Shown here one piece after another: positions 1-53,542 of a stretch of 53,542 nt of DNA. The notes under the pieces were generated by a model. That model made no database searches. It was given only the letters and a program-made list of their open reading frames with translations, and was not told the origin of the DNA. Source of the stretch: Geminicoccaceae bacterium (GTDB lineage Bacteria; Pseudomonadota; Alphaproteobacteria; Geminicoccales; Geminicoccaceae); assembly GCA_025054575.1 (NCBI GenBank), contig JANWZN010000005.1:1-53542 (forward strand). Direction: 5' to 3'. Numbering within the stretch: the stretch's first letter is position 1; each line of letters opens with the position of its first letter. Made by a program: the position numbers and the translations under genes.

Positions 1-89
1 AACGGCATTTCGTAGCCGGCGAACGGTACGACCTTGGCGCTGAGCTCGCGGTGCAGGTCGAATAGCGGAGTCCGGGAGAGCGTTCCCAC
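1..89 (-). CDS. gcvT: Aminomethyltransferase (glycine cleavage T protein), N-terminal fragment
   Basis: Only the first 29 codons are present and the gene runs off the left edge. The reading starts at a GTG (87-89) and contains RTPLFDLHREL followed by VVPFAGYEMP, the conserved N-terminus of GcvT, which transfers the methylene group of glycine to tetrahydrofolate in the glycine cleavage system. A GGAGG sits about 9 bases upstream of the GTG, which decides the start. The gene lies directly downstream of a tandem glycine riboswitch on the same strand, the usual control for gcv operons. The rest of the operon (gcvH, gcvP) is presumably beyond the edge and cannot be seen. Confidence 0.85.
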   Translation of the reverse strand, partial: MGTLSRTPLFDLHRELSAKVVPFAGYEMP

Positions 90-149
90 CGGTCGTGGCC
101 TCCAGGCGCTTCGCACGCACGCGACCACCGAGTCGCGCCGTCGTGCCCC

Positions 150-341
150 CTCTGTCCACGACCTGAGAGATTCCACCCCCGACCGTCGCCGGCCGGAAAT
201 GTCCCCTTCGGTGGGGTGCGGGTGCACCCGCTCTCCAGAGGGCCAGCTCGCGCGCGGTCCTTCGGCCTGAGAGTTTCCGGGGCGGTTGCTCCTTCGGCGC
301 CGCGCGGCTCGGGTCACCCCGGCGCGGACTCTCCCACGCGC
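150..341 (-). promoter_or_regulatory. Tandem glycine riboswitch controlling gcvT
   Basis: Read on the minus strand, the sequence shows two complete glycine aptamers in series. Aptamer 1 (about 341-255) has GGGAGAG, the core GCCGAAGGAGCAA (286-298) and CTCTCAGG (266-273). Aptamer 2 (about 240-150) has CTCTGGAGAG (231-240), the core CACCGAAGGGGACA (200-213), CTCTCAGG (162-169) and the closing GGACAGAG (150-157). These match the known consensus of cooperative glycine riboswitches in order and spacing. The expression platform is the roughly 60 bases before gcvT. It holds a possible CGCGAC/GTCGCG hairpin but no U tract, so control of translation is more likely than termination; that last point is inference. 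Confidence 0.95.
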
Positions 342-359
342 GATCCTCGGCCGAGCCCA

Positions 360-387
360 AGAGTAGTCCACCGGCCCGGCGGGTCAA
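360..387 (-). promoter_or_regulatory. Probable promoter of the glycine riboswitch-gcvT transcript
   Basis: On the minus strand a TTGACC (382-387) is followed after 16 bases by TACTCT (360-365). This predicts a transcript start near 353, about a dozen bases before the first aptamer helix. It is the only sigma-70-like pair seen in the short interval between the hairpin at 400-433 and the riboswitch. Confidence 0.5.
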
Positions 388-399
388 GCCGCGCACACC

Positions 400-433
400 G
401 ACGCGTCCGCGCCGCGGGCGGCGCGGACGCGTC
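400..433 (-). terminator. Strong hairpin after the GMC oxidoreductase gene
   Basis: Bases 400-413 and 420-433 are perfect inverted repeats (14 bp) around a 6-base loop, starting 10 bases past the GMC stop codon at 443. No T tract follows on the minus strand, so it is either a T-less terminator or an mRNA 3'-end stabiliser. Its place between that stop and the gcvT promoter suggests it insulates the riboswitch from read-through. Confidence 0.55.
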
Positions 434-442
434 CAACTCCCC

Positions 443-2011
443 TCAGATGGCGTTCTTGGCCATCTGGTCGGCCAGATATTCGGCTTGACGGATCGCGAGC
501 GCCACGATCGTGAGCGTCGGGTTCTCCGCCGCACCGGTGGTGAACTGGCTGCCGTCCGAAATGAACAGGTTTTTGTGGTCCCAGGTCTGGCCGAAGCTGT
601 TGCAGACGCCGTCCTGCGGCCGGGCGCTCATCCGGTTGGTGCCGAGATTGTGCGTGCTCGGATAGGGCGGCACCTCGTGGATCTCGCGCGCGCCCGCGGC
701 GCGATAGACGGCGGCACCCTGACGATAGGCGTGCGCCCGCATGGCGATGTCGTTGGGGTGGTCGTCGAAATGGACGTTCGGGATCGGCAGCCCGAAGCGG
801 TCCTTCTCGGTCGGATGCAGGGTCACCCGATTGCTCGCCTGCGGCATGTCCTCGCCGACGATCCACATCCCGGCCATGTGCGCGTAGCCCTCGAGCTTGC
901 GGGTGAACTCGCGGCCCCAGGCACCCGGGTCGAGGAACGCCGCCATGAAGGGCAAGCCCAGCGAAAGCGTCTCGAGTTCGTAGCCGCCGGCGAAGCCGCG
1001 CTTGGGGTCGTGGCCGGCCTCGTCCTGGATGATCCCGGCCATGGTGGTGCCGCGGAACATGTGGACCGGCCGGTCGAACGTCGCGTAGACCGAGCCCGTG
1101 GTGTGGCGCATGTAGTTGCGGCCGACCTGACCCGACGAGTTGGCGAGCCCGTCGGGATATTTGCTCGAGGCCGAGTTGAGGAGCAGGCGCGGGCTCTCGA
1201 TCGAATTGCAGGCGACGCACACGACGCGAGCCTTCTGGACGTGCTGGCGACCGTCCTTGTCGGCGTACAGCACCCCCGTGATCTTGCCCGAGGCGTCGTG
1301 TTGGATCTGCAACGCCTGGCACTCGCTGCGCAGGTCCAGCTTGCCGGTAGCCTCGGCGGCCGGGATCTCGGTGTAGAGGGTGGACCATTTGGCGGCCGAC
1401 TTGCAACCCTGAAAACAGAAGCCGATCTGCAGGCAATGCGAGCGGCCGTCGCGGGCCCGGCTGTTGATCGCCATTCGGCCGGTGTGGACGGTCTTGTAAC
1501 CGAGCCGTTTGGCGCCCGTGTACATGACGCGGAAATTGTTGTTGCCGGGCAGCCCGGGGATGCCGTTGGTCCGGGTCACGCCCATCTTGGCTTCGGCCCT
1601 GGCGTAATAGGGCTCGAGGTCGGCAAGGCCGATCGGCCAGTCGAGGAGCGTGGCACCCGCGATATCGCCGTAGACCGAGCGCGTCTTGAACTCGTGCTCC
1701 TGGAAGCGCAGCGAGGCGCCGGCCCAGTGCACCGTCGAGCCGCCGACGGTCTTGCAGATCCACGCCGGAAGGTTCGGGAAGTCCCGCGCCACGCGCCAGC
1801 TGCCGCTCGTCGTTCGCTTGTCGAGCCAAGCGGTCTGGACGAAGGCGGCCCATTCGTCGTTGACGAAGGTCTCGGGCGATTCCCGCTTGCCCGCCTCCAG
1901 GAGAACGACCTTGATGCCCTTCTGGCAGAGCTCGTTGGCGAGCGTGCCGCCGCCCGCACCACTGCCGATGACGACGACGACCGAATCGTCGCCGAGCTCG
2001 AAACGCGCCAT
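443..2011 (-). CDS. GMC family FAD-dependent oxidoreductase (gluconate 2-dehydrogenase-like large subunit)
   Basis: A 522-residue flavoprotein of the glucose-methanol-choline family. The N-terminus has the FAD dinucleotide fold with the GSGAGGG loop (about residues 17-23) and an acidic end of strand 2 (LLEAG). Further on, KTVGGSTVHWAGAS is the second FAD-contact motif, and the C-terminus has the family TxHNLGTNRM motif with the catalytic-site His region and a final DGSQF segment. It has no signal peptide. The gene 43 bases upstream encodes the Tat-exported small subunit, so the flavoprotein may be carried out of the cell bound to it, as in gluconate 2-dehydrogenases. The substrate is unknown: sugar acids or other polyols are possible. 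AGGGAGG precedes the ATG. No cytochrome c subunit is adjacent. Confidence 0.88.
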   Translation of the reverse strand: MARFELGDDSVVVVIGSGAGGGTLANELCQKGIKVVLLEAGKRESPETFVNDEWAAFVQTAWLDKRTTSGSWRVARDFPNLPAWICKTVGGSTVHWAGASLRFQEHEFKTRSVYGDIAGATLLDWPIGLADLEPYYARAEAKMGVTRTNGIPGLPGNNNFRVMYTGAKRLGYKTVHTGRMAINSRARDGRSHCLQIGFCFQGCKSAAKWSTLYTEIPAAEATGKLDLRSECQALQIQHDASGKITGVLYADKDGRQHVQKARVVCVACNSIESPRLLLNSASSKYPDGLANSSGQVGRNYMRHTTGSVYATFDRPVHMFRGTTMAGIIQDEAGHDPKRGFAGGYELETLSLGLPFMAAFLDPGAWGREFTRKLEGYAHMAGMWIVGEDMPQASNRVTLHPTEKDRFGLPIPNVHFDDHPNDIAMRAHAYRQGAAVYRAAGAREIHEVPPYPSTHNLGTNRMSARPQDGVCNSFGQTWDHKNLFISDGSQFTTGAAENPTLTIVALAIRQAEYLADQMAKNAI

Positions 2012-2054
2012 GGTCCTGGCCTCCCTGTCTTCTGTCCTCGATGCCGGGTCCGCC

Positions 2055-2609
2055 TCAGGCCGGCGGCGGCGGGCTCGCTTCCGCGTCGGGCTGCATCGTC
2101 CAGCCCGCGTCCTGGAAACCGCGGTGCAGATAGCCGCCGAACTCGGCCGAGCTTCCCTGATAGCCGAAGTGGTGCCAAACGAGTTTGTTGTTGTAGAGGC
2201 CGACCAGCGTCTCGCCCTTCACCGTCTGGAAGAAGGGCGACGTCTCCATGGCCTTCAGGACCTCGAGCCGGCCGCCCGGCGAGAGCTGCAGCCACGGCAC
2301 CCCGGTCGCCCGGTCCAGAGCGGCGACACCTTCCCGGATGGTCTCCGCGAGGCGAGGATCGGCCTTCGCCTTCTTGTCGAGGCTCTCGACGACCTCGGCA
2401 TAGTAGACGTCGCCCAACATGTCGTGGGGATAAAGGTCGCGCGTCATGACCAAAAGGACGCGCGCGGTCGCGGCGTCGAACGCCGAGAGCGTCATCGCCC
2501 AGGCACCGTTGCTCGCGGCGATGACCGTGGTGCCGCCGGCCACGGCGACGGTCGCGGCGGTGCTCGCGGCGGTTCGAAGGAACAGCCGCCGATCCAGGAT
2601 TCTCTTCAT
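2055..2609 (-). CDS. Gluconate 2-dehydrogenase subunit 3 family protein with Tat signal
   Basis: A 184-residue protein beginning with a twin-arginine signal (DRRLFLRTA near residues 6-14, then an alanine-rich hydrophobic stretch to about residue 37). The mature part resembles the small subunit 3 of membrane-associated gluconate 2-dehydrogenases, which is needed for maturation or export of the flavoprotein. It is followed after 43 bases by the GMC oxidoreductase, its expected partner. GGGGAGG lies just before the ATG. I infer a periplasmic complex; the electron-accepting cytochrome subunit is not encoded nearby. Confidence 0.8.
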   Translation of the reverse strand: MKRILDRRLFLRTAASTAATVAVAGGTTVIAASNGAWAMTLSAFDAATARVLLVMTRDLYPHDMLGDVYYAEVVESLDKKAKADPRLAETIREGVAALDRATGVPWLQLSPGGRLEVLKAMETSPFFQTVKGETLVGLYNNKLVWHHFGYQGSSAEFGGYLHRGFQDAGWTMQPDAEASPPPPA

Positions 2610-2637
2610 TGCGTTCGCCTCCCCACCGAGTCGCCGC

Positions 2638-3033
2638 TCAGCGATAGCGGCCGTGACGTTGCAGAACCTCGATCTTGTAGCCGTCCGGGTCCTGGATGAA
2701 GAAGAACCGCGCGAGCAGTTTGCCCTCGCGGTAGAATTCCTTAATGGGTTGCGGTGCGATACCGGCTTCGGTCAGCCTCTTGTGCTCGGCGTCGAGATCG
2801 TCGACACAGAACGCCACGTGCCCGTAGCCTTCGCCGTGACTGTAGGGCTGGGTGCGGCCCTTGTTGAGGGTCAGCTCGATCTCGAAATCGGCCTCGACAT
2901 TGCGCAGATAGACGAGCGTGAACGTCTCGAAGTCCATCGTCTCGGCCGGCTCGAGGCCGAGCGCGGTGCGATAAAAGCCGATCGAACGGTCCAGGTCGAG
3001 GACCCGGATCATCATGTGAATGGCCTTGGCCAT
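2638..3033 (-). CDS. gloA: Lactoylglutathione lyase (glyoxalase I)
   Basis: A 131-residue single-domain glyoxalase that isomerises the hemithioacetal of methylglyoxal and glutathione to S-lactoylglutathione. The four metal ligands known from E. coli GloA are visible: His6 (AIHMMIRV), Glu53 (EIELTLN), His72 (YGHVAF) and Glu122 (GYKIEVL). Length and the DPDGYKIE signature fit the family. The reading frame stays open further upstream, but the ATG at 3033 has GGGAGG at good spacing and gives the usual N-terminus, so I chose it. The gene lies 28 bases downstream of the start of the Tat small-subunit gene's own ATG region and is read first on the same strand, so the two may be cotranscribed. Confidence 0.92.
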   Translation of the reverse strand: MAKAIHMMIRVLDLDRSIGFYRTALGLEPAETMDFETFTLVYLRNVEADFEIELTLNKGRTQPYSHGEGYGHVAFCVDDLDAEHKRLTEAGIAPQPIKEFYREGKLLARFFFIQDPDGYKIEVLQRHGRYR

Positions 3034-3112
3034 CTCGGATCGCCTCCCGGCTTCGCGTGTCGGTGCGGCGAATCCTACAGGACCCGGCCGGCGCGGTGGT
3101 AACAGCGCGATA

Positions 3113-3424
3113 CTACGCGGCCGCGGCCTCCGGCCGATCGGTTGCCGCGGCGCCGCGGGCGTGGCGATCGCGCGCGAGATAGGTGGCACAGGCGACGCGC
3201 AACAGGGAGGCGAAATTGCGGACGTCGCCGGAAAACTCCAGCACTTCGTCGTGAAGTGTGGCGATGAACTTGGGCGTGCTCACACCCTCGACCGCGGCCA
3301 TCTCGTCGAGAATCGCCCAGAACCGCGCCTCGAGCCGGATGCTCGTCACGGCGCCGTGCAGCCTGACCGAGCGGGTCACCGGCTGGTAGTCGCGCGGATC
3401 GGTACCGGCGTAGATTTTACACAT
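3113..3424 (-). CDS. Ribbon-helix-helix domain protein (RHH_4 type)
   Basis: A 103-residue protein starting MCKIYAGTDPRDY, followed by TRSVRLHGAVTSIRLEARFW. This is typical of small alphaproteobacterial RHH_4 proteins, in which a beta strand (SIRLE) precedes two helices. Such folds usually bind DNA as dimers, but the role of this family is not established. I chose the start at 3424 because it gives the conserved N-terminus; the open frame extends to 3601 but would run into the intergenic region with pntAA. It is divergent from the transhydrogenase operon, so regulation of that operon is possible but only inferred from position. Confidence 0.75.
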   Translation of the reverse strand: MCKIYAGTDPRDYQPVTRSVRLHGAVTSIRLEARFWAILDEMAAVEGVSTPKFIATLHDEVLEFSGDVRNFASLLRVACATYLARDRHARGAAATDRPEAAAA

Positions 3425-3532
3425 GGGCGCACCTTCCGCTGGGACGCCGTTCGTCTCCCCGGCGGTCGACGCTAGAGCCGTTCGCGCTCGGCTGCAAAGG
3501 GTCGCACGCTCGTCGCGGACACGTGGCTCGCC

Positions 3533-3561
3533 TTGCGAGCTTGCGGATCCTTCCCTAATCA
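3533..3561 (+). promoter_or_regulatory. Probable promoter of the pnt operon
   Basis: TTGCGA (3533-3538), a 17-base spacer and TAATCA (3556-3561) form a sigma-70-like pair about 60 bases before pntAA, in the 197-base divergent gap with the RHH gene. This is assigned by sequence match only. Confidence 0.45.
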
Positions 3562-3621
3562 GCCCCGGGCACGTCACCGGCCGCCTCGCTTGCGGCTCCA
3601 ACGACCAGGGAGCAGGCGCCC

Positions 3622-4743
3622 ATGCGGATCGGCATCGTCAAGGAGCGCCGCGAGGACGAGCGGCGCGTCGCTGCGAGCCCGGATACCGTCAAGCGGTACA
3701 AGGCGATGGGACTGGAGCCCGTGGTCGAGCGCGGGGCCGGGATCGCCGCCGCCATGCTCGACGAGGCCTTCGCGCAGGCCGGTGCACGCTTGGTCGACGG
3801 GCCCGAGGAAGCGCTCGCCGCGGACATCGTCCTCAAGGTCCAGCGGCCGACGGAGGAGGAGACGGCGCGCCTGCGAAGCGGGCAGGTGCTCGTCGGCATG
3901 CTCGATCCGTACATGAACCGCGAGCAGGTTCAGACCTTCGCCGAGAAGGGCCTCACGGCCTTCGCCATGGAGCTCCTGCCGCGCACCACCCGGGCGCAGG
4001 CCATGGACGTGCTCTCGAGTCAGGCCAACCTCGCGGGCTATCGGGCCATGGTCGAGGCGATGGCGGCCTACAGCCGGGTGCTGCCGATGATGATGACGGC
4101 GGCCGGGACGGTGACGCCGGCCAAAGTGTTCGTGATCGGTGCCGGTGTCGCCGGCCTCCAGGCGATCGCGACGGCCAAGCGGATGGGCGCGGTCGTCACG
4201 GCAACGGACGTGCGGCCGGCGGCCAAGGAGGAGATCGAGAGCCTCGGGGCCAAGTTCGTGGGCTTCATTCCCAAAGACGCGGCCACCGCCGGCGGCTACG
4301 CGCGGCCGCTCACGCCCGAGGAGCAGGCCGAGCAGGCCAAGATCGTGGCCGAGCACCTGAAAAGTCAGGACATCGTCGTCACGACCGCGCAGATCCCCGG
4401 GCGCAAGGCGCCGCGGATCGTCACGGCCGCGATGGTGGCGTCGATGAAGCCCGGCTCGGTGATCCTCGACATGGCGGCCGAGAGCGGCGGCAACGTCGAG
4501 GGCAGCCGGCCCGGCGAGGTGGTCGAGGTCGGCGGCGTACGGATCATCGGCGCGCGCAACCTGCCTTCCAAGCTGGCACCGGCCGCCTCCTCGCTCTACG
4601 CCAAGAACCTCTTGAATTTCGTGCAGCTGATCGTGTCGAAGGACGGGAAGCTCGCGATCCCGTTCGACGACGAGCTCATCCGAGGAACCCTACTCACGCA
4701 CGAGGGCAAGATCGTGCACCCGAATTTCCAGCCGGCGGGCTGA
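3622..4743 (+). CDS. pntAA: NAD(P)+ transhydrogenase subunit alpha part 1 (NAD(H)-binding domain I)
   Basis: A 373-residue soluble subunit of proton-translocating transhydrogenase, which drives hydride transfer from NADH to NADP+ with the proton-motive force. It starts [17 protein letters not shown], the conserved opening of the alanine dehydrogenase/PntA fold. It carries the NAD loop [18 protein letters not shown] (about residues 173-190) and the RQD-loop equivalent in the first half. It contains only domain I, as in Rhodospirillum rubrum, where alpha is split in two. AGGGAG precedes the ATG. pntAB follows after 13 bases. Confidence 0.95.
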
Positions 4744-4756
4744 CAGGAGACGACCG

Positions 4757-5041
4757 ATGGCGGCGATCGACCCGGGGATCTTCAACCTCATCGTCTTCGT
4801 GCTCGCGATCTTCGTGGGCTATTATGTCGTCTGGTCGGTGACACCGGCACTGCACACCCCGCTCATGAGCGTCACCAACGCGATCAGCTCGGTGATCGTG
4901 GTGGGCGCGCTGATCGCCACCGGCGCCGGTGGAGTGGCAGCGATCTTCGGCTTCCTCGCAGCACTCCTGGCGGCGGTGAACATTTTCGGCGGCTTCGCCG
5001 TGACCGAGCGAATGCTCGCGATGTTCAAGAAGCGCGGTTGA
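4757..5041 (+). CDS. pntAB: NAD(P)+ transhydrogenase subunit alpha part 2 (membrane)
   Basis: A 94-residue membrane protein with about three hydrophobic helices, including [18 protein letters not shown] and a glycine/alanine-rich second segment. It ends with [16 protein letters not shown], the usual end of the alpha-2 subunit, and forms part of the proton channel (domain II) together with PntB. It has an AGGAG ribosome-binding site and sits between pntAA and pntB with 13-base gaps on both sides, so the three genes are one operon. Confidence 0.95.
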
Positions 5042-5054
5042 GAGGGCGGGTCCG

Positions 5055-6524
5055 ATGAACGTCAACATCGCCGCGCTCGGATATCTGGTCGCCGCGGTCT
5101 GCTTCATCTTGGCCTTGCGCGGCCTCTCCTCGCCGGCTTCGAGCCGGATGGGCAATCGTTACGGCATGGCCGGCATGGCCTTGGCCATCGTCATCACGCT
5201 GTTGTTGCTGCCGCACGCCGGGGCCATGGGCTATCTCGCGATCCTCGTGGCGCTCGCGGCCGGCGGGGCAGTCGGCTACACGATCGCCCAACGCATCCAG
5301 ATGACCGCGATGCCGCAACTCGTGGCGGCATTCCATTCGCTCGTCGGCCTCGCCGCCGTCTTCGTGGCCGCAGGTGCCTTCTTGGAACCGCAAGATTTCG
5401 GCATCACGCGGCCGGACGGCTCGATCAAGCCGCTCTCGCTGCTCGAGATGGGCCTCGGGACCATCATCGGCGCGGTGACCTTCACCGGCTCGTTGATCGC
5501 CTTCGGCAAGCTGCAGGCCAAGTTTCCGCCGAGCGTCGACGCGTGGATACCGGGCTTCGTGAAGCCCGTGCTGGCCGCCGCCATGTCGAGCCGACCCATT
5601 CTCTTACCGGGGCGGCACGTCATCAACGCCGCCATCGGCATTGCTCTGCTCGTGCTGCTCGGCCTCTTCATGGTCGCACAGAACGGCGGCGTTTTCCTTT
5701 TGATGACCCTGCTCGCCTTTGCACTCGGTATCCTGTTGATCATCCCGATCGGCGGCGCCGACATGCCGGTCGTGGTCTCGATGTTGAACTCCTATTCGGG
5801 CTGGGCGGCGGCCGGCATCGGCTTCACCTTGCAGAATCCGATGCTGATCATCACCGGCGCGCTGGTGGGTTCCTCGGGTGCGATTCTTTCCTACATCATG
5901 TGCCGAGCGATGAACCGCTCGTTCGTCTCGGTGATCCTCGGTGGGTTCGGCGAGACGGGTGCCGCTGCGGCCGAGACCGGCGACAAGACGGTCAAGGCGG
6001 GCTCGGCCGAGGACGCGGCCTTCATCATGGAGAACGCCCAGAAGGTAATCATCGTGCCGGGTTACGGCATGGCGGTCGCCCAGGCGCAGCATGCGGTGCG
6101 CGAACTCTACGATACGCTCACCAGCAAAGGCGTCGAGGTCAAGTTCGCGATTCACCCGGTGGCGGGCCGGATGCCTGGGCACATGAACGTGCTTCTGGCC
6201 GAAGCCAACATCCCCTACGACGTCGTCTTCGAGATGGAAGAGATCAACAACGAGTTCGGTCAGGCCGACGTCGCCTACGTCATCGGTGCCAACGATATCA
6301 CCAATCCGGCTGCGAAAACCGATCCCGGCTCGCCGATCTACGGCATGCCGGTTCTGGATGTCGACAAGGCCAAGGCCGTGTTCTTCGTCAAGCGATCCAT
6401 GGCGGCCGGCTACGCTGGGATCGACAACCCGCTCTTCTACATGGATCGCACGATGATGCTGTTCGGCGACGCGAAGAAGATGACCGAGGACATCGTCAAG
6501 GCGATCTCGGGCGGCGGGCACTGA
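5055..6524 (+). CDS. pntB: NAD(P)+ transhydrogenase subunit beta
   Basis: A 489-residue protein with about nine membrane helices in the first 270 residues. The NADP(H)-binding domain III follows, recognisable from IIVPGYGMAVAQAQHAV, HPVAGRMPGHMNVLLAEA, the EMEEIN segment, VIGANDITNPAA and GYAGIDNPLF. Together with PntAA and PntAB it makes the complete transhydrogenase. The length is normal for the family and nothing appears to be missing. Confidence 0.96.
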   Translation: MNVNIAALGYLVAAVCFILALRGLSSPASSRMGNRYGMAGMALAIVITLLLLPHAGAMGYLAILVALAAGGAVGYTIAQRIQMTAMPQLVAAFHSLVGLAAVFVAAGAFLEPQDFGITRPDGSIKPLSLLEMGLGTIIGAVTFTGSLIAFGKLQAKFPPSVDAWIPGFVKPVLAAAMSSRPILLPGRHVINAAIGIALLVLLGLFMVAQNGGVFLLMTLLAFALGILLIIPIGGADMPVVVSMLNSYSGWAAAGIGFTLQNPMLIITGALVGSSGAILSYIMCRAMNRSFVSVILGGFGETGAAAAETGDKTVKAGSAEDAAFIMENAQKVIIVPGYGMAVAQAQHAVRELYDTLTSKGVEVKFAIHPVAGRMPGHMNVLLAEANIPYDVVFEMEEINNEFGQADVAYVIGANDITNPAAKTDPGSPIYGMPVLDVDKAKAVFFVKRSMAAGYAGIDNPLFYMDRTMMLFGDAKKMTEDIVKAISGGGH

Positions 6525-6599
6525 GGCGAGCTCGAGCCGGCCCCTCGACGGCGCCGTGCGCGACGCTTATCACCCTCCGACGACGGGGAGGGCCGCGGC

Positions 6600-7199
6600 A
6601 TGCGGATCGTGGTGGTCGGGGCTTCGGGCACGATCGGCCGGGCGGTGGTGGCCGAGCTCGGGCAGCGGCACGAGATCGTCGAAGTCGGCCGCAACAGCGG
6701 CCAGGTGTGCTTCGACGCCACCGATCCGGCGTCGATCCGCGCCGGTCTGCAGCTGATCGGCGGCTTCGATGCGCTCGTTGCGACCTTCGGGACCGTCAAG
6801 TTCGCACCGCTCGCCGAGCTCGACGCGGCCGGCTACGGCATCGGCCTCGCCGACAAGCTGATGGGTCAGGTCAACCTCGTCCTGATCGGCCGCGAGTTCA
6901 TCGCCGACGGCGGGTCGTTCACGCTCACGAGCGGCATTCTCTCGCGCGATCCGGTTGTGGCCGGAAGCTCTGCGTCGATGGTCAACGGTGCCCTAGAAGC
7001 CTGGGTCCAGGCGGCGGCGATCGAGCTGCCGCGAGGGCTGCGGATCAACTGCGTGAGCCCGGGGCTGCTCGAGGAGACGGCCGTCGCGTTCGGCTCGTTC
7101 TTTCCGGGTCACATCCCGGTCGCCGCGGCAAGGGTCGCCAAGGCCTATGCCAAGAGCGTCGAAGGCCGCCTGACCGGGCGGGTCTTCGAGGTCTTCTGA
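6600..7199 (+). CDS. Atypical short-chain dehydrogenase/reductase
   Basis: A 199-residue Rossmann protein with the GASGTIG nucleotide loop at residues 8-14 and the SDR landmark RINCVSPGLLEET. The usual catalytic YxxxK is absent: the matching segment reads SSASMVNGALEAW, as in a known group of short SDRs that lack the tyrosine. The substrate and even the catalytic activity are therefore uncertain. GGGGAGGG precedes the ATG. The zinc alcohol dehydrogenase starts 18 bases downstream, so the two are probably cotranscribed, perhaps also with the pnt operon 75 bases upstream. Confidence 0.8.
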   Translation: MRIVVVGASGTIGRAVVAELGQRHEIVEVGRNSGQVCFDATDPASIRAGLQLIGGFDALVATFGTVKFAPLAELDAAGYGIGLADKLMGQVNLVLIGREFIADGGSFTLTSGILSRDPVVAGSSASMVNGALEAWVQAAAIELPRGLRINCVSPGLLEETAVAFGSFFPGHIPVAAARVAKAYAKSVEGRLTGRVFEVF

Positions 7200-7217
7200 G
7201 GCTCGGGAGAGGAAGCG

Positions 7218-8342
7218 ATGCGCATCCGGGCCGCTGTCCTGGAGACGATGGGTGCGCCAGAGCCCTACGCTGTGAGCCGACCTCTGCGCGTGCAGGAGGT
7301 CGAGCTGGAGCCGCCGGGGCCCGGCGAGGTGTTGGTGCGGATCGCGGCCGCCGGGCTGTGCCACTCCGACCTCTCGGTGATCAACGGCGACCGGCCGCGG
7401 CCGTTGCCCATGGTGCTGGGCCACGAGGCGGCCGGGATCGTCGAAAAGGTCGGGGCCGGCGTCGACGACCTGGCCCGGGGCGACCATGTCGTCCTCGTGT
7501 TCGTGCCGGCTTGCGGGCACTGCCTGCCCTGCATGGAGGGACGGCCGGCACTCTGCGAGCCCGGGGCCGCGGCCAACGGGGCCGGGACCCTGCTCTCGGG
7601 AAGCCGGCGGCTGCGGCGGAACGGGGAGGCGATCCATCACCACGTCGGTGTCTCGGCCTTCGCCGAGTACGCGACCGTGTCGCGGCGCTCGCTCGTCAAG
7701 ATCGATCCGGAGCTGCCACTGGACGAGGCGGCGCTGTTCGGATGCGCGGTGCTCACCGGGGCAGGTGCGGTGATCAACACCGCTGGGGTCCGGCCGGGTC
7801 AGACGGTCGCCGTGTTGGGCCTGGGCGGGGTCGGCCTGTGCGCGCTCCTGGCCGCGGTGGCCTCCGGTGCGCGCGAGATCGTCGCGGTCGATCTGCTCGC
7901 CGAAAAGCTGGCGTTCGCGCGGCAACTCGGTGCCACTTCGACCTTCGATGCCCGCGAGGAGCGGGTCGCCGAGGCGATCCGCGAAGCGACGGGAGGCGGG
8001 GTCGACTTCGCCTTCGAGCTCGCCGGCTCGGCCAAGGCTCTCGAGCTCGCCTGGTCGATCACCCGCCGAGGCGGCACCACGATCACGGCCGGGCTGCCGC
8101 ATCCTTCCGCTCGCCTGCCGGTTCCGATCGTCCAGCTCGTGGCGGAGGAGCGGGTCCTCAAGGGCAGCTACATCGGGACGGCCGTACCGGCGCGCGACGT
8201 GCCGAGACTGATCGCGCTCTACAAGAAGGGGCGGCTGCCGGTCGACCGGCTGATGTCCGGCCGACTGGCGCTCGACGACATCAACGAGGGCTTCGACCGG
8301 TTGGCACGGGGCGCCGCGATCCGTCAGATCCTCGTGCCGTGA
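7218..8342 (+). CDS. Zinc-dependent alcohol dehydrogenase (MDR family)
   Basis: A 374-residue medium-chain dehydrogenase. The catalytic zinc ligands are visible as Cys48 (GLCHSD), His69 and Glu70 (LGHEAAG) and probably Cys176. The structural zinc site is Cys99, Cys102, Cys105 and Cys113 (CGHCLPC to ALC). The cofactor loop GLGGVG (201-206) is followed by Asp225, suggesting NAD rather than NADP. It resembles class III-like and aryl/alkyl alcohol dehydrogenases; the substrate cannot be fixed. GAGAGGAAG precedes the ATG. It sits between the SDR and the three-gene flavin oxidase, so a shared catabolic role is conceivable. Confidence 0.9.
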   Translation: MRIRAAVLETMGAPEPYAVSRPLRVQEVELEPPGPGEVLVRIAAAGLCHSDLSVINGDRPRPLPMVLGHEAAGIVEKVGAGVDDLARGDHVVLVFVPACGHCLPCMEGRPALCEPGAAANGAGTLLSGSRRLRRNGEAIHHHVGVSAFAEYATVSRRSLVKIDPELPLDEAALFGCAVLTGAGAVINTAGVRPGQTVAVLGLGGVGLCALLAAVASGAREIVAVDLLAEKLAFARQLGATSTFDAREERVAEAIREATGGGVDFAFELAGSAKALELAWSITRRGGTTITAGLPHPSARLPVPIVQLVAEERVLKGSYIGTAVPARDVPRLIALYKKGRLPVDRLMSGRLALDDINEGFDRLARGAAIRQILVP

Positions 8343-8652
8343 GCGGCGACGGACGGCCTGCGACCAGGCCGCTCCGGAAACGTCGACGAGGCGGGCAACC
8401 GCGACCGGCTCATGGTCCGCGCCGCGCCTTCCTCCAGACCCGCCCGATCCTCGGTCCGCAGAGCGGGCTGCCCTGTGCCGATCGGCGCCGTGTCACGATC
8501 AACGGAAGCCCTGCTGCGAAATTCGGCGCCATCGCGGGTCGGGCCTGCGCCCGCCGGGCTCCGCCCACGCCGGAACACTTCCGCCGCGGTCGGACGAGGG
8601 GTAGGACACGGGCCTCGTTGCCGGCGCCCGCCGTTGCCGAGGAGCCCCCGAT
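8343..8652 (+). other. 310-base non-coding gap with a possible terminator hairpin
   Basis: Between the alcohol dehydrogenase and the [2Fe-2S] protein no plausible gene is seen; the minus-strand open frame (8324-8578) has a random-looking Arg/Pro/Ser-rich translation. GGCCTG/CAGGCC (8355-8360 and 8365-8370) forms a short perfect stem, with an alternative longer pairing GAGCGGC/GCCGCTC (8341-8347 and 8368-8374). This could end the upstream transcript. No convincing promoter for the downstream oxidase genes was found. Confidence 0.4.
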
Positions 8653-8979
8653 TTGGACGAGCCCGCCGATCCCCCGGATACCCGCTTCGGACGCTGGGTC
8701 CGTCTCGACGGCGCCGAGCCGGAGGGCGTTCCGTTCACGATCGATGGCGAGCCGGCGGAGGGCCGCAACGGCGACACGCTGCTCACCGCCATTCTCACCG
8801 TGCGACCCGATCTCGGGCCCTTGCCACCGGACCGCCGTGTGCGGGCCGGTTTTTGCCTGATCGGCCTCTGCCAGGACTGCTGGGTCCGTCTCGAGGACGG
8901 CCGGCGCGTGCGCGCCTGCACCACCCCTCTGGAGCCGGGAATGGCGATCCGGCTCGAAACGTCGGATCGGGCGTGGTGA
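8653..8979 (+). CDS. [2Fe-2S] ferredoxin-like subunit of a three-component flavin oxidase/dehydrogenase
   Basis: A 108-residue protein with a plant-type [2Fe-2S] motif: the cysteines lie in GFCLIGLCQDCW and VRACTTPLEPGM. This matches the small subunit of HCN synthase (HcnA), opine oxidases and D-hydroxyproline dehydrogenases. It starts at a TTG with GAGGAG about 9 bases upstream; no better in-frame start is evident. Its stop overlaps the GTG of the next gene (GTGA). It probably passes electrons between the two flavoproteins encoded downstream. Confidence 0.85.
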   Translation: MDEPADPPDTRFGRWVRLDGAEPEGVPFTIDGEPAEGRNGDTLLTAILTVRPDLGPLPPDRRVRAGFCLIGLCQDCWVRLEDGRRVRACTTPLEPGMAIRLETSDRAW

Positions 8980-10355
8980 AAAGCGATCCGCTCGTGGTCG
9001 TGGTCGGAGCCGGGCCGGCCGGCATGGCGGCAGCCAGGACGCTCGTCGAGGGCGGGCTGCGGCCGCTCGTGCTCGACAAACAACCAGCCCCCGGCGGGCG
9101 GATGTGGCAGCAGCCCGCAGGATCTCGGCAGCCGTGCGGCCTTCCCGGCCACGATGCCGAGACGGCCGAGCGCGCGCGCAAGGAATTCCTGGATCTGGCC
9201 GAACGGATCGACTGGTATCCCGGCACGACGGTGGTCGACGCGACGCGTGGTCGGCTCTGGGCCATGGGGCCGGGCGGGGAGGTCGACGAGACCTCTTGGG
9301 ATGCGCTCCTGGTCGCTGCCGGTGCCCTGGACCGGGTCGTGCCGCTCCCGGGTTGGACGCTGCCGGGCGTCTATACGCTTGGCGGCGCCCAGACCGCGCT
9401 CAAAGCGCTCGGATGCGCGGTCGGCCGGCGCGTCGGGTTCCTCGGGACCGGACCTCTCCTCTGGCTCGCGGCCGCGCAGCATCTCGTCGCCGGGGTCGAG
9501 GTGGCGGTCGTCGCCGACACGAGTCGATGGACCGGCGCGATGCGCGCCCTGCCGGATCTTCTGGCGGACCGCGCCCGCCTCGCACTCGGCCTGCGCTGCC
9601 TGCGCATGCTGCGCGGTGCCGGCGTGCCGATACGCCGAGGGATCCGCGCCGCAGCGATCGAGGGCGGGGAGAATGTGACCGGCATCGCGCTCGCGACCCG
9701 GCGCGGTCCCCGGCGGTTCGCCTGCGACGCGGTCGCCATCGGCGTCGGGCTGGTGCCGCAGACACAGCTGCTCGATCTCTTGGACGCGCCCTTCGATCTC
9801 GACGCCGAAAGCGGCGTCTGGCTGCCGCGGGCCGATCGAGCGGGCCGGACGCCGGTCGAGAAGGTCTTCGTCGCCGGCGACGGCGCTCGTCCGCTCGGAG
9901 CGGCGGCAGCGGCGCTTTCGGGGGAGCGTGCTGCGCTCGCGATCCTCGAGGATATCGGTCGGCCGTTCGACCGCGACCGCGCCGCTCGGCTCGAGCGAGA
10001 CTTGGAGCGGCACGTGCGTTTCGCGCGCGGCCTCGCCCGAGCGTTCCCGTTTCCGGCCGGCCTCGAGGCCGGCATCGCGAGCGACACGGTGGTCTGCCGG
10101 TGCGAGGGTGTCGCCGCCGGCGCGATCACCGCGGCGGTGCGGGCCTTCGGGTGTCACGAGGTCAATGCGGTGAAAGCGCTGACCCGCTGCGGCATGGGCC
10201 GGTGCCAGGGACGGCTGTGCGGGCTCGCCGCGGCACGGATCGCGGCGGTGACGGCCGGCGTGGCACTCGCCGAGGCGGGCCGACTGCGCGCCCAAGCGCC
10301 GATCGAGCCTCTGCCGGCTCGTGTTCGGCGAACGGCCCCGGACGCGGTGGCGTAA
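8976..10355 (+). CDS. NAD(P)/FAD-dependent oxidoreductase with BFD-like [2Fe-2S] domain (HcnB/opine oxidase subunit A-like)
   Basis: A 459-residue flavoprotein. The FAD loop GAGPAGMAAA is at the start, a second nucleotide-binding region (VGFLGTGPLLW) lies in the middle, and VFVAGDGARPLGAAAAA is the FAD-contact motif. The C-terminal cysteine set CRC...CGMGRCQGRLC is the bacterioferritin-associated-ferredoxin-like cluster of HcnB, OoxA and related subunits. I place the start at the GTG at 8976 that overlaps the preceding stop; another GTG at 8973 is equally possible, and the much longer open frame upstream is not coding. It works with the neighbours as a hetero-trimeric amine or imino-acid dehydrogenase. 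Confidence 0.88.
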   Translation: MKSDPLVVVVGAGPAGMAAARTLVEGGLRPLVLDKQPAPGGRMWQQPAGSRQPCGLPGHDAETAERARKEFLDLAERIDWYPGTTVVDATRGRLWAMGPGGEVDETSWDALLVAAGALDRVVPLPGWTLPGVYTLGGAQTALKALGCAVGRRVGFLGTGPLLWLAAAQHLVAGVEVAVVADTSRWTGAMRALPDLLADRARLALGLRCLRMLRGAGVPIRRGIRAAAIEGGENVTGIALATRRGPRRFACDAVAIGVGLVPQTQLLDLLDAPFDLDAESGVWLPRADRAGRTPVEKVFVAGDGARPLGAAAAALSGERAALAILEDIGRPFDRDRAARLERDLERHVRFARGLARAFPFPAGLEAGIASDTVVCRCEGVAAGAITAAVRAFGCHEVNAVKALTRCGMGRCQGRLCGLAAARIAAVTAGVALAEAGRLRAQAPIEPLPARVRRTAPDAVA

Positions 10356-10359
10356 CACG

Positions 10360-11499
10360 GTGGCCGGCCGCATTCTCACCGAGGTGGCGATCGTCGGCGG
10401 CGGCCTCGTCGGCTGTTCGACCGCGTTGCACTTCGCCCGCCGGCGGGTGCCGTGTGTCCTTCTCGAGGCCGAGCGCTGCGGTGCCCATGCCTCGGGCGTC
10501 AATTACGGCGGCATCCGCATCCAGGGGCGGGCGCTCGCCGAGCTGCCGCTCGCCGAGCGCGCGCGTCGGAGGTGGGGACGGCTGGACCGGATCGTCGGCG
10601 CCGATGGGGAGTTCCGCGCGACTGGCCACTTGCGGATCGCGCGCGACGAGGCCGAGGCGGCGACGCTCGAACGCTGGGCGTTAGAAGCCGCGCGTCACGG
10701 CGTGCGGTGCGAGCTGCTGCCGGCCGAGGTTCTCCGGTCGCGCTTTCCTTGGCTGGGCGAGGGTTTCGCGGCAGCGTCTTATTGCCCTGACGACGGGCAG
10801 GCGAATCCGCGGATCGTGACACCGCTGTTCGCGCGCACCGCACGAGAAGAGGGGGCGACGATCCTCGAGGGTCGCGCGGTCGTTTCGATCGAGCGCACCT
10901 CGCGCGGCTTTCTGCTCCGCGCCGAACCGGAGCTCGAGGTCGAGGCGCGCGTCCTCGTGAACGCCGCCGGGGCCTGGGGCACGGCGATCGCGGCCATGCT
11001 CGGTGAGCACCTGCCGAGCGAACCGATCGCGCCCAACATGCTCGTGAGCGAGCCCTTGCCTTTCAAAATCGAGCCCAATATCGGCATGGCCGGCCCCGGT
11101 ATCTATCTGCGGCAAGTGCCGAGCGGCTCGGTCGTCTTCGGCGGCGGTCGCGGCTCGGTCGATCTCGAACGACGACGCTGTCGGCCACTCTTTGCGACCT
11201 CGCTTTCGACGATCGAGGAAGCGTGTCGGGTCGTTCCCGAGCTCGCGCGCGCGTCGATCATCCGGACCTGGGCGGGGATCGAGGGACGGACCCCCGATGA
11301 TCTGCCGGTGATCGGCCCGAGCACCGTGGTGCCGGGCCTGTTCCACGCCTTCGGCTTTTCTGGCCACGGTTTCATGCTGGCACCGGCCGTCGGTATCGTG
11401 CTCGTCGAGCTCGTCCTCGACGGCCACAGTGCCACGAGCCTCGAGGGCCTGTCGCCGAGCCGCTCGACGAGCGTGCCAGCGATCCCGGCCACCACCTGA
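10360..11499 (+). CDS. FAD-dependent oxidoreductase of the DAO family (HcnC/opine oxidase subunit B-like)
   Basis: A 379-residue D-amino-acid-oxidase-type flavoprotein with VAIVGGGLVGCSTALHFARR at the start, GVNYGGIRIQGR in the substrate/FAD region, VNAAGAWG, and a C-terminal GIEGRTPDDLPVIG and GFSGHGFMLAPAVG. This is the catalytic subunit that oxidises the C-N bond. The exact substrate is unknown: glycine, opines, proline or hydroxyproline are all used by relatives. I chose the GTG at 10360, four bases past the preceding stop; a GTG at 10321 would overlap that gene. Confidence 0.87.
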   Translation: MAGRILTEVAIVGGGLVGCSTALHFARRRVPCVLLEAERCGAHASGVNYGGIRIQGRALAELPLAERARRRWGRLDRIVGADGEFRATGHLRIARDEAEAATLERWALEAARHGVRCELLPAEVLRSRFPWLGEGFAAASYCPDDGQANPRIVTPLFARTAREEGATILEGRAVVSIERTSRGFLLRAEPELEVEARVLVNAAGAWGTAIAAMLGEHLPSEPIAPNMLVSEPLPFKIEPNIGMAGPGIYLRQVPSGSVVFGGGRGSVDLERRRCRPLFATSLSTIEEACRVVPELARASIIRTWAGIEGRTPDDLPVIGPSTVVPGLFHAFGFSGHGFMLAPAVGIVLVELVLDGHSATSLEGLSPSRSTSVPAIPATT

Positions 11500-11517
11500 G
11501 GGCCGGCGCTTCCCGTC

Positions 11518-13839
11518 TCACTCGGCAGCGGCGCGGGCGGCCACGAGTTCGGGCTCGCGGATCGCATCGTGCGCCGCCATCGCCGCGATGTTGAGAACAT
11601 CGGAGACGGTAGCGTTCATGGGCACGATCTGCACGGGATGGGCGAGCCCCTCGAGCAAGGGGCCGATCACCGTGCCGCCGCCCAGCTGCTTCAAGAGCTT
11701 GTAGGAAATGTTGGCGGAGTGGAGCGCGGGCATGATGAGGACGTTGGCGGGTCCTTTGAGGCGGCAGAAGGGGTAGAGGGCCAACAGGTCGGGATCGAGC
11801 GCCACGTCGGCGCCCATCTCGCCGTCGTATTCGAAATCGACCTGCCGGCGGTCGAGCTCGATCACGACCTCGCGGATCCGGGCCGCTTTCGAGACCGGCG
11901 GATTGCCGAAGGTCGCGAACGACAGGAGCGCCACGCGCGGGGTGACCCCCATCCGGCGGACGGCACGGGCCGTCTGGATCGTGATATCGGCGAGGGTCTT
12001 GGTATCGGGGAGCTCGTGGACATTGGTGTCGGCGATGAACACGGTGCGCCCGCGGGCGACCATGATGGTCAACCCGAAGATCCGATGGCCCGGCCGCGGG
12101 TCGATCACGCGCAGCACGTCTTGCAGGCAATCGTGGTAGTTCCGCGTGAGGCCCGTGACCATCGCATCCGCATGGCCGTTCGCTACCATGCAGGCGGCGA
12201 AGACGTTACGGTCCTGGTTCACCAGGCGCTGACAGTCGCGGAAGAGCAGCCCGCTTCGCTGCTGACGGCGGTAGAGGAACTCGGCGTAGCTCCGATTGTG
12301 CTCCGATAGCCGCGCGTTGTGGATCTCCACCCCTTCTAGCCTCTTGAGGCCCATGGTCTGCAGCGTGCCGGCGATTCGCTCTTCGCGGCCGACCAGGATC
12401 GGCGTGCCGAGACCTTGATCGCGCCAAGCGAGCGCCGCGCTGATCGCCTTTTCCTCCTCGCCTTCGGCGAACACGACGCGTTTGGGCTGCGCACGCACCC
12501 GGTCGATCACGAGCTGCATCCGCGAGGCGGTGGGATCGAGGCGGCTTCGAAGCTGAGCACGATAGCGTTCGAGATCGACGATCGGTCGACGGGCGACCCC
12601 CGTCTCGACCGCCGCCTTGGCCACGGCGGTCGGGACATGGGTGATCAGCCTCGGATCGAAGGGGGTCGGGATGAAGTAATCGGGACCGTAGCGCAGCCGC
12701 CTACCGCGATAGGCCGCCGTGACCTCGTCGGGGACGTCCTCGCGCGCGAGCGCTGCGATCGCGTAGGCAGCGGCGATCTTCATCGCCTCGTTGATGGTCG
12801 AGGCACGGACATCGAGAGCGCCGCGAAAGATGTAGGGGAAGCCCAACACGTTGTTGATCTGGTTGGGGTAATCGCTGCGCCCGGTGGCGATGATGACGTC
12901 CTTGCGGACTTCGCGGGCGTGTTCGGGCGTGATCTCGGGATCGGGGTTCGCCATGGCGAAGACGATGGGGTTCTTCGCCATGGACGCGAGCATCTCGGCC
13001 GTGAAGGCACCCTTGACCGAGAGCCCGAAGGCGACGTCGGCCCCGCGCATGGCATCGGCCAGGTCGCGGGCGTCGGTGTCGACCGCGTGCGCCGACTTCC
13101 ATTGGTTCATGCCGCGCTCGCGACCGCGCCAGATCACCCCCTGCGTGTCGCAGAGGACGACGTTCGCATGCGGCACGCCCATGGCCTTGATGAGCTCGGC
13201 GCAGGCGATGCCGGCCGAGCCGGCACCGTTGATCACGATCTTCACCTCGCGCAGCGAGCGACCGGTGAGATCGAGCGCGTTGATCAGACCGGCTGCGGCG
13301 ATGATCGCGGTGCCGTGCTGATCGTCGTGGAACACCGGAATGTCCATGAGCTCGCGCAGCCGCTGCTCGATGACGAAACATTCCGGAGCCTTGATGTCCT
13401 CGAGATTGATGCCGCCGAAGGTCGGGCCCAGGAGGCGAACGCAATTGACGAATTCGTCGACGTCTTTGGTATCGACTTCGAGGTCGATCGCGTCGATGTC
13501 GGCGAAGCGCTTGAACAGGACCGCCTTGCCCTCCATCACGGGCTTGCCGCCCAGGGCTCCGAGATCGCCCAGGCCGAGCACGGCGGTGCCGTTCGAAATC
13601 ACCGCCACGAGATTGCCCTTGGCGGTATAGTCGTAGGCTTTGTTGGGGTCTTTGGCGATGGCGAGACAAGGAGCCGCCACCCCCGGCGAGTAGGCGAGCG
13701 AGAGGTCCCGCTGCGTCGCCAGCGGCTTGGTGGGCGCGATCTCGATCTTGCCGGGACGGCCTTTGGCGTGCAGCTCGAGTGCTTCCTCGGCCGTCACCGG
13801 GCCACCTGCGTTCGGCGCTCCCTCGTCCCTGCCGATCAT
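11518..13839 (-). CDS. maeB: NADP-dependent malic enzyme with C-terminal phosphotransacetylase-like domain
   Basis: A 773-residue protein that decarboxylates malate to pyruvate with NADP+. The N-terminal half has [34 protein letters not shown] and the nucleotide loop [10 protein letters not shown]. The C-terminal third or more is related to phosphotransacetylase ([43 protein letters not shown]), the MaeB domain order common in Gram-negatives; that domain is thought to sense acetyl-CoA. I chose the ATG at 13839, preceded by GGGGGA, over the ATG at 13893. It is convergent with the oxidase operon and divergent from htpX. Confidence 0.94.
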
Positions 13840-13980
13840 CTCGATCCCCCGCGAACCCCGCGCTCCACTGGCGGGACGCCACGATATTGTCACCGCGGCG
13901 ACCGGTCACGGCAAGCCTCGGCCCTTGCGGGCTCGGCGCCTCGCGCCACCTAGTGGATGGTCTCGGGCTGGGGGCACGCC

Positions 13981-14961
13981 ATGAACCTGGTCAAAACCGG
14001 TCTTCTGCTCGCTGCGATGACTGCGCTTTTTCTCGCCGCCGGCTTCCTGATCGGCGGCGAAGGCGGTCTCGTCGTCGCCCTCGTTCTCGCCGTCGGGATG
14101 AACGCCTTCGCCTGGTGGAATTCCGACAAGATGGTGCTGCGCATGCACAACGCGCAGCCCGTCTCGCGCGCCACCGCCCCGGAGCTCTGGGACATGGTGG
14201 CCCAGCTCGCTCGCCGGGCCGAGCTGCCGATGCCGGCCGTCTATCTGATCCACAGCGACCAGCCGAACGCCTTCGCCACCGGTCGCGACCCGCAGCACGC
14301 CGCGGTCGCGGTCACCACCGGGATCCTCGAGGTGCTGCCGCGCGAGGAACTCGCGGGCGTGATCGCGCACGAGCTCGCACATATCAAGAACCGCGACACC
14401 CTCATCATGACGGTAGCGGCGACGATCGCCGGTGCGATCGGCATGCTCGCCAATTTCGGCTTTCTCTTCGCGCACCATCGCGACGATCGCCAGAACCCGC
14501 TCGGACCGTTGGGGGCTCTGCTCGTGATGATCCTGGCGCCCCTGGCCGCCACGCTCGTCCAGCTCGCGATCTCCCGCACGCGCGAATATGCGGCCGACCG
14601 TCTGGGGGCGCAGATCTGCGGCAATCCCTTGTGGCTGGCCGGGGCACTACAGCGGATCGAGGCGGTCGCCAGCGATCGTGTGATGCCGACCGCCGAGCAC
14701 AACCCGGCGACCGCGCATCTCTTCATCGTCAACCCGTTGCGCATGGGCGGCATCGACAATCTGTTCCGCACGCACCCGGCGACCGAGCATCGCGTGGCCG
14801 CGCTCGTCGAGCTGGCGCGCGAGATGGGTGCGGGCCCGGGCGCCGGGATGCGGGCCGCGCCGCGTCGCCCGGCCGAGTTCGGGACCCGGCGCGGCAGCGT
14901 GCCCGAGGCCGGCGGTGCCGGCCGCGGCGGCGTCTGGCGCCAGAACCCCTGGAACCGGTGA
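13981..14961 (+). CDS. htpX: Membrane zinc metalloprotease HtpX
   Basis: A 326-residue inner-membrane protease for damaged membrane proteins. Two hydrophobic helices lie at residues 5-45, the zinc motif HELAH is at residues 130-134 with Glu131 catalytic, two more helices follow around 142-195, and SRTREYAAD gives the third zinc ligand Glu202. The C-terminal 40 residues are a Gly/Arg-rich tail typical of alphaproteobacterial HtpX. The frame is open from 13957, but the ATG at 13981 gives the usual N-terminus MNLVKTG. Confidence 0.94.
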
Positions 14962-15075
14962 AAGCCGCTCGCAGCCGCGCGCGTCGACGGCCGATCCCCA
15001 CTTCGCCGAGGTGGCTGGCGGGCAACGGCGTGGCCGGGCATGCTCCGGCCGCCCAGTGCGATCGGGGAGAGGCCG

Positions 15076-15993
15076 ATGCGACCCTTGTTCGTCGACTGCC
15101 CGCCGTTCTTGAAGCAACTCTACGAGGAAGCGGGGTTGGATCGACTCGTTCCGGACCTCGAGATCCACGTGGGCGATCCCGCCGGCGACGAGCTGGTCGC
15201 CCTCTGTGCCGGCCGCACCCATGTCATGAACGATCACAGTCGCTTTTCGGCCGCGATCCTCGAGCGTTGCCCGTCGCTCCGCTGCATCGTCTTTCTCGGG
15301 ACCGGGGCGGCCAGCTTCGTCGACCTCGAGGCGGCGCAGCGGCTCGGGATTGCGGTGCGCTCCTACAAGGGTTACGGCGATCGCAGCGTGGCCGAGCACG
15401 CCTTCGCGCTCATGCTCGCTGCGGCCCATCGCGTCGCCGAAATGGACCGTGACATCCGCGCCGGCCTGTTCCAACCCAAGAACAGCATCGAGCTGCTCGG
15501 CAAGACCGTGGGCGTGATCGGCACGGGTGGCATCGGCCGCGAGATGATCCGGCTGTGCGCCGGGATCGGCATGAAGGTCCTCGCCTGGAACCGCTCGGGC
15601 GTCCCCTCGGACCTCCCCTGCGAGGCGGTCGCACTCGACGAGCTCTTGCGCCGTTCGGATGTGGTCTCACTGCATCTGGTGTTGAACGACGGAACGCGGG
15701 GGCTGCTCGGCCGAGACAAGCTCGCCCTGTTGAAGCCCGGCGCCATCTTCGTCAACACCGCGCGCGGCGCGATCGTCGACGAAGCGGCGCTCGTGGAGGC
15801 GCTCGAGAGCGGTCGGATCGGGCATGCCGCGCTCGACGTGTTCGTCGAGGAGCCGTTGCCCCAAGACCATCCCTTCCGGCGGCTGGCCAACGTCACCATG
15901 ACCCCGCACGCCGCCTTCATGAGTCGCGAGGCCAGCATCAACCTCCTGCGCATGGCGCTCGAGATCCTGCGCGAGGAGCTCGCGCGCGGCTGA
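15076..15993 (+). CDS. D-isomer-specific 2-hydroxyacid dehydrogenase
   Basis: A 305-residue NAD-dependent dehydrogenase of the phosphoglycerate/hydroxypyruvate reductase superfamily. GTGGIG at 149-154 binds NAD. The catalytic triad is Arg230 (NTARGAIVDE), Glu259 (VEEPLP) and His278 (TPHAAF). Without further specificity marks it could reduce hydroxypyruvate, glyoxylate or another 2-oxo acid. GGGGAGAGG precedes the ATG at 15076, which I prefer to the upstream ATG at 15040. Confidence 0.9.
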   Translation: MRPLFVDCPPFLKQLYEEAGLDRLVPDLEIHVGDPAGDELVALCAGRTHVMNDHSRFSAAILERCPSLRCIVFLGTGAASFVDLEAAQRLGIAVRSYKGYGDRSVAEHAFALMLAAAHRVAEMDRDIRAGLFQPKNSIELLGKTVGVIGTGGIGREMIRLCAGIGMKVLAWNRSGVPSDLPCEAVALDELLRRSDVVSLHLVLNDGTRGLLGRDKLALLKPGAIFVNTARGAIVDEAALVEALESGRIGHAALDVFVEEPLPQDHPFRRLANVTMTPHAAFMSREASINLLRMALEILREELARG

Positions 15994-16091
15994 ACGCGAA
16001 GGTTTGTGAACGAGCGGTCGCGGATCGGTCGCGAGACGGTCACGGAGCGGCTCTAGCCCCGCCCCCGCGAACGAGAGGGAGCGGAGGCATC

Positions 16092-17453
16092 ATGCGCGGC
16101 TTCGTTACGAGCTTGTCCCTCGGGCTTTTGCTCGGGACGGCGCTCACGGGTTCGGTCGCGGCGACCGAGGCCGTCAAGGCGACGCTGGTCGGCCACGCCG
16201 TTCTGCCGGCCATGAGTTTTCTCCCGCCGCCGAGCGAGGCCGGCCCCGGCTTCGTCGTGTCGGGGCGGTTCGCGGCGGTCCCCAACCGGCGCATCGAAGA
16301 GATCGCGGCGGTGGAAGGCAAGTCCTTCCTCGACGGCCGGACGACTGGAATCGCCCTGCCCTTCGTCGGTCAGCCCGTTCAAGGCTTCTCGGGCGTCGAG
16401 AAACTGGCGCGAGACCGCTATCGGGTGCTGATCGACAACGGCTTCGGCAGCAAGGGCAACTCGCCCGATGCGCTGCTGTCGTTCCACGACGTCGCGATCG
16501 ACTGGCAGAGCGGTCGGGTTCGGCTCGAGAAGAGCGTCTTCCTGCACGACCCGGACAAGGTGATCCCGTTCCGGATCGCGAACGAGTTCACCAGAGAGCG
16601 CTATCTCACCGGTGCCGACCTCGACGTCGAGTCGATCCAGACGGTGGGCGATCTGCACTGGATCGGCGACGAGTTCGGACCGTACCTGATCGCCGCCGAT
16701 CGCAACGGTAAGGTCGTGGCGTTCTTCGAGACCGAAATCGACGGCAAGGTCGTTCGCTCGCCCGATCACCATACGATGAACACGCCCGCGACACCGGGCC
16801 CCGTCCGCTTCGAGGTGCGCCGCTCGCGCGGCTACGAGGGCATGGCCGCGTCGCCCGACGGCCGTTTCCTCTACGCGATGCTGGAGGGTCCGATCTATCT
16901 CGGCGATCCGCCGGCGGTCGAGACGGTGAACGGCAAAGAGGTCCTGCGGATCCTCGAGTTCGACGTTCAGGCCCGCAAGTGGACCGGCAAGAGCTGGAAG
17001 TACGCTCTCGAGGTCGCCGGCAACAATATCGGCGACTTCAACATGATCGACTCGACGCGTGCGCTCGTGATCGAGCGTGACAACAACGAGGGCGATCCAC
17101 GCCTGCTTTGCAAGCCGGAACAGAAGTCTGGCTGTTTTCCGAAGGTCGCCGAGTTCAAGCGCGTCTACCTGATCGATATGGCGCAGGTCAACGATGCGGG
17201 CCTCGTCAAGAAGATCGCGCATATCGATCTTCTCGACATCGCCGACCCGAAGGGAGTCGCCAAGGCCGGCACGGTCGACGGACGGTTCACCTTCCCGTTC
17301 GTGACGATCGAAAACGTGGACGTGGTGGACGAGCGCCACATCGTGGTCGCCAACGACAACAATCTTCCCTTCTCGGCCGGGCGTTTGCCGAATACGGCGG
17401 ACGCCAACGAGTTCGTCTTGCTCGACGTCGGCGACCTGCTCGGCCGTCGCTGA
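16092..17453 (+). CDS. Secreted esterase-like activity of phytase family protein
   Basis: A 453-residue protein with a Sec signal peptide (MRGFVTSLSLGLLLGTAL..., probable cut near residue 24 after VAA). The body shows the features of the phytase-like beta-propeller family: FSGVEKL, GDEFGPYLIA, YEGMAASPDGRFLYAMLEGP, DFNMIDSTRALVIERDNNEG and a final ENVDVVDERHIVVANDNN. These proteins are predicted to be periplasmic phosphoesterases, but few have been tested. The strong GGAGG before the ATG sets the start. The surrounding genes give no further hint of a substrate. Confidence 0.85.
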   Translation: MRGFVTSLSLGLLLGTALTGSVAATEAVKATLVGHAVLPAMSFLPPPSEAGPGFVVSGRFAAVPNRRIEEIAAVEGKSFLDGRTTGIALPFVGQPVQGFSGVEKLARDRYRVLIDNGFGSKGNSPDALLSFHDVAIDWQSGRVRLEKSVFLHDPDKVIPFRIANEFTRERYLTGADLDVESIQTVGDLHWIGDEFGPYLIAADRNGKVVAFFETEIDGKVVRSPDHHTMNTPATPGPVRFEVRRSRGYEGMAASPDGRFLYAMLEGPIYLGDPPAVETVNGKEVLRILEFDVQARKWTGKSWKYALEVAGNNIGDFNMIDSTRALVIERDNNEGDPRLLCKPEQKSGCFPKVAEFKRVYLIDMAQVNDAGLVKKIAHIDLLDIADPKGVAKAGTVDGRFTFPFVTIENVDVVDERHIVVANDNNLPFSAGRLPNTADANEFVLLDVGDLLGRR

Positions 17454-17460
17454 GCCGATC

Positions 17461-19380
17461 CTATCCACGAGCGTTCGGGGCGCGGGCCTCCGCGCCCCTC
17501 TCTGTTTCTCGAGCCGCCGGAGAGCGCGCTTCGATCGCCTCGATCTCTGCTTCTGCCTCGAGCCAGCGAGCCTCGGCGGCGGCGATCCGCTCGGCGAGCT
17601 CGGCCAGGGTACGGCGGCGCGCCGCAACGGCTGCCCCGTCTCGGTAGACGGCGGGATCGGCGAGTTCGCGTTCGATCGCGGCACGGCGCGCGCCGAGCTC
17701 CTCGAGCTCGCGCTCGGCGGCTCGCGCCCGCTGGCGCAGTGGCGCGATCCGGGCTCGGCGCTCGGCCGCGTTGCTCTTACCGGGCCCAGCCCTGGACGGC
17801 GGCCGAGCCGATCCATCGCTGGCCGAGGTCTCGAGCAGCAATCGCCGATAATCCTCGACGTCGCCGTCGAAGGGCCGCACGCGGCCGTCGGCCACCAGCC
17901 ACAGCACATCCGCCGTCGCTTCGACGAGGTGGCGATCGTGGCTGATCAGGACGACTGCGCCCTCGAAGGCGTTGAGCGCTTCGACCAGCGCTTCGCGCGA
18001 GTCGATGTCGAGATGGTTGGTCGGCTCGTCCAGGATCAGCAGATTGGGCGGCTGCAGGCAGACGAGGCAGAGGCACAGCCTCGTTCGTTCGCCTCCAGAG
18101 AGATGTTTCGACACGGTCGTCGCGCGTTCTTGGACGAGGCCGAACCGGGCGAGCAGTTCGCGCAACTCTTGCTCGCTCGCGCGCGGCCGCAGTCTGGTGA
18201 GATGTTCGAGGGCCGTCGCGTTCGGGTCGAGTTCTTCGATCTGGTGCTGCGCGAAATAACCGACGACGAGACCGCGAGCAGCCGTGAGCGTCCCGGCCGT
18301 CGGTGCCAGTCGACCCGCCAGGAGCTTGGCGAAGGTCGACTTGCCGTTGCCGTTGGCACCGAGCAGCGCGATGCGGTCGTCGGGGTCGATTCGCAGCGAT
18401 AGACGATCGAGCACGACCGTGGCGCCGTAGCCGACCCGCACGTTCTCCATGGTCAGGAGCGGCGGTGCCGGGAGCTTGCCGCAGGGTAGCGAGAAGTGCA
18501 CCTCGGGCTCGGCCATGGCCCGGGCGATCGGCTCCATGCGCTCGAGGATCTTCAGTCGGCTCTGGGCTTGACGCGCCTTGCTCGCCTTGTAGCGGAACCG
18601 GTCGACGAAGGCCTTGATGCGGGCGCGCTCGGCTTCCTGCCTCGCCCTCGCTTTTTGCTGGAGCGCGAGCTTCTCGCGCCGCTGGCGCTCGAAGGCATCG
18701 TAATCGCCTGTGTAAACGGTGAGCTTGCCACTTTCGAGATGGCAGACCTTCTGGGCGACGGCGTTGAGAAAATCGCGATCGTGGCTCACCAGGAGGAGCG
18801 TGCGCGGGTAGCGCCGCAAGTGATCCTCGAGCCACAGGGCGGCCTCGAGGTCGAGGTGGTTGGTGGGCTCGTCCAGGAGGAGAAGGTCGGGCTCGAGGAA
18901 CAAGACCGCGGCGAGCGCCACGCGCATCCGCCAGCCGCCCGAGAACGAGGTCAGCGGCCGAGTTTGCGCCGCCTCGTCGAAGCCGAGCCCGCGCAGGATG
19001 CGTGCCGCGCGGGCCGGGGCGGAGTCGGCGCCGATTGCCCGAAGCCGCTCCTCGATCTCGGCCGCGCGAACCGGATCCGCTCGCAGGCGCTCGGCGAGCA
19101 GCGCCGTCCGTTCGCGGTCGGCGGCGAGCACCGCCTCGAGCGGGCTGATCGCTCCGCCGGGGGCGTCCTGCGCCACCGTCCCGATCCTCGCACCCGCCTG
19201 CAAGCGGATCGAGCCGGCATCCGGGTGCAGCTCTCCCGTGACGAGCTTCAGAAGCGACGACTTGCCGCTTCCGTTGCGTCCGACGAGCGCCATCCGGGTG
19301 CCGGCTGCGAGGTGCAACGAGGCTCCCTCGAGCAGAGGGCGGCCGCCGATCCGCAGGGTGACATCGACGAGGTCGAGCAT
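17461..19380 (-). CDS. ABC-F family ATPase (Uup/YheS-like)
   Basis: A 639-residue soluble protein with two ATP-binding cassettes and no membrane part. Cassette 1 has Walker A GRNGSGKS (34-41), signature FSGGWR (146-151) and DEPTNHLD (170-177). Cassette 2 has GANGNGKS (341-348), LSGGERTR (428-435) and DEPTNHLD (451-458). Between them is the charged linker typical of ABC-F proteins, which bind the ribosomal E site, and a predicted coiled coil lies near residues 545-625. It probably acts in translation or ribosome quality control rather than transport. pcaB ends 6 bases upstream of its ATG. Confidence 0.92.
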   Translation of the reverse strand: MLDLVDVTLRIGGRPLLEGASLHLAAGTRMALVGRNGSGKSSLLKLVTGELHPDAGSIRLQAGARIGTVAQDAPGGAISPLEAVLAADRERTALLAERLRADPVRAAEIEERLRAIGADSAPARAARILRGLGFDEAAQTRPLTSFSGGWRMRVALAAVLFLEPDLLLLDEPTNHLDLEAALWLEDHLRRYPRTLLLVSHDRDFLNAVAQKVCHLESGKLTVYTGDYDAFERQRREKLALQQKARARQEAERARIKAFVDRFRYKASKARQAQSRLKILERMEPIARAMAEPEVHFSLPCGKLPAPPLLTMENVRVGYGATVVLDRLSLRIDPDDRIALLGANGNGKSTFAKLLAGRLAPTAGTLTAARGLVVGYFAQHQIEELDPNATALEHLTRLRPRASEQELRELLARFGLVQERATTVSKHLSGGERTRLCLCLVCLQPPNLLILDEPTNHLDIDSREALVEALNAFEGAVVLISHDRHLVEATADVLWLVADGRVRPFDGDVEDYRRLLLETSASDGSARPPSRAGPGKSNAAERRARIAPLRQRARAAERELEELGARRAAIERELADPAVYRDGAAVAARRRTLAELAERIAAAEARWLEAEAEIEAIEARSPAARETERGAEARAPNARG

Positions 19381-19386
19381 CCGGCC

Positions 19387-20457
19387 TCACGCGCCGCGGT
19401 CGGCACTCGGACGGCGAATCGAGCCGAGGAGCTGGGCGCCGAGCCGGGTCGAAGCGCCCGCTGCGACGCACAACTGCGGCAGGAGCAGCCACTCCAGGGT
19501 CCAGGCGGCACCGGAGCGCTCGTTTTCGTGCACCAGCGACTGGTGGACGCCGCCCGCGAGCACGGCTGCGAAGCGTGCCAGGGTCACGAGCAGCTCCGCC
19601 GCCACCGGATTGGCCTTCCCCGGCATCGCCGAGGAGCCACCGGCGCCCTCGATCTCGAGCTCCCGGATTTCGTCCTGGGCCAGGATGGTGACGTCGGCCC
19701 CGAGCTTGCCGAGCGAGCCCGCGAGAAGTGCGAGCCAGCTCGCGAGCTCGGCGATGCCGTCTCGTTCGGTATGACCGGCGCGCGCGGAGCGGGCGAGGCC
19801 CAACGCATCGGCCAGCCGATCGGCGACCCGCTGGGCACTCTCGCCGAGCTCGGCCCGATCGCCGACCGCACCGCCCCAGGGAAGCCGGAGCAGCCGCGGC
19901 CGAAGTTGCTCGAGCCGGGTGCGCTGGCGTTCGAGGGGTGCTCGCCAGCTCGCGAGCTTGTGCGGCCAGGTGATCGGCCGAGCGCGGCGCATGCGCGTGC
20001 GCCCGTACAAGCGTCCGTCGCACCAGGCTGCCTCGAGCTCGTGCAGCCGATCGATCAGACCGTCGAGACGATCGTCGAGGATCGCGAGCACCCGGTCCAC
20101 GCGCAGCAAGAAGCTCGCATCGATCACGTCCTGGCTCGTGGCACCGAGGTGAAGGTGGCGACCGTGCGTCTCGCCGACCGCAGCGCGGAGTTGTCGGACC
20201 AGTTCGGGGACGAGCACGCCGTCGCGAGCCGTGCCGTCGCGAAGCGCCGCGAGATCCGGCCGGAACCGGGCACAGCTCGCCGCGATCGTCTCGGCGGCCT
20301 CGAGGGGTATCAGACCTTCGGCGGCCTGCGCGCGGGCGAGCTCGGCCTCGAATCGGAGCATCGCCTCCAACTCGGCTTCGACCGCGAAGAGTGCGGCGAT
20401 CTCCGCATCGCCCGCGAGAGAGCCTAAGACGGGATGATCGGCTGCGCAGACGCTCAC
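19387..20457 (-). CDS. pcaB: 3-carboxy-cis,cis-muconate cycloisomerase
   Basis: A 356-residue enzyme of the fumarase/aspartase superfamily. LHLGATSQDVID (about 102-113) and the signature GSSAMPGKANPV (274-285) match PcaB, which acts in the protocatechuate branch of the beta-ketoadipate pathway. GRTRMRRARPITW is also PcaB-like. It starts at a GTG. No other pca genes are present, so it is either a dispersed member of the pathway or a related lyase. It is followed by the ABC-F gene with a 6-base gap. Confidence 0.83.
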   Translation of the reverse strand: MSVCAADHPVLGSLAGDAEIAALFAVEAELEAMLRFEAELARAQAAEGLIPLEAAETIAASCARFRPDLAALRDGTARDGVLVPELVRQLRAAVGETHGRHLHLGATSQDVIDASFLLRVDRVLAILDDRLDGLIDRLHELEAAWCDGRLYGRTRMRRARPITWPHKLASWRAPLERQRTRLEQLRPRLLRLPWGGAVGDRAELGESAQRVADRLADALGLARSARAGHTERDGIAELASWLALLAGSLGKLGADVTILAQDEIRELEIEGAGGSSAMPGKANPVAAELLVTLARFAAVLAGGVHQSLVHENERSGAAWTLEWLLLPQLCVAAGASTRLGAQLLGSIRRPSADRGA

Positions 20458-20507
20458 GCGGCAAGATCGCTCGTTGGGGCCGTGCGTCCGCAGCGGCGGC
20501 GGCTCGA

Positions 20508-20584
20508 TGGCGCGCCCGAGAGGACTCGAACCTCTGACCTTTAGCTCCGGAGGCTAACGCTCTATCCAGCTGAGCTACGGGCGC
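20508..20584 (-). tRNA. tRNA-Arg (anticodon CCG)
   Basis: The minus strand reads GCGCCCG at the 5' end, paired with CGGGCGC at the 3' end, followed by discriminator G and an encoded CCA (20508-20510). The anticodon stem TTAGC/GCTAA closes the loop CTCCGGA, giving CCG for codon CGG. The T arm contains GGTTCGAGTCC. All arms fold; length is 77 bases with CCA. Confidence 0.97.
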
Positions 20585-20592
20585 CCGGCGCC

Positions 20593-20622
20593 TATATAGC
20601 GAGCCGCCGCAGCGTTCGCCAA
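20593..20622 (-). promoter_or_regulatory. Promoter of tRNA-Arg
   Basis: On the minus strand TTGGCG (20617-20622), an 18-base spacer and TATATA (20593-20598) lie just upstream of the tRNA, with the expected start only a few bases before its 5' end. TATATA stands out in this GC-rich sequence. Confidence 0.65.
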
Positions 20623-20705
20623 GGGTCCGGGACGACGTCCCGGCACCCCTTGCGGAACGCGCGCGTGGCTGGCAGCGAGCGGGACGCGAGCACGGAGGCA
20701 GCCGG

Positions 20706-20927
20706 ATGGCCGAGGAAACCTATCTGGTGGGCGACCGCGATGTCGTCATCACGCAGAAGTGGGCGGTGCGCTGCGACGGCAACGGGTTGCTCGGCCATCC
20801 GGTCGAGTACATCACGCTCGCGCCGAGGGGCGAAGCCGCGTGCAAATATTGTGGGCGTCGGTTCGTCCACGCTTCCAATCCCGAGGCCGAACGCATCCGC
20901 CGCGAGGGTCAGCGGGCAGCGGCCTGA
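20706..20927 (+). CDS. CHCC zinc-finger protein (NDUFS6-like)
   Basis: A 73-residue protein with the ligand set Cys23, His31, Cys46 and Cys49 (CKYCGRRFVH). This is the zf-CHCC domain of mitochondrial complex I subunit NDUFS6 and its alphaproteobacterial homologues, where it assists complex I assembly or function. GGAGG lies 9 bases before the ATG. Its last 19 bases overlap the end of the convergent MATE gene. Confidence 0.88.
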   Translation: MAEETYLVGDRDVVITQKWAVRCDGNGLLGHPVEYITLAPRGEAACKYCGRRFVHASNPEAERIRREGQRAAA

Positions 20928-22282
20928 TCCGACGGACGGGGAAGAAATCGCAGCACGAGAAGCCCGCTCGCCAAGGCTCCCGCCCAGGTGACCGCGGGCA
21001 CGGCCAAGGCGATCCCGACAAAGCCGAGCCCGAGGCCCACATCGAGCGACCACAAGACGAGCGGCGGTGCCAAGAGATGGCGGCCGGTGCCGACCAGGAG
21101 AGCCGGTACGGGCCGCCGCAGACCCTGCAGGACCCCGGCCCCGAGGACGACGATCGCATAGGCGGGAAACGCCAGGACCGCGAAGCCCAGATAGAGCGCG
21201 CCCAGGGACAGAACGGCGGGGTCGTCGCTGAACAGCGCGAGGAGCGGGCGCCTCAGGAAAAACACTAAAACGCCGCCCAGTGCCATGAGAACCACACCGG
21301 TCCCGAGCGTCGCGGCGGCGGCGGCGCGGACCCGATCGATCCGCCCGGCCCCGAGATTCTGACCGACTAGGGCGACGGTCGCGGCGTTGAGACCGAGCGC
21401 CGGCAGCAAGACGAGCTGCTCGATGCGCAAAGCCACGCCGTAGCCCGCGACGGCGGCGGCTCCGTACCGTCCCACGAACCCGGTCACGATCGCCAAGCCG
21501 ATGCCCGTCGTCATCAGCGTGAGCGTGTTCGGGACGACCTGAGCCAGGATGCGGCCTGCGAGCCGGCGATCGGGCTCGCGCAGGGCGCGGCCGAGACCGG
21601 TCGCGATCGGGGTCCGCGAGGCTCGCAGCGCGAGCCAGGCGAGTTGGCCCGTCTGTACCAAGAGGTGCGAGGCCGCGATCCCGGCGATGCCGAGGCCCGG
21701 GACACCGCCGAGGCCGTACATCAAGACCGGGACGAGGCCGGCATTGAGCAGCGTGGCCGCGAGGACCGCGTCGCGCAGGCTTCGGCTGTCGCCGTTCGCG
21801 GTGAGCGCCGCGTTGGTCACGGCGGCGAGCAGGAAGAGTGGGGCCATCGCGAAGATCGGGACGAGGTAGAGGATGGCCAGATCGAGAACCGTGCCGCGTG
21901 CGCCGAGAACGCCTGCGAGCGCCGGTGCCACGAGCACGCCGGCGCCGCCCAGAACGAGGCCGGCCAGAAGGGCGAGGCCCAGCGCATGGGCCCACAGCCG
22001 GCGGGCCTCCTGGGGCCGGCCGGCACCGAGCGCGTGGGCGAGGAGTGCTGCGGTTCCCTGGGAGAAGCCGAAGGTCGCCGCGATGATGGTGAAGAAGATG
22101 GGAAAGGCCGTCGCCAGCGCCGCGAGCGCCTCGGTCGACCAGGTGCCGGCCCAGTAGCTGTTGGTCACGTTGAAGACGGTCTGCGCCGCCATGGCCGTGG
22201 CGCTCGGTACCGCGATGCGGCGCACCAGGACCGGGATCGGACCGCTCGTGAGCCCGTCTTCGGCCCGCTCGCGGCGGCTCAC
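20909..22282 (-). CDS. MATE family efflux transporter
   Basis: A 457-residue membrane protein with about twelve hydrophobic helices in two related halves. Family features include the N-terminal NVTNSYWAGTWSTEALAAL and YGVALRIEQLVLLPALGLNAA in the second half. It is expected to export cationic compounds using a sodium or proton gradient. I chose the GTG at 22282, which overlaps the stop of the ROK kinase gene (GTGA); the open frame continues far upstream but crosses two other genes. It is the last gene of the minus-strand run starting at 25652. Confidence 0.9.
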   Translation of the reverse strand: MSRRERAEDGLTSGPIPVLVRRIAVPSATAMAAQTVFNVTNSYWAGTWSTEALAALATAFPIFFTIIAATFGFSQGTAALLAHALGAGRPQEARRLWAHALGLALLAGLVLGGAGVLVAPALAGVLGARGTVLDLAILYLVPIFAMAPLFLLAAVTNAALTANGDSRSLRDAVLAATLLNAGLVPVLMYGLGGVPGLGIAGIAASHLLVQTGQLAWLALRASRTPIATGLGRALREPDRRLAGRILAQVVPNTLTLMTTGIGLAIVTGFVGRYGAAAVAGYGVALRIEQLVLLPALGLNAATVALVGQNLGAGRIDRVRAAAAATLGTGVVLMALGGVLVFFLRRPLLALFSDDPAVLSLGALYLGFAVLAFPAYAIVVLGAGVLQGLRRPVPALLVGTGRHLLAPPLVLWSLDVGLGLGFVGIALAVPAVTWAGALASGLLVLRFLPRPSDQAAAR

Positions 22283-22944
22283 AGCACGCGCCAGCCGCTG
22301 TCCCACAACCGCGCGCCGCCGAGGAAGGCGCGTTCGTTGTCGCCGCGCCGACAGCCCGCCGGCAGGGTGTCGAGCTTGCGAACGTTGCCGCCGCCCAGCA
22401 CCACCTCGTCGGCGACCATGGCGGCGGCGAGCTTCGCCACGACGTCGACGACCGCGGCGCGCCAGCGCTTCTTGCCGAGCCTCTCGAGGCCGCGGGTGCC
22501 GAGCCAATCCTCGTAGGTCCGTTTGCGCCGGTAGGGCAGGTGTGCGAGCTCGAGCGAGAGCACGAGGCCCTCGACGACGAGTGCCGAGCCGAGCCCCGTG
22601 CCGAGCCCCAAAAACAGCATCTTTCCGCCCTCCCAGGAGCCGAGCGCCTGCATCGCGGCGTCGTTGACCACCCGGGTCGGCACACCGAAGGCGTGTTCCA
22701 GGTCGAAGGCGAGCCAGCCACCTCCGAGGTTGGCGGGCTCGTCCACGAGCCGGCCGTTCTTCACCGGTCCCGGAACGCCGACGCTGACGCGCTCGAAGGC
22801 CCAGTCGGCCGTCGCGGCGCGCACGCGCTCGACCATCGTGCCGGGCCGGAGGTGCGGCCCGGACGGGACACGTCGAACCTCCTCGCCGTCCGAGAGTCGG
22901 AGCTTGACGTTGTTGCCGCCGACATCGACGACCAGGATCGGCAA
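22279..22944 (-). CDS. ROK family kinase (polyphosphate glucokinase-like)
   Basis: A 221-residue protein with the phosphate-binding VVDVGGNNVKLRL at the N-terminus (ROK consensus DxGGTxxK, here with Asn for Thr), the ROK-type GVPGPVKNGRLVDEPANLGG and GLGTGLGSALVVEG, and a late LGGGNVRKLD. It resembles PpgK-like glucokinases but is somewhat short. The sugar specificity and phosphate donor are unproven. It begins at a TTG with only a weak ribosome-binding site, 40 bases after the first acetyltransferase, and its stop overlaps the MATE start, so it is likely cotranslated with that transporter. Confidence 0.75.
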   Translation of the reverse strand: MPILVVDVGGNNVKLRLSDGEEVRRVPSGPHLRPGTMVERVRAATADWAFERVSVGVPGPVKNGRLVDEPANLGGGWLAFDLEHAFGVPTRVVNDAAMQALGSWEGGKMLFLGLGTGLGSALVVEGLVLSLELAHLPYRRKRTYEDWLGTRGLERLGKKRWRAAVVDVVAKLAAAMVADEVVLGGGNVRKLDTLPAGCRRGDNERAFLGGARLWDSGWRVL

Positions 22945-22983
22945 TCCCGCGACTCCGCTCGCTGCGTCCGAGCCCCGCGCCCT

Positions 22984-24168
22984 CTATCGCTGGCGGTAGA
23001 GCCGGGCAAGCGAGCGGCGCGCACGATCGACCGCGCCTTCCGTCGCGCGCCGCACTCCGAGCGCCGCCCTGAAGCTCGCGAGCACGGCGCTCCCGCCCAG
23101 GCCACGCGGTGCGATCAGGAGGTGGCCGAGGTGGCGGCGCTCCGCCCAGAGCCGGTCGAGATGCTCGCGCCCCTGGCCGGTGCAGGAGTCCGCCCAGTGG
23201 ATCGGGCCTTTCTCGGCGTGATAGGCTTCGAACTGGACGTATTCCAAGAGCACGCCCGGGCCGAACGTGCGCATCGACTCGTCGTGCGTGATCTTGAAGA
23301 CGAAGGCAGCACTCGGCTCGCCGGCGGCGAGCAAGGCTACGCTCAACGAGATCGGCCGGTCGCCGAGCTCGAGAGCCTCGAACAGCAAGCGACCCTCGCG
23401 ATGGCGTTGCGCGCACATGGCTCGAAAAAATGCGGCGTCGTCTGCTCGCGAGGCGAGCGCCGTGCCTTTCCGTCCTTTCCAGCCCGCTTTCTCGATCGCG
23501 AGGAAGTGCTCGCACCAGGCCTCGAACGGCTCGTCGGGCGCCAAGCGTCGGAGCCGGACCGGGCCCAGCTCCTCCAGACGGCGTCGCTGGCGGCGGAGTT
23601 CGCGGATCCGTTTCGGTTCGAGGCAGCTCTGGAGATAGCTTTCGAAACAGCGCTGCGGACGGAACAGGCCCCGCCGCCAGCCGTCGAGAGGCTGATGCGG
23701 CTGTCTGCGGTCGGTGAGGGTAGCCTGCAACAACCTCGCGCAAGGTCCGTCGTCCGCGTAGCCGAACAGCTCGAGCAGTCCCGTACCGAACATCCCGCGG
23801 TCCAGGGCGTCGAGCAGCGTTGCCAGGGCCGTTGCGGCGCGGTCGCGGTCGAGCAGAGGCGTGGCGAGAAATCCGTGCGGCTGATCGGGCGCGAACGCCG
23901 ATCGCCAGAGGGGTGGCCAGCCTCCGGGAGCGATCGAGCGCCGCACGAGCGGCAAGAGACCGATGAGGCGCTCCCCTTCCGCGACCACGGCCACGCGCAA
24001 GCCCGCGATCCAGCCGCGGTGCTCGAGGAGCGGCATAAGAAAACTTTCTTCGTAAAACGGGTTCGCCTCGAGCGCGCGCCGCGCCAGGTCGATCCATTGT
24101 CGCCGGACCGCGCGGAGCTCGTCGATACCTCCGAGGAGGCGGACACGGCTCGTGCCGGAAGGGGGCAC
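22984..24168 (-). CDS. GNAT/FemAB-like N-acyltransferase (CelD/BcsL type), copy 1
   Basis: A 394-residue protein of the Acetyltransf_6 type, which has two GNAT-like halves. The second half contains FLAIEKAGWKGRKGTAL, the ALELGDRPISLSVALLA strand and AAFVFKITHDESMRTFGPGVLLEY, all typical of CelD-like enzymes of polysaccharide or peptide modification. It starts at a GTG preceded by GGGAG. It is clearly related along its whole length to the next gene upstream (24312-25529), so the pair arose by duplication. The acceptor is unknown. Confidence 0.82.
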   Translation of the reverse strand: MPPSGTSRVRLLGGIDELRAVRRQWIDLARRALEANPFYEESFLMPLLEHRGWIAGLRVAVVAEGERLIGLLPLVRRSIAPGGWPPLWRSAFAPDQPHGFLATPLLDRDRAATALATLLDALDRGMFGTGLLELFGYADDGPCARLLQATLTDRRQPHQPLDGWRRGLFRPQRCFESYLQSCLEPKRIRELRRQRRRLEELGPVRLRRLAPDEPFEAWCEHFLAIEKAGWKGRKGTALASRADDAAFFRAMCAQRHREGRLLFEALELGDRPISLSVALLAAGEPSAAFVFKITHDESMRTFGPGVLLEYVQFEAYHAEKGPIHWADSCTGQGREHLDRLWAERRHLGHLLIAPRGLGGSAVLASFRAALGVRRATEGAVDRARRSLARLYRQR

Positions 24169-24311
24169 GCTCGCTCCCGTCGCCCAATCAGCGACCGCCG
24201 CTCAGATCGACGGCCCCTCCGGATGCACTATGCCGGATCGTCCTTCTTGTCGACGGAATCCGATCAATGCGACTTTTGCGCGAGCCGTACCGACGTGTTC
24301 GCTCGCGCGTT

Positions 24312-25529
24312 CTACGCAGATCGGCTCGTTGCCTCGGCGTCCGCAGCGGCTGGCCGATGCGCCCGCCGCCGCAACCGGTCGACCCGGCTCGCCGCGGCGA
24401 CGAGCACGCGGCCGGTGAAGGTGCGGGGACCGATCAAGCGATGGCCGAGCTCGCGACGGTCCAGCCAGAGCTGCGTGTAGAGGGTATCGCGTGGGGAGGC
24501 GCAGGAGTCGATCCAGCCGATGGCGGGAGCGGGTTCGTGCACGCGCCGCACCAGCTCGAGGAGGAGCTGCATGCCCGGGCTCTGGCGTCGGAACTCCTCG
24601 TCGTAGGCGATCTTGAACACGAAGGCGCCGCCGCCCGGTGCCGCCTCCCGCAACAGGCAAGCCATCGCGATCGGCCGCTCCTCCAGCGCGAGCGCGACGA
24701 ACGAGAGCGAGCCCGAGGGCGCGAGTTCGCGGCAAGCGCGCTCGAAGAACCAACGATCGCCGGAGCGGCTCGCGAGCGCGGTACCGGCCTTGCCCTTCCA
24801 GCCGGCCGCTTCGAGGGTGAGGAAGCGCTCGATCCAGGGCTCCAGCCTCTCCTCCGGTCGGCTGAGCACGAACCGCAAGGAGCCTTGGCGTTCGAGTTGG
24901 CGACGTTGGCGGCCGAGCTCGCGACGATGCCGCCCGCCCAGGGCTTGCTCGAGGTAGTCCTCGGCAGACTGCCGCGCTCGCAGCAGCGGCCGACTGAGGC
25001 CCGCCAAGGCGAGCGAGGGCTGCGACCGCTCGGCCAGTCGCGCCTCGAGCAAGCGTCCGAAGGGTCCGTCGGTCGCGTGGCCTACGAGCTCCAACAATCG
25101 TCCGGGAAGGGCCCTCCGATCGAATGCGTCCAAGATCGCATCGAGCGCCTGCGCTGCTCGCTCGCGGTGCAGGAGCGGTGTGCCGAGAAGGCCGTGGACC
25201 GGGCTCGGGTTGTAGGCCGTGCGCAGGACGGGGACGAGGTGACCCGGGCCCTCGCGTGCGGCCAGGACGGGAAGCAGCGCGAGGAGTGCCCCGTCGCGCT
25301 CGCGCGCGACGATCACGACCGAGCCGACGGGCCAGCCGAGCCCCTCGACCAGCGGCAAGTAGAAGCCGGGATGAAAGAAGGGGTTGGGCTCGAGAGCGGC
25401 ACTCGCGAGCACGAGCCAGGCATCGAGCAGTGCGCGAAGCGATGCGACGTTGGTGACGAGCTCGACGGAGATCATCGGCTGCTGACGGTCCGCCTCCGGC
25501 GGTCGAGCCGCCTCCTCCTCATCGCGCAC
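24312..25529 (-). CDS. GNAT/FemAB-like N-acyltransferase (CelD/BcsL type), copy 2
   Basis: A 405-residue paralogue of the preceding enzyme, with matching landmarks FLTLEAAGWKGKAGTAL, ALALEERPIAMACLL and GAFVFKIAYDEEFRRQSPGMQLL, and DSCASPRDTLYTQLW against DSCTGQGREHLDRLW. Two starts are possible: the GTG at 25529 and an ATG at 25475 that aligns better with copy 1; neither has a perfect ribosome-binding site. The 143-base gap to copy 1 holds nothing clear. A 29-codon membrane peptide gene ends 33 bases upstream. Confidence 0.8.
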   Translation of the reverse strand: MRDEEEAARPPEADRQQPMISVELVTNVASLRALLDAWLVLASAALEPNPFFHPGFYLPLVEGLGWPVGSVVIVARERDGALLALLPVLAAREGPGHLVPVLRTAYNPSPVHGLLGTPLLHRERAAQALDAILDAFDRRALPGRLLELVGHATDGPFGRLLEARLAERSQPSLALAGLSRPLLRARQSAEDYLEQALGGRHRRELGRQRRQLERQGSLRFVLSRPEERLEPWIERFLTLEAAGWKGKAGTALASRSGDRWFFERACRELAPSGSLSFVALALEERPIAMACLLREAAPGGGAFVFKIAYDEEFRRQSPGMQLLLELVRRVHEPAPAIGWIDSCASPRDTLYTQLWLDRRELGHRLIGPRTFTGRVLVAAASRVDRLRRRAHRPAAADAEATSRSA

Positions 25530-25562
25530 GCCCCGAGTCCTCGGCGGCGGCGCGGAGACTGC

Positions 25563-25652
25563 TCACTGGACGATCTGGCTGGCGACGATCATCGCCACCA
25601 CGGCGGCGACCGCCGCAACGAGGATCACGATCCCGACATCGTAGAGCTTCAT
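25563..25652 (-). CDS. 29-residue single-span membrane peptide
   Basis: A very short open frame starting MKLYDVGIVILVAAV, continuing with alanine, valine, isoleucine and methionine and ending ASQIVQ before TGA. Residues 6-23 would form one membrane helix. A run of six G bases (GGGGGG) about 7 bases before the ATG is a strong ribosome-binding site, and a promoter-like pair lies upstream. It has no recognised family. It precedes the acetyltransferase genes on the same strand with a 33-base gap. Coding is inferred from the ribosome-binding site, hydrophobic pattern and position. Confidence 0.5.
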   Translation of the reverse strand: MKLYDVGIVILVAAVAAVVAMIVASQIVQ

Positions 25653-25678
25653 CGGCCAGTCCCCCCATCACTTCGTGT

Positions 25679-25706
25679 TCTAGACCGCTCCACAGGGTCT
25701 GGCCAA
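25679..25706 (-). promoter_or_regulatory. Possible promoter of the peptide-acyltransferase-ROK-MATE run
   Basis: On the minus strand TTGGCC (25701-25706), 16 bases and TCTAGA (25679-25684) lie 27 bases before the peptide ATG, in the divergent gap with phaC. The same gap contains AGACC/GGTCT and CCACC/GGTGG inverted repeats that could be operators. Confidence 0.35.
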
Positions 25707-25796
25707 TCGTCTGCGACCTCGCGAACCACCTCTGTTCCCTGGTGGTCACAGTGGGCGCGCATATCTGGAGGGGGAGCGTTGCGGAGGATCGAGACC

Positions 25797-27632
25797 ATGG
25801 CCGTGCCCGCGCACCGTATCGACACGCAGCTGCGCGCTGTCGCCAGCGAGCCGCCCAAGCCGGAAGCGCGCCGCCCGAGCCCGCCCGTTTCGTCGGACCG
25901 GGGCGACGAGACGATCCACCGGCTGGATAATTTCGACCGGCTGTTGCACGCCTTCCAGGCTCGTCTGACGGGCAGCATCTCCCCCTCCGCCGTGCAAGCC
26001 GCGCGGATGGACTGGTGGGCCCATTTTCTCAACGCTCCCGGTCTGCAGTTGTCGCTCGCCCAGAAGGCCGGCATCGACGCGTTCCGCCTGGGGCTCTACG
26101 CGCTTCGGGCTGCCACGGGTCAGGACGGCGAGCCGTTCGCGCTCTCCGGCAATCACGACCGCCGGTTCGCGGCACCACAGTGGCGCAGCTTTCCGTTCAA
26201 CGTGATGGCGGAGAGCTTCCTGGCCATGCAGAACTGGTGGGACACCGCGACCCATGCGTTGCGGGGTCCCACAAGGCAGCACATTCGCCAGATGGCCTTC
26301 ATGCGCCGTCAACTTCTCGACATGCTCGCGCCATCGAACTTTGCTTTCACCAACCCCGAGGTCCTCGAGCGCACGTTGGTCGAGCGCGGTCAGAATCTGG
26401 TCCGCGGCGCCGGCTATCTGATCGAGGATTTCGAGCGACGCATGACCGGCAAGCCTCCGGCCGGGACCGAGGCCTGGAGGGTCGGCGAGAACCTGGCGAT
26501 CACGCCGGGTCAGGTGATCCATCGCAACGAGCTCATGGAGCTCATTCAATACGCGCCGTCCACCGACCGTGTGCGGCCCGAGCCGATTCTGATCGTGCCG
26601 GCCTGGATCATGAAATACTACGTGCTCGACCTCCGGCCTGAGAACTCGCTTGTAAAGTATCTTGTCGATCAAGGACATACGGTTTTCTGCATTTCGTGGA
26701 AGAATCCCGATGCAAAAGACCGCGACATCAGCCTCGAAGACTATCGGCGACTCGGTGTCGAGAAAGCGCTCGAGGTGATCGGTGCCGTCACAGGGCAAGG
26801 CAAGATTCACGTCTGCGGTTACTGCCTCGGCGGTACGCTTTTGGCGATCGCGGTTGCGAAACTGGCTCGCGACGGCGACGAGCGGATCGCGAGCATGACG
26901 CTGCTCGCCGCCCAGACCGACTTCTCCGAGGCCGGCGAGCTCATGCTGTTCATCGACGAGAACGAGCTCGCCTATCTCGAGGACATGATGTGGGATCAGG
27001 GCTATCTGGACACCAACCAGATGAGCGGCGCGTTCCAGATGCTGCGCTCGGCCGACCTGATCTGGTCGCGCATGGTTCGCCAGTATCTCTTGGGCGAACG
27101 CGAGCCGATGACCGATCTCATGGCCTGGAACGCCGACGGCACGCGCATGCCGGCGCGGATGCACAGCCAGTATCTGCGCGACCTCTTTCTCGACAACCGC
27201 TTGAGCCGTGGGCGCTACGCCGTCGAGGGTCGGCCAGTCGCGCTGACCGACATCCGTTGGCCGATCTTCGCGGTCGGGACCGAGACCGACCACATCGCCC
27301 CTTGGCAGTCGGTCTACAAGATCCGGCTCTTGACCGACACCGAGGTCACCTTCGTGCTCACGAGCGGCGGTCACAATGCCGGTATCGTGAGTCCCCCCAG
27401 TCGCACCGATCGGCGCTATCGGATCATGACCATGGCCGCCGACGAGCCCTACACGCCGCCCGATCTCTGGGCCGTCCAGGCGCCGGTGCGGCAGGGCTCG
27501 TGGTGGCCGGCCTGGCAGGCTTGGCTCGCCGAGCGCAGCGGCGCACCGGTGCCGCCACCGCCGATGGGGGCGCCGGAGAAGGGCTATCCGCCGATGCTGC
27601 CGGCACCCGGCTGTTACGTTCTGCAGCCCTGA
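25797..27632 (+). CDS. phaC: Class I poly(3-hydroxyalkanoate) polymerase
   Basis: A 611-residue PHA synthase that polymerises hydroxyacyl-CoA into storage polyester. The lipase-like box GYCLGG contains the nucleophile Cys343; Asp498 (GTETDHI) and His526 (GGHNAGI) complete the triad. The N-terminal PhaC domain with QNWWDT and FTNPEVL is complete, and the length is that of class I enzymes that act without PhaE or PhaR. GGAGG before the ATG sets the start; the frame is open far upstream but crosses the divergent acyltransferase gene. No phaA, phaB or phasin gene is nearby. Confidence 0.95.
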   Translation: MAVPAHRIDTQLRAVASEPPKPEARRPSPPVSSDRGDETIHRLDNFDRLLHAFQARLTGSISPSAVQAARMDWWAHFLNAPGLQLSLAQKAGIDAFRLGLYALRAATGQDGEPFALSGNHDRRFAAPQWRSFPFNVMAESFLAMQNWWDTATHALRGPTRQHIRQMAFMRRQLLDMLAPSNFAFTNPEVLERTLVERGQNLVRGAGYLIEDFERRMTGKPPAGTEAWRVGENLAITPGQVIHRNELMELIQYAPSTDRVRPEPILIVPAWIMKYYVLDLRPENSLVKYLVDQGHTVFCISWKNPDAKDRDISLEDYRRLGVEKALEVIGAVTGQGKIHVCGYCLGGTLLAIAVAKLARDGDERIASMTLLAAQTDFSEAGELMLFIDENELAYLEDMMWDQGYLDTNQMSGAFQMLRSADLIWSRMVRQYLLGEREPMTDLMAWNADGTRMPARMHSQYLRDLFLDNRLSRGRYAVEGRPVALTDIRWPIFAVGTETDHIAPWQSVYKIRLLTDTEVTFVLTSGGHNAGIVSPPSRTDRRYRIMTMAADEPYTPPDLWAVQAPVRQGSWWPAWQAWLAERSGAPVPPPPMGAPEKGYPPMLPAPGCYVLQP

Positions 27633-27704
27633 GCGGCTCGCGCCGACCGGGTTTGCGGTCCGATCGCTTGCAGCCAGCAAGGCGCGGCGCCAGAGAGCCG
27701 CGCC

Positions 27705-28625
27705 ATGACCACCGCGACCGAGCCCCGCAGCCCGGCTGCCGGCATCGAGCCGCGCGAGCTCGCGATCGGGCTCGTTGCGGGTGCCATCGTGGTTGCGATC
27801 TGGACCGCCTTTCTGCTCGTCTCGCGCGCGGGCGTGCTGGGAGCGCTCCTGCCGACCGACATCGCCGGCTTGCGGATGAGCGTGGCCGTCCTCGTGGCAG
27901 CGCCGATCGCTTGGCGCTACGGGCTCGCCGGCCTGCGCCTCCATCAGGCCGCTGTTCTCGTCGCGACCGCCGGGCTGGGCTTTCCGCTGCTCGCCTACTG
28001 GGGTTTCGCCTACGCGCCGGCGGCGCACGCCTCGATCATGATGACGAGCACGCTTCCGCTCTGGACGGCACTCTTGGCGCGCTTGCTGCTGGGCGAGCCG
28101 TTGCGGGGTCGCCGCTTGCTCAGCCTCGGGTTGATCGTCGCCGGGATCGCCGCCCTCGCTGCCGGAGTCGACGAGGCGCCCGAAGGGTCGTGGCGCGGCG
28201 ATCTCTTGTTCGCGGCCGCCTCGTTCTCCTGGGCGATCTTCACGATTGCTGCCCGCGCCTGGAAGGTGCCGCCGCTCGCCGCGGCCGGTGTCGTCGGGAC
28301 GGGTTCGGGCCTCGTCTATCTGCCGGTATGGTCGCTGTTCCTGACCAAAGGCATCGCGGCGACCCCGTGGCCCGAGCTCCTCTTCCAGGGCATCTACCAC
28401 GGCCTTTTGGCCTTCCTCGTGGCCTTCGTCGCCTATACCCGCTGCGTCGCCGCCCTCGGCGCCGGCCCCACGACGATGCTGACCGCGTTGGTGCCGGGCC
28501 TCGGCGCGCTGCTGGCCGTGCCGATCCTGGGCGAGCCGCTGTCGGCTTGGGCGGTGCTCGGTCTCCTGTTCGTGACCGCCGGCATGCTCGCGACCGTGAG
28601 CGGGCTGCGGCGCGTCGGGCCCTGA
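27705..28625 (+). CDS. EamA/DMT family transporter
   Basis: A 306-residue membrane protein with about ten hydrophobic helices arranged as two EamA repeats. LPLWTALLARLLLGEPLRGRR in the first half and TALVPGLGALLAVPILGEPL in the second are the characteristic ends of each repeat. The substrate is not predictable. AGAGAG precedes the ATG, 72 bases after phaC. Its end faces sua5 across a 186-base gap with no clear gene. Confidence 0.88.
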   Translation: MTTATEPRSPAAGIEPRELAIGLVAGAIVVAIWTAFLLVSRAGVLGALLPTDIAGLRMSVAVLVAAPIAWRYGLAGLRLHQAAVLVATAGLGFPLLAYWGFAYAPAAHASIMMTSTLPLWTALLARLLLGEPLRGRRLLSLGLIVAGIAALAAGVDEAPEGSWRGDLLFAAASFSWAIFTIAARAWKVPPLAAAGVVGTGSGLVYLPVWSLFLTKGIAATPWPELLFQGIYHGLLAFLVAFVAYTRCVAALGAGPTTMLTALVPGLGALLAVPILGEPLSAWAVLGLLFVTAGMLATVSGLRRVGP

Positions 28626-28811
28626 GCCCGTTCTCCGAAGTCGGGCCGAGAGCCCGGCTCGAGCGCGGATCGCGAGGAGAGTCGATCGCGGCACTCGGCC
28701 GGAACCGTCGCCCGGTGGATCGAGCGACGCCACTCGAGCGGGCGAGCACCCCATCGGGCTTCGCGGTGCCCGCGCCCACCCTTAGCAGAAACGGTTCGAC
28801 CGGGCCTCCGT

Positions 28812-29798
28812 TCAGCCGCCAGCACCCCCGACGGCGGGCTCGGGGCGGCGCGCGGCGGCGCGAGCGAGCCGGTCGCGAATGGCCTCGCCGAGTCCCTCCG
28901 ACGGGATCGGAACGACCGCGATCGCTCGTGCCCCGCTGCGGTCGGCCGCGCGCAGCATCGCGTAAAGATTGCGGGCGGCTTCGCGGAGATCGCCGGATCG
29001 GCTGAGATTGAAGGTCGCGAGCGCGCCCTCGGGCGCGTCCTCGCCGAAGGCCAGGAGCGCCTCGTCGGGGGCGACGGCGCGGGCATCGAGGCGGACGGGC
29101 AGGCGCGGCGCATAGTGGCTCGCGAGCCGGCCGGGCGAACGCGGGCGCGCTTCTCCCGGTTCCGCTCCGGCGAGCGGGCCCAAGATCGCCTCGAGTTCGC
29201 TCCGCGGCAGGCCGCCCGGTCGCAACAGGACCGCGCGATCGGGCCGGCTCAGATCGACGACCGTGCTCTCGACTCCGATCGTGCAGGGACCGGCGTCGAG
29301 CACGAGGGCGACGCGTCGGTCGAGCTCGCTCGCAACGTCTTCGGCACGGGTCGGGCTGACCCTCCCCGACGGATTGGCCGACGGTGCCACCACCGGGCGG
29401 CCGACCGCGCGCAACAGTGCGAGGGCCACGGGATGCGCCGGCACCCGGACCGCGACCGTGTCGAGGCCCGCCGTCGCCGAACGCGTGATGGCCGAGCCGG
29501 GCCGCTGGCGCAGGACGAGGGTGAGCGGTCCCGGCCAGAACCGCTCGGCGAGCGCGCGCGCCCGCTCGTCGAAGACGGCGAACGGCTCCGCCGCCGCGGC
29601 CTCCGCCACGTGCACGATGAGCGGGTTGTGAGCCGGGCGTCCTTTGACGCGAAAGAGCGCCGCCACGGCCCGATCGTCGGTCGCATCGGCGCCGAGTCCG
29701 TAGACGGTCTCGGTCGGAAAGGCGACGAGGAGGCCTCGGCGCAAGAGTGCGGCCGCCTCGGCGATCGCACCTTCCTCGGCGGGTACGACCCGGGTCAC
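28812..29798 (-). CDS. L-threonylcarbamoyladenylate synthase, Sua5 type
   Basis: A 328-residue enzyme that makes threonylcarbamoyl-AMP for the t6A37 modification of ANN-decoding tRNAs. The TsaC/YrdC domain has VAFPTETVYGLGADA, VKGRPAHNPL (Lys52, Arg54, Asn57) and APSANPSG. A SPGRLASHYAP linker leads to the C-terminal Sua5 domain, distinguishing it from the shorter TsaC. The GTG at 29798 overlaps the stop of purD (GTGA), so the two are translationally coupled. Confidence 0.93.
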   Translation of the reverse strand: MTRVVPAEEGAIAEAAALLRRGLLVAFPTETVYGLGADATDDRAVAALFRVKGRPAHNPLIVHVAEAAAAEPFAVFDERARALAERFWPGPLTLVLRQRPGSAITRSATAGLDTVAVRVPAHPVALALLRAVGRPVVAPSANPSGRVSPTRAEDVASELDRRVALVLDAGPCTIGVESTVVDLSRPDRAVLLRPGGLPRSELEAILGPLAGAEPGEARPRSPGRLASHYAPRLPVRLDARAVAPDEALLAFGEDAPEGALATFNLSRSGDLREAARNLYAMLRAADRSGARAIAVVPIPSEGLGEAIRDRLARAAARRPEPAVGGAGG

Positions 29799-31093
29799 CC
29801 AGCAGGTCCCTCTTCGGCGGAACGATCGGGCGCGCTCCGGCCGATGTCGCGACGGAAGAACCCCTCCGGCCAGTCGACCCGCTCGACGGCGGCATAGGCG
29901 CGCGCGCGCGCTTCGGCGAGGGTCGGGGCCGTCCCGACCACGGTCAAGACGCGGCCGCCGTCGGCCAGCCAGCGCTCGCCCTCGCGGCGCGTGGCGGCGT
30001 GAAAAACGAGCACACCCTCGGTGTTCTGGAGCCCGTCCAGGCCGCGGATCTCGCTGCCGCGCCGGAACGACCCCGGATAGCCTCGGCTCGCGAGCACGAC
30101 GCCCAGCGCGTGATCGGGGAACCAGCGCACGCTCATCCGGTCGAGCACGCCGTCGGCGGCACCGAGCAGGAGCTGCCCGAAATCGCTCATGAGTCGCGGC
30201 AGCACGACTTGGCATTCCGGATCGCCCATGCGCACGTTGAATTCGACGAGCTTCGGGCCTCGGGGGCCGATCATCAGCCCTGCATAGAGAATCCCGGTAA
30301 AAGGATTGCCCTCCGCGGCCATGCCTTCGACGGTCGGTCGGACGATCTCGCGCATCGCCCGCTCGATGGTCGCGGGTGTCAGGATCGGCGCCGGCGAATA
30401 AGCCCCCATGCCGCCGGTATTGGGGCCCGCGTCGCCATCGAAGGCTCTCTTGTGGTCTCGGGCGGTGCCGAGGAGCAGGGCGGTGCGACCGTCACAGAGC
30501 GCGAACAAGCTCGCCTCTTCACCCTCCAGGACCTCCTCGATCACCACGCGCTGGCCGGCTTCGCCCAGGGCGCCATCGAATGCCGCGTCCACCGCAGCCA
30601 ACGCGTCCTCGACGGTCGCGGCGACGGTGACCCCCTTGCCGGCCGCGAGCCCGTCCGCCTTGACCACGATCGGTGCACCCTTGGCTTCGATCCAGGCGCG
30701 TGCAGCCGCCCGCTCCGCCGCGTCGAAGACCCGATAGGCCGCGGTCGGGATGCCGTGGCAACGGCAGAAGTCTTTGGCGAAGGCCTTCGAACCCTCGAGC
30801 CGGGCAGCAGCGGCAGTCGGGCCGACGGCGCGGATTCCGGTCTCGGCGAGCCGATCGACGAGCCCGAGCACGAGTGGCCTCTCCGGACCGACCACGACGA
30901 GGTCGACCCGTTCGGAGACGCAGAAGCGAACGAGCTCGTCGAGCGCCTCGGCAGCGATCGGCACGAGCCGGGCGTCGCGCGCGATGCCGGCATTGCCCGG
31001 CGCGCAGAGGACCTCCTTGACGATCGGCGATGCCGCGAGCGACCAGCACATGGCATGCTCGCGCGCTCCCGAGCCCACGACGAGGATCCGCAT
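29795..31093 (-). CDS. purD: Phosphoribosylamine-glycine ligase
   Basis: A 432-residue ATP-grasp enzyme making glycinamide ribonucleotide in purine synthesis. It begins MRILVVGSGAREHAMCW and has GPTAAAARLEGSK, KADGLAAGKGV, EEVLEGEEASLFALCDG and NTGGMGAYSPAP in order. Length is normal. It is followed by the overlapping sua5 gene and lies divergent from ilvA across a 109-base gap containing two CGATCG palindromes. Confidence 0.96.
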   Translation of the reverse strand: MRILVVGSGAREHAMCWSLAASPIVKEVLCAPGNAGIARDARLVPIAAEALDELVRFCVSERVDLVVVGPERPLVLGLVDRLAETGIRAVGPTAAAARLEGSKAFAKDFCRCHGIPTAAYRVFDAAERAAARAWIEAKGAPIVVKADGLAAGKGVTVAATVEDALAAVDAAFDGALGEAGQRVVIEEVLEGEEASLFALCDGRTALLLGTARDHKRAFDGDAGPNTGGMGAYSPAPILTPATIERAMREIVRPTVEGMAAEGNPFTGILYAGLMIGPRGPKLVEFNVRMGDPECQVVLPRLMSDFGQLLLGAADGVLDRMSVRWFPDHALGVVLASRGYPGSFRRGSEIRGLDGLQNTEGVLVFHAATRREGERWLADGGRVLTVVGTAPTLAEARARAYAAVERVDWPEGFFRRDIGRSAPDRSAEEGPAG

Positions 31094-31202
31094 GTCCCGA
31101 TCCCGATCGGAAAACGATCGCGCCAGAAATAAGGGTCCGGCACCCGCCTGCGCAACCGCGTGGCCGACGCTGCTCTGGCTCGAGCTCGCGAACGCGCCCG
31201 CG

Positions 31203-32444
31203 ATGCCCGTTCCCGATGTCCTCCCCGGCCTCGCCGAGGTCGAGGCGGCGGCCGAGCGGATCGCGGGTCAGCTCGTCGACACTCCGTGCCTCGAGAGCCG
31301 CACGTTGGGGGAGATCTTGGGCTGTCGCTTGTGGCTCAAGTTCGAAAACCTGCAATACACGGCCTCGTTCAAAGAGCGCGGCGCCCTGAACCGTCTGCTG
31401 CTCATGCCGCCGGAGCAACGCGGGAAGGGCGTGGTCGCCATGTCGGCGGGCAACCACGCCCAGGGCCTCGCCTATCATGCGCGTCGACTGGGCGTGCCGG
31501 CGACGATCGTGATGCCGCTGTCGACTCCCTTCGTGAAAATCGACAACACCGAGAAGCTCGGGGCCGAGGTCGTGCTCGCCGGCGAGACCGTCGACGAAGC
31601 GGCGGCGGAAGCACGGGCGATCTGCGCCCGTTCCGGGCGGACGTTCGTCCATCCGTTCGACGATCCGGCGATCGTCGCGGGCCAGGGCACGATCGCGCTC
31701 GAGATGCTGCGCGCCGTGCCCGATCTGGAGGTGCTGATCGTGCCGATCGGCGGCGGCGGCCTCGTAGGCGGCATAGCACTCGTCGCGAAGACGCTCCGCC
31801 CCGAGATCGAGGTCGTGGGCGTACAGGCCGCCGGCTATCCGGGCGTGCCGCACGCGCTCGGCCTTCTGCCACGTGTTCCGGGCTGGCCGACGATCGCCGA
31901 CGGGATCGCGGTGAAGACACCAGGGCCGCTCACGATCGCGCTGATCCGCCGCTTCGTTGATGCGGTGGCCCTGGTCGATGAACCAGCGATCGAGCGGGCC
32001 GTGGTCCTCCTGCTCGAGATCGAAAAGACGGTGAGCGAGGGCGCAGGGGCGGTCGGCATCGCAGCGCTCGCCTGCTTTCGCGATCGGTTCGCCGGTCGCA
32101 AGGTCGGCGTCGTGCTCTCGGGAGGCAACATCGACGGTCGGCTGCTTTCGGGCGTGATCCTGCGCGGTCTCGTGCGTTCCGACCGCATGGTTCGGCTTCG
32201 CGTCGCGGTCGCGGACAGCCCCGGTGGGCTCGCGCTCGCCACCGCAGCGATCGCCGGTGCTCGCGGCAACATCGTCGACGTCGTGCATCAGCGCGCCTTC
32301 TCGCGCGGCTCGGCGCGTCAGGCGGATGTCGACTTCACGATCGAGACCCGCAACCGGGAGCACGCGGCGGCGATCGAAGCGCGTCTCGTCGAGGCGGGCC
32401 TTTCGGTCGAGTGGCTGGAACCGAAATCCGATCATAAGCATTAA
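31203..32444 (+). CDS. ilvA: Threonine ammonia-lyase (threonine dehydratase) with C-terminal ACT-like domain
   Basis: A 413-residue PLP enzyme converting threonine to 2-oxobutanoate. The PLP lysine is Lys57 (TASFKERGA), SAGNHAQGLAYHA and the phosphate loop GGGGLVGG follow, and the last 80 residues form an ACT-like domain (VRLRVAVADSPGGLA). Length and layout match the short ACT-containing threonine dehydratases. The ATG at 31203 has a weak ribosome-binding site, and no better in-frame start was seen. Confidence 0.92.
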   Translation: MPVPDVLPGLAEVEAAAERIAGQLVDTPCLESRTLGEILGCRLWLKFENLQYTASFKERGALNRLLLMPPEQRGKGVVAMSAGNHAQGLAYHARRLGVPATIVMPLSTPFVKIDNTEKLGAEVVLAGETVDEAAAEARAICARSGRTFVHPFDDPAIVAGQGTIALEMLRAVPDLEVLIVPIGGGGLVGGIALVAKTLRPEIEVVGVQAAGYPGVPHALGLLPRVPGWPTIADGIAVKTPGPLTIALIRRFVDAVALVDEPAIERAVVLLLEIEKTVSEGAGAVGIAALACFRDRFAGRKVGVVLSGGNIDGRLLSGVILRGLVRSDRMVRLRVAVADSPGGLALATAAIAGARGNIVDVVHQRAFSRGSARQADVDFTIETRNREHAAAIEARLVEAGLSVEWLEPKSDHKH

Positions 32445-32448
32445 TTCC

Positions 32449-32477
32449 TTTACAAGCCCCGAAAGTCTTCGTATGGT
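32449..32477 (+). promoter_or_regulatory. Probable sigma-70-type promoter of the receiver-like gene
   Basis: TTTACA (32449-32454), a 17-base spacer and TATGGT (32472-32477) lie in an unusually AT-rich patch just after the ilvA stop. A small CGCCC/GGGCG hairpin follows before the GTG at 32524. Confidence 0.6.
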
Positions 32478-32523
32478 GCCCACGCATCGCCCGTAGGGCG
32501 GGTAGCGACGAGGGACGCCGGCC

Positions 32524-33162
32524 GTGCGGGTGCTGGTTTGCGACGTCGATGCGGTCAACGCGCTGGCGCTCGAGCGGGCGCTCGGCCCGCGCTACGATCT
32601 CCGTTCCGTCGTCACCCTCGAGGCCGCGGAACGCGAGCTGCAGCGCCTCGACTGGCGGCCCGATCTCGTCGTGACCACCTTCGAGCTGCCCGACGGTCCG
32701 GGGATCGCGACGCTCGAGCGGCTGCGGGCACGCGCCGGCCTGACGCCGATCATCGTCAGCACGGGCGTGCCCATCGAGAGCCTGCGCAAACAGATCGAAT
32801 CGCTGGCGATGGCGCCGCGCGGCGACCGCGAGGATACGCTCGGCGTGCTGCGAACGGTGATCCAGCAACAACAACTCGTGCATCAGACGATCGCCGCGAG
32901 CCGCACCCAGATCGTGGCCGAGCTCGAACGGATCGCGACCGCCGCGGCCGAGGCCGCGGTCTCGCGCGCGGTCGAGCGGCTGATGGCACGGCTGGGTCTC
33001 GAGGATGCCGAGGGGGTGCGGCTCGCGGTGCGCCTGGCGCGCGCCTGGGAGGCGGCCAAGGCCAAGTTCGTGGCCGCTCTCGCGACAGGGGTGGCCTCGG
33101 CGTTTCTGCTCGCGCTGGGCGCGGGGTTCGTGGCGCTCTTGAAGAGCGGGAGCTCGAAATGA
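32524..33162 (+). CDS. Degenerate receiver-domain protein with C-terminal membrane anchor
   Basis: A 212-residue protein in three parts. Residues 1-95 resemble a response-regulator receiver: RVLVCDVDA gives the acidic pair, and RPDLVVTTFELPDG is the strand that normally carries the phosphorylated Asp, here Thr52. Residues 105-160 are Gln/Ala/Glu-rich and look helical or coiled-coil. Residues 183-206 are a hydrophobic helix (FVAALATGVASAFLLALGAGF) followed by a short polar tail. It starts at a GTG with GAGGGA upstream and a good promoter. The function is unknown; phosphotransfer is unlikely because the acceptor residue is missing. The ECF sigma operon follows after 71 bases. Confidence 0.7.
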   Translation: MRVLVCDVDAVNALALERALGPRYDLRSVVTLEAAERELQRLDWRPDLVVTTFELPDGPGIATLERLRARAGLTPIIVSTGVPIESLRKQIESLAMAPRGDREDTLGVLRTVIQQQQLVHQTIAASRTQIVAELERIATAAAEAAVSRAVERLMARLGLEDAEGVRLAVRLARAWEAAKAKFVAALATGVASAFLLALGAGFVALLKSGSSK

Positions 33163-33185
33163 AGGGTGCTCGCACGCCTCCCGGG

Positions 33186-33215
33186 TGATCCGCCGCACGG
33201 TGGGCGGCGTAAAGG
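33186..33215 (+). promoter_or_regulatory. Probable RpoE-ChrR-type (ECF) promoter, autoregulatory
   Basis: TGATCC (33186-33191), an 18-base spacer and TAAAGG (33210-33215) match the TGATC-N18-TAA pattern known for RpoE/ChrR-controlled promoters in Rhodobacter sphaeroides. It lies directly before the sigma factor gene, so the operon is probably self-activated. Confidence 0.65.
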
Positions 33216-33233
33216 CCGACGTGGGGGTGAGCG

Positions 33234-33902
33234 ATGGTTGCCACGCACGCGCTCGACGTCGCAGGCCGAAGCGGCAGACTTGCAACGCCCGGCGTCGGCG
33301 GGTTCACTGCGCGCATGCCCGTGAATGCGCGCGAGAACGCTTCTGCCGACGCGGTGGAGCGCGAGCGAGTTCGCGACCTGGAGTTGGTCGCGACCGCGCG
33401 CGACCGTGCCGCCTTCCGACGCCTGTTCGAGTATTACGGCCCACGGGTCAAAGCCTATTTGCGTCGCCTCGGCAGCGACGACGACGCCGCTGAAGACCTG
33501 ACGCAAGAGGTGTTCGTCTCGATCTGGCGGCGGGCCGGGCAGTTCGATCCGAACAAGGCGTCGGTCGGTACCTGGGTTTTCACCATCGCCCGCAACAAGC
33601 GAATCGACGCGTTGCGACGCGACCGGGCTCCCGCCCTCGAGACCGATGATCCGGAGCTCGAAATCGACCCGGCGCCGCGCGGTGATGCGGTCGCCGAGCT
33701 CAATCGGATGAGCGCTCTGGTGATGCGGGCGGTCGAGACCTTGCCAGAGGAACAGAAGCGCTTGTTGAAGATCTTCTATTTCGAGGAAAAACCTCACAGC
33801 GCGATCGCCGAGGAGCTTGGTCTTCCGCTCGGCACCGTCAAGTCGCGGCTGCGGCTCGCCCTCGCCAAGCTTCGAGCCGCGCTCGGAGAGGACCGGACAT
33901 GA
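33234..33902 (+). CDS. rpoE: ECF sigma factor, RpoE/ECF11-like
   Basis: A 222-residue sigma factor from the first good ATG. Region 2 includes ARDRAAFRRLFEYYGPRVKAYLRR and DLTQEVFVSIWRRA; region 4 ends HSAIAEELGLPLGTVKSRLRLAL. It resembles the sigma factor of the singlet-oxygen response. The start is uncertain: the ATG at 33234 has GGGGGTGA but would give a leader of only about 12 bases from the predicted promoter, whereas the ATG at 33315 gives a 195-residue protein closer to family length. Its stop overlaps the ATG of the ChrR gene (ATGA), the classic sigma/anti-sigma arrangement. Confidence 0.92.
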   Translation: MVATHALDVAGRSGRLATPGVGGFTARMPVNARENASADAVERERVRDLELVATARDRAAFRRLFEYYGPRVKAYLRRLGSDDDAAEDLTQEVFVSIWRRAGQFDPNKASVGTWVFTIARNKRIDALRRDRAPALETDDPELEIDPAPRGDAVAELNRMSALVMRAVETLPEEQKRLLKIFYFEEKPHSAIAEELGLPLGTVKSRLRLALAKLRAALGEDRT

Positions 33903-34534
33903 TGAACGGCCTCACCCTCGACGAGTTGCTGCTCGCTCACGCCGCTGGCACGTTGCCGGAACCGCTCGCGCTCGTCGTTCGCACCCATCTGGCGCTGTCC
34001 GAGGAAGGGCGCCGGCGCTATCGGCTGTACTGCGCGCTGGGCGGTGCCCTGCTCGAGACCCTCGAGCCGGTCGCGCTTCGCGCGGACGCGTGGGACCGGC
34101 TGGATCGGGCGATCGACCGTGTCGAGCCGATCCGCCTGCCGGCCAGCATCCAACACGATCCGCGTGTGCCGGCACCGTTGCGCGCGTTCGCTCCGGAAGG
34201 TTTCGAGCGCTTGCCCTGGCGCAATCTGGGCCCCGCAGCCGAGGTCGAACTGCCGCTCGCCGCGCCGGGCTATCGAACGCGCTTGATCCGCCTCAAGGGT
34301 GGCAAGAGCATCCCTCGTCATACGCACAAAGGGCACGAGGTGACGGTCGTTGTCGAGGGTTCGTTCCGGGACGAACAAGGGGTGCATCGGCGCGGTGACC
34401 TCGTGATCGCGGACGGGACCGTCGATCATCGCCCCGTTGCTGACGAGGATTGCCTCTGCCTCACGGTGACCGACGCGCCGTTGAAGCTCACCGGGCCGAT
34501 CGGTCGGCTGCTGAACCCGTTGCTGCGGATCTGA
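33899..34534 (+). CDS. chrR: ChrR-like anti-sigma factor with C-terminal cupin
   Basis: A 211-residue protein with an N-terminal anti-sigma domain (LDELLLAHAAGTLPEPLALVV) and a C-terminal cupin (residues about 115-200). In R. sphaeroides ChrR the anti-sigma domain binds zinc through two His and a CxxC. Here the equivalent region reads THLALSEEGRRR, so both cysteines are replaced (Ser34 and Gly37), with only His30 kept. The cupin metal motif is intact: RHTHKGHE and DHRP. It should hold the sigma factor inactive and release it upon a signal such as singlet oxygen. It overlaps the sigma gene by 4 bases. Confidence 0.85.
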   Translation: MMNGLTLDELLLAHAAGTLPEPLALVVRTHLALSEEGRRRYRLYCALGGALLETLEPVALRADAWDRLDRAIDRVEPIRLPASIQHDPRVPAPLRAFAPEGFERLPWRNLGPAAEVELPLAAPGYRTRLIRLKGGKSIPRHTHKGHEVTVVVEGSFRDEQGVHRRGDLVIADGTVDHRPVADEDCLCLTVTDAPLKLTGPIGRLLNPLLRI

Positions 34535-34642
34535 TTGGCGCGGCCGCACGTCGTTCCGCCGACTTGACTGCGTGGGCGGTCGCGGGGAAGTGTGTGCGTC
34601 GCCGGCCGGCGCCGGCTCTCTAGCCGACCGGACGGCGCACCC

Positions 34643-35449
34643 ATGTTCGATTCGCTTCTGGCGCAAGCCGTTCTGCTCGGCATCGTCGAGGGTCTGACCG
34701 AGTTCTTGCCGGTCTCCTCGACCGGTCACCTCATCCTCGTGGGCTGGTTGCTCGGCTTCAATGGTCCACCCGGCAAAGTGTTCGAGGTGGCGATCCAGCT
34801 CGGCGCGATCGTCGCGGTCTGTATTCTCTATTTCCGCCGCCTGTGGCGTGTGGCGGCGGCGTTGCCGACGAGTGCTGCAGCTCGCCGCTTCACCCTTGCC
34901 CTCCTCCTCGGTTTTCTTCCGGCGATGGTGTTGGGCGCGCTTTTCCATTCCTTCATCAAAGGCGTGTTGTTCTCGCCTTGGGTCGTGGTCACGAGCCTCG
35001 TTCTGGGCGGGATCGCGATCCTGGTGATCGAACGGCTGCGCCCGGTGCCGCGTATCGGCCGGGCCGAAGACACGCCACCCGCAACCGCGCTGGCCGTGGG
35101 CTTTTGTCAGGCTCTTGCGATGATACCGGGCGTGTCGCGCTCGGGGGCGACCATCCTGGGCGGCGTCCTGCTCGGGCTCGAGCGACGAGCCGCGGCGGAG
35201 TTCTCCTTCTTCCTCGCGATCCCGACGATGCTGGCCGCGACCGTGTACGACCTCTACAAGAACCGCGCCCTTCTGGCCTCGGACGATCTTCTCTTGATCG
35301 CGGTGGGCTTCGTGACCGCCATGGTCACGGCGATGATCGTAGTGGAAGGCCTGCTACGCTGGCTCCAGCGCCACACTTTCGAGGTGTTCGGTTGGTACCG
35401 AATCGTCGTGGGCCTGGTGATGGCGCTCGTGCTCCTTCGCGCCGACTGA
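34643..35449 (+). CDS. uppP: Undecaprenyl-diphosphatase
   Basis: A 268-residue membrane enzyme that recycles undecaprenyl pyrophosphate for cell-wall synthesis. EGLTEFLPVSSTGHLIL near the N-terminus and PGVSRSGATILGG in the second half are the two active-site motifs. About eight hydrophobic helices are visible. I chose the ATG at 34643 because it gives the family N-terminus; the ribosome-binding site is weak. It follows chrR after 108 bases and might be in its regulon, but no separate ECF promoter is seen. Confidence 0.93.
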   Translation: MFDSLLAQAVLLGIVEGLTEFLPVSSTGHLILVGWLLGFNGPPGKVFEVAIQLGAIVAVCILYFRRLWRVAAALPTSAAARRFTLALLLGFLPAMVLGALFHSFIKGVLFSPWVVVTSLVLGGIAILVIERLRPVPRIGRAEDTPPATALAVGFCQALAMIPGVSRSGATILGGVLLGLERRAAAEFSFFLAIPTMLAATVYDLYKNRALLASDDLLLIAVGFVTAMVTAMIVVEGLLRWLQRHTFEVFGWYRIVVGLVMALVLLRAD

Positions 35450-35455
35450 GCCGCG

Positions 35456-35701
35456 TCAGCCGCCCGTCTGCTCGATCCGGCAGACCGGATCGCCGACCTC
35501 GAGATCGCTTCCGGCCTCGGCCAGGATCTCGAGGAGGATGCCGTCACAGGGGGCGGTCACCTCGCTCGTGACCTTCTCGGTTTCGACCTCGTAGAGGACA
35601 GCGCCAGCCTTGAAGGCGGCACCGGGTGCCACGCGCCAGGCGACGAGCGTTCCTTCCTGCATGTTCATGGAGATGCGCGGGAGCTTGAGAACGACCTTCA
35701 C
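35456..35701 (-). CDS. Stand-alone lipoyl-domain protein
   Basis: An 81-residue protein consisting only of a lipoyl/biotinyl domain. VETEKVTSEV places the modified lysine at Lys43, in the pattern of lipoyl domains rather than the MKM of biotin carriers. Normally this domain is the N-terminus of an E2 acyltransferase, but here the stop codon follows directly and no catalytic domain is in the neighbourhood. It starts at a GTG overlapping the stop of the E1 beta gene (GTGA), so it is made with the E1 subunits and is probably their acyl acceptor. Confidence 0.85.
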   Translation of the reverse strand: MKVVLKLPRISMNMQEGTLVAWRVAPGAAFKAGAVLYEVETEKVTSEVTAPCDGILLEILAEAGSDLEVGDPVCRIEQTGG

Positions 35702-36681
35702 CGTGGCCTCCGCCAGCCGACGGTCGCTCGAACTGCGGCCTCGATGTGCTCGACGCCGGGCAACACGGCACGCTCGAGGACCGGAGCATAGGGGATGCAA
35801 CAGTCGGGCACGGTCACACGCCGGATCGGAGCGCGGAGCGCATCGAACGCGTGCTCGGCTGCGAGCGCGGCGATGTGGCTCGCCGAGGAGCAGGTGTCGC
35901 GCGCCTCGTCGACGACGATCAGACGACCGGTCCGGCGAACCGAAGCGAGGATCGTTTCGAGATCGAGCGGTACCAGCGTGCGCGGATCCACGACCTCGAC
36001 CTCGATCCCTTCGCCGGCCAGCGCTTCGGCGCACTTGATCGCCGGTCGCACCATCGCGCCGATGGCAACGAGCGTGACGTCACGGCCCGGCCGGCGGATG
36101 CAGGCCTCCCCGAGCGGAATCACGAGCTCCTCGTCCGGGACCTCGCCGGGCTCGCCACCGCGGCCGGCCGCCTGGAGGAAAAACACCGGATCGTCGTCGC
36201 GAATGGCCGCCTTGAGGAGGCCTTTCGCATCCGCCGGCGAGCCCGGCATCACGATCTTGATGCCGCCCAGATTGGCGAGCACCGGATGGACCGCGTCGGA
36301 GTGCTGGGCCGCGGCCGAGCGTCCACCGCCAGAGACCGCCAGAAAGGTGATCGGCAGCGTGATCTGTCCGTTGGTCATGTAGCGGAGCTTGGCCGCCTGG
36401 TTGGCGATCGCATCCATTCCCGTATAGACGAAGTTGCCGAACATCATGTGGCAGATAACGCGGCGACCGGCAGCGGCGGCACCGACGGCCATGCCCGAGA
36501 TCAAGGCTTCGCAGATCGGCGTGTCGCGGACGCGATCGGGGCCGAAACGTTTCCACAAGCCCCTGGTGTCGCCGAACAGGCTCGCTTTGACGTCCTCGCC
36601 GAACAGCACGATCGACGGATCGCGCTCCATCTCTTCGAGGATCGCCTCGTTCATGGCCTGGATCATGCGCTTGCGTGCCAT
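35698..36681 (-). CDS. 2-oxo acid (acetoin-type) dehydrogenase E1 beta subunit
   Basis: A 327-residue transketolase-type beta subunit. GEDVKASLFGDTRGL near the start, CEALISGMAVGAAAAG with the family glutamate, and the C-terminal LEVVDPRTLVPLD-like segment (VEVVDPRTLVPLD) are typical of PdhB and AcoB. It pairs with the E1 alpha encoded 9 bases upstream to decarboxylate a 2-oxo acid or cleave acetoin with thiamine diphosphate. The next gene overlaps its stop. The closest named families are acetoin and pyruvate dehydrogenases; the substrate is not proven. Confidence 0.9.
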   Translation of the reverse strand: MARKRMIQAMNEAILEEMERDPSIVLFGEDVKASLFGDTRGLWKRFGPDRVRDTPICEALISGMAVGAAAAGRRVICHMMFGNFVYTGMDAIANQAAKLRYMTNGQITLPITFLAVSGGGRSAAAQHSDAVHPVLANLGGIKIVMPGSPADAKGLLKAAIRDDDPVFFLQAAGRGGEPGEVPDEELVIPLGEACIRRPGRDVTLVAIGAMVRPAIKCAEALAGEGIEVEVVDPRTLVPLDLETILASVRRTGRLIVVDEARDTCSSASHIAALAAEHAFDALRAPIRRVTVPDCCIPYAPVLERAVLPGVEHIEAAVRATVGWRRPR

Positions 36682-36690
36682 CGCCGCGCC

Positions 36691-37683
36691 TCACCTGGGA
36701 TTGGCGAACATGTGGCCGGTGGCGCTCGCCGGATCGGGCTCGGGCGAGGCCTCGGCTACCCGGACCGCCTCGGCGACCGTCTCGCCCACGGCGCGCTCGA
36801 TCGCCTCGAGTTCGTCCGCTGCCGCCAAGCCGTGGGTCGCGAGATAGGCCGCAAACCGCCCGATCGGGTCCTTGGCGCGCCAGGCCTCGACCTCGGCCTC
36901 CGATCGATAGGGCTCGGTGATGAACGTGACTTCGTACTCGACGTGACCACGGGTGCGGTACGTGATCGCCTCGATGAGCGTCGGCCCGCCCCCTTCGCGC
37001 GCCCGCCGCACGGCCTGGTTGGCCGCTTGCCAGACGGCCAGCACATCGTTGCCGTCGACCTTGAGCGCGGGCACGCCGAAGGGCCGTGCACGCTCGACGA
37101 TGCGGCCGGCGGTCACCGTCGCGGTCGGCGAGAACTCGGAGAAGCCGTTGTTTTCGCAGATCAGGATCAAGGGCAGCTTCCAGAGCGCCCCGACATTGAG
37201 CGCCTCCATGAGGACACCCTGGTTGGCTGCGCCGTCGCCGAAGAACGCCACTGCCACCTTGCCGTCGCCGTCGAGCTGGGCGGCGAGCGCGGCACCGGTG
37301 GCGAGCGCGATCCCGCCGCCGACGATCCCGTTCGCGCCGATGATCCCCTTGGAGAAGTCGGCCACGTGCATCGAGCCGCCGAAGCCGCCGCAGATGCCGT
37401 CCGCACGGCCGTAGATCTCGGCCATCATGCGCGCCGGATCGCCGCCCTTGGCAAGAAAGTGCCCGTGGCCGCGATGCGTACTGGTGATCCAGTCGCGGTC
37501 TTCGAGGTGATGGCAGACACCGACGGCGATCGCCTCCTGGCCGACATAGAGATGGACGGGTCCCGGCAACTTTCCGGCCGCGCAGTCCCGAGCGAGCTGC
37601 TCTTCCATCCGGCGGATCAGGAGCATACGCTGGTAGAGCGCCAACAGCTCCTCGCGCGACAGATTGCTGGCCGCCACGCTCAT
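36691..37683 (-). CDS. 2-oxo acid (acetoin-type) dehydrogenase E1 alpha subunit
   Basis: A 330-residue thiamine-diphosphate enzyme. The ThDP motif runs from GDG (149-151, FFGDGAANQGVLMEAL) to ENN (177-179). THRGHGHFLAKG and GGFGGSMHVADF are typical of AcoA and PdhA. The ATG at 37683 overlaps the stop of the SDR gene (ATGA), and E1 beta follows after 9 bases. I infer an operon SDR - E1 alpha - E1 beta - lipoyl protein. Confidence 0.92.
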   Translation of the reverse strand: MSVAASNLSREELLALYQRMLLIRRMEEQLARDCAAGKLPGPVHLYVGQEAIAVGVCHHLEDRDWITSTHRGHGHFLAKGGDPARMMAEIYGRADGICGGFGGSMHVADFSKGIIGANGIVGGGIALATGAALAAQLDGDGKVAVAFFGDGAANQGVLMEALNVGALWKLPLILICENNGFSEFSPTATVTAGRIVERARPFGVPALKVDGNDVLAVWQAANQAVRRAREGGGPTLIEAITYRTRGHVEYEVTFITEPYRSEAEVEAWRAKDPIGRFAAYLATHGLAAADELEAIERAVGETVAEAVRVAEASPEPDPASATGHMFANPR

Positions 37684-38507
37684 TCGTTCGGACCTCCCTC
37701 GCCTTCGCGTCGCGGGCCGAGATCGTCGCCGGGATCGCCACGGATGGTCCACCCGCCGTCCACGGTCCATACCGCCCCGGTGACGAAGGCCGAGGCCGGT
37801 TCGCACAAAAAGGCGATCACGCGAGCGATCTCCTCGGGCTTTCCCCAGCGTCCGACCGGGGTGCGCTCGGCGAAGCGCTCGTAATCCAGGATTCCGCGCC
37901 GGATCCGTTCCTCGAGAACGGGTGTCAGGACATAGCCGGGAGCGATCGCGTTGACCGTGACCCCGAAACGGGCGTTTTCGAGGGCGAGCGCACGGGTGAG
38001 GCCGACGATCGCGTGCTTGGCGGTCGTGTAGCCGGCGCGTCCGGGTAGCGCCTGCAGGCCCATGATCGACGCGATGTTGACGATCCGGCCCATGCCCTGG
38101 GCTCGCATCGCCGGCAGGCAGAGCGCCGCCATGCGCGCCGAGCCGTGTACGTGGATCGCGAGCATGCGCTCGAAATGCTCGAACGGTTGCTCGTGCAGCG
38201 GCTTGACCTCCTGCGCGTTGATACCGGCGCAGTTGACGAGCACGGTCGGGGGCCCGAGCCGAGCGGCAAGCTGCTCGTAAGCCCGTGCACAGGCTTCCGG
38301 ATCCGCCACGTCGCAGGCCGCGCCGGCGACCAGGATGCCGAGATCGGCGGAGAGCCGTTCCGCGGTCGCCGCCAGCCGTTCCGGATCGAGGTCGACGATC
38401 GCCAGATCGGCGCCCGCGGCCGCGAGCGCTCGCGCGGTCGCGAGGCCGATACCCGACACCCCACCGGTCACCAATGCCGTGCGCCCTGTGAGCGCTCGCG
38501 CCGTCAT
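37680..38507 (-). CDS. Short-chain dehydrogenase/reductase
   Basis: A 275-residue classical SDR with TGGVSGIG (14-21), NCAG, and the catalytic residues Ser147, Tyr160 and Lys164 (AGYTTAKHA). Asp39 at the end of strand 2 suggests NAD. It resembles acetoin/diacetyl reductases and sugar-alcohol dehydrogenases; its place at the head of the E1 operon favours a role in supplying or removing the complex's substrate. GGGGAGG lies 5 bases before the ATG at 38507, which I prefer to the upstream start at 38558. Confidence 0.9.
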   Translation of the reverse strand: MTARALTGRTALVTGGVSGIGLATARALAAAGADLAIVDLDPERLAATAERLSADLGILVAGAACDVADPEACARAYEQLAARLGPPTVLVNCAGINAQEVKPLHEQPFEHFERMLAIHVHGSARMAALCLPAMRAQGMGRIVNIASIMGLQALPGRAGYTTAKHAIVGLTRALALENARFGVTVNAIAPGYVLTPVLEERIRRGILDYERFAERTPVGRWGKPEEIARVIAFLCEPASAFVTGAVWTVDGGWTIRGDPGDDLGPRREGEGGPNE

Positions 38508-38704
38508 GCTCGCCTCCCCTGCCGCCGCGAGCCAAGCGAGGGGGCTGCCCAGCGTCAAGCACGTTGCCCGCAGAGGCGGGCGGTTCCGCTATGTGCCGGT
38601 TGCGGGGCTGCTGTCCTCTCTTGCCGGGCTCGGCGGCAACCGTCACTTTCGAACGCGGGGGGTCGCGCGCCGCCGTCGGTGGCGCCTCGCTCGGAGGTAC
38701 GCTC

Positions 38705-39784
38705 ATGTCGCCACGCCGAACCCGCCGCCAGCTGCTCGTCGCCTCGGGTGCGAGCCTGGCGGTGCTCTCTCTCGATCGCCGGGCCCGAGCGGCCGATCCG
38801 CTCAAGGTGGGCTTCGTCTATGTGGGACCGATCGGCGACCATGGCTGGACCTACCGTCACGATCTGGGTCGCCAGGCCGTCGAGAAGGCGCTCGGCGAGA
38901 AGGTCCGGACATCCTATGTCGAAAACGTCTCCGAGGGCCCCGATGCCGAACGCGTCATCCGCCAGCTCGCGAGCTCGGGCCACGGCCTCGTCTTCACGAC
39001 CTCCTTCGGCTTCATGAACGCGACCGAGAAGGTCGCTCGTGCCTTCCCGAGAGTGAAATTCGAACACTGCACCGGCTACAAGCGGCTGGACAATCTCGCC
39101 ACCTACGATGCGCGCTTCTACGAGGGGCGGGCCGTGATCGGGACGATCGCGGGTCATCTGAGCAAGACCAAGAAGATCGGGTATATCGGCAGCTTCCCCA
39201 TTCCCGAGGTGGTGATGGGCATCAACGCCTTTACCCTCGCCGCCCACAAGATCGATCCGTCGATCCAGGTCCGGGTGATCTGGGTCAACAGCTGGTATGA
39301 TCCCGGCAAAGAGGCCGATGCCGCCAAGGCGCACATCGATCAGGGCGCGGACATCATCGTTCAGCACACCGACAGTCCCGCTGCCGTCCAGGTGGCCGAG
39401 GAGCGCGGACTGATGGCGTTCGGCCAGGCCTCCGACATGAGCCGATTCGGCCCCACTGCCCAGCTCACCGCGATCGTCGACAATTGGGACAGCTATTACA
39501 TCAGCCGCGCCCGAGCGGTGCTCGACGGCACCTGGAAGAGCCACGCCGTGTGGATGGGCATCAAGGATGGCGCGGTCGAGATCGCGCCCTACGGGCCCAA
39601 GGTGCCTGAAGAGGTGCGCAAAGCGGCCGATGCCATCCGGGACGGCATCGTCGCGGGTACGCTCCATCCCTTCACGGGCCCGATCAAGGATCAAAAAGGG
39701 GTGGAACGCATCCCGGCCGGCCGACACGCCACCGACGAAGAGCTGCACCAAATGGATTGGTACGTTCCCGGCGTGACCGCCTGA
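38705..39784 (+). CDS. BMP family ABC transporter substrate-binding protein
   Basis: A 359-residue periplasmic protein of the basic membrane protein family, which binds nucleosides or related small molecules. The N-terminus has a twin-arginine motif (TRRQLLVASG), suggesting Tat export. KVGFVYVGPIGDHGWTYRHD is the conserved start of the mature domain, and KKIGYIGSFPIPEVVMGINAF and IIVQHTDSPAAVQVAEERG follow. No permease or ATPase genes are adjacent, so it works with components elsewhere. GGAGG precedes the ATG; the gene is divergent from the SDR operon. Confidence 0.9.
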   Translation: MSPRRTRRQLLVASGASLAVLSLDRRARAADPLKVGFVYVGPIGDHGWTYRHDLGRQAVEKALGEKVRTSYVENVSEGPDAERVIRQLASSGHGLVFTTSFGFMNATEKVARAFPRVKFEHCTGYKRLDNLATYDARFYEGRAVIGTIAGHLSKTKKIGYIGSFPIPEVVMGINAFTLAAHKIDPSIQVRVIWVNSWYDPGKEADAAKAHIDQGADIIVQHTDSPAAVQVAEERGLMAFGQASDMSRFGPTAQLTAIVDNWDSYYISRARAVLDGTWKSHAVWMGIKDGAVEIAPYGPKVPEEVRKAADAIRDGIVAGTLHPFTGPIKDQKGVERIPAGRHATDEELHQMDWYVPGVTA

Positions 39785-39801
39785 CGGAACGCTCTGTAGC
39801 G

Positions 39802-39834
39802 AGCGGCCGAAAAAAAGGCCGCCCGGAGGCGGCC
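39802..39834 (-). terminator. Intrinsic terminator, minus strand and possibly bidirectional
   Basis: GGCCGCC (39817-39823), a 4-base loop and GGCGGCC (39828-39834) form a perfect stem. On the minus strand it is followed by seven T (39810-39816), giving a textbook terminator for the RNase Z-like gene ending at 39994. On the plus strand, GCGGCC and GGCCGC around the A run form an alternative hairpin that could end the BMP transcript. Confidence 0.8.
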
Positions 39835-39993
39835 GAGTGAAAGGGGAGGCATCACAACGTCAGGGAGGACAGTGACCCGGAACGATCGGGGCCGGGCTGT
39901 TGCCCGGACACGGTCGTCGCCGCGTCGATACGGTTCTATGTGATCTACTCTGAAGAAGGTCTTAACGGCGCGCCGATTTTAGCGGCTCCCGTC

Positions 39994-41049
39994 TCAAGCA
40001 CCGACTCGGACATCCCCGGGTAAGTCGGCGGGCGCACCCGGCCGCCCCTCGAACGCCCGGCGCAACTCCTCTTCGAGGAGGTGAAAGCGGCCTGCGTAGC
40101 GGGGCGAGAAATGGAACGGGAGGACCCGACGCACGCCGGCGAGCCGCGCCAGCGTCCCTGCCTCGCGCGCGGTGAGGTGATGCCGCGCCCGGGCCTGGGC
40201 GCGATCGGCATCGAGGAAGGCGGCCTCGATCACGAGCGTGTCCGCACCGCGCGCCAAGGCCAGCACGCGCTCGACATTGCGTGCGGTCCAGGCGCAGTCG
40301 GTCACGTAGACCACCCGCTGCCCCGGGACGATGTCGAGGACTTCGCGACGCAGAAGGCCGAGCGGCACCGTGCGCTCGCGAACGCCCTCCGCGCTCCGCC
40401 AACGCGCGGTGATCGGGGTATCTTCGGGGGCCTCTTGCAGCACGGCTTCTTTCACGTATCGGAGCCAAGGGCCGATACCGAGGCCGAGGGCTTCGAGCCG
40501 ATTGCGCCAGATCTGGACGTGCTGTCGCTCCTCGAGCGCGAAGGCGAGGCAGGGGATCGCGTGATCGAGCACGACCGCTCGGATCGTGAGCCGTGGCTCC
40601 GCGCGGACGACGGTGTCCGCATGGGAGGTGTGCTCGACCGGGCCGAGCCGGAACCGGTCGCGCAAGGCGAGCCGGGCCCGCCGCCGCGCCCCACTTTCGA
40701 GGATCTCGAGGATCTCGAGGGTCAGGGCCTCGCGATAGCTCGCGGCGAGGTTCCAGTTGTAGGAGGCGAGCCGCCAGGCGACGCGCTCGATCGTGCCCTC
40801 GGGGCCGATCAGCCGGATCGTCCGCTCTCGCCCGAGTGCCACGCGCAACAGCCGTTCGAAGCCGCAGAAATGGTCCAGATGCGTGTGGCTGAGCAGCACA
40901 TCGCTCACGCGAAGGAGCTTGCGCGGCGAAAGCGGCGCGAGGTCCCCGAGATCGAACAGAAACGCTCGGCCGCCTTGGATCAGATCCGCGAACAACACCG
41001 GATCACCGGTCGGACCGTTGACGAGCTCGAGCTCGAAAGCGCTGCGCAT
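39994..41049 (-). CDS. MBL-fold hydrolase, ribonuclease Z-like
   Basis: A 351-residue metallo-beta-lactamase-fold protein. The zinc motif LSHTHLDHF gives His55, His57, Asp59 and His60. Later ligands are in VTDCAWTA and HHLTA, and PFHFSPRY matches the end motif of RNase Z. It may process tRNA 3' ends or act on another nucleic acid or small molecule; the CCA is already encoded in the tRNAs seen here. I chose the ATG at 41049 because the longer open frame runs into tRNA-Leu. The start has a weak ribosome-binding site. Confidence 0.82.
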   Translation of the reverse strand: MRSAFELELVNGPTGDPVLFADLIQGGRAFLFDLGDLAPLSPRKLLRVSDVLLSHTHLDHFCGFERLLRVALGRERTIRLIGPEGTIERVAWRLASYNWNLAASYREALTLEILEILESGARRRARLALRDRFRLGPVEHTSHADTVVRAEPRLTIRAVVLDHAIPCLAFALEERQHVQIWRNRLEALGLGIGPWLRYVKEAVLQEAPEDTPITARWRSAEGVRERTVPLGLLRREVLDIVPGQRVVYVTDCAWTARNVERVLALARGADTLVIEAAFLDADRAQARARHHLTAREAGTLARLAGVRRVLPFHFSPRYAGRFHLLEEELRRAFEGRPGAPADLPGDVRVGA

Positions 41050-41164
41050 CGGGGCGGTCGGGTCGACCTGTCGGCGGGGAGCGTTCTCGGTGACGGCAAC
41101 CGACGAGCCGCGACCGCCTCGCGAACATTCGTCCGGTCGTCCGGCAAAGATACCGGCGACATGT

Positions 41165-41251
41165 TGGTGCCCCAGGAGGGACTCGAACCCCCACGCCCTC
41201 GCGGGCAACAGATTTTGAGTCTGCCGCGTCTACCGGTTCCGCCACTGGGGC
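41165..41251 (-). tRNA. tRNA-Leu (anticodon CAA)
   Basis: The minus strand begins GCCCCAG and ends CTGGGGC-A-CCA (CCA encoded at 41165-41167). The anticodon arm closes the loop CTCAAAA, giving CAA for codon TTG. A long variable arm (class II) follows, as expected for leucine tRNA. Length is 87 bases with CCA. Confidence 0.97.
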
Positions 41252-41261
41252 ATCGTGGGCC

Positions 41262-41290
41262 GCTCTAAAACCCGGGCTCGGGCCGGTCAA
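41262..41290 (-). promoter_or_regulatory. Promoter of tRNA-Leu
   Basis: On the minus strand TTGACC (41285-41290), a 17-base spacer and TAGAGC (41262-41267) precede the tRNA by about ten bases. The -35 element overlaps the stop codon of the NfeD gene (41287-41289). Confidence 0.65.
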
Positions 41291-41736
41291 GGATCGTCCT
41301 CGACCGGCTGCACCTCGAGCAGCGTGCCGCGCGCCGCCACGATCTTCACCCGCCGGCCGGCCGGAAGATCGGGCCCGCTCGCGAGCCACACGGTGTCGCC
41401 GATGCGGACCTTGCCACGCCCGTCGAGGATCGGCTCGACAAGATGCACGATCCGGCCGATGTGCGACTCCGCACGGCGGTTGAGCGCGTGCTCGTCCGCG
41501 GCCGCGGCGCCGACGCGGAGGCGGCGCCGCGCCAGCCAGACGCCCGCGCCGACCAGGTTGAGCAGCGAGAAGAGCGTGATCTGCCAGGGCCAGGCGAGGT
41601 CCGGCACGAGCCAGAGCACGCCGCCTGTCGCGAGCGCCGCCGTGCCGAGCCAGATCAGGACGAAGCCCGGTGCCACGGCCTCCAGGAGCACGAGAAGACC
41701 ACCGAGGACCCACCAGTGCCAGGGCTCGATCTGCAT
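41287..41736 (-). CDS. NfeD family membrane protein
   Basis: A 149-residue protein with about three hydrophobic segments (starting WHWWVLGGLLVLLEAVAPGF and GTAALATGGVLWLVP) and a C-terminal OB-fold-like domain (GRVHL-like start, KVRIGDTVWLASG, VKIVAARGTLLEVQPVE). Short NfeD proteins pair with stomatins in membrane microdomains. The stomatin gene ends 4 bases before its ATG, and this gene pair is a well-known arrangement. Confidence 0.9.
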   Translation of the reverse strand: MQIEPWHWWVLGGLLVLLEAVAPGFVLIWLGTAALATGGVLWLVPDLAWPWQITLFSLLNLVGAGVWLARRRLRVGAAAADEHALNRRAESHIGRIVHLVEPILDGRGKVRIGDTVWLASGPDLPAGRRVKIVAARGTLLEVQPVEDDP

Positions 41737-41740
41737 GGCG

Positions 41741-42700
41741 TCAACTGCCGTCTCGCGCCGTCCACGGCCCGGATCGGGGCGGCGCGACGCCGGGATGGGC
41801 ATCGCGCGCGATCTCGGCGATACCGGCGAGCGCGCCCAAGACACCCGTCGCCTCGATCGGCAGAACGAGGGTCTTCTGGTTGGGTGCCGCCGCCAGGACT
41901 TCCAGCGCCTTGAGGTACTTTTCCGCCACGAAATAGTTGACCGCGAGCGGGCTGCCCTCGGCGATCGCCTGCGAAAGCATGGCTGCGGCCTTGGCTTCGG
42001 CTTCGGCCAACCGCTCGCGCGCCTCCGCGTCGCGGAAGGCTGCCTCCTTGCGCCCCTCGGCCTCAAGGATGACCGCCTGCTTCTCGCCTTCGGCCTTGAG
42101 GATCGCTGCCTGGCGTTCGCCTTCGGCCTGCAGGACGGCGGCCCGCTTGTCGCGCTCGGCCTTCATTTGCCGGGCCATCGAATCGACGAGATCCTGCGGT
42201 GGCGTGATGTCCTTGATCTCGACGCGGGTGACCTTGACGCCCCAGGGTTGGGTCGCCTCGTCGACGACCGCGAGCAGCCTTGCGTTGATCTCGTCGCGCC
42301 GCGACAGCAGCTCGTCGAGATCCATGGAGCCGATCACGGTTCGGATGTTGGTCATCGTCAGGTTCAAGGTCGCGCTCGAGAGGTCGCGGACCTCGTAGGC
42401 CGCTTTGGCGGCATCCAGCACTTGGAAGAAGACGATCGCATCGACCGTGACCACAGCGTTGTCACGGGTGATGGCCTGCTGGGAGGGGACGTCGAGCACC
42501 TGCTCCATCATGTTGAGCTTGGCGCCGATGCGCTCGACGAAGGGGACGACGAGGTTGAGGCCGGGCCCGAGTGTGCGGACGTAGCGGCCGAAGCGTTCGA
42601 CCGTGTATTCGTAACCCTGCGGGACCGAACGCACGCCCATGAGCACGAGGACGAGCACGATCGCGAGAAACACGAGCGAAAGCGTCGCGAACGGATCCAT
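41741..42700 (-). CDS. SPFH/stomatin-like protein (QmcA type)
   Basis: A 319-residue protein with one N-terminal membrane helix ([17 protein letters not shown]), an SPFH domain ([47 protein letters not shown]) and a long Ala/Glu-rich coiled coil ([20 protein letters not shown] onward). It is expected to form membrane-attached oligomers with NfeD that organise membrane proteins. GGAGAG 6 bases before the ATG at 42700 sets the start. Confidence 0.93.
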
Positions 42701-42847
42701 CAGGCTCTCCACGAGGGCGTCCGTCGGGCCCCCGTCCTCATGGCACGGCAAGGGTTAACGCTTCGTCAAGGCCGCGCCGGCCGGCGCCTTGCCCCGCCGC
42801 GGGCCCTCGTCTATCGGGGGCATGGACTGCGTGGCGGGAGAGCAGGC

Positions 42848-43432
42848 GTGTTGCGCGTCAGCTACGATTGGATGATGCGACAGGCCGCGAGCCCGGGAGC
42901 GGATCGTGCCCTCGCGCTGGTCTCCTTCGTCGAGAGCTCGGTCTTTCCGATCCCGCCCGACGTCATGTTGATCCCGATGGTCTTGGCGCGGCCCGAGCGG
43001 GCTTGGCGGATCGTGCTGATCGCCACCGTCGCCTCGGTCCTGGGCGGCATCGCCGGCTACCTTATCGGTTATTTCCTCTACGAAACGGTCGGGCTCTGGG
43101 TGATCGAACTCTACGGGCTTTCGGCCAAGGCCGAGGCCTTTCGGCGCGGTTACGAGGAGTGGGGGCTCCTCATCGTGCTGATCGCCGGCTTCAGCCCCTT
43201 GCCCTACAAGGTGATCACGATCGCGAGCGGGGCCGCCGCCTTCGATCCGTTGGTCTTCACGTTGGCCTCGATCGTCTCGCGCGGTGCGCGTTTCCTGCTC
43301 GTCGCCGTTCTCCTGCGGCTCTTCGGCTCGACGATCCGCCGGTTCATCGAGGCCCGGCTCGGGCTCGTGACGGGCGCGTTCGCCGTGCTCCTGGTGCTCG
43401 GTTTCGTTGCGCTGCGCTATCTTCGCGTCTGA
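42848..43432 (+). CDS. YqaA/DedA-like membrane protein
   Basis: A 194-residue membrane protein with SFVESSVFPIPPDVMLIPM, the conserved DedA/VTT-domain motif, and GFSPLPYKVITIASGAAAF in the second half. Such proteins may act as lipid or undecaprenyl-phosphate flippases, but YqaA itself is not characterised. It starts at a GTG with GGGAGAG upstream, which gives the family N-terminus xLRVSYDW. dsbB follows after 31 bases. Confidence 0.88.
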   Translation: MLRVSYDWMMRQAASPGADRALALVSFVESSVFPIPPDVMLIPMVLARPERAWRIVLIATVASVLGGIAGYLIGYFLYETVGLWVIELYGLSAKAEAFRRGYEEWGLLIVLIAGFSPLPYKVITIASGAAAFDPLVFTLASIVSRGARFLLVAVLLRLFGSTIRRFIEARLGLVTGAFAVLLVLGFVALRYLRV

Positions 43433-43463
43433 GGAAGCACGCCACGCATCTGGAGGGCGCGCG

Positions 43464-43982
43464 ATGACCAGAGTCGAGCGGCTGGGTGGGCCGAGCGACA
43501 CGGCCCGGTTGGAAGGGCGTGCCGCCATGCTGGTCCTCCTAGCCGCACTCGCCGCGTTGGCCACCGCGTTGGGGCTCGAGCATTGGGGTGGCTACGCGCC
43601 CTGCTCCCTTTGTGTGCTGGAGCGCTGGCCCTGGGTCGGGGCCAGCGTAGCTGCCGGCCTCGGGCTCCTCGTCGGGCGCGCGCGGCCGGCGCTGCTCGCG
43701 GCGGCGCTGCTACTGGCCGGCAACGCCGTCCTGTCGGCCTACCACGTCGGCGTCGAAAGCGGCTGGTTCGAGCTGCCCGGTACCTGTGCCGCCGGCGGCA
43801 GTGCCGCCACGATCGAGGAGCTTCGAGCCCAGCTCCTGGCCGCTCGTCCGACTTGCGATCGCGTAGCGCTGCGCGTGCTGGGCCTGTCGTTGGCCGCGTG
43901 GAACGGCATCGCCGCACTCGCCGTGGCCGCGGCGGCGGCTGCGGCGCTGCGTCTCGGCCGACGAGATCCGCTCAGCAGCTGA
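43464..43982 (+). CDS. dsbB: Disulfide bond formation protein DsbB
   Basis: A 172-residue membrane protein with four hydrophobic helices. APCSLCVLER has the CxxC in the first periplasmic loop next to the quinone-binding arginine, and a second pair of cysteines lies in the second loop (PGTCAAGG and PTCDRVA). It reoxidises DsbA with quinone. GGAGGG precedes the ATG. Its last 11 bases overlap the convergent Usp gene. Confidence 0.9.
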   Translation: MTRVERLGGPSDTARLEGRAAMLVLLAALAALATALGLEHWGGYAPCSLCVLERWPWVGASVAAGLGLLVGRARPALLAAALLLAGNAVLSAYHVGVESGWFELPGTCAAGGSAATIEELRAQLLAARPTCDRVALRVLGLSLAAWNGIAALAVAAAAAAALRLGRRDPLSS

Positions 43983-44790
43983 ACAACACCGCGCCCTGCG
44001 CATGCTGCAGGACGTGGCGGGTCGCACCGCCCAACACGAGCTGGCGCAGCCGCGCATGGCTGTAAATGCCCATGACCAGGAGATCGGCCCCGATCTCGCC
44101 CATCCGTGCCAGCAATTGGCCACCCGCATCGGCTTCCTCGGCGACGCGGTAACCCCGGGCCGCGACGCCGTGCCGCTCCAGCATGGCGACCGCATCCTCG
44201 AGGGTCTCGCCCGCCTCCGCGCCGATCGCCACGACCTCGACCTCGATCGCGGCCGCGAGCAGCGGTAGCGCGTCCTTGACGGCGCGCGCGGCTTCCTTCC
44301 GACCGTTCCAGCCGACGACGACCTTGCGGCCGAGATCCGCCGCGAAGCCCTCGGCAGGCACGAGCAGAACGGGACCGCCCGCCGACAGAGCGGTCTGCTC
44401 GATCGGCTGGAGGACGAGCGAGTCGAGCCCGCGGGCCTCGAACCGCGGCCCGATCGTGAGGTCGGCCGTGCGCGCGCTCTGCGCGAGCCGCTCGCCCGGA
44501 TCGCCCTCGAGATGCCGCCAGACCGCTCCCGAACCCGGCTCGCAAACCGACCGGAAGGTCGCTTCGAGGCGCTCGGCGACCGCTTTGGCCGCCTCGCGCT
44601 GCGCCTCGATGATTTCCGGGCCGACATAGGCCGCACCCTCGCCGTAGCCGACGGGTACGATCGGCGGCGGCGTGACGTGCACGGCGATCAGACGAGCACC
44701 GAACCGTTGGGCGAGTGCCAGGGCCGCGCGCAGGCGGGCGGCGTTACCTTCGTCGTCGACGAGCTGCAGAACGATGGTGCGGTAGCTCAT
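43972..44790 (-). CDS. Universal stress protein with two Usp domains
   Basis: A 272-residue protein with an N-terminal Usp domain (YRTIVLQLVDDEG, RLIAVHV) and a second one from about residue 150 (KVVVGWNGRKEAARAVKDALP to VMGIYSHARLRQLVLGGATR). In the second domain the ATP-loop GxxG is altered (GIYS), so nucleotide binding is uncertain. It follows the CDP-alcohol phosphatidyltransferase gene after 40 bases on the same strand. Confidence 0.88.
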   Translation of the reverse strand: MSYRTIVLQLVDDEGNAARLRAALALAQRFGARLIAVHVTPPPIVPVGYGEGAAYVGPEIIEAQREAAKAVAERLEATFRSVCEPGSGAVWRHLEGDPGERLAQSARTADLTIGPRFEARGLDSLVLQPIEQTALSAGGPVLLVPAEGFAADLGRKVVVGWNGRKEAARAVKDALPLLAAAIEVEVVAIGAEAGETLEDAVAMLERHGVAARGYRVAEEADAGGQLLARMGEIGADLLVMGIYSHARLRQLVLGGATRHVLQHAQGAVLFSC

Positions 44791-44830
44791 GGGCGTCGCG
44801 ATTCCCCGAATGCGAGCGATCGGCCGGCTT

Positions 44831-45436
44831 TCACCGTAGCAGCCGCCAGCCCGTGGCGATACGGCCGGCGGTCGTCAGCCAGCACATGCCAGCGAACACC
44901 CAGGCGAGCAGCGGGAAGTTCGTCGGAAAGAGACAGGCGAGAACGAAAAAGCCGATCGTCTCGCTACCCTCGGTCAGCCCACCCAGGTAGTAAAGGGATT
45001 TTTTCCCCCGTGCCTCGGTGGTGAGCCCGCGCCGGCCGGCCATCACGGCGAACGCCAGAAAGGAACTGCCGGTGCCCATGAAAGCGAACAGGAGGAAAGC
45101 CGCGGCGATCGCATTGGCTGCGGGATCGGCGAGCGCGAAGGCCCAGACCATGCCCGCGTAGACGATGAAGTCGAAGACGATGTCGAGAAAACCGCCGCGA
45201 TCGGTGAGCTTGGTGGCACGGGCGACCGCGCCGTCGAGCCCGTCGGCGAGGCGATTGACCAGACAGAGCACCAAACCGACCCAGACGAGGCCGCCCGCGA
45301 TCGCGGCGATCGCCGCGAGGCCGAACAGGAAGCCGACGATGCTGATCTGGTCGGCGCTCAGGCCCCGCCGGGCCAGCCCGTTGCCGACGACCTCGAGCGG
45401 GGGGTCGATCCATCGCCGCAGACGCGAATCGAGCAT
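44831..45436 (-). CDS. CDP-alcohol phosphatidyltransferase family protein
   Basis: A 201-residue membrane enzyme with the complete family motif DG-x2-DG-x2-AR-x8-G-x3-D-x3-D (from LADGLDGAVARA to GGFLDIVFDF). About six hydrophobic helices are visible. Relatives transfer a phosphatidyl group to small alcohols; the acceptor is unknown. It lies 30 bases after pssA, so two different CDP-alcohol transferases are encoded side by side. This suggests a lipid-head-group role alongside PE synthesis. Confidence 0.88.
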   Translation of the reverse strand: MLDSRLRRWIDPPLEVVGNGLARRGLSADQISIVGFLFGLAAIAAIAGGLVWVGLVLCLVNRLADGLDGAVARATKLTDRGGFLDIVFDFIVYAGMVWAFALADPAANAIAAAFLLFAFMGTGSSFLAFAVMAGRRGLTTEARGKKSLYYLGGLTEGSETIGFFVLACLFPTNFPLLAWVFAGMCWLTTAGRIATGWRLLR

Positions 45437-45466
45437 CGACCGTCGGTCGGGCCGGAGGTCGGCCGA

Positions 45467-46363
45467 TCAGGACCGACCCTGGCGCGGCTCGAACGGCACG
45501 ATCCGATCCTTGGCCGACCCGCCGTTCGGGCCCACACCCGCGGCCGGCGTTTCGGTCGATTTCCCCGTACCGGGCGCCGTCGCGGTGACGGCTCCTGCGA
45601 CCGCTTCTTCCCGCCGCATCCGGAATGCCACGAAAACGGAGAAGGGGATCGACGCCAGATAGGCAAGCGCCAGGATCGAGAGCGTGAGCCACGGCTCTGT
45701 CACCAGAAAGGCCATCACCAGCCCAGCGATCGCGAGGGCCGGGACGATCTGCTCGGGCTCGAGCCGCAGCTTTTTGGCCGAGAAGGTCGGGACACGGCTC
45801 ACCATCAGCACGGCCACGGCGCCGAGGGTGAGCGCGTTCAGGGTGAAACTCTGCGACCAGCCCTGACCGAACGCGAACCAGGTGATCATCGGCGTGAGCG
45901 CGAGGCCTGCCGCCGCCGGTGCCGGCACGCCGGTGAAGAAATGTTGCATCCAGCGCGGCCGATGCGGATCCTCGGCCTCGGTGTTGAAGCGGGCGAGCCG
46001 AAGCGCGCAGCACACGGCGAACAACATCGCGACCGCCCAGCCGAGCCCGCGCATCGGCTGGAGCGCCCAAAAATAGACGAGCACAGCGGGTGCGACGCCG
46101 AAGTTGAAGAAGTCCGCCAAACTGTCGAGCTCGGCCCCGAGCCGGCTCTGAACGTTGAGGAGTCGTGCGGCGCGGCCGTCGAGCCCGTCGAGCACGGCGG
46201 CTGCGACGATCAGGGCCACGGCGAGCTCGTAGCGCCCATCGAGCCCGTACCGCAGCCCCGTGAGCCCGGCGCACAGGCTCAGGATCGTGAACAGGTTCGG
46301 CACCATGTGGAGGAGCGGCCGGCGCGTCCTCTGCCGCTGCCGCCGTCGGTTGCGCAACATCAT
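45467..46363 (-). CDS. pssA: CDP-diacylglycerol-serine O-phosphatidyltransferase (phosphatidylserine synthase)
   Basis: A 298-residue integral membrane enzyme. The motif DGLDGRAARLL followed by G-x3-D-x3-D (LGAELDSLADF) is intact, and HMVPNLFTILSLCAGLTGLR is the usual start of type II PssA. It makes phosphatidylserine, which Psd then decarboxylates to phosphatidylethanolamine. Its ATG overlaps the psd stop (ATGA). The C-terminal 45 residues are a Thr/Pro/Gly-rich tail. Confidence 0.93.
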   Translation of the reverse strand: MMLRNRRRQRQRTRRPLLHMVPNLFTILSLCAGLTGLRYGLDGRYELAVALIVAAAVLDGLDGRAARLLNVQSRLGAELDSLADFFNFGVAPAVLVYFWALQPMRGLGWAVAMLFAVCCALRLARFNTEAEDPHRPRWMQHFFTGVPAPAAAGLALTPMITWFAFGQGWSQSFTLNALTLGAVAVLMVSRVPTFSAKKLRLEPEQIVPALAIAGLVMAFLVTEPWLTLSILALAYLASIPFSVFVAFRMRREEAVAGAVTATAPGTGKSTETPAAGVGPNGGSAKDRIVPFEPRQGRS

Positions 46364-47064
46364 GTCACCCGTCCCCGCCGCGCGGCGCGCGGCCCGTCGA
46401 GCTCGGCGAGGACCGTCTCGCCGGCCAGCGTGCGTTGCCCGGGCAGCACGAGCGGCGTGGTGCCGTGAGGCAAATAGACGTCGCAGCGGCTGCCGAAGCG
46501 AATGAGTCCGACCCGATCTCCGGCGTCGAGCCGCGCGCCGGGCTCGACGAACGGCACGATCCGGCGGGCGACGAGCCCGGCGATCTGGACGAGCCCGATC
46601 CGCTCGCCGCGCGGTGTCTCGATCAGCCAAGAGAGCCGCTCGTTCTCGTCCGAGGCTTTGTCGAAGGAGGCGTTCAAAAACTTTCCGGAATGGTGAGATC
46701 GTTCGACGACCCGACCCGGTACGGGCGTCCGGTTCACGTGGACATCGAAGACGTTCATGAAGATTCCGATGCAGGGAAGGGGCTCGCCGCCCAGGCCGAG
46801 TTCGGGCGGTGGGCGCCGAGGGCCGATAGCGACGACGCGGCCATCGGCCGGGCTCACCACGATACGCGGGTCGTCCGGTGTCACCCGCGCGGGATCGCGG
46901 AAGAACCAAGCGCACCAGGCGGCGAGCAGGAGGCCCGGCCAAAAGAGCGGTGGCCAGAGCGCGCCGAGGCCGAGCGCGGCGAGCGCGAAGAAGGCCACGA
47001 ACTTCCAACCGTCCCGATGGATCGGCGGCACCAGACCGGGCAGGCGCTGCTCAGCCGCGACCAT
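46360..47064 (-). CDS. psd: Phosphatidylserine decarboxylase proenzyme (short type)
   Basis: A 234-residue proenzyme. VSPADGRVV, MNVFDVHVNRTPV and SGKFLNASFDKASDENER are diagnostic. The self-cleavage site is FGSRCDVYLP, where the Gly-Ser bond breaks and the Ser becomes the pyruvoyl group; this is the type common in Alphaproteobacteria. It has an N-terminal hydrophobic region. Its start overlaps the FkbM gene by 14 bases and its stop overlaps the pssA start. Confidence 0.95.
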   Translation of the reverse strand: MVAAEQRLPGLVPPIHRDGWKFVAFFALAALGLGALWPPLFWPGLLLAAWCAWFFRDPARVTPDDPRIVVSPADGRVVAIGPRRPPPELGLGGEPLPCIGIFMNVFDVHVNRTPVPGRVVERSHHSGKFLNASFDKASDENERLSWLIETPRGERIGLVQIAGLVARRIVPFVEPGARLDAGDRVGLIRFGSRCDVYLPHGTTPLVLPGQRTLAGETVLAELDGPRAARRGRVT

Positions 47065-47809
47065 TGCCGACCCCGATCTCGCGACGTTCCACCGCCTCCT
47101 CACGGAAAAACACGACGTCCATCTGCAGCTCGCGCGCGCTCCGCGGCTCGACATAGCCCGGCAGGAAGAGCCAGGGAACATAGCCGAACGAAGCCATGCG
47201 GTCGATCGTATCGCGCCAGCCCTTCTCGCCCTCGTAGAGGGGGACGAGCGAGAGTTCCAGCTGGACGCCCACGACCCGTGGCCAGAGCGTCGCGATGCCG
47301 TCGAGCACCGCGGCCTCGTAACCCTGGACGTCGAGCTTGACGAACACCCGCCGCCAGGGACCGGAAGCGAGAGGCTCGAGCTCGTCGAGGCGGACGACCG
47401 GGACCTCGATCGTGCGGACGGTTCGCGAGCTCGGCGAGAGGCGCGCGAGAAGAGCACTTTGCGGCAGGAGCGAGCTCATGTCCGGCTCGGCCGAGACTTC
47501 GAGGGGCGCGCGGCCGTTGGCCGGCCCGAGTGCGACCGCCGGGGCGACGTGCCAAGCCGGATCCCGCAGCGCCCGTGCGACCAGCCGTGCGTGCAGTTCG
47601 GGGATCGGCTCGACCGAGAGGATCGGGCCGCGCCAGCCGAGCTCCCGCAGCAGTGCTGCGTATTGCCCCTCGTTGGCACCGCCGTCCACCACGAGATCGA
47701 CCGCGAAGCGTTCGAGCGCGTTGACGAGCCGGCGCATCGGTTCGCGTGCCTTGGCGAGCGGAACGAGCTCGAACCCGAAGGCGCGGGCGAGCCGGCGCGC
47801 GAGCCTCAC
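47051..47809 (-). CDS. FkbM family methyltransferase
   Basis: A 252-residue SAM-dependent methyltransferase. LVVDGGANEGQYAALL (39-54) is the SAM-binding motif I, and VFVKLDVQGYEAAVLDG is the second characteristic motif. Members methylate sugars, polyketides or lipids; the acceptor here is unknown. It starts at a GTG overlapping the cyclase stop (GTGA) and overlaps psd by 14 bases. A methyltransferase between a cyclase and PE synthesis genes is unusual, and lipid head-group modification is conceivable but unproven. Confidence 0.85.
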   Translation of the reverse strand: MRLARRLARAFGFELVPLAKAREPMRRLVNALERFAVDLVVDGGANEGQYAALLRELGWRGPILSVEPIPELHARLVARALRDPAWHVAPAVALGPANGRAPLEVSAEPDMSSLLPQSALLARLSPSSRTVRTIEVPVVRLDELEPLASGPWRRVFVKLDVQGYEAAVLDGIATLWPRVVGVQLELSLVPLYEGEKGWRDTIDRMASFGYVPWLFLPGYVEPRSARELQMDVVFFREEAVERREIGVGNGRG

Positions 47810-49005
47810 CCCGCCTCCCGGAGCGCCACGACCTCGACCGGCTCGGCGATGCCCCGCAGCGGGAAGCGTCCGAGCGGCTCGAGGATCTCGCAGCCGCAGC
47901 CGCAGGAGGCGGCGAACGGACCCGAGAGCAGGACCTCGCGCCCGAGCTCCTTGGTGAGCTGCTGGAGCCGATCGGCGACATTGACCGCGGGGCCTATCAC
48001 GGTGAAGTCGAGACGCGCCGGCGTGCCGATATTGCCGTACATCACGTCGCCGACATGCAAGGCGAGGCCGAACCGCAAGGGCTCGAGCCCGTCGCGTCGG
48101 CGCTCGGCGTTGAGTGCGCGCATCCGCAGGCGGGCCTCGGCCGCGGCACGGAGCGCCCGTTGGCAGGCGGCCTCTTTTTCGAGTGGAAAGATCCCGAGCA
48201 TCCCGTCGCCGATGAACTTCAGGATCTCGCCGCCGTGCGCTTCGAGCGGCGCGGCCATCGTCTCGAAAAAGCGGTTGAGACCATCGAGAACGACGTCGCG
48301 AGGAAACCGCTCGGCGAAGGAGGTGAAGCCGCGCAGATCGCACTGCCAGATGGCAGCGCGCACCGTCGCACCGCTGCCGCGGCGGATCTCGCCCGCGAGG
48401 ATCCGTTCCCCGGCGTATCGCCCGACATAGGTATCGAGCAGCGTGCGGGCGATCCGCCGCGTGAGCCGGATTTCCGCCGCCATGGCGAGCATCGGCAGGA
48501 TCTCGCCTAGGGCATCGATATGCGCGCGGGTGAAGCCGCCGGCGCGCCGGGTCGCCCAGGTGACGGCGTGGCGGCTGCCGTCGGAAAAGCGCATCGGCAT
48601 GGCCAGATAGTCGCTCATGCCCTCCGCACGGAGCTCCGCATAGACCGGGTACGCGCTCGGTGCGGGAGTCGGCAGGTCGAGGCGCTGGCGGATCGCTTCC
48701 GCCCCTTCGAACAGCGCGCGCACCGGGCTGTGGGCATAGGCCGGATCGGCGGTCGACGCGTGCTCGAACAGTGCCAACTCGGCCCGCGGCATCCCCGGTC
48801 GCCACAGAAGGCGGGCGCCGAAGAACTGTGGATGCAAGGTCCGCAGCTGCACGGTCGAGCGGGCGAGCGGGATCCCGTCTTCCAGGAGCCGCTCGCAGGT
48901 GCGCGCGACCACATCCTCGAGGAACCGCTCGCAGCGGCTCTCGCGGGCGAGCCAGTCGAGCGCCCTCAGGTGCACGCTCGGCCAGGACGGTCCCTGCTCG
49001 CTCAC
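47806..49005 (-). CDS. Class III adenylate/guanylate cyclase
   Basis: A 399-residue cyclase. The catalytic domain occupies about 215-399: metal Asp223 (QCDLRGFTSF), KFIGDGMLGIF with Lys263 and second metal Asp267, LDFTVIG with Asp333, and Asn342/Arg346 (VNVADRL) for the transition state. Lys plus Asp favour ATP as substrate, so cAMP is the likely product. The N-terminal 200 residues form an uncharacterised sensory-type domain without membrane segments. The GTG at 49005 overlaps the stop of the cyclic-nucleotide-binding protein; longer starts would overlap it more. Confidence 0.9.
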   Translation of the reverse strand: MSEQGPSWPSVHLRALDWLARESRCERFLEDVVARTCERLLEDGIPLARSTVQLRTLHPQFFGARLLWRPGMPRAELALFEHASTADPAYAHSPVRALFEGAEAIRQRLDLPTPAPSAYPVYAELRAEGMSDYLAMPMRFSDGSRHAVTWATRRAGGFTRAHIDALGEILPMLAMAAEIRLTRRIARTLLDTYVGRYAGERILAGEIRRGSGATVRAAIWQCDLRGFTSFAERFPRDVVLDGLNRFFETMAAPLEAHGGEILKFIGDGMLGIFPLEKEAACQRALRAAAEARLRMRALNAERRRDGLEPLRFGLALHVGDVMYGNIGTPARLDFTVIGPAVNVADRLQQLTKELGREVLLSGPFAASCGCGCEILEPLGRFPLRGIAEPVEVVALREAG

Positions 49006-49475
49006 GGCCGCCTCGATTCGAGCTCGGCCAGCCGCAGCGACACCTGGGTGAGACGCTGCGTGGTCGCGTGCAGTCTCGCGGCGAGCTCGCTCATGATCTC
49101 CACCGCCACGTGGGGAAATTGGGTCACGAGGTTCAAAAAACCGTCCTTGGCGATTTTGAGGGTGTGCAGACGGGTCGCGGCGACGACCGTGGCCGTGCGC
49201 GGGACGTCGCACAGGATCGCGATCTCGCCCACGATCTCGTTCTTGCCGAGTGTCGCCACCTTGACGCGGCCCGACGGCGTGTCGACCAGGACATCGGCCG
49301 AGCCTTCGAGCAGGATATAGGCAGCATCGCCCGGCTCGCCCTGCCGGCAGACGATCTCGCCGGGCTCGTAATCGATGTGCTCGCTCGTGAACGCGAGGAG
49401 CTTCAGTCGCGCCGGCTCGACCTTGGCGAACAGCGGGATGGCGCGCAGGGCTTCGAGGTCGCGTTGCAGGCTCAT
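49002..49475 (-). CDS. Cyclic nucleotide-binding domain protein without DNA-binding domain
   Basis: A 157-residue single CNB domain. The phosphate-binding cassette reads VGEIAILCDVPRTATV, with the key Glu84 and Arg93 present, so it should bind cAMP or cGMP. After the domain only a helical stretch rich in Leu, Arg and Ala remains (about 120-157); there is no helix-turn-helix, so it is not a CRP-type regulator. GAGAGGAAA precedes the ATG. It lies between the defective ABC protein (11-base gap) and the cyclase (overlapping), suggesting that it is the receptor for the cyclase product. Confidence 0.9.
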   Translation of the reverse strand: MSLQRDLEALRAIPLFAKVEPARLKLLAFTSEHIDYEPGEIVCRQGEPGDAAYILLEGSADVLVDTPSGRVKVATLGKNEIVGEIAILCDVPRTATVVAATRLHTLKIAKDGFLNLVTQFPHVAVEIMSELAARLHATTQRLTQVSLRLAELESRRP

Positions 49476-49486
49476 GCGGTTTCCTC

Positions 49487-52135
49487 TCAGCTCGCAGCTT
49501 CGACGGCTGCCGCAGGCTCGTCCCCCGGTGCGGCGAGTTTTTCGTGACGGCCCCCGGTCAGGATACGGCCGCGCTCGACGACGACGACGTGCTCGAACCG
49601 GGCCGCCTCCGTTTCGTCCTCGAGCGACCAGACCACCGTCCGCCCGCGGAACTCCTCCAAGATCGCGTCGCGGACCGCGGCGCGATCGCCGGCGTCGAGC
49701 AGCGCGGTCGCCTCGTGCAGGATCAAAATGGGTGGCCGCCTTAAAATCTCGCGCGCGATCGCGAGCTTCTGCCGTTGCGGCTGCGACAGCCGGGCGCCGC
49801 CGATCCCGCATTCGGCCAGGAGCCCGATCTCGATCACCGCCTCTTTGAGCCCGTGCTCGGTGACGATTGCCGCCAGAACCGCGGCGACTTTCTGCGCCGC
49901 CTGTGCCTGCCCGTAGGCGACCTTGCCGAACAGGATGTTCTCCTGGACCGACGCGGCCGGATTGTAGTGTTCGGGGTCGAAGAAAGCCACCGCACCCACG
50001 AGGCTCGCCGGCAGCCTTTCGCGGAACCGTCGCCGCGCTTGGAGGATCCGCGCCTGCAGTCGCTCGTCGATGAGGCCGAGACGGTGGCGGGCGACCACGA
50101 GCTTGAAAGGGAGTTCCAACAGACGGTCGCGCTCGGCCTTGGTGAGCCGGTCCAACCGATCGATCGTGGCCCGCCCGAGGATCGTCTTGAACTCCGGCAG
50201 GTCTTCCGGTGCTATGAAGCTGAACTGACGAAAATACTCGTGATCCGGCGGCAGATCGGCGAACAGCTCGACCATGGTCTGGGCCACGCGGTAGCCGACC
50301 GTCTGCAGCTCCTCGACGAGACCGGTTTCGGCCAGGATCGAACGAACGAACGGATGAGCCGAGAGCTGATCCAGGTCGAAGACCGAACCGACCGGTCGGC
50401 CGAACAGCAGGTTTTCGGCCAGAGTCGCGTTGGTGTTGTAACGCTCCGGGTCGAACGGCTCGACCAGGCGGGCCAAGCGCTCTTCGCTGCGCAGCCGTTC
50501 CCGGATCGCCCGCCGGGCCGAGAGGATCCTGCTCGCGAGGTCGGCGCGCTCTGCGGGCAGCGAGCCGCGCAAGCCCAAGGTGTACACATCGTCGACCAGG
50601 CGCGCGATCGAGAGTGCTCGGATCATCGCCGGGAGCCGCTCGGCTGGATCGCGCACACCGGCGGCCTCCCAATCGACCCAGTCGGCGTCGATCTCGTCGG
50701 CGCTGTTACCCGAGGCGAGCGCCTCGCGGCGATTGCGCGCGCGCGCCGTCCGCAACGCGGCCGGCACCTCCGCCGGACGGATCGGTCGGCGCTTGAGGCC
50801 GTAGAGGAGGTTGTCGCGGATCGTTCCAGCGACGAGTGCCGCTTGTCCGCCCAGATAGGCGATGAGCGCGGCACGCCCCGGCTCGGAGAGCTCGTGCACT
50901 GCGCGATCGTCGACCAGCACGCGCCCGGTCGCGGGCTCCAAGAGCCCGGCCAAGAGGAGCGACAGCTCTTCGCGACCGCCCCCGGCCGGCCCGACCAGGG
51001 CGAGCCGCGTCGGCAACGCGAGGTCGAGGTGGATCTCGTCCAGAAGGATCTCGCCCGCTTCGTCACGCAGCGACACGCCGGCGACCCGCAGACGCCGGGG
51101 CGGGGCCGGTACCACGGTCGGTTCGCCGGTCAGGCGCTCGGCCGGCAGCAGGCCACTCGGGGCGAACTGGGCCACCGTCTGCTCGTACTTGACCCGTACA
51201 TCGTACATCGACTGGTAGTAGGTCAACAGCTCCTTCCACGGAGCGGAAAGATCTTTGTGCGCACCGACGACCGCTACCAGTGCGCCCAGTGTGATGTCAC
51301 CGTGGATGACCAGCCATCCGCCGATCGAAAAGAAAAAGAAAGGTCCAAGCTGTGCTATGAAATTGTTGAGAAACTTTATCATGAACTTTTTCTTGTAAAT
51401 CTCGAAGCGAATCCAGAAAACTGTCCCGAGTTGGTCCGAAAAACGGGCGAGCTCGAAGCGGGCGGTCCCATGAGAGTGGATCTCTCGAATCGTGGCACAG
51501 GTCTCGCTGATCCGTTCTGCATTGTAGCGAACCTGACGGACCCGCTTCTTGGCTAGCTGGTTCACTTGATATTGCAGCTTGGGGATCAAATAGATCTGAA
51601 TCGGGTAGAGTGCGATCGCGGCCAGCCCGAGGGTCGGATCCTGCATGAACATGAAGGCGAGGATCGTGAGCAACGTACCGCCCTGGAACGCCGGAACGGC
51701 AATGGCGTCGCCGACGAAGCCGCCGAGCGCTTCCGTCTCGGCGTTGATCATCTGCACGAGCTCGCCCTGGCTCACCTTGCGAAAGTGCGGCAGCGGGAAT
51801 CGCAGCACGTGCTCGTAGAGCTGGTAACGCAACCGTCGCAGCATCCGCTCGGCAACGATGCCGGCATACACGTTGAGAATGTACTTCAGGAGTCCGCCAA
51901 TGAGAACCAATAACAAGAACAGGCCGCACAGCGCGAAAAGATACTGTACGCGCTCCAGATCCCAGCCGAAGAGTTCCCAAGGTCCGTCCAGATTGCCCAG
52001 CGCCCGGTTTATGATCAACTTGGGAAGCTCTAGGGAGTAGTAGAGAGGCGGAAACGACAAGATGGTCAGGCCGAGAATCAGCAACTGCTGCCGCCAGCTG
52101 TACCGCAGGATGAATCGGAAGATCGAGGGTTCCAT
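49487..52135 (-). CDS. ABC-exporter-like protein with degenerate, expanded nucleotide-binding domain
   Basis: An 882-residue protein. Residues 1-320 are a type-1 exporter membrane domain with about six helices. The nucleotide-binding part starts near 350, but its motifs are broken: the Walker A position reads GPAGGGREE (Lys to Arg388, Ser/Thr to Glu389), the signature is LSQPQRQK, the Walker B Asp is His808 (ILILHEAT) and the H-loop His is missing (VVWSLEDE). The ENILFG-type segment after the Q-loop occurs three times: DNLLYG (441-446), ENLLFG (574-579) and ENILFG (732-737), the last two each following FDPExYN. It is presumably not an ATP-driven pump alone. The membrane half is more AT-rich than its surroundings. 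The cyclic-nucleotide genes follow directly. Confidence 0.85.
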   Translation of the reverse strand: MEPSIFRFILRYSWRQQLLILGLTILSFPPLYYSLELPKLIINRALGNLDGPWELFGWDLERVQYLFALCGLFLLLVLIGGLLKYILNVYAGIVAERMLRRLRYQLYEHVLRFPLPHFRKVSQGELVQMINAETEALGGFVGDAIAVPAFQGGTLLTILAFMFMQDPTLGLAAIALYPIQIYLIPKLQYQVNQLAKKRVRQVRYNAERISETCATIREIHSHGTARFELARFSDQLGTVFWIRFEIYKKKFMIKFLNNFIAQLGPFFFFSIGGWLVIHGDITLGALVAVVGAHKDLSAPWKELLTYYQSMYDVRVKYEQTVAQFAPSGLLPAERLTGEPTVVPAPPRRLRVAGVSLRDEAGEILLDEIHLDLALPTRLALVGPAGGGREELSLLLAGLLEPATGRVLVDDRAVHELSEPGRAALIAYLGGQAALVAGTIRDNLLYGLKRRPIRPAEVPAALRTARARNRREALASGNSADEIDADWVDWEAAGVRDPAERLPAMIRALSIARLVDDVYTLGLRGSLPAERADLASRILSARRAIRERLRSEERLARLVEPFDPERYNTNATLAENLLFGRPVGSVFDLDQLSAHPFVRSILAETGLVEELQTVGYRVAQTMVELFADLPPDHEYFRQFSFIAPEDLPEFKTILGRATIDRLDRLTKAERDRLLELPFKLVVARHRLGLIDERLQARILQARRRFRERLPASLVGAVAFFDPEHYNPAASVQENILFGKVAYGQAQAAQKVAAVLAAIVTEHGLKEAVIEIGLLAECGIGGARLSQPQRQKLAIAREILRRPPILILHEATALLDAGDRAAVRDAILEEFRGRTVVWSLEDETEAARFEHVVVVERGRILTGGRHEKLAAPGDEPAAAVEAAS

Positions 52136-52227
52136 CTGCCCGTCGTGTTCGTCGCTCTGCGCAGCTTAGTGCGCGTCCGGGAACCGGGCGAGCCCACGCC
52201 CCGCGCGGCGGTCCCCGCCGCGTCGCG

Positions 52228-53542
52228 TCAGGAGGAGGTTCCCGGCCGATTGCGCGACGCGAGCGCCCCCGGCAGGCGCAGCGTCGCCCGGAGTCCACCC
52301 TCCGGGCGGTTCGCGAGGGTCACGTCGCCGCCGTGTCCGCGTACGATGCCGCGGGCGATGGCGAGGCCGAGACCGACCCCGCCGGTTTCCGCCGAGCGAG
52401 AGGTCTCGAGCCGCACGAACGGTTCGAAGACTTCCTCGAGTTTCTCGGGGGGAATGCCGGGCCCGTCGTCGTCGACCGTCACCACCGCCTCGCCGCCCTC
52501 GCGGGCGAGGCTCACCCGCGCCCGCCGGCCGTAGGCGAGGGCGTTCTCGACCAGGTTGCGGATCGCCCGCTTGACCGCCGCCGGCCGAATCCGGGCGACC
52601 ACGGGCTCGCTGGCGACGAGCCGGGCGTCGCCGCCGAGCTCGGCCAGGTCCTCGACCACGCCCTCGACCAGGGCGGCCAGATCGACCTCGCGCACCGGCT
52701 CGCCCATCGCCTCGTCGCGGGCGAAGGCGAGGGTCGCCTCGACCATGCGCTGCATCTCCTCGAGGGTGGCGCAGATCCGCGCTCGTGCCTCCTCGTCGTC
52801 GAGCAGCTCGGCGCGCAGGCGGAGGCTCGTGATCGGCGTTCGCAGGTCGTGGCCGAGCGCGGCCAGCAGGCGCGTGCGATCGGCAATGAAGCGGCTGAGG
52901 CGATCCTGCATGCGATTGAAGGCCGCGATCGCCCGGCGGATCTCCTCGGGCCCCTGTTCGGGCAGCGGCCCGCCCGGCTCGCCGCGTCCGAGCAGCTCGG
53001 CAGCCTCGGCCAGGCCGACGAGGGGCCGCGTCGCCCGCCGGGTGCCGAGCAGCACAGCGAGCACCAACAGCGCGGCCAGCACGAGCAGCATCGCGATATA
53101 GGGCCGGGCGAAACCGGGTGGCGCCGGCGGCAGATCGCCCCGGGCGTTGAGCCAGCGGCCGTCGGGCAGCGCGATGGCGACCGCGGCGACGAGCCGGGAG
53201 CGGCGCCAGGGCGCACCGCCCGCCTCCTCCTCGTCCTCGCCCAGCCAATGGCGCTCGCGCGGAACCGGCTGTACCCGGACAGCCTGCGCCGCCGGCCCGA
53301 GCTCGCGGACCAGCCGCCGGGCGAGCGGATGGCGTTCCGCCCCGCCCTGCTCGGCCACGGCCGGCTCGCGGTCGAGCGAGAGGGCGAGCGGCCGGCCGGC
53401 GAGGGCTGCGAGGATCGCCGGGTGGCTGCTCGCGGGGGTCGTGGCCAGCACGCGAACGAGCGGCACGAGCTGCTCGACCAGCCGCTCGCCGCGCACGCGC
53501 TCGAAGGCGAACCGCCGCTCGTCGGCGAAGATCATGAAGGCG
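52228..53542 (-). CDS. Sensor histidine kinase (EnvZ-like), N-terminus cut by window edge
   Basis: At least 437 residues are visible; the frame is open to the right edge and the first membrane helix is missing, so the gene continues beyond. A membrane helix lies at about residues 146-163 (numbered from an internal Met at 53535), followed by a HAMP region and the H-box GHDLRTPITSLRLRAELL with His229. NLVENALAYG, VDDDGPGIPPEK and GVGLGLAIARGIV are the N, G1 and G2 boxes. Most likely the response regulator is encoded upstream, outside the window. The ABC-like gene begins 92 bases after its stop. Confidence 0.92.
   Translation of the reverse strand, partial: AFMIFADERRFAFERVRGERLVEQLVPLVRVLATTPASSHPAILAALAGRPLALSLDREPAVAEQGGAERHPLARRLVRELGPAAQAVRVQPVPRERHWLGEDEEEAGGAPWRRSRLVAAVAIALPDGRWLNARGDLPPAPPGFARPYIAMLLVLAALLVLAVLLGTRRATRPLVGLAEAAELLGRGEPGGPLPEQGPEEIRRAIAAFNRMQDRLSRFIADRTRLLAALGHDLRTPITSLRLRAELLDDEEARARICATLEEMQRMVEATLAFARDEAMGEPVREVDLAALVEGVVEDLAELGGDARLVASEPVVARIRPAAVKRAIRNLVENALAYGRRARVSLAREGGEAVVTVDDDGPGIPPEKLEEVFEPFVRLETSRSAETGGVGLGLAIARGIVRGHGGDVTLANRPEGGLRATLRLPGALASRNRPGTSS

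Follow-up and report, generated by a model that had tools for sequence, protein, structure and literature searches.

Type IV half-exporters such as MsbA, Sav1866 and IrtAB combine a transmembrane domain with a nucleotide-binding domain (NBD), and in SUR and CFTR the ABC fold serves as a regulator or gate. Cyclic-nucleotide-binding (CNB) domains are tied to export, by family name, in the bacteriocin-transport family TIGR03896, and we know of no cyclase or dead ABC protein described with these proteins. Pycsar is a defence system in which a pyrimidine cyclase is paired with an effector of the TIR or TM kind. In S. meliloti, nine genes between smb21252 and smb21271, not individually named in the passages of PMC10128002 considered here, are reported to be required for an uncharacterised surface polysaccharide, and this cluster is referred to as PPP (phazolicin-protecting polysaccharide).

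We analysed a window of 53,542 nucleotides from a Geminicoccaceae bacterium that carries an 882 aa ABC-like membrane protein (49487..52135, minus strand), here called ABCL together with its family. It is followed on the same strand by a stand-alone CNB protein (49002..49475; 157 aa; PF00027, 78.3 bits), a class III nucleotidyl cyclase (47806..49005; 399 aa; PF00211, 35.5 bits), an FkbM-family methyltransferase (47051..47809; PF05050, 59.6 bits; TIGR01444, 73.8 bits with a cut-off of 37.7), psd, phosphatidylserine decarboxylase (46360..47064; PF02666, 156 bits; NF003679, 290.6 bits with a cut-off of 252), pssA, CDP-diacylglycerol-serine O-phosphatidyltransferase (45467..46363; TIGR00473, 110.3 bits with a cut-off of 107, in a scan that began at 46366, one codon ahead of the ATG at 46363) and a second CDP-alcohol phosphatidyltransferase (44831..45436; PF01066, 28.8 bits; NF040950, 58.2 bits, below the cut-off of 180). 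Pfam matches were consistent with these names. The coordinates confirmed a preliminary description of seven genes on one strand with overlaps of 4 bases (CNB/cyclase), 4 (cyclase/FkbM), 14 (FkbM/psd) and 4 (psd/pssA, the ATGA at 46363-46360) and a gap of 30 bases before the last gene; ABCL and CNB are separated by 11 bases. The range it gave for the run, 45467-52135, holds the first six genes and leaves the seventh outside. A literature search, mostly outside subscription journals, returned no paper whose title or abstract opening dealt with the ABC-CNB-cyclase combination and no experiments on ABCL or its CNB.

For comparison we used 130 non-redundant loci, made up of L073-L125 (53 loci), L133-L212 (80 loci) and the window, less four duplicates. 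As L133-L212 are the top 80 of at least 497 named loci, the sample leans towards close relatives. The set excludes L126-L132, seven relatives that are partial or consist of the transmembrane part only, as well as matches that are short or carry stops, for example L036 and L037. Neighbouring genes were taken as conserved open frames with no gene caller, and their starts and the small genes are unsure.

ABCL matched ABC_membrane (PF00664, 80.8 bits) and ABC_tran (47.2 bits). The transmembrane domain (51161..52135, minus strand; residues ~1-325, PF00664 at 68-289) was modelled by AlphaFold as long helices with low confidence at 155-174 and 288-297, and is followed by a degenerate nucleotide-binding fold (49514..51112, minus strand; residues 342-874) interrupted by an insert. 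The whole model had a pLDDT of 83.3 and a pTM of 0.79. Using VIA-align, residues 2-874 aligned at Z ~27 with half-exporters, for example Sav1866 and IrtB, and SUR2 chains were also among the fold matches. The ComA NBD (3vx4_D) aligned over ABCL 342-874 with 235 of its 240 residues (rmsd 2.5, Z 27.7). ABCL has both the transmembrane domain and the NBD fold of a type IV ABC exporter. The window protein, described earlier as defective, was indeed altered at all four ATPase motifs: the Walker A lysine is replaced by R, LSGGQ reads LSQPQ, the DE of Walker B reads HE and the H-loop position holds L. Unlike the half-exporters, 109 of the 130 loci retained none of the four motif patterns, 21 retained one and none retained two or more, while four exporters of the window's own genome, used as a control, kept all four. 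As judged from sequences and the model, this family, which occurs in many proteobacteria, retains the fold of type IV exporters while the ATPase motifs that mark a working exporter are gone. ABCL would be a catalytically dead half-exporter that has lost ATP hydrolysis, is probably ATP-independent and presumably dimerises.

ABCL could instead be a working exporter, either as one half of a heterodimer with an ATP-competent partner or as an ATPase with unusual motifs. Exporters that form heterodimers in which one of the sites is degenerate are a familiar class (review, PMC7756269). In the ABCL model the NBD keeps its fold, the Walker A pattern was retained in 9/130 loci and D814 was conserved in 120/130. 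However, a canonical heterodimer partner would need the ABCL signature at one site and the ABCL Walker A and B at the other, and the signature pattern was retained in a single locus of the 130. The intact ABC ATPase among the partly annotated neighbour clusters, which were the extent of our search for a half-exporter partner, was of the oligopeptide-importer type, and we consider a working exporter rather unlikely.

The nucleotide-binding fold of ABCL is, unlike that of the half-exporters, enlarged by ~290 family-specific residues, some of which duplicate the protein's own Q-loop/helical segment. This region was cut for study from alignment A5 as residues 450-728 (49952..50788, minus strand) and was modelled with a pLDDT of 91.7. 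An N-[LIV]-L-[FY]-G segment recurs at residues 442, 575 and 733, the second copy lying within the insert, and hhalign detected an internal repeat that involves the insert. Assignment to a known domain was rejected, as the insert gave only stray weak matches against Pfam, one match against PDB sequences (E 0.14) and no Foldseek match at E < 0.001. The one sensible fold match was to the helical part of the IrtAB NBD (71 residues, rmsd 2.6, Z 4.4), which fits an origin by duplication. Weak or missing matches are themselves no proof of a new fold.

A further difference from the half-exporters is the CNB partner. The preliminary description had named recurrent CNB adjacency as a sign of support, and CNB was found within 1 kb downstream of ABCL on the same strand in 108 loci or fused to it in one frame in 12 (120/130 together); eight loci had no CNB and two reached a contig end. 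L122, probably fused as well, was counted as adjacent, and two more fused proteins were found in named plasmids. The fused or separate state changed at least three times on the ABCL tree. The eight loci without a nearby CNB in adequate flanks were L124 and seven MAGs, six of them titled Gammaproteobacteria; in one of the seven (L200) a CNB lay 6.1 kb away. No CNB was found at L130 (850 aa), which is among the partial relatives outside the 130. The phosphate-binding cassette of the window CNB is GEIAILCDVPRTA, and a cassette of the GE..R[ST]A type was retained in 101/120 CNBs, or in 108/120 with a looser pattern that admits the GEM excluded by the strict one. PKA regulatory subunits rank among the top matches of solved structure for the family profile. 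The window CNB matched only PF00027 in Pfam at E 0.01, with no DNA-binding domain; the S. meliloti CNB has 154 aa, of which the profile covers 1-151, and the separate forms examined had 140-162 aa. The C-terminal helix-turn-helix of Crp/Fnr proteins is thus lacking, and a role as transcription factor was rejected, though NCBI names the S. meliloti protein 'Crp/Fnr family transcriptional regulator'. CNB also falls outside TIGR03896, scoring 38.3 bits, far under the cut-off of 161.05. Where it is not fused, CNB presumably contacts ABCL physically, and control would run from CNB to ABCL. In SUR and CFTR terms, the receptor would here be a separate or fused CNB, on a protein that in most loci has lost all four motif patterns.

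A class III cyclase was present in the examined flanks of 41/130 loci; none was seen in the other 89, of which 18 had short flanks. The ABCL tree showed no fewer than 13 changes of cyclase adjacency, and at least three architectures of ABCL-linked cyclase, including a Fer2-cyclase, were found. Among 20 fetched relatives from the window's family, the CNB gene followed ABCL in 20/20 and the cyclase in 19/20; the sole relative without a visible cyclase, L087, ends 4.3 kb downstream. The arrangement was therefore not peculiar to this genome, and the earlier view of cyclase, CNB and an ATPase-dead membrane protein as a unit was upheld. In the window cyclase, D223, D267, K263, D333, N342 and R346 aligned with adenylate-type positions, which we take to be the two metal Asp, the K/D specificity pair and the transition-state N and R. 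All six were present in 19 of the 41 nearby cyclases, namely the window's and 18 others, all from its family. By these residues the window enzyme would be a class III adenylate cyclase, with cAMP the likely ligand of CNB in this lineage. Since the six are complete only in this family, the nucleotide may be a different one elsewhere. Apyc1 degrades cyclic nucleotides, and an Apyc1-family gene lay 43-121 bases upstream of the fused ABCL-CNB in five loci (98.5-103.0 bits, cut-off 50). That all MBL genes near CNB are phosphodiesterases was rejected, as only these five passed the Apyc1 cut-off; the L105 and L196 types matched only general MBL families in Pfam, and the L105 type scored 40.1 bits against a cyclic-nucleotide phosphodiesterase model with a cut-off of 400.

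Like Pycsar, the locus joins a cyclase to a CNB-type receptor, and in a Pycsar-like anti-phage system the cyclase would produce a cyclic nucleotide upon infection, with the CNB/membrane protein as effector. The PADLOC PycC model matched the cyclase (80.8 bits) and, with another part, CNB (40.7 bits), CNB matched the PycTIR effector model (55.4 bits), and the Apyc1-family genes adjoin the fused form in the five loci above. However, the PADLOC matches span only the shared cyclase and CNB domains, the specificity residues of the window cyclase are adenylate-type and the membrane partner has an ABC fold. ABCL was present in 59/190 class genomes and in single copy in 57 of these, unlike patchy defence genes, and it has conserved neighbours and close co-occurrence with a glycan operon. 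The context is not defence-like, and we regard this reading as highly implausible.

The glycan operon has the content GTa-GTc-GTb-phosphatase-GTd-deacetylase-like gene-Yej-like importer, with GTa as its first gene. In the 190 class genomes ABCL and GTa occurred together in 56, ABCL only in 3, GTa only in 1 and neither in 130 (phi 0.95, uncorrected for kinship), a co-occurrence that gives neither direction nor mechanism. The pair lay within 10 kb in 37 of the 56 genomes and did not in the other 19. In the window's genome contig C373 carries GTa, GTc, GTb, the phosphatase, GTd, the deacetylase-like gene and a yejF match in the same order, unlinked from ABCL, and the module is mostly unlinked from this operon in Geminicoccaceae. 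No glycosyltransferase neighbours were found at the fused forms L108, L110, L121, L123 and Ruegeria. Overall the glycosyltransferase operon is the recurrent partner of ABCL, better than psd/pssA. GTa lay divergent to ABCL within 1 kb in 47/130 loci, as it might if ABCL-CNB served membrane glycosyltransferases passively, holding them together or helping them assemble, with nucleotide binding structural or vestigial. The cassette was missed by 19/120 CNBs with the strict pattern and by 12/120 with the looser one, including 4 of the 12 fused proteins (L108, L110, L121 and L123), which fits such a scaffold, but most CNBs keep the cassette and cyclase or Apyc1-type genes recur nearby, making a passive role unlikely.

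The S. meliloti locus on pSymB carries the deacetylase-like gene, a cyclase, Yej-like genes, GTa, GTc, GTd, ABCL, CNB and FkbM. It fits the published PPP cluster in content and order and appears to be that cluster, although we infer the smb numbers of ABCL and CNB and the assignment to smb21252-smb21271; smb terms gave no match in PMC7268258. The passages of PMC10128002 considered here treat the cluster as polysaccharide synthesis and do not mention a dead ABC protein with a CNB receptor. They describe polysaccharide phenotypes measured in S. meliloti 1021 and an isolated cyaA mutant with only slightly altered phazolicin resistance. cyaA is smc00339, distinct from the cyclase of the ABCL locus. 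In the deposited 1021 sequence the ABCL frame is broken and the cyclase frame split; should the ABCL break prove to be a true mutation, strain 1021 makes PPP with no intact ABCL. The window shares only ABCL, CNB and the cyclase with this locus, its FkbM giving no tblastn match there at E 1e-8.

Motif loss, CNB adjacency and fusion, cyclase proximity and operon co-occurrence, together with the modelled exporter fold, lead us to propose, at a probability of about one half, that ABCL-CNB is a membrane component that responds to a cyclic nucleotide, probably works without ATP and takes part in producing a surface polysaccharide. ABCL would have kept the exporter fold, lost ATP hydrolysis and come to respond to a cyclic nucleotide through a CNB that is either the product of an adjacent gene or an extension of its own C-terminus. 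This nucleotide, presumably cAMP in the window's lineage, would come from the class III cyclase of the same gene run, and in several other lineages from one encoded near ABCL. Loaded CNB would alter the state of the membrane part by acting on the NBD-like half, for which the family-specific insert may be the point of contact. What the module serves would most likely be production or export of surface polysaccharide by the conserved glycosyltransferase operon, which nearly always shares a genome with ABCL; in Geminicoccaceae the module stands with phosphatidylethanolamine synthesis genes in 11/22 loci. A more specific version, which we put forward only tentatively, is that in an exporter a second messenger has taken the place of ATP. 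The dead NBD, which has grown by copying its own helical segment, would dock the cyclic-nucleotide receptor, and cAMP from a dedicated cyclase would gate or switch a conduit or complex of the membrane that helps to assemble surface polysaccharide, with a logic like that of SUR and CFTR.

If the proposal holds, a second messenger bypasses transcription and acts directly on a membrane protein of the envelope, both in roughly one in three sampled class genomes (59/190) and in nitrogen-fixing symbionts, and cyclic-nucleotide control of rhizobial surface polysaccharides becomes testable. It would be a clear bacterial example of an ABC fold retained for regulation after ATPase loss. Proteins annotated as 'ABC transporter ATP-binding protein' and 'Crp/Fnr family transcriptional regulator' would also gain a function, under names made doubtful by the motif loss of ABCL and the lack of a DNA-binding domain in CNB.

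The preliminary description had proposed joint control of phosphatidylethanolamine synthesis and membrane lipid composition by the cyclase, CNB and ABCL, and would have taken frequent psd-pssA adjacency as support. The two genes lie within the overlapping run of the window, and ABCL shares the fold of exporters that include the lipid exporter MsbA. psd and pssA were found near ABCL in 11/130 loci, all among the 22 known to be Geminicoccaceae (family being known for a minority of L133-L212), and in 0 of the other 108. Even within the 22 they were missing from 11, some on short contigs, and L090-L092 kept CNB, cyclase, FkbM and the CDP-alcohol transferase with no psd/pssA seen. Bacterial operons are commonly shared with housekeeping genes. 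Neither frequent psd-pssA linkage nor lipid control as a general function was supported, and we consider the lipid reading very improbable.

The gene run may extend beyond seven genes at both ends. An EnvZ-like sensor histidine kinase (52228..53535, minus strand; HATPase_c, 90.7 bits; top NCBIfam match EnvZ, below its cut-off) lies 92 bases upstream of ABCL on the same strand and adjoins it in 5/5 fetched same-genus loci, suggesting a local neighbour. A universal stress protein (43972..44790, minus strand; PF00582, 44.2 bits), possibly the last gene of the run, lies 40 bases downstream of the CDP-alcohol transferase on the same strand, and its gene was present in 10 of the 22 known Geminicoccaceae loci.

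We compared by computation 130 non-redundant loci, including the window, that encode the ABC-exporter-like membrane protein ABCL, and established its fold, motif loss, partner genes, fusions and co-occurrence. In the window ABCL is an 882 aa protein (49487-52135, minus strand). The preliminary description had placed it in a run of seven minus strand genes with overlaps, and this was borne out by the coordinates, with Pfam and NCBIfam gene names in agreement. The run is real, but its seventh gene, a CDP-alcohol transferase (44831-45436, minus strand), falls outside the range that had been given for it. The psd and pssA genes each scored above an NCBIfam equivalog cut-off. A universal stress protein gene (minus strand) lies 40 bases downstream of the run. 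An EnvZ-like histidine kinase gene (52228-53535, minus strand) lies 92 bases upstream of the run, directly before ABCL and on the same strand; it adjoins ABCL in all five same-genus loci fetched and is a possible extra input.

The structure of ABCL was predicted using AlphaFold with 33 family members supplied (pLDDT 83.3, pTM 0.79), and the model was compared to known structures using VIA-align. Half-exporters matched residues 2-874 at a Z of about 27, with 419 residues of IrtB (9g2k_B) aligned at an rmsd of 3.9 and 435 residues of Sav1866 (2hyd_A) at 3.8. In this model the nucleotide-binding fold is kept but is spread across 533 residues, because the S. mutans ComA nucleotide-binding domain aligned over ABCL 342-874 (235 of 240 residues, rmsd 2.5). 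The ATPase motifs were largely missing. The Walker A pattern GxxxxGK[ST] was retained in 9 of the 130 proteins, the LSGG[QE]-type signature in 1, the Walker B DE pattern in 1 and the H-loop pattern in 10. Scored together, 109/130 kept none of these four patterns, 21/130 kept one and 0/130 kept two, while four exporters from the window's own genome, used for comparison, kept all four. By aligned position the Walker A lysine was present in 61/130, followed by S or T in just 11 of those 61. This pattern suggests that ABCL has lost ATPase activity and that any transport would be ATP-independent. Both the Walker and the signature motifs are lost, which is hard to square with a rival reading of ABCL as one half of a heterodimeric exporter.

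ABCL residues from about 450 to 728 form a conserved region without counterpart in the aligned ABC structures. An N-[LIV]-L-[FY]-G segment occurs three times in ABCL, at positions 442, 575 and 733. Profile comparison matched copies 2 and 3 (probability 98.0, E 1.7e-13) and copies 1 and 3 (89.6, E 1.9e-6), while copies 1 and 2 matched over just 22 columns (84.6). Modelled alone, the insert reached a pLDDT of 91.7. Searches with it returned nothing beyond stray weak matches in Pfam, a single match among PDB sequences (E 0.14) and no Foldseek match with E < 0.001. Used as a family marker, the insert profile detected 59 of 190 class genomes, 57 of them with a single copy, and 58 of the 62 matches lay within open frames of 876-1080 codons.

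The usual partner was a cyclic-nucleotide-binding protein (CNB), encoded within 1 kb downstream of ABCL on the same strand at 108/130 loci and fused in frame onto its end at another 12. CNB was absent near ABCL at 8 loci, six of them titled Gammaproteobacteria, and 2 further loci stop at contig ends. The fused state required at least 3 changes on the ABCL tree (FastTree). Single annotated genes also join both parts: the Azospirillum sp. B510 product is 1047 aa long with its CNB part at 884-1018, and that of Ruegeria sp. B32 is 1026 aa long with CNB at 869-1009. Where encoded separately, CNB is just a receptor domain some 150 residues long, and the cassette pattern was found in 101/120 CNBs when strict and 108/120 when looser. 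A CNB profile search of 58 class genomes gave 19 positives: 17 genomes with ABCL, G436 (a weak match) and G450. These data suggest that CNB acts on ABCL; a rival reading is that the pair forms a scaffold. In G450 (C76:808-2717) CNB and the glycosyltransferase gene GTa are divergent neighbors, and no ABCL was found in between; either ABCL was lost naturally or the assembly is faulty.

A class III cyclase was found in 41/130 loci, within examined flanks that extended at most some 7 kb upstream of ABCL and 9.5 kb downstream of it; of the 89 loci without one, the downstream stretch exceeded 5 kb in 71 and was shorter in 18. For comparison, 7 cyclase matches occur across the 3.5 Mb of the window's genome. 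Adjacency to ABCL changed at least 13 times on the ABCL tree. The architectures comprised the window type, also seen in L101, Fer2-cyclase fusions (L112, L114, L125) and further forms in which Pfam recognised no additional domain (L098, L185, L209). The metal-binding aspartates were retained in 40 and 39 of the 41 cyclases. All six adenylate-type residues were present in 19/41, all in the window's family, and because the complete set is confined there cAMP is a well supported putative product solely in that family and is probably the signal in the window's lineage. In five loci a gene of the Apyc1 family, whose members degrade cyclic nucleotides, lies 43-121 bases upstream of a fused ABCL-CNB gene (98.5-103.0 bits, cut-off 50). 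A rival reading, an anti-phage role for ABCL, CNB and cyclase, has matches in its favor, all confined to the domain level. In the cyclases L112:3176-4477, L114:6864-8144 and L125:6558-7787, close downstream of ABCL-CNB, a 2Fe-2S ferredoxin domain precedes the catalytic domain, which suggests a redox-sensing input. Another MBL-fold hydrolase occurs near ABCL-CNB in 14 loci (cluster 19, including L098, L105, L117, L196, L201 and L209); the L105 copy scored a weak 40.1 bits against a cyclic-nucleotide phosphodiesterase model whose cut-off is 400, and could be a phosphodiesterase that has gone unrecognised.

The rival proposal that cyclase, CNB and ABCL control membrane lipid composition drew on the adjacent lipid genes, an adjacency not seen beyond the window's family. 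Searches with the window's own proteins located psd, pssA and the CDP-alcohol transferase each near ABCL in 11/130 loci and the FkbM methyltransferase in 16/130. All matches fell among the 22 loci known to belong to the window's family, called Geminicoccaceae from the title of same-genus record L133 (identical to L075 over the compared stretch), and none among the 108 others. The psd/pssA link is a local arrangement. More divergent FkbM-family proteins, beyond the reach of these queries, do occur elsewhere, for example in S. meliloti. Beside CNB, 35/130 loci (e.g. L168:12230-12721) encode a methyltransferase roughly 164 aa long, of which the scanned copy matched PF12692, and FkbM methyltransferases occupy a similar place in the window's family and S. 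meliloti.

Neighbor clustering across the 130 loci identified the common ABCL neighborhood as a divergent glycosyltransferase operon. Main clusters placed GTa in 63 loci, GTb in 57, GTc in 54, and a histidine phosphatase and a deacetylase-like gene in 37 each; GTd formed two clusters (30 and 18 loci), with Yej-like importer genes after it. At 47 loci GTa and ABCL diverge from points no more than 1 kb apart. The deacetylase name comes from the NCBI annotation of the copy at the matching place on a Mesorhizobium plasmid, and neither copy scanned had a Pfam match. Among 190 class genomes, 56 carried both ABCL and GTa, 130 neither, 3 ABCL without GTa (G464, G487, G575) and 1 GTa without ABCL (G450), a strong association when kinship is not corrected for (phi 0.95, Fisher p 2.7e-43). 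For 60 near relatives the counts were 31 both, 2 ABCL only, 1 GTa only and 26 neither. The two genes were within 10 kb in 37 of the 56 pairs, 39 kb to 1.16 Mb apart on one contig in 6 and on different contigs in 13. On contig C373 of the window's genome, GTa, GTc, GTb, phosphatase, GTd, the deacetylase-like gene and a yejF match occur in conserved order. Together these data suggest polysaccharide production or export as the putative output of ABCL-CNB.

On S. meliloti pSymB, a deacetylase-like gene, DUF3095, nucleotide-sugar dehydrogenase, cyclase and Yej-like ABC genes are followed by GTa, GTc, GTd (50%, 51% and 42% identity), methyltransferase, ABCL, CNB, FkbM and LacI. This stretch may correspond to the phazolicin-protecting polysaccharide (PPP) cluster of PMC10128002, which reports that an uncharacterised surface polysaccharide requires nine genes in the smb21252-smb21271 interval. 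From the gene order between anchors, ABCL, CNB and FkbM probably lie near smb21269-smb21271. SMb21257 is listed as a truncated adenylate cyclase in PMC12542648, and cAMP and Clr act on other S. meliloti polysaccharide genes according to PMC5498481. The cluster falls short of proof of ABCL function because in the deposited strain 1021 sequence the ABCL frame is broken (L227:18001-20713, 224 codons before the first stop) and the cyclase is split over two frames, by either sequencing error or real mutation. ABCL is intact in strains 2011 and R14 (903 aa). The broken frame bears on Tn-seq performed in strain 1021.

Transmembrane-only relatives of ABCL occur in G280, G357 and G361 (L126-L128) and in the window's genome (G000:C221:11453-12346, L002 and L129, 31% identity), and no CNB was found near L126-L129. 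Beyond Alphaproteobacteria, several MAGs with record titles naming Beta- or Gammaproteobacteria carry ABCL.
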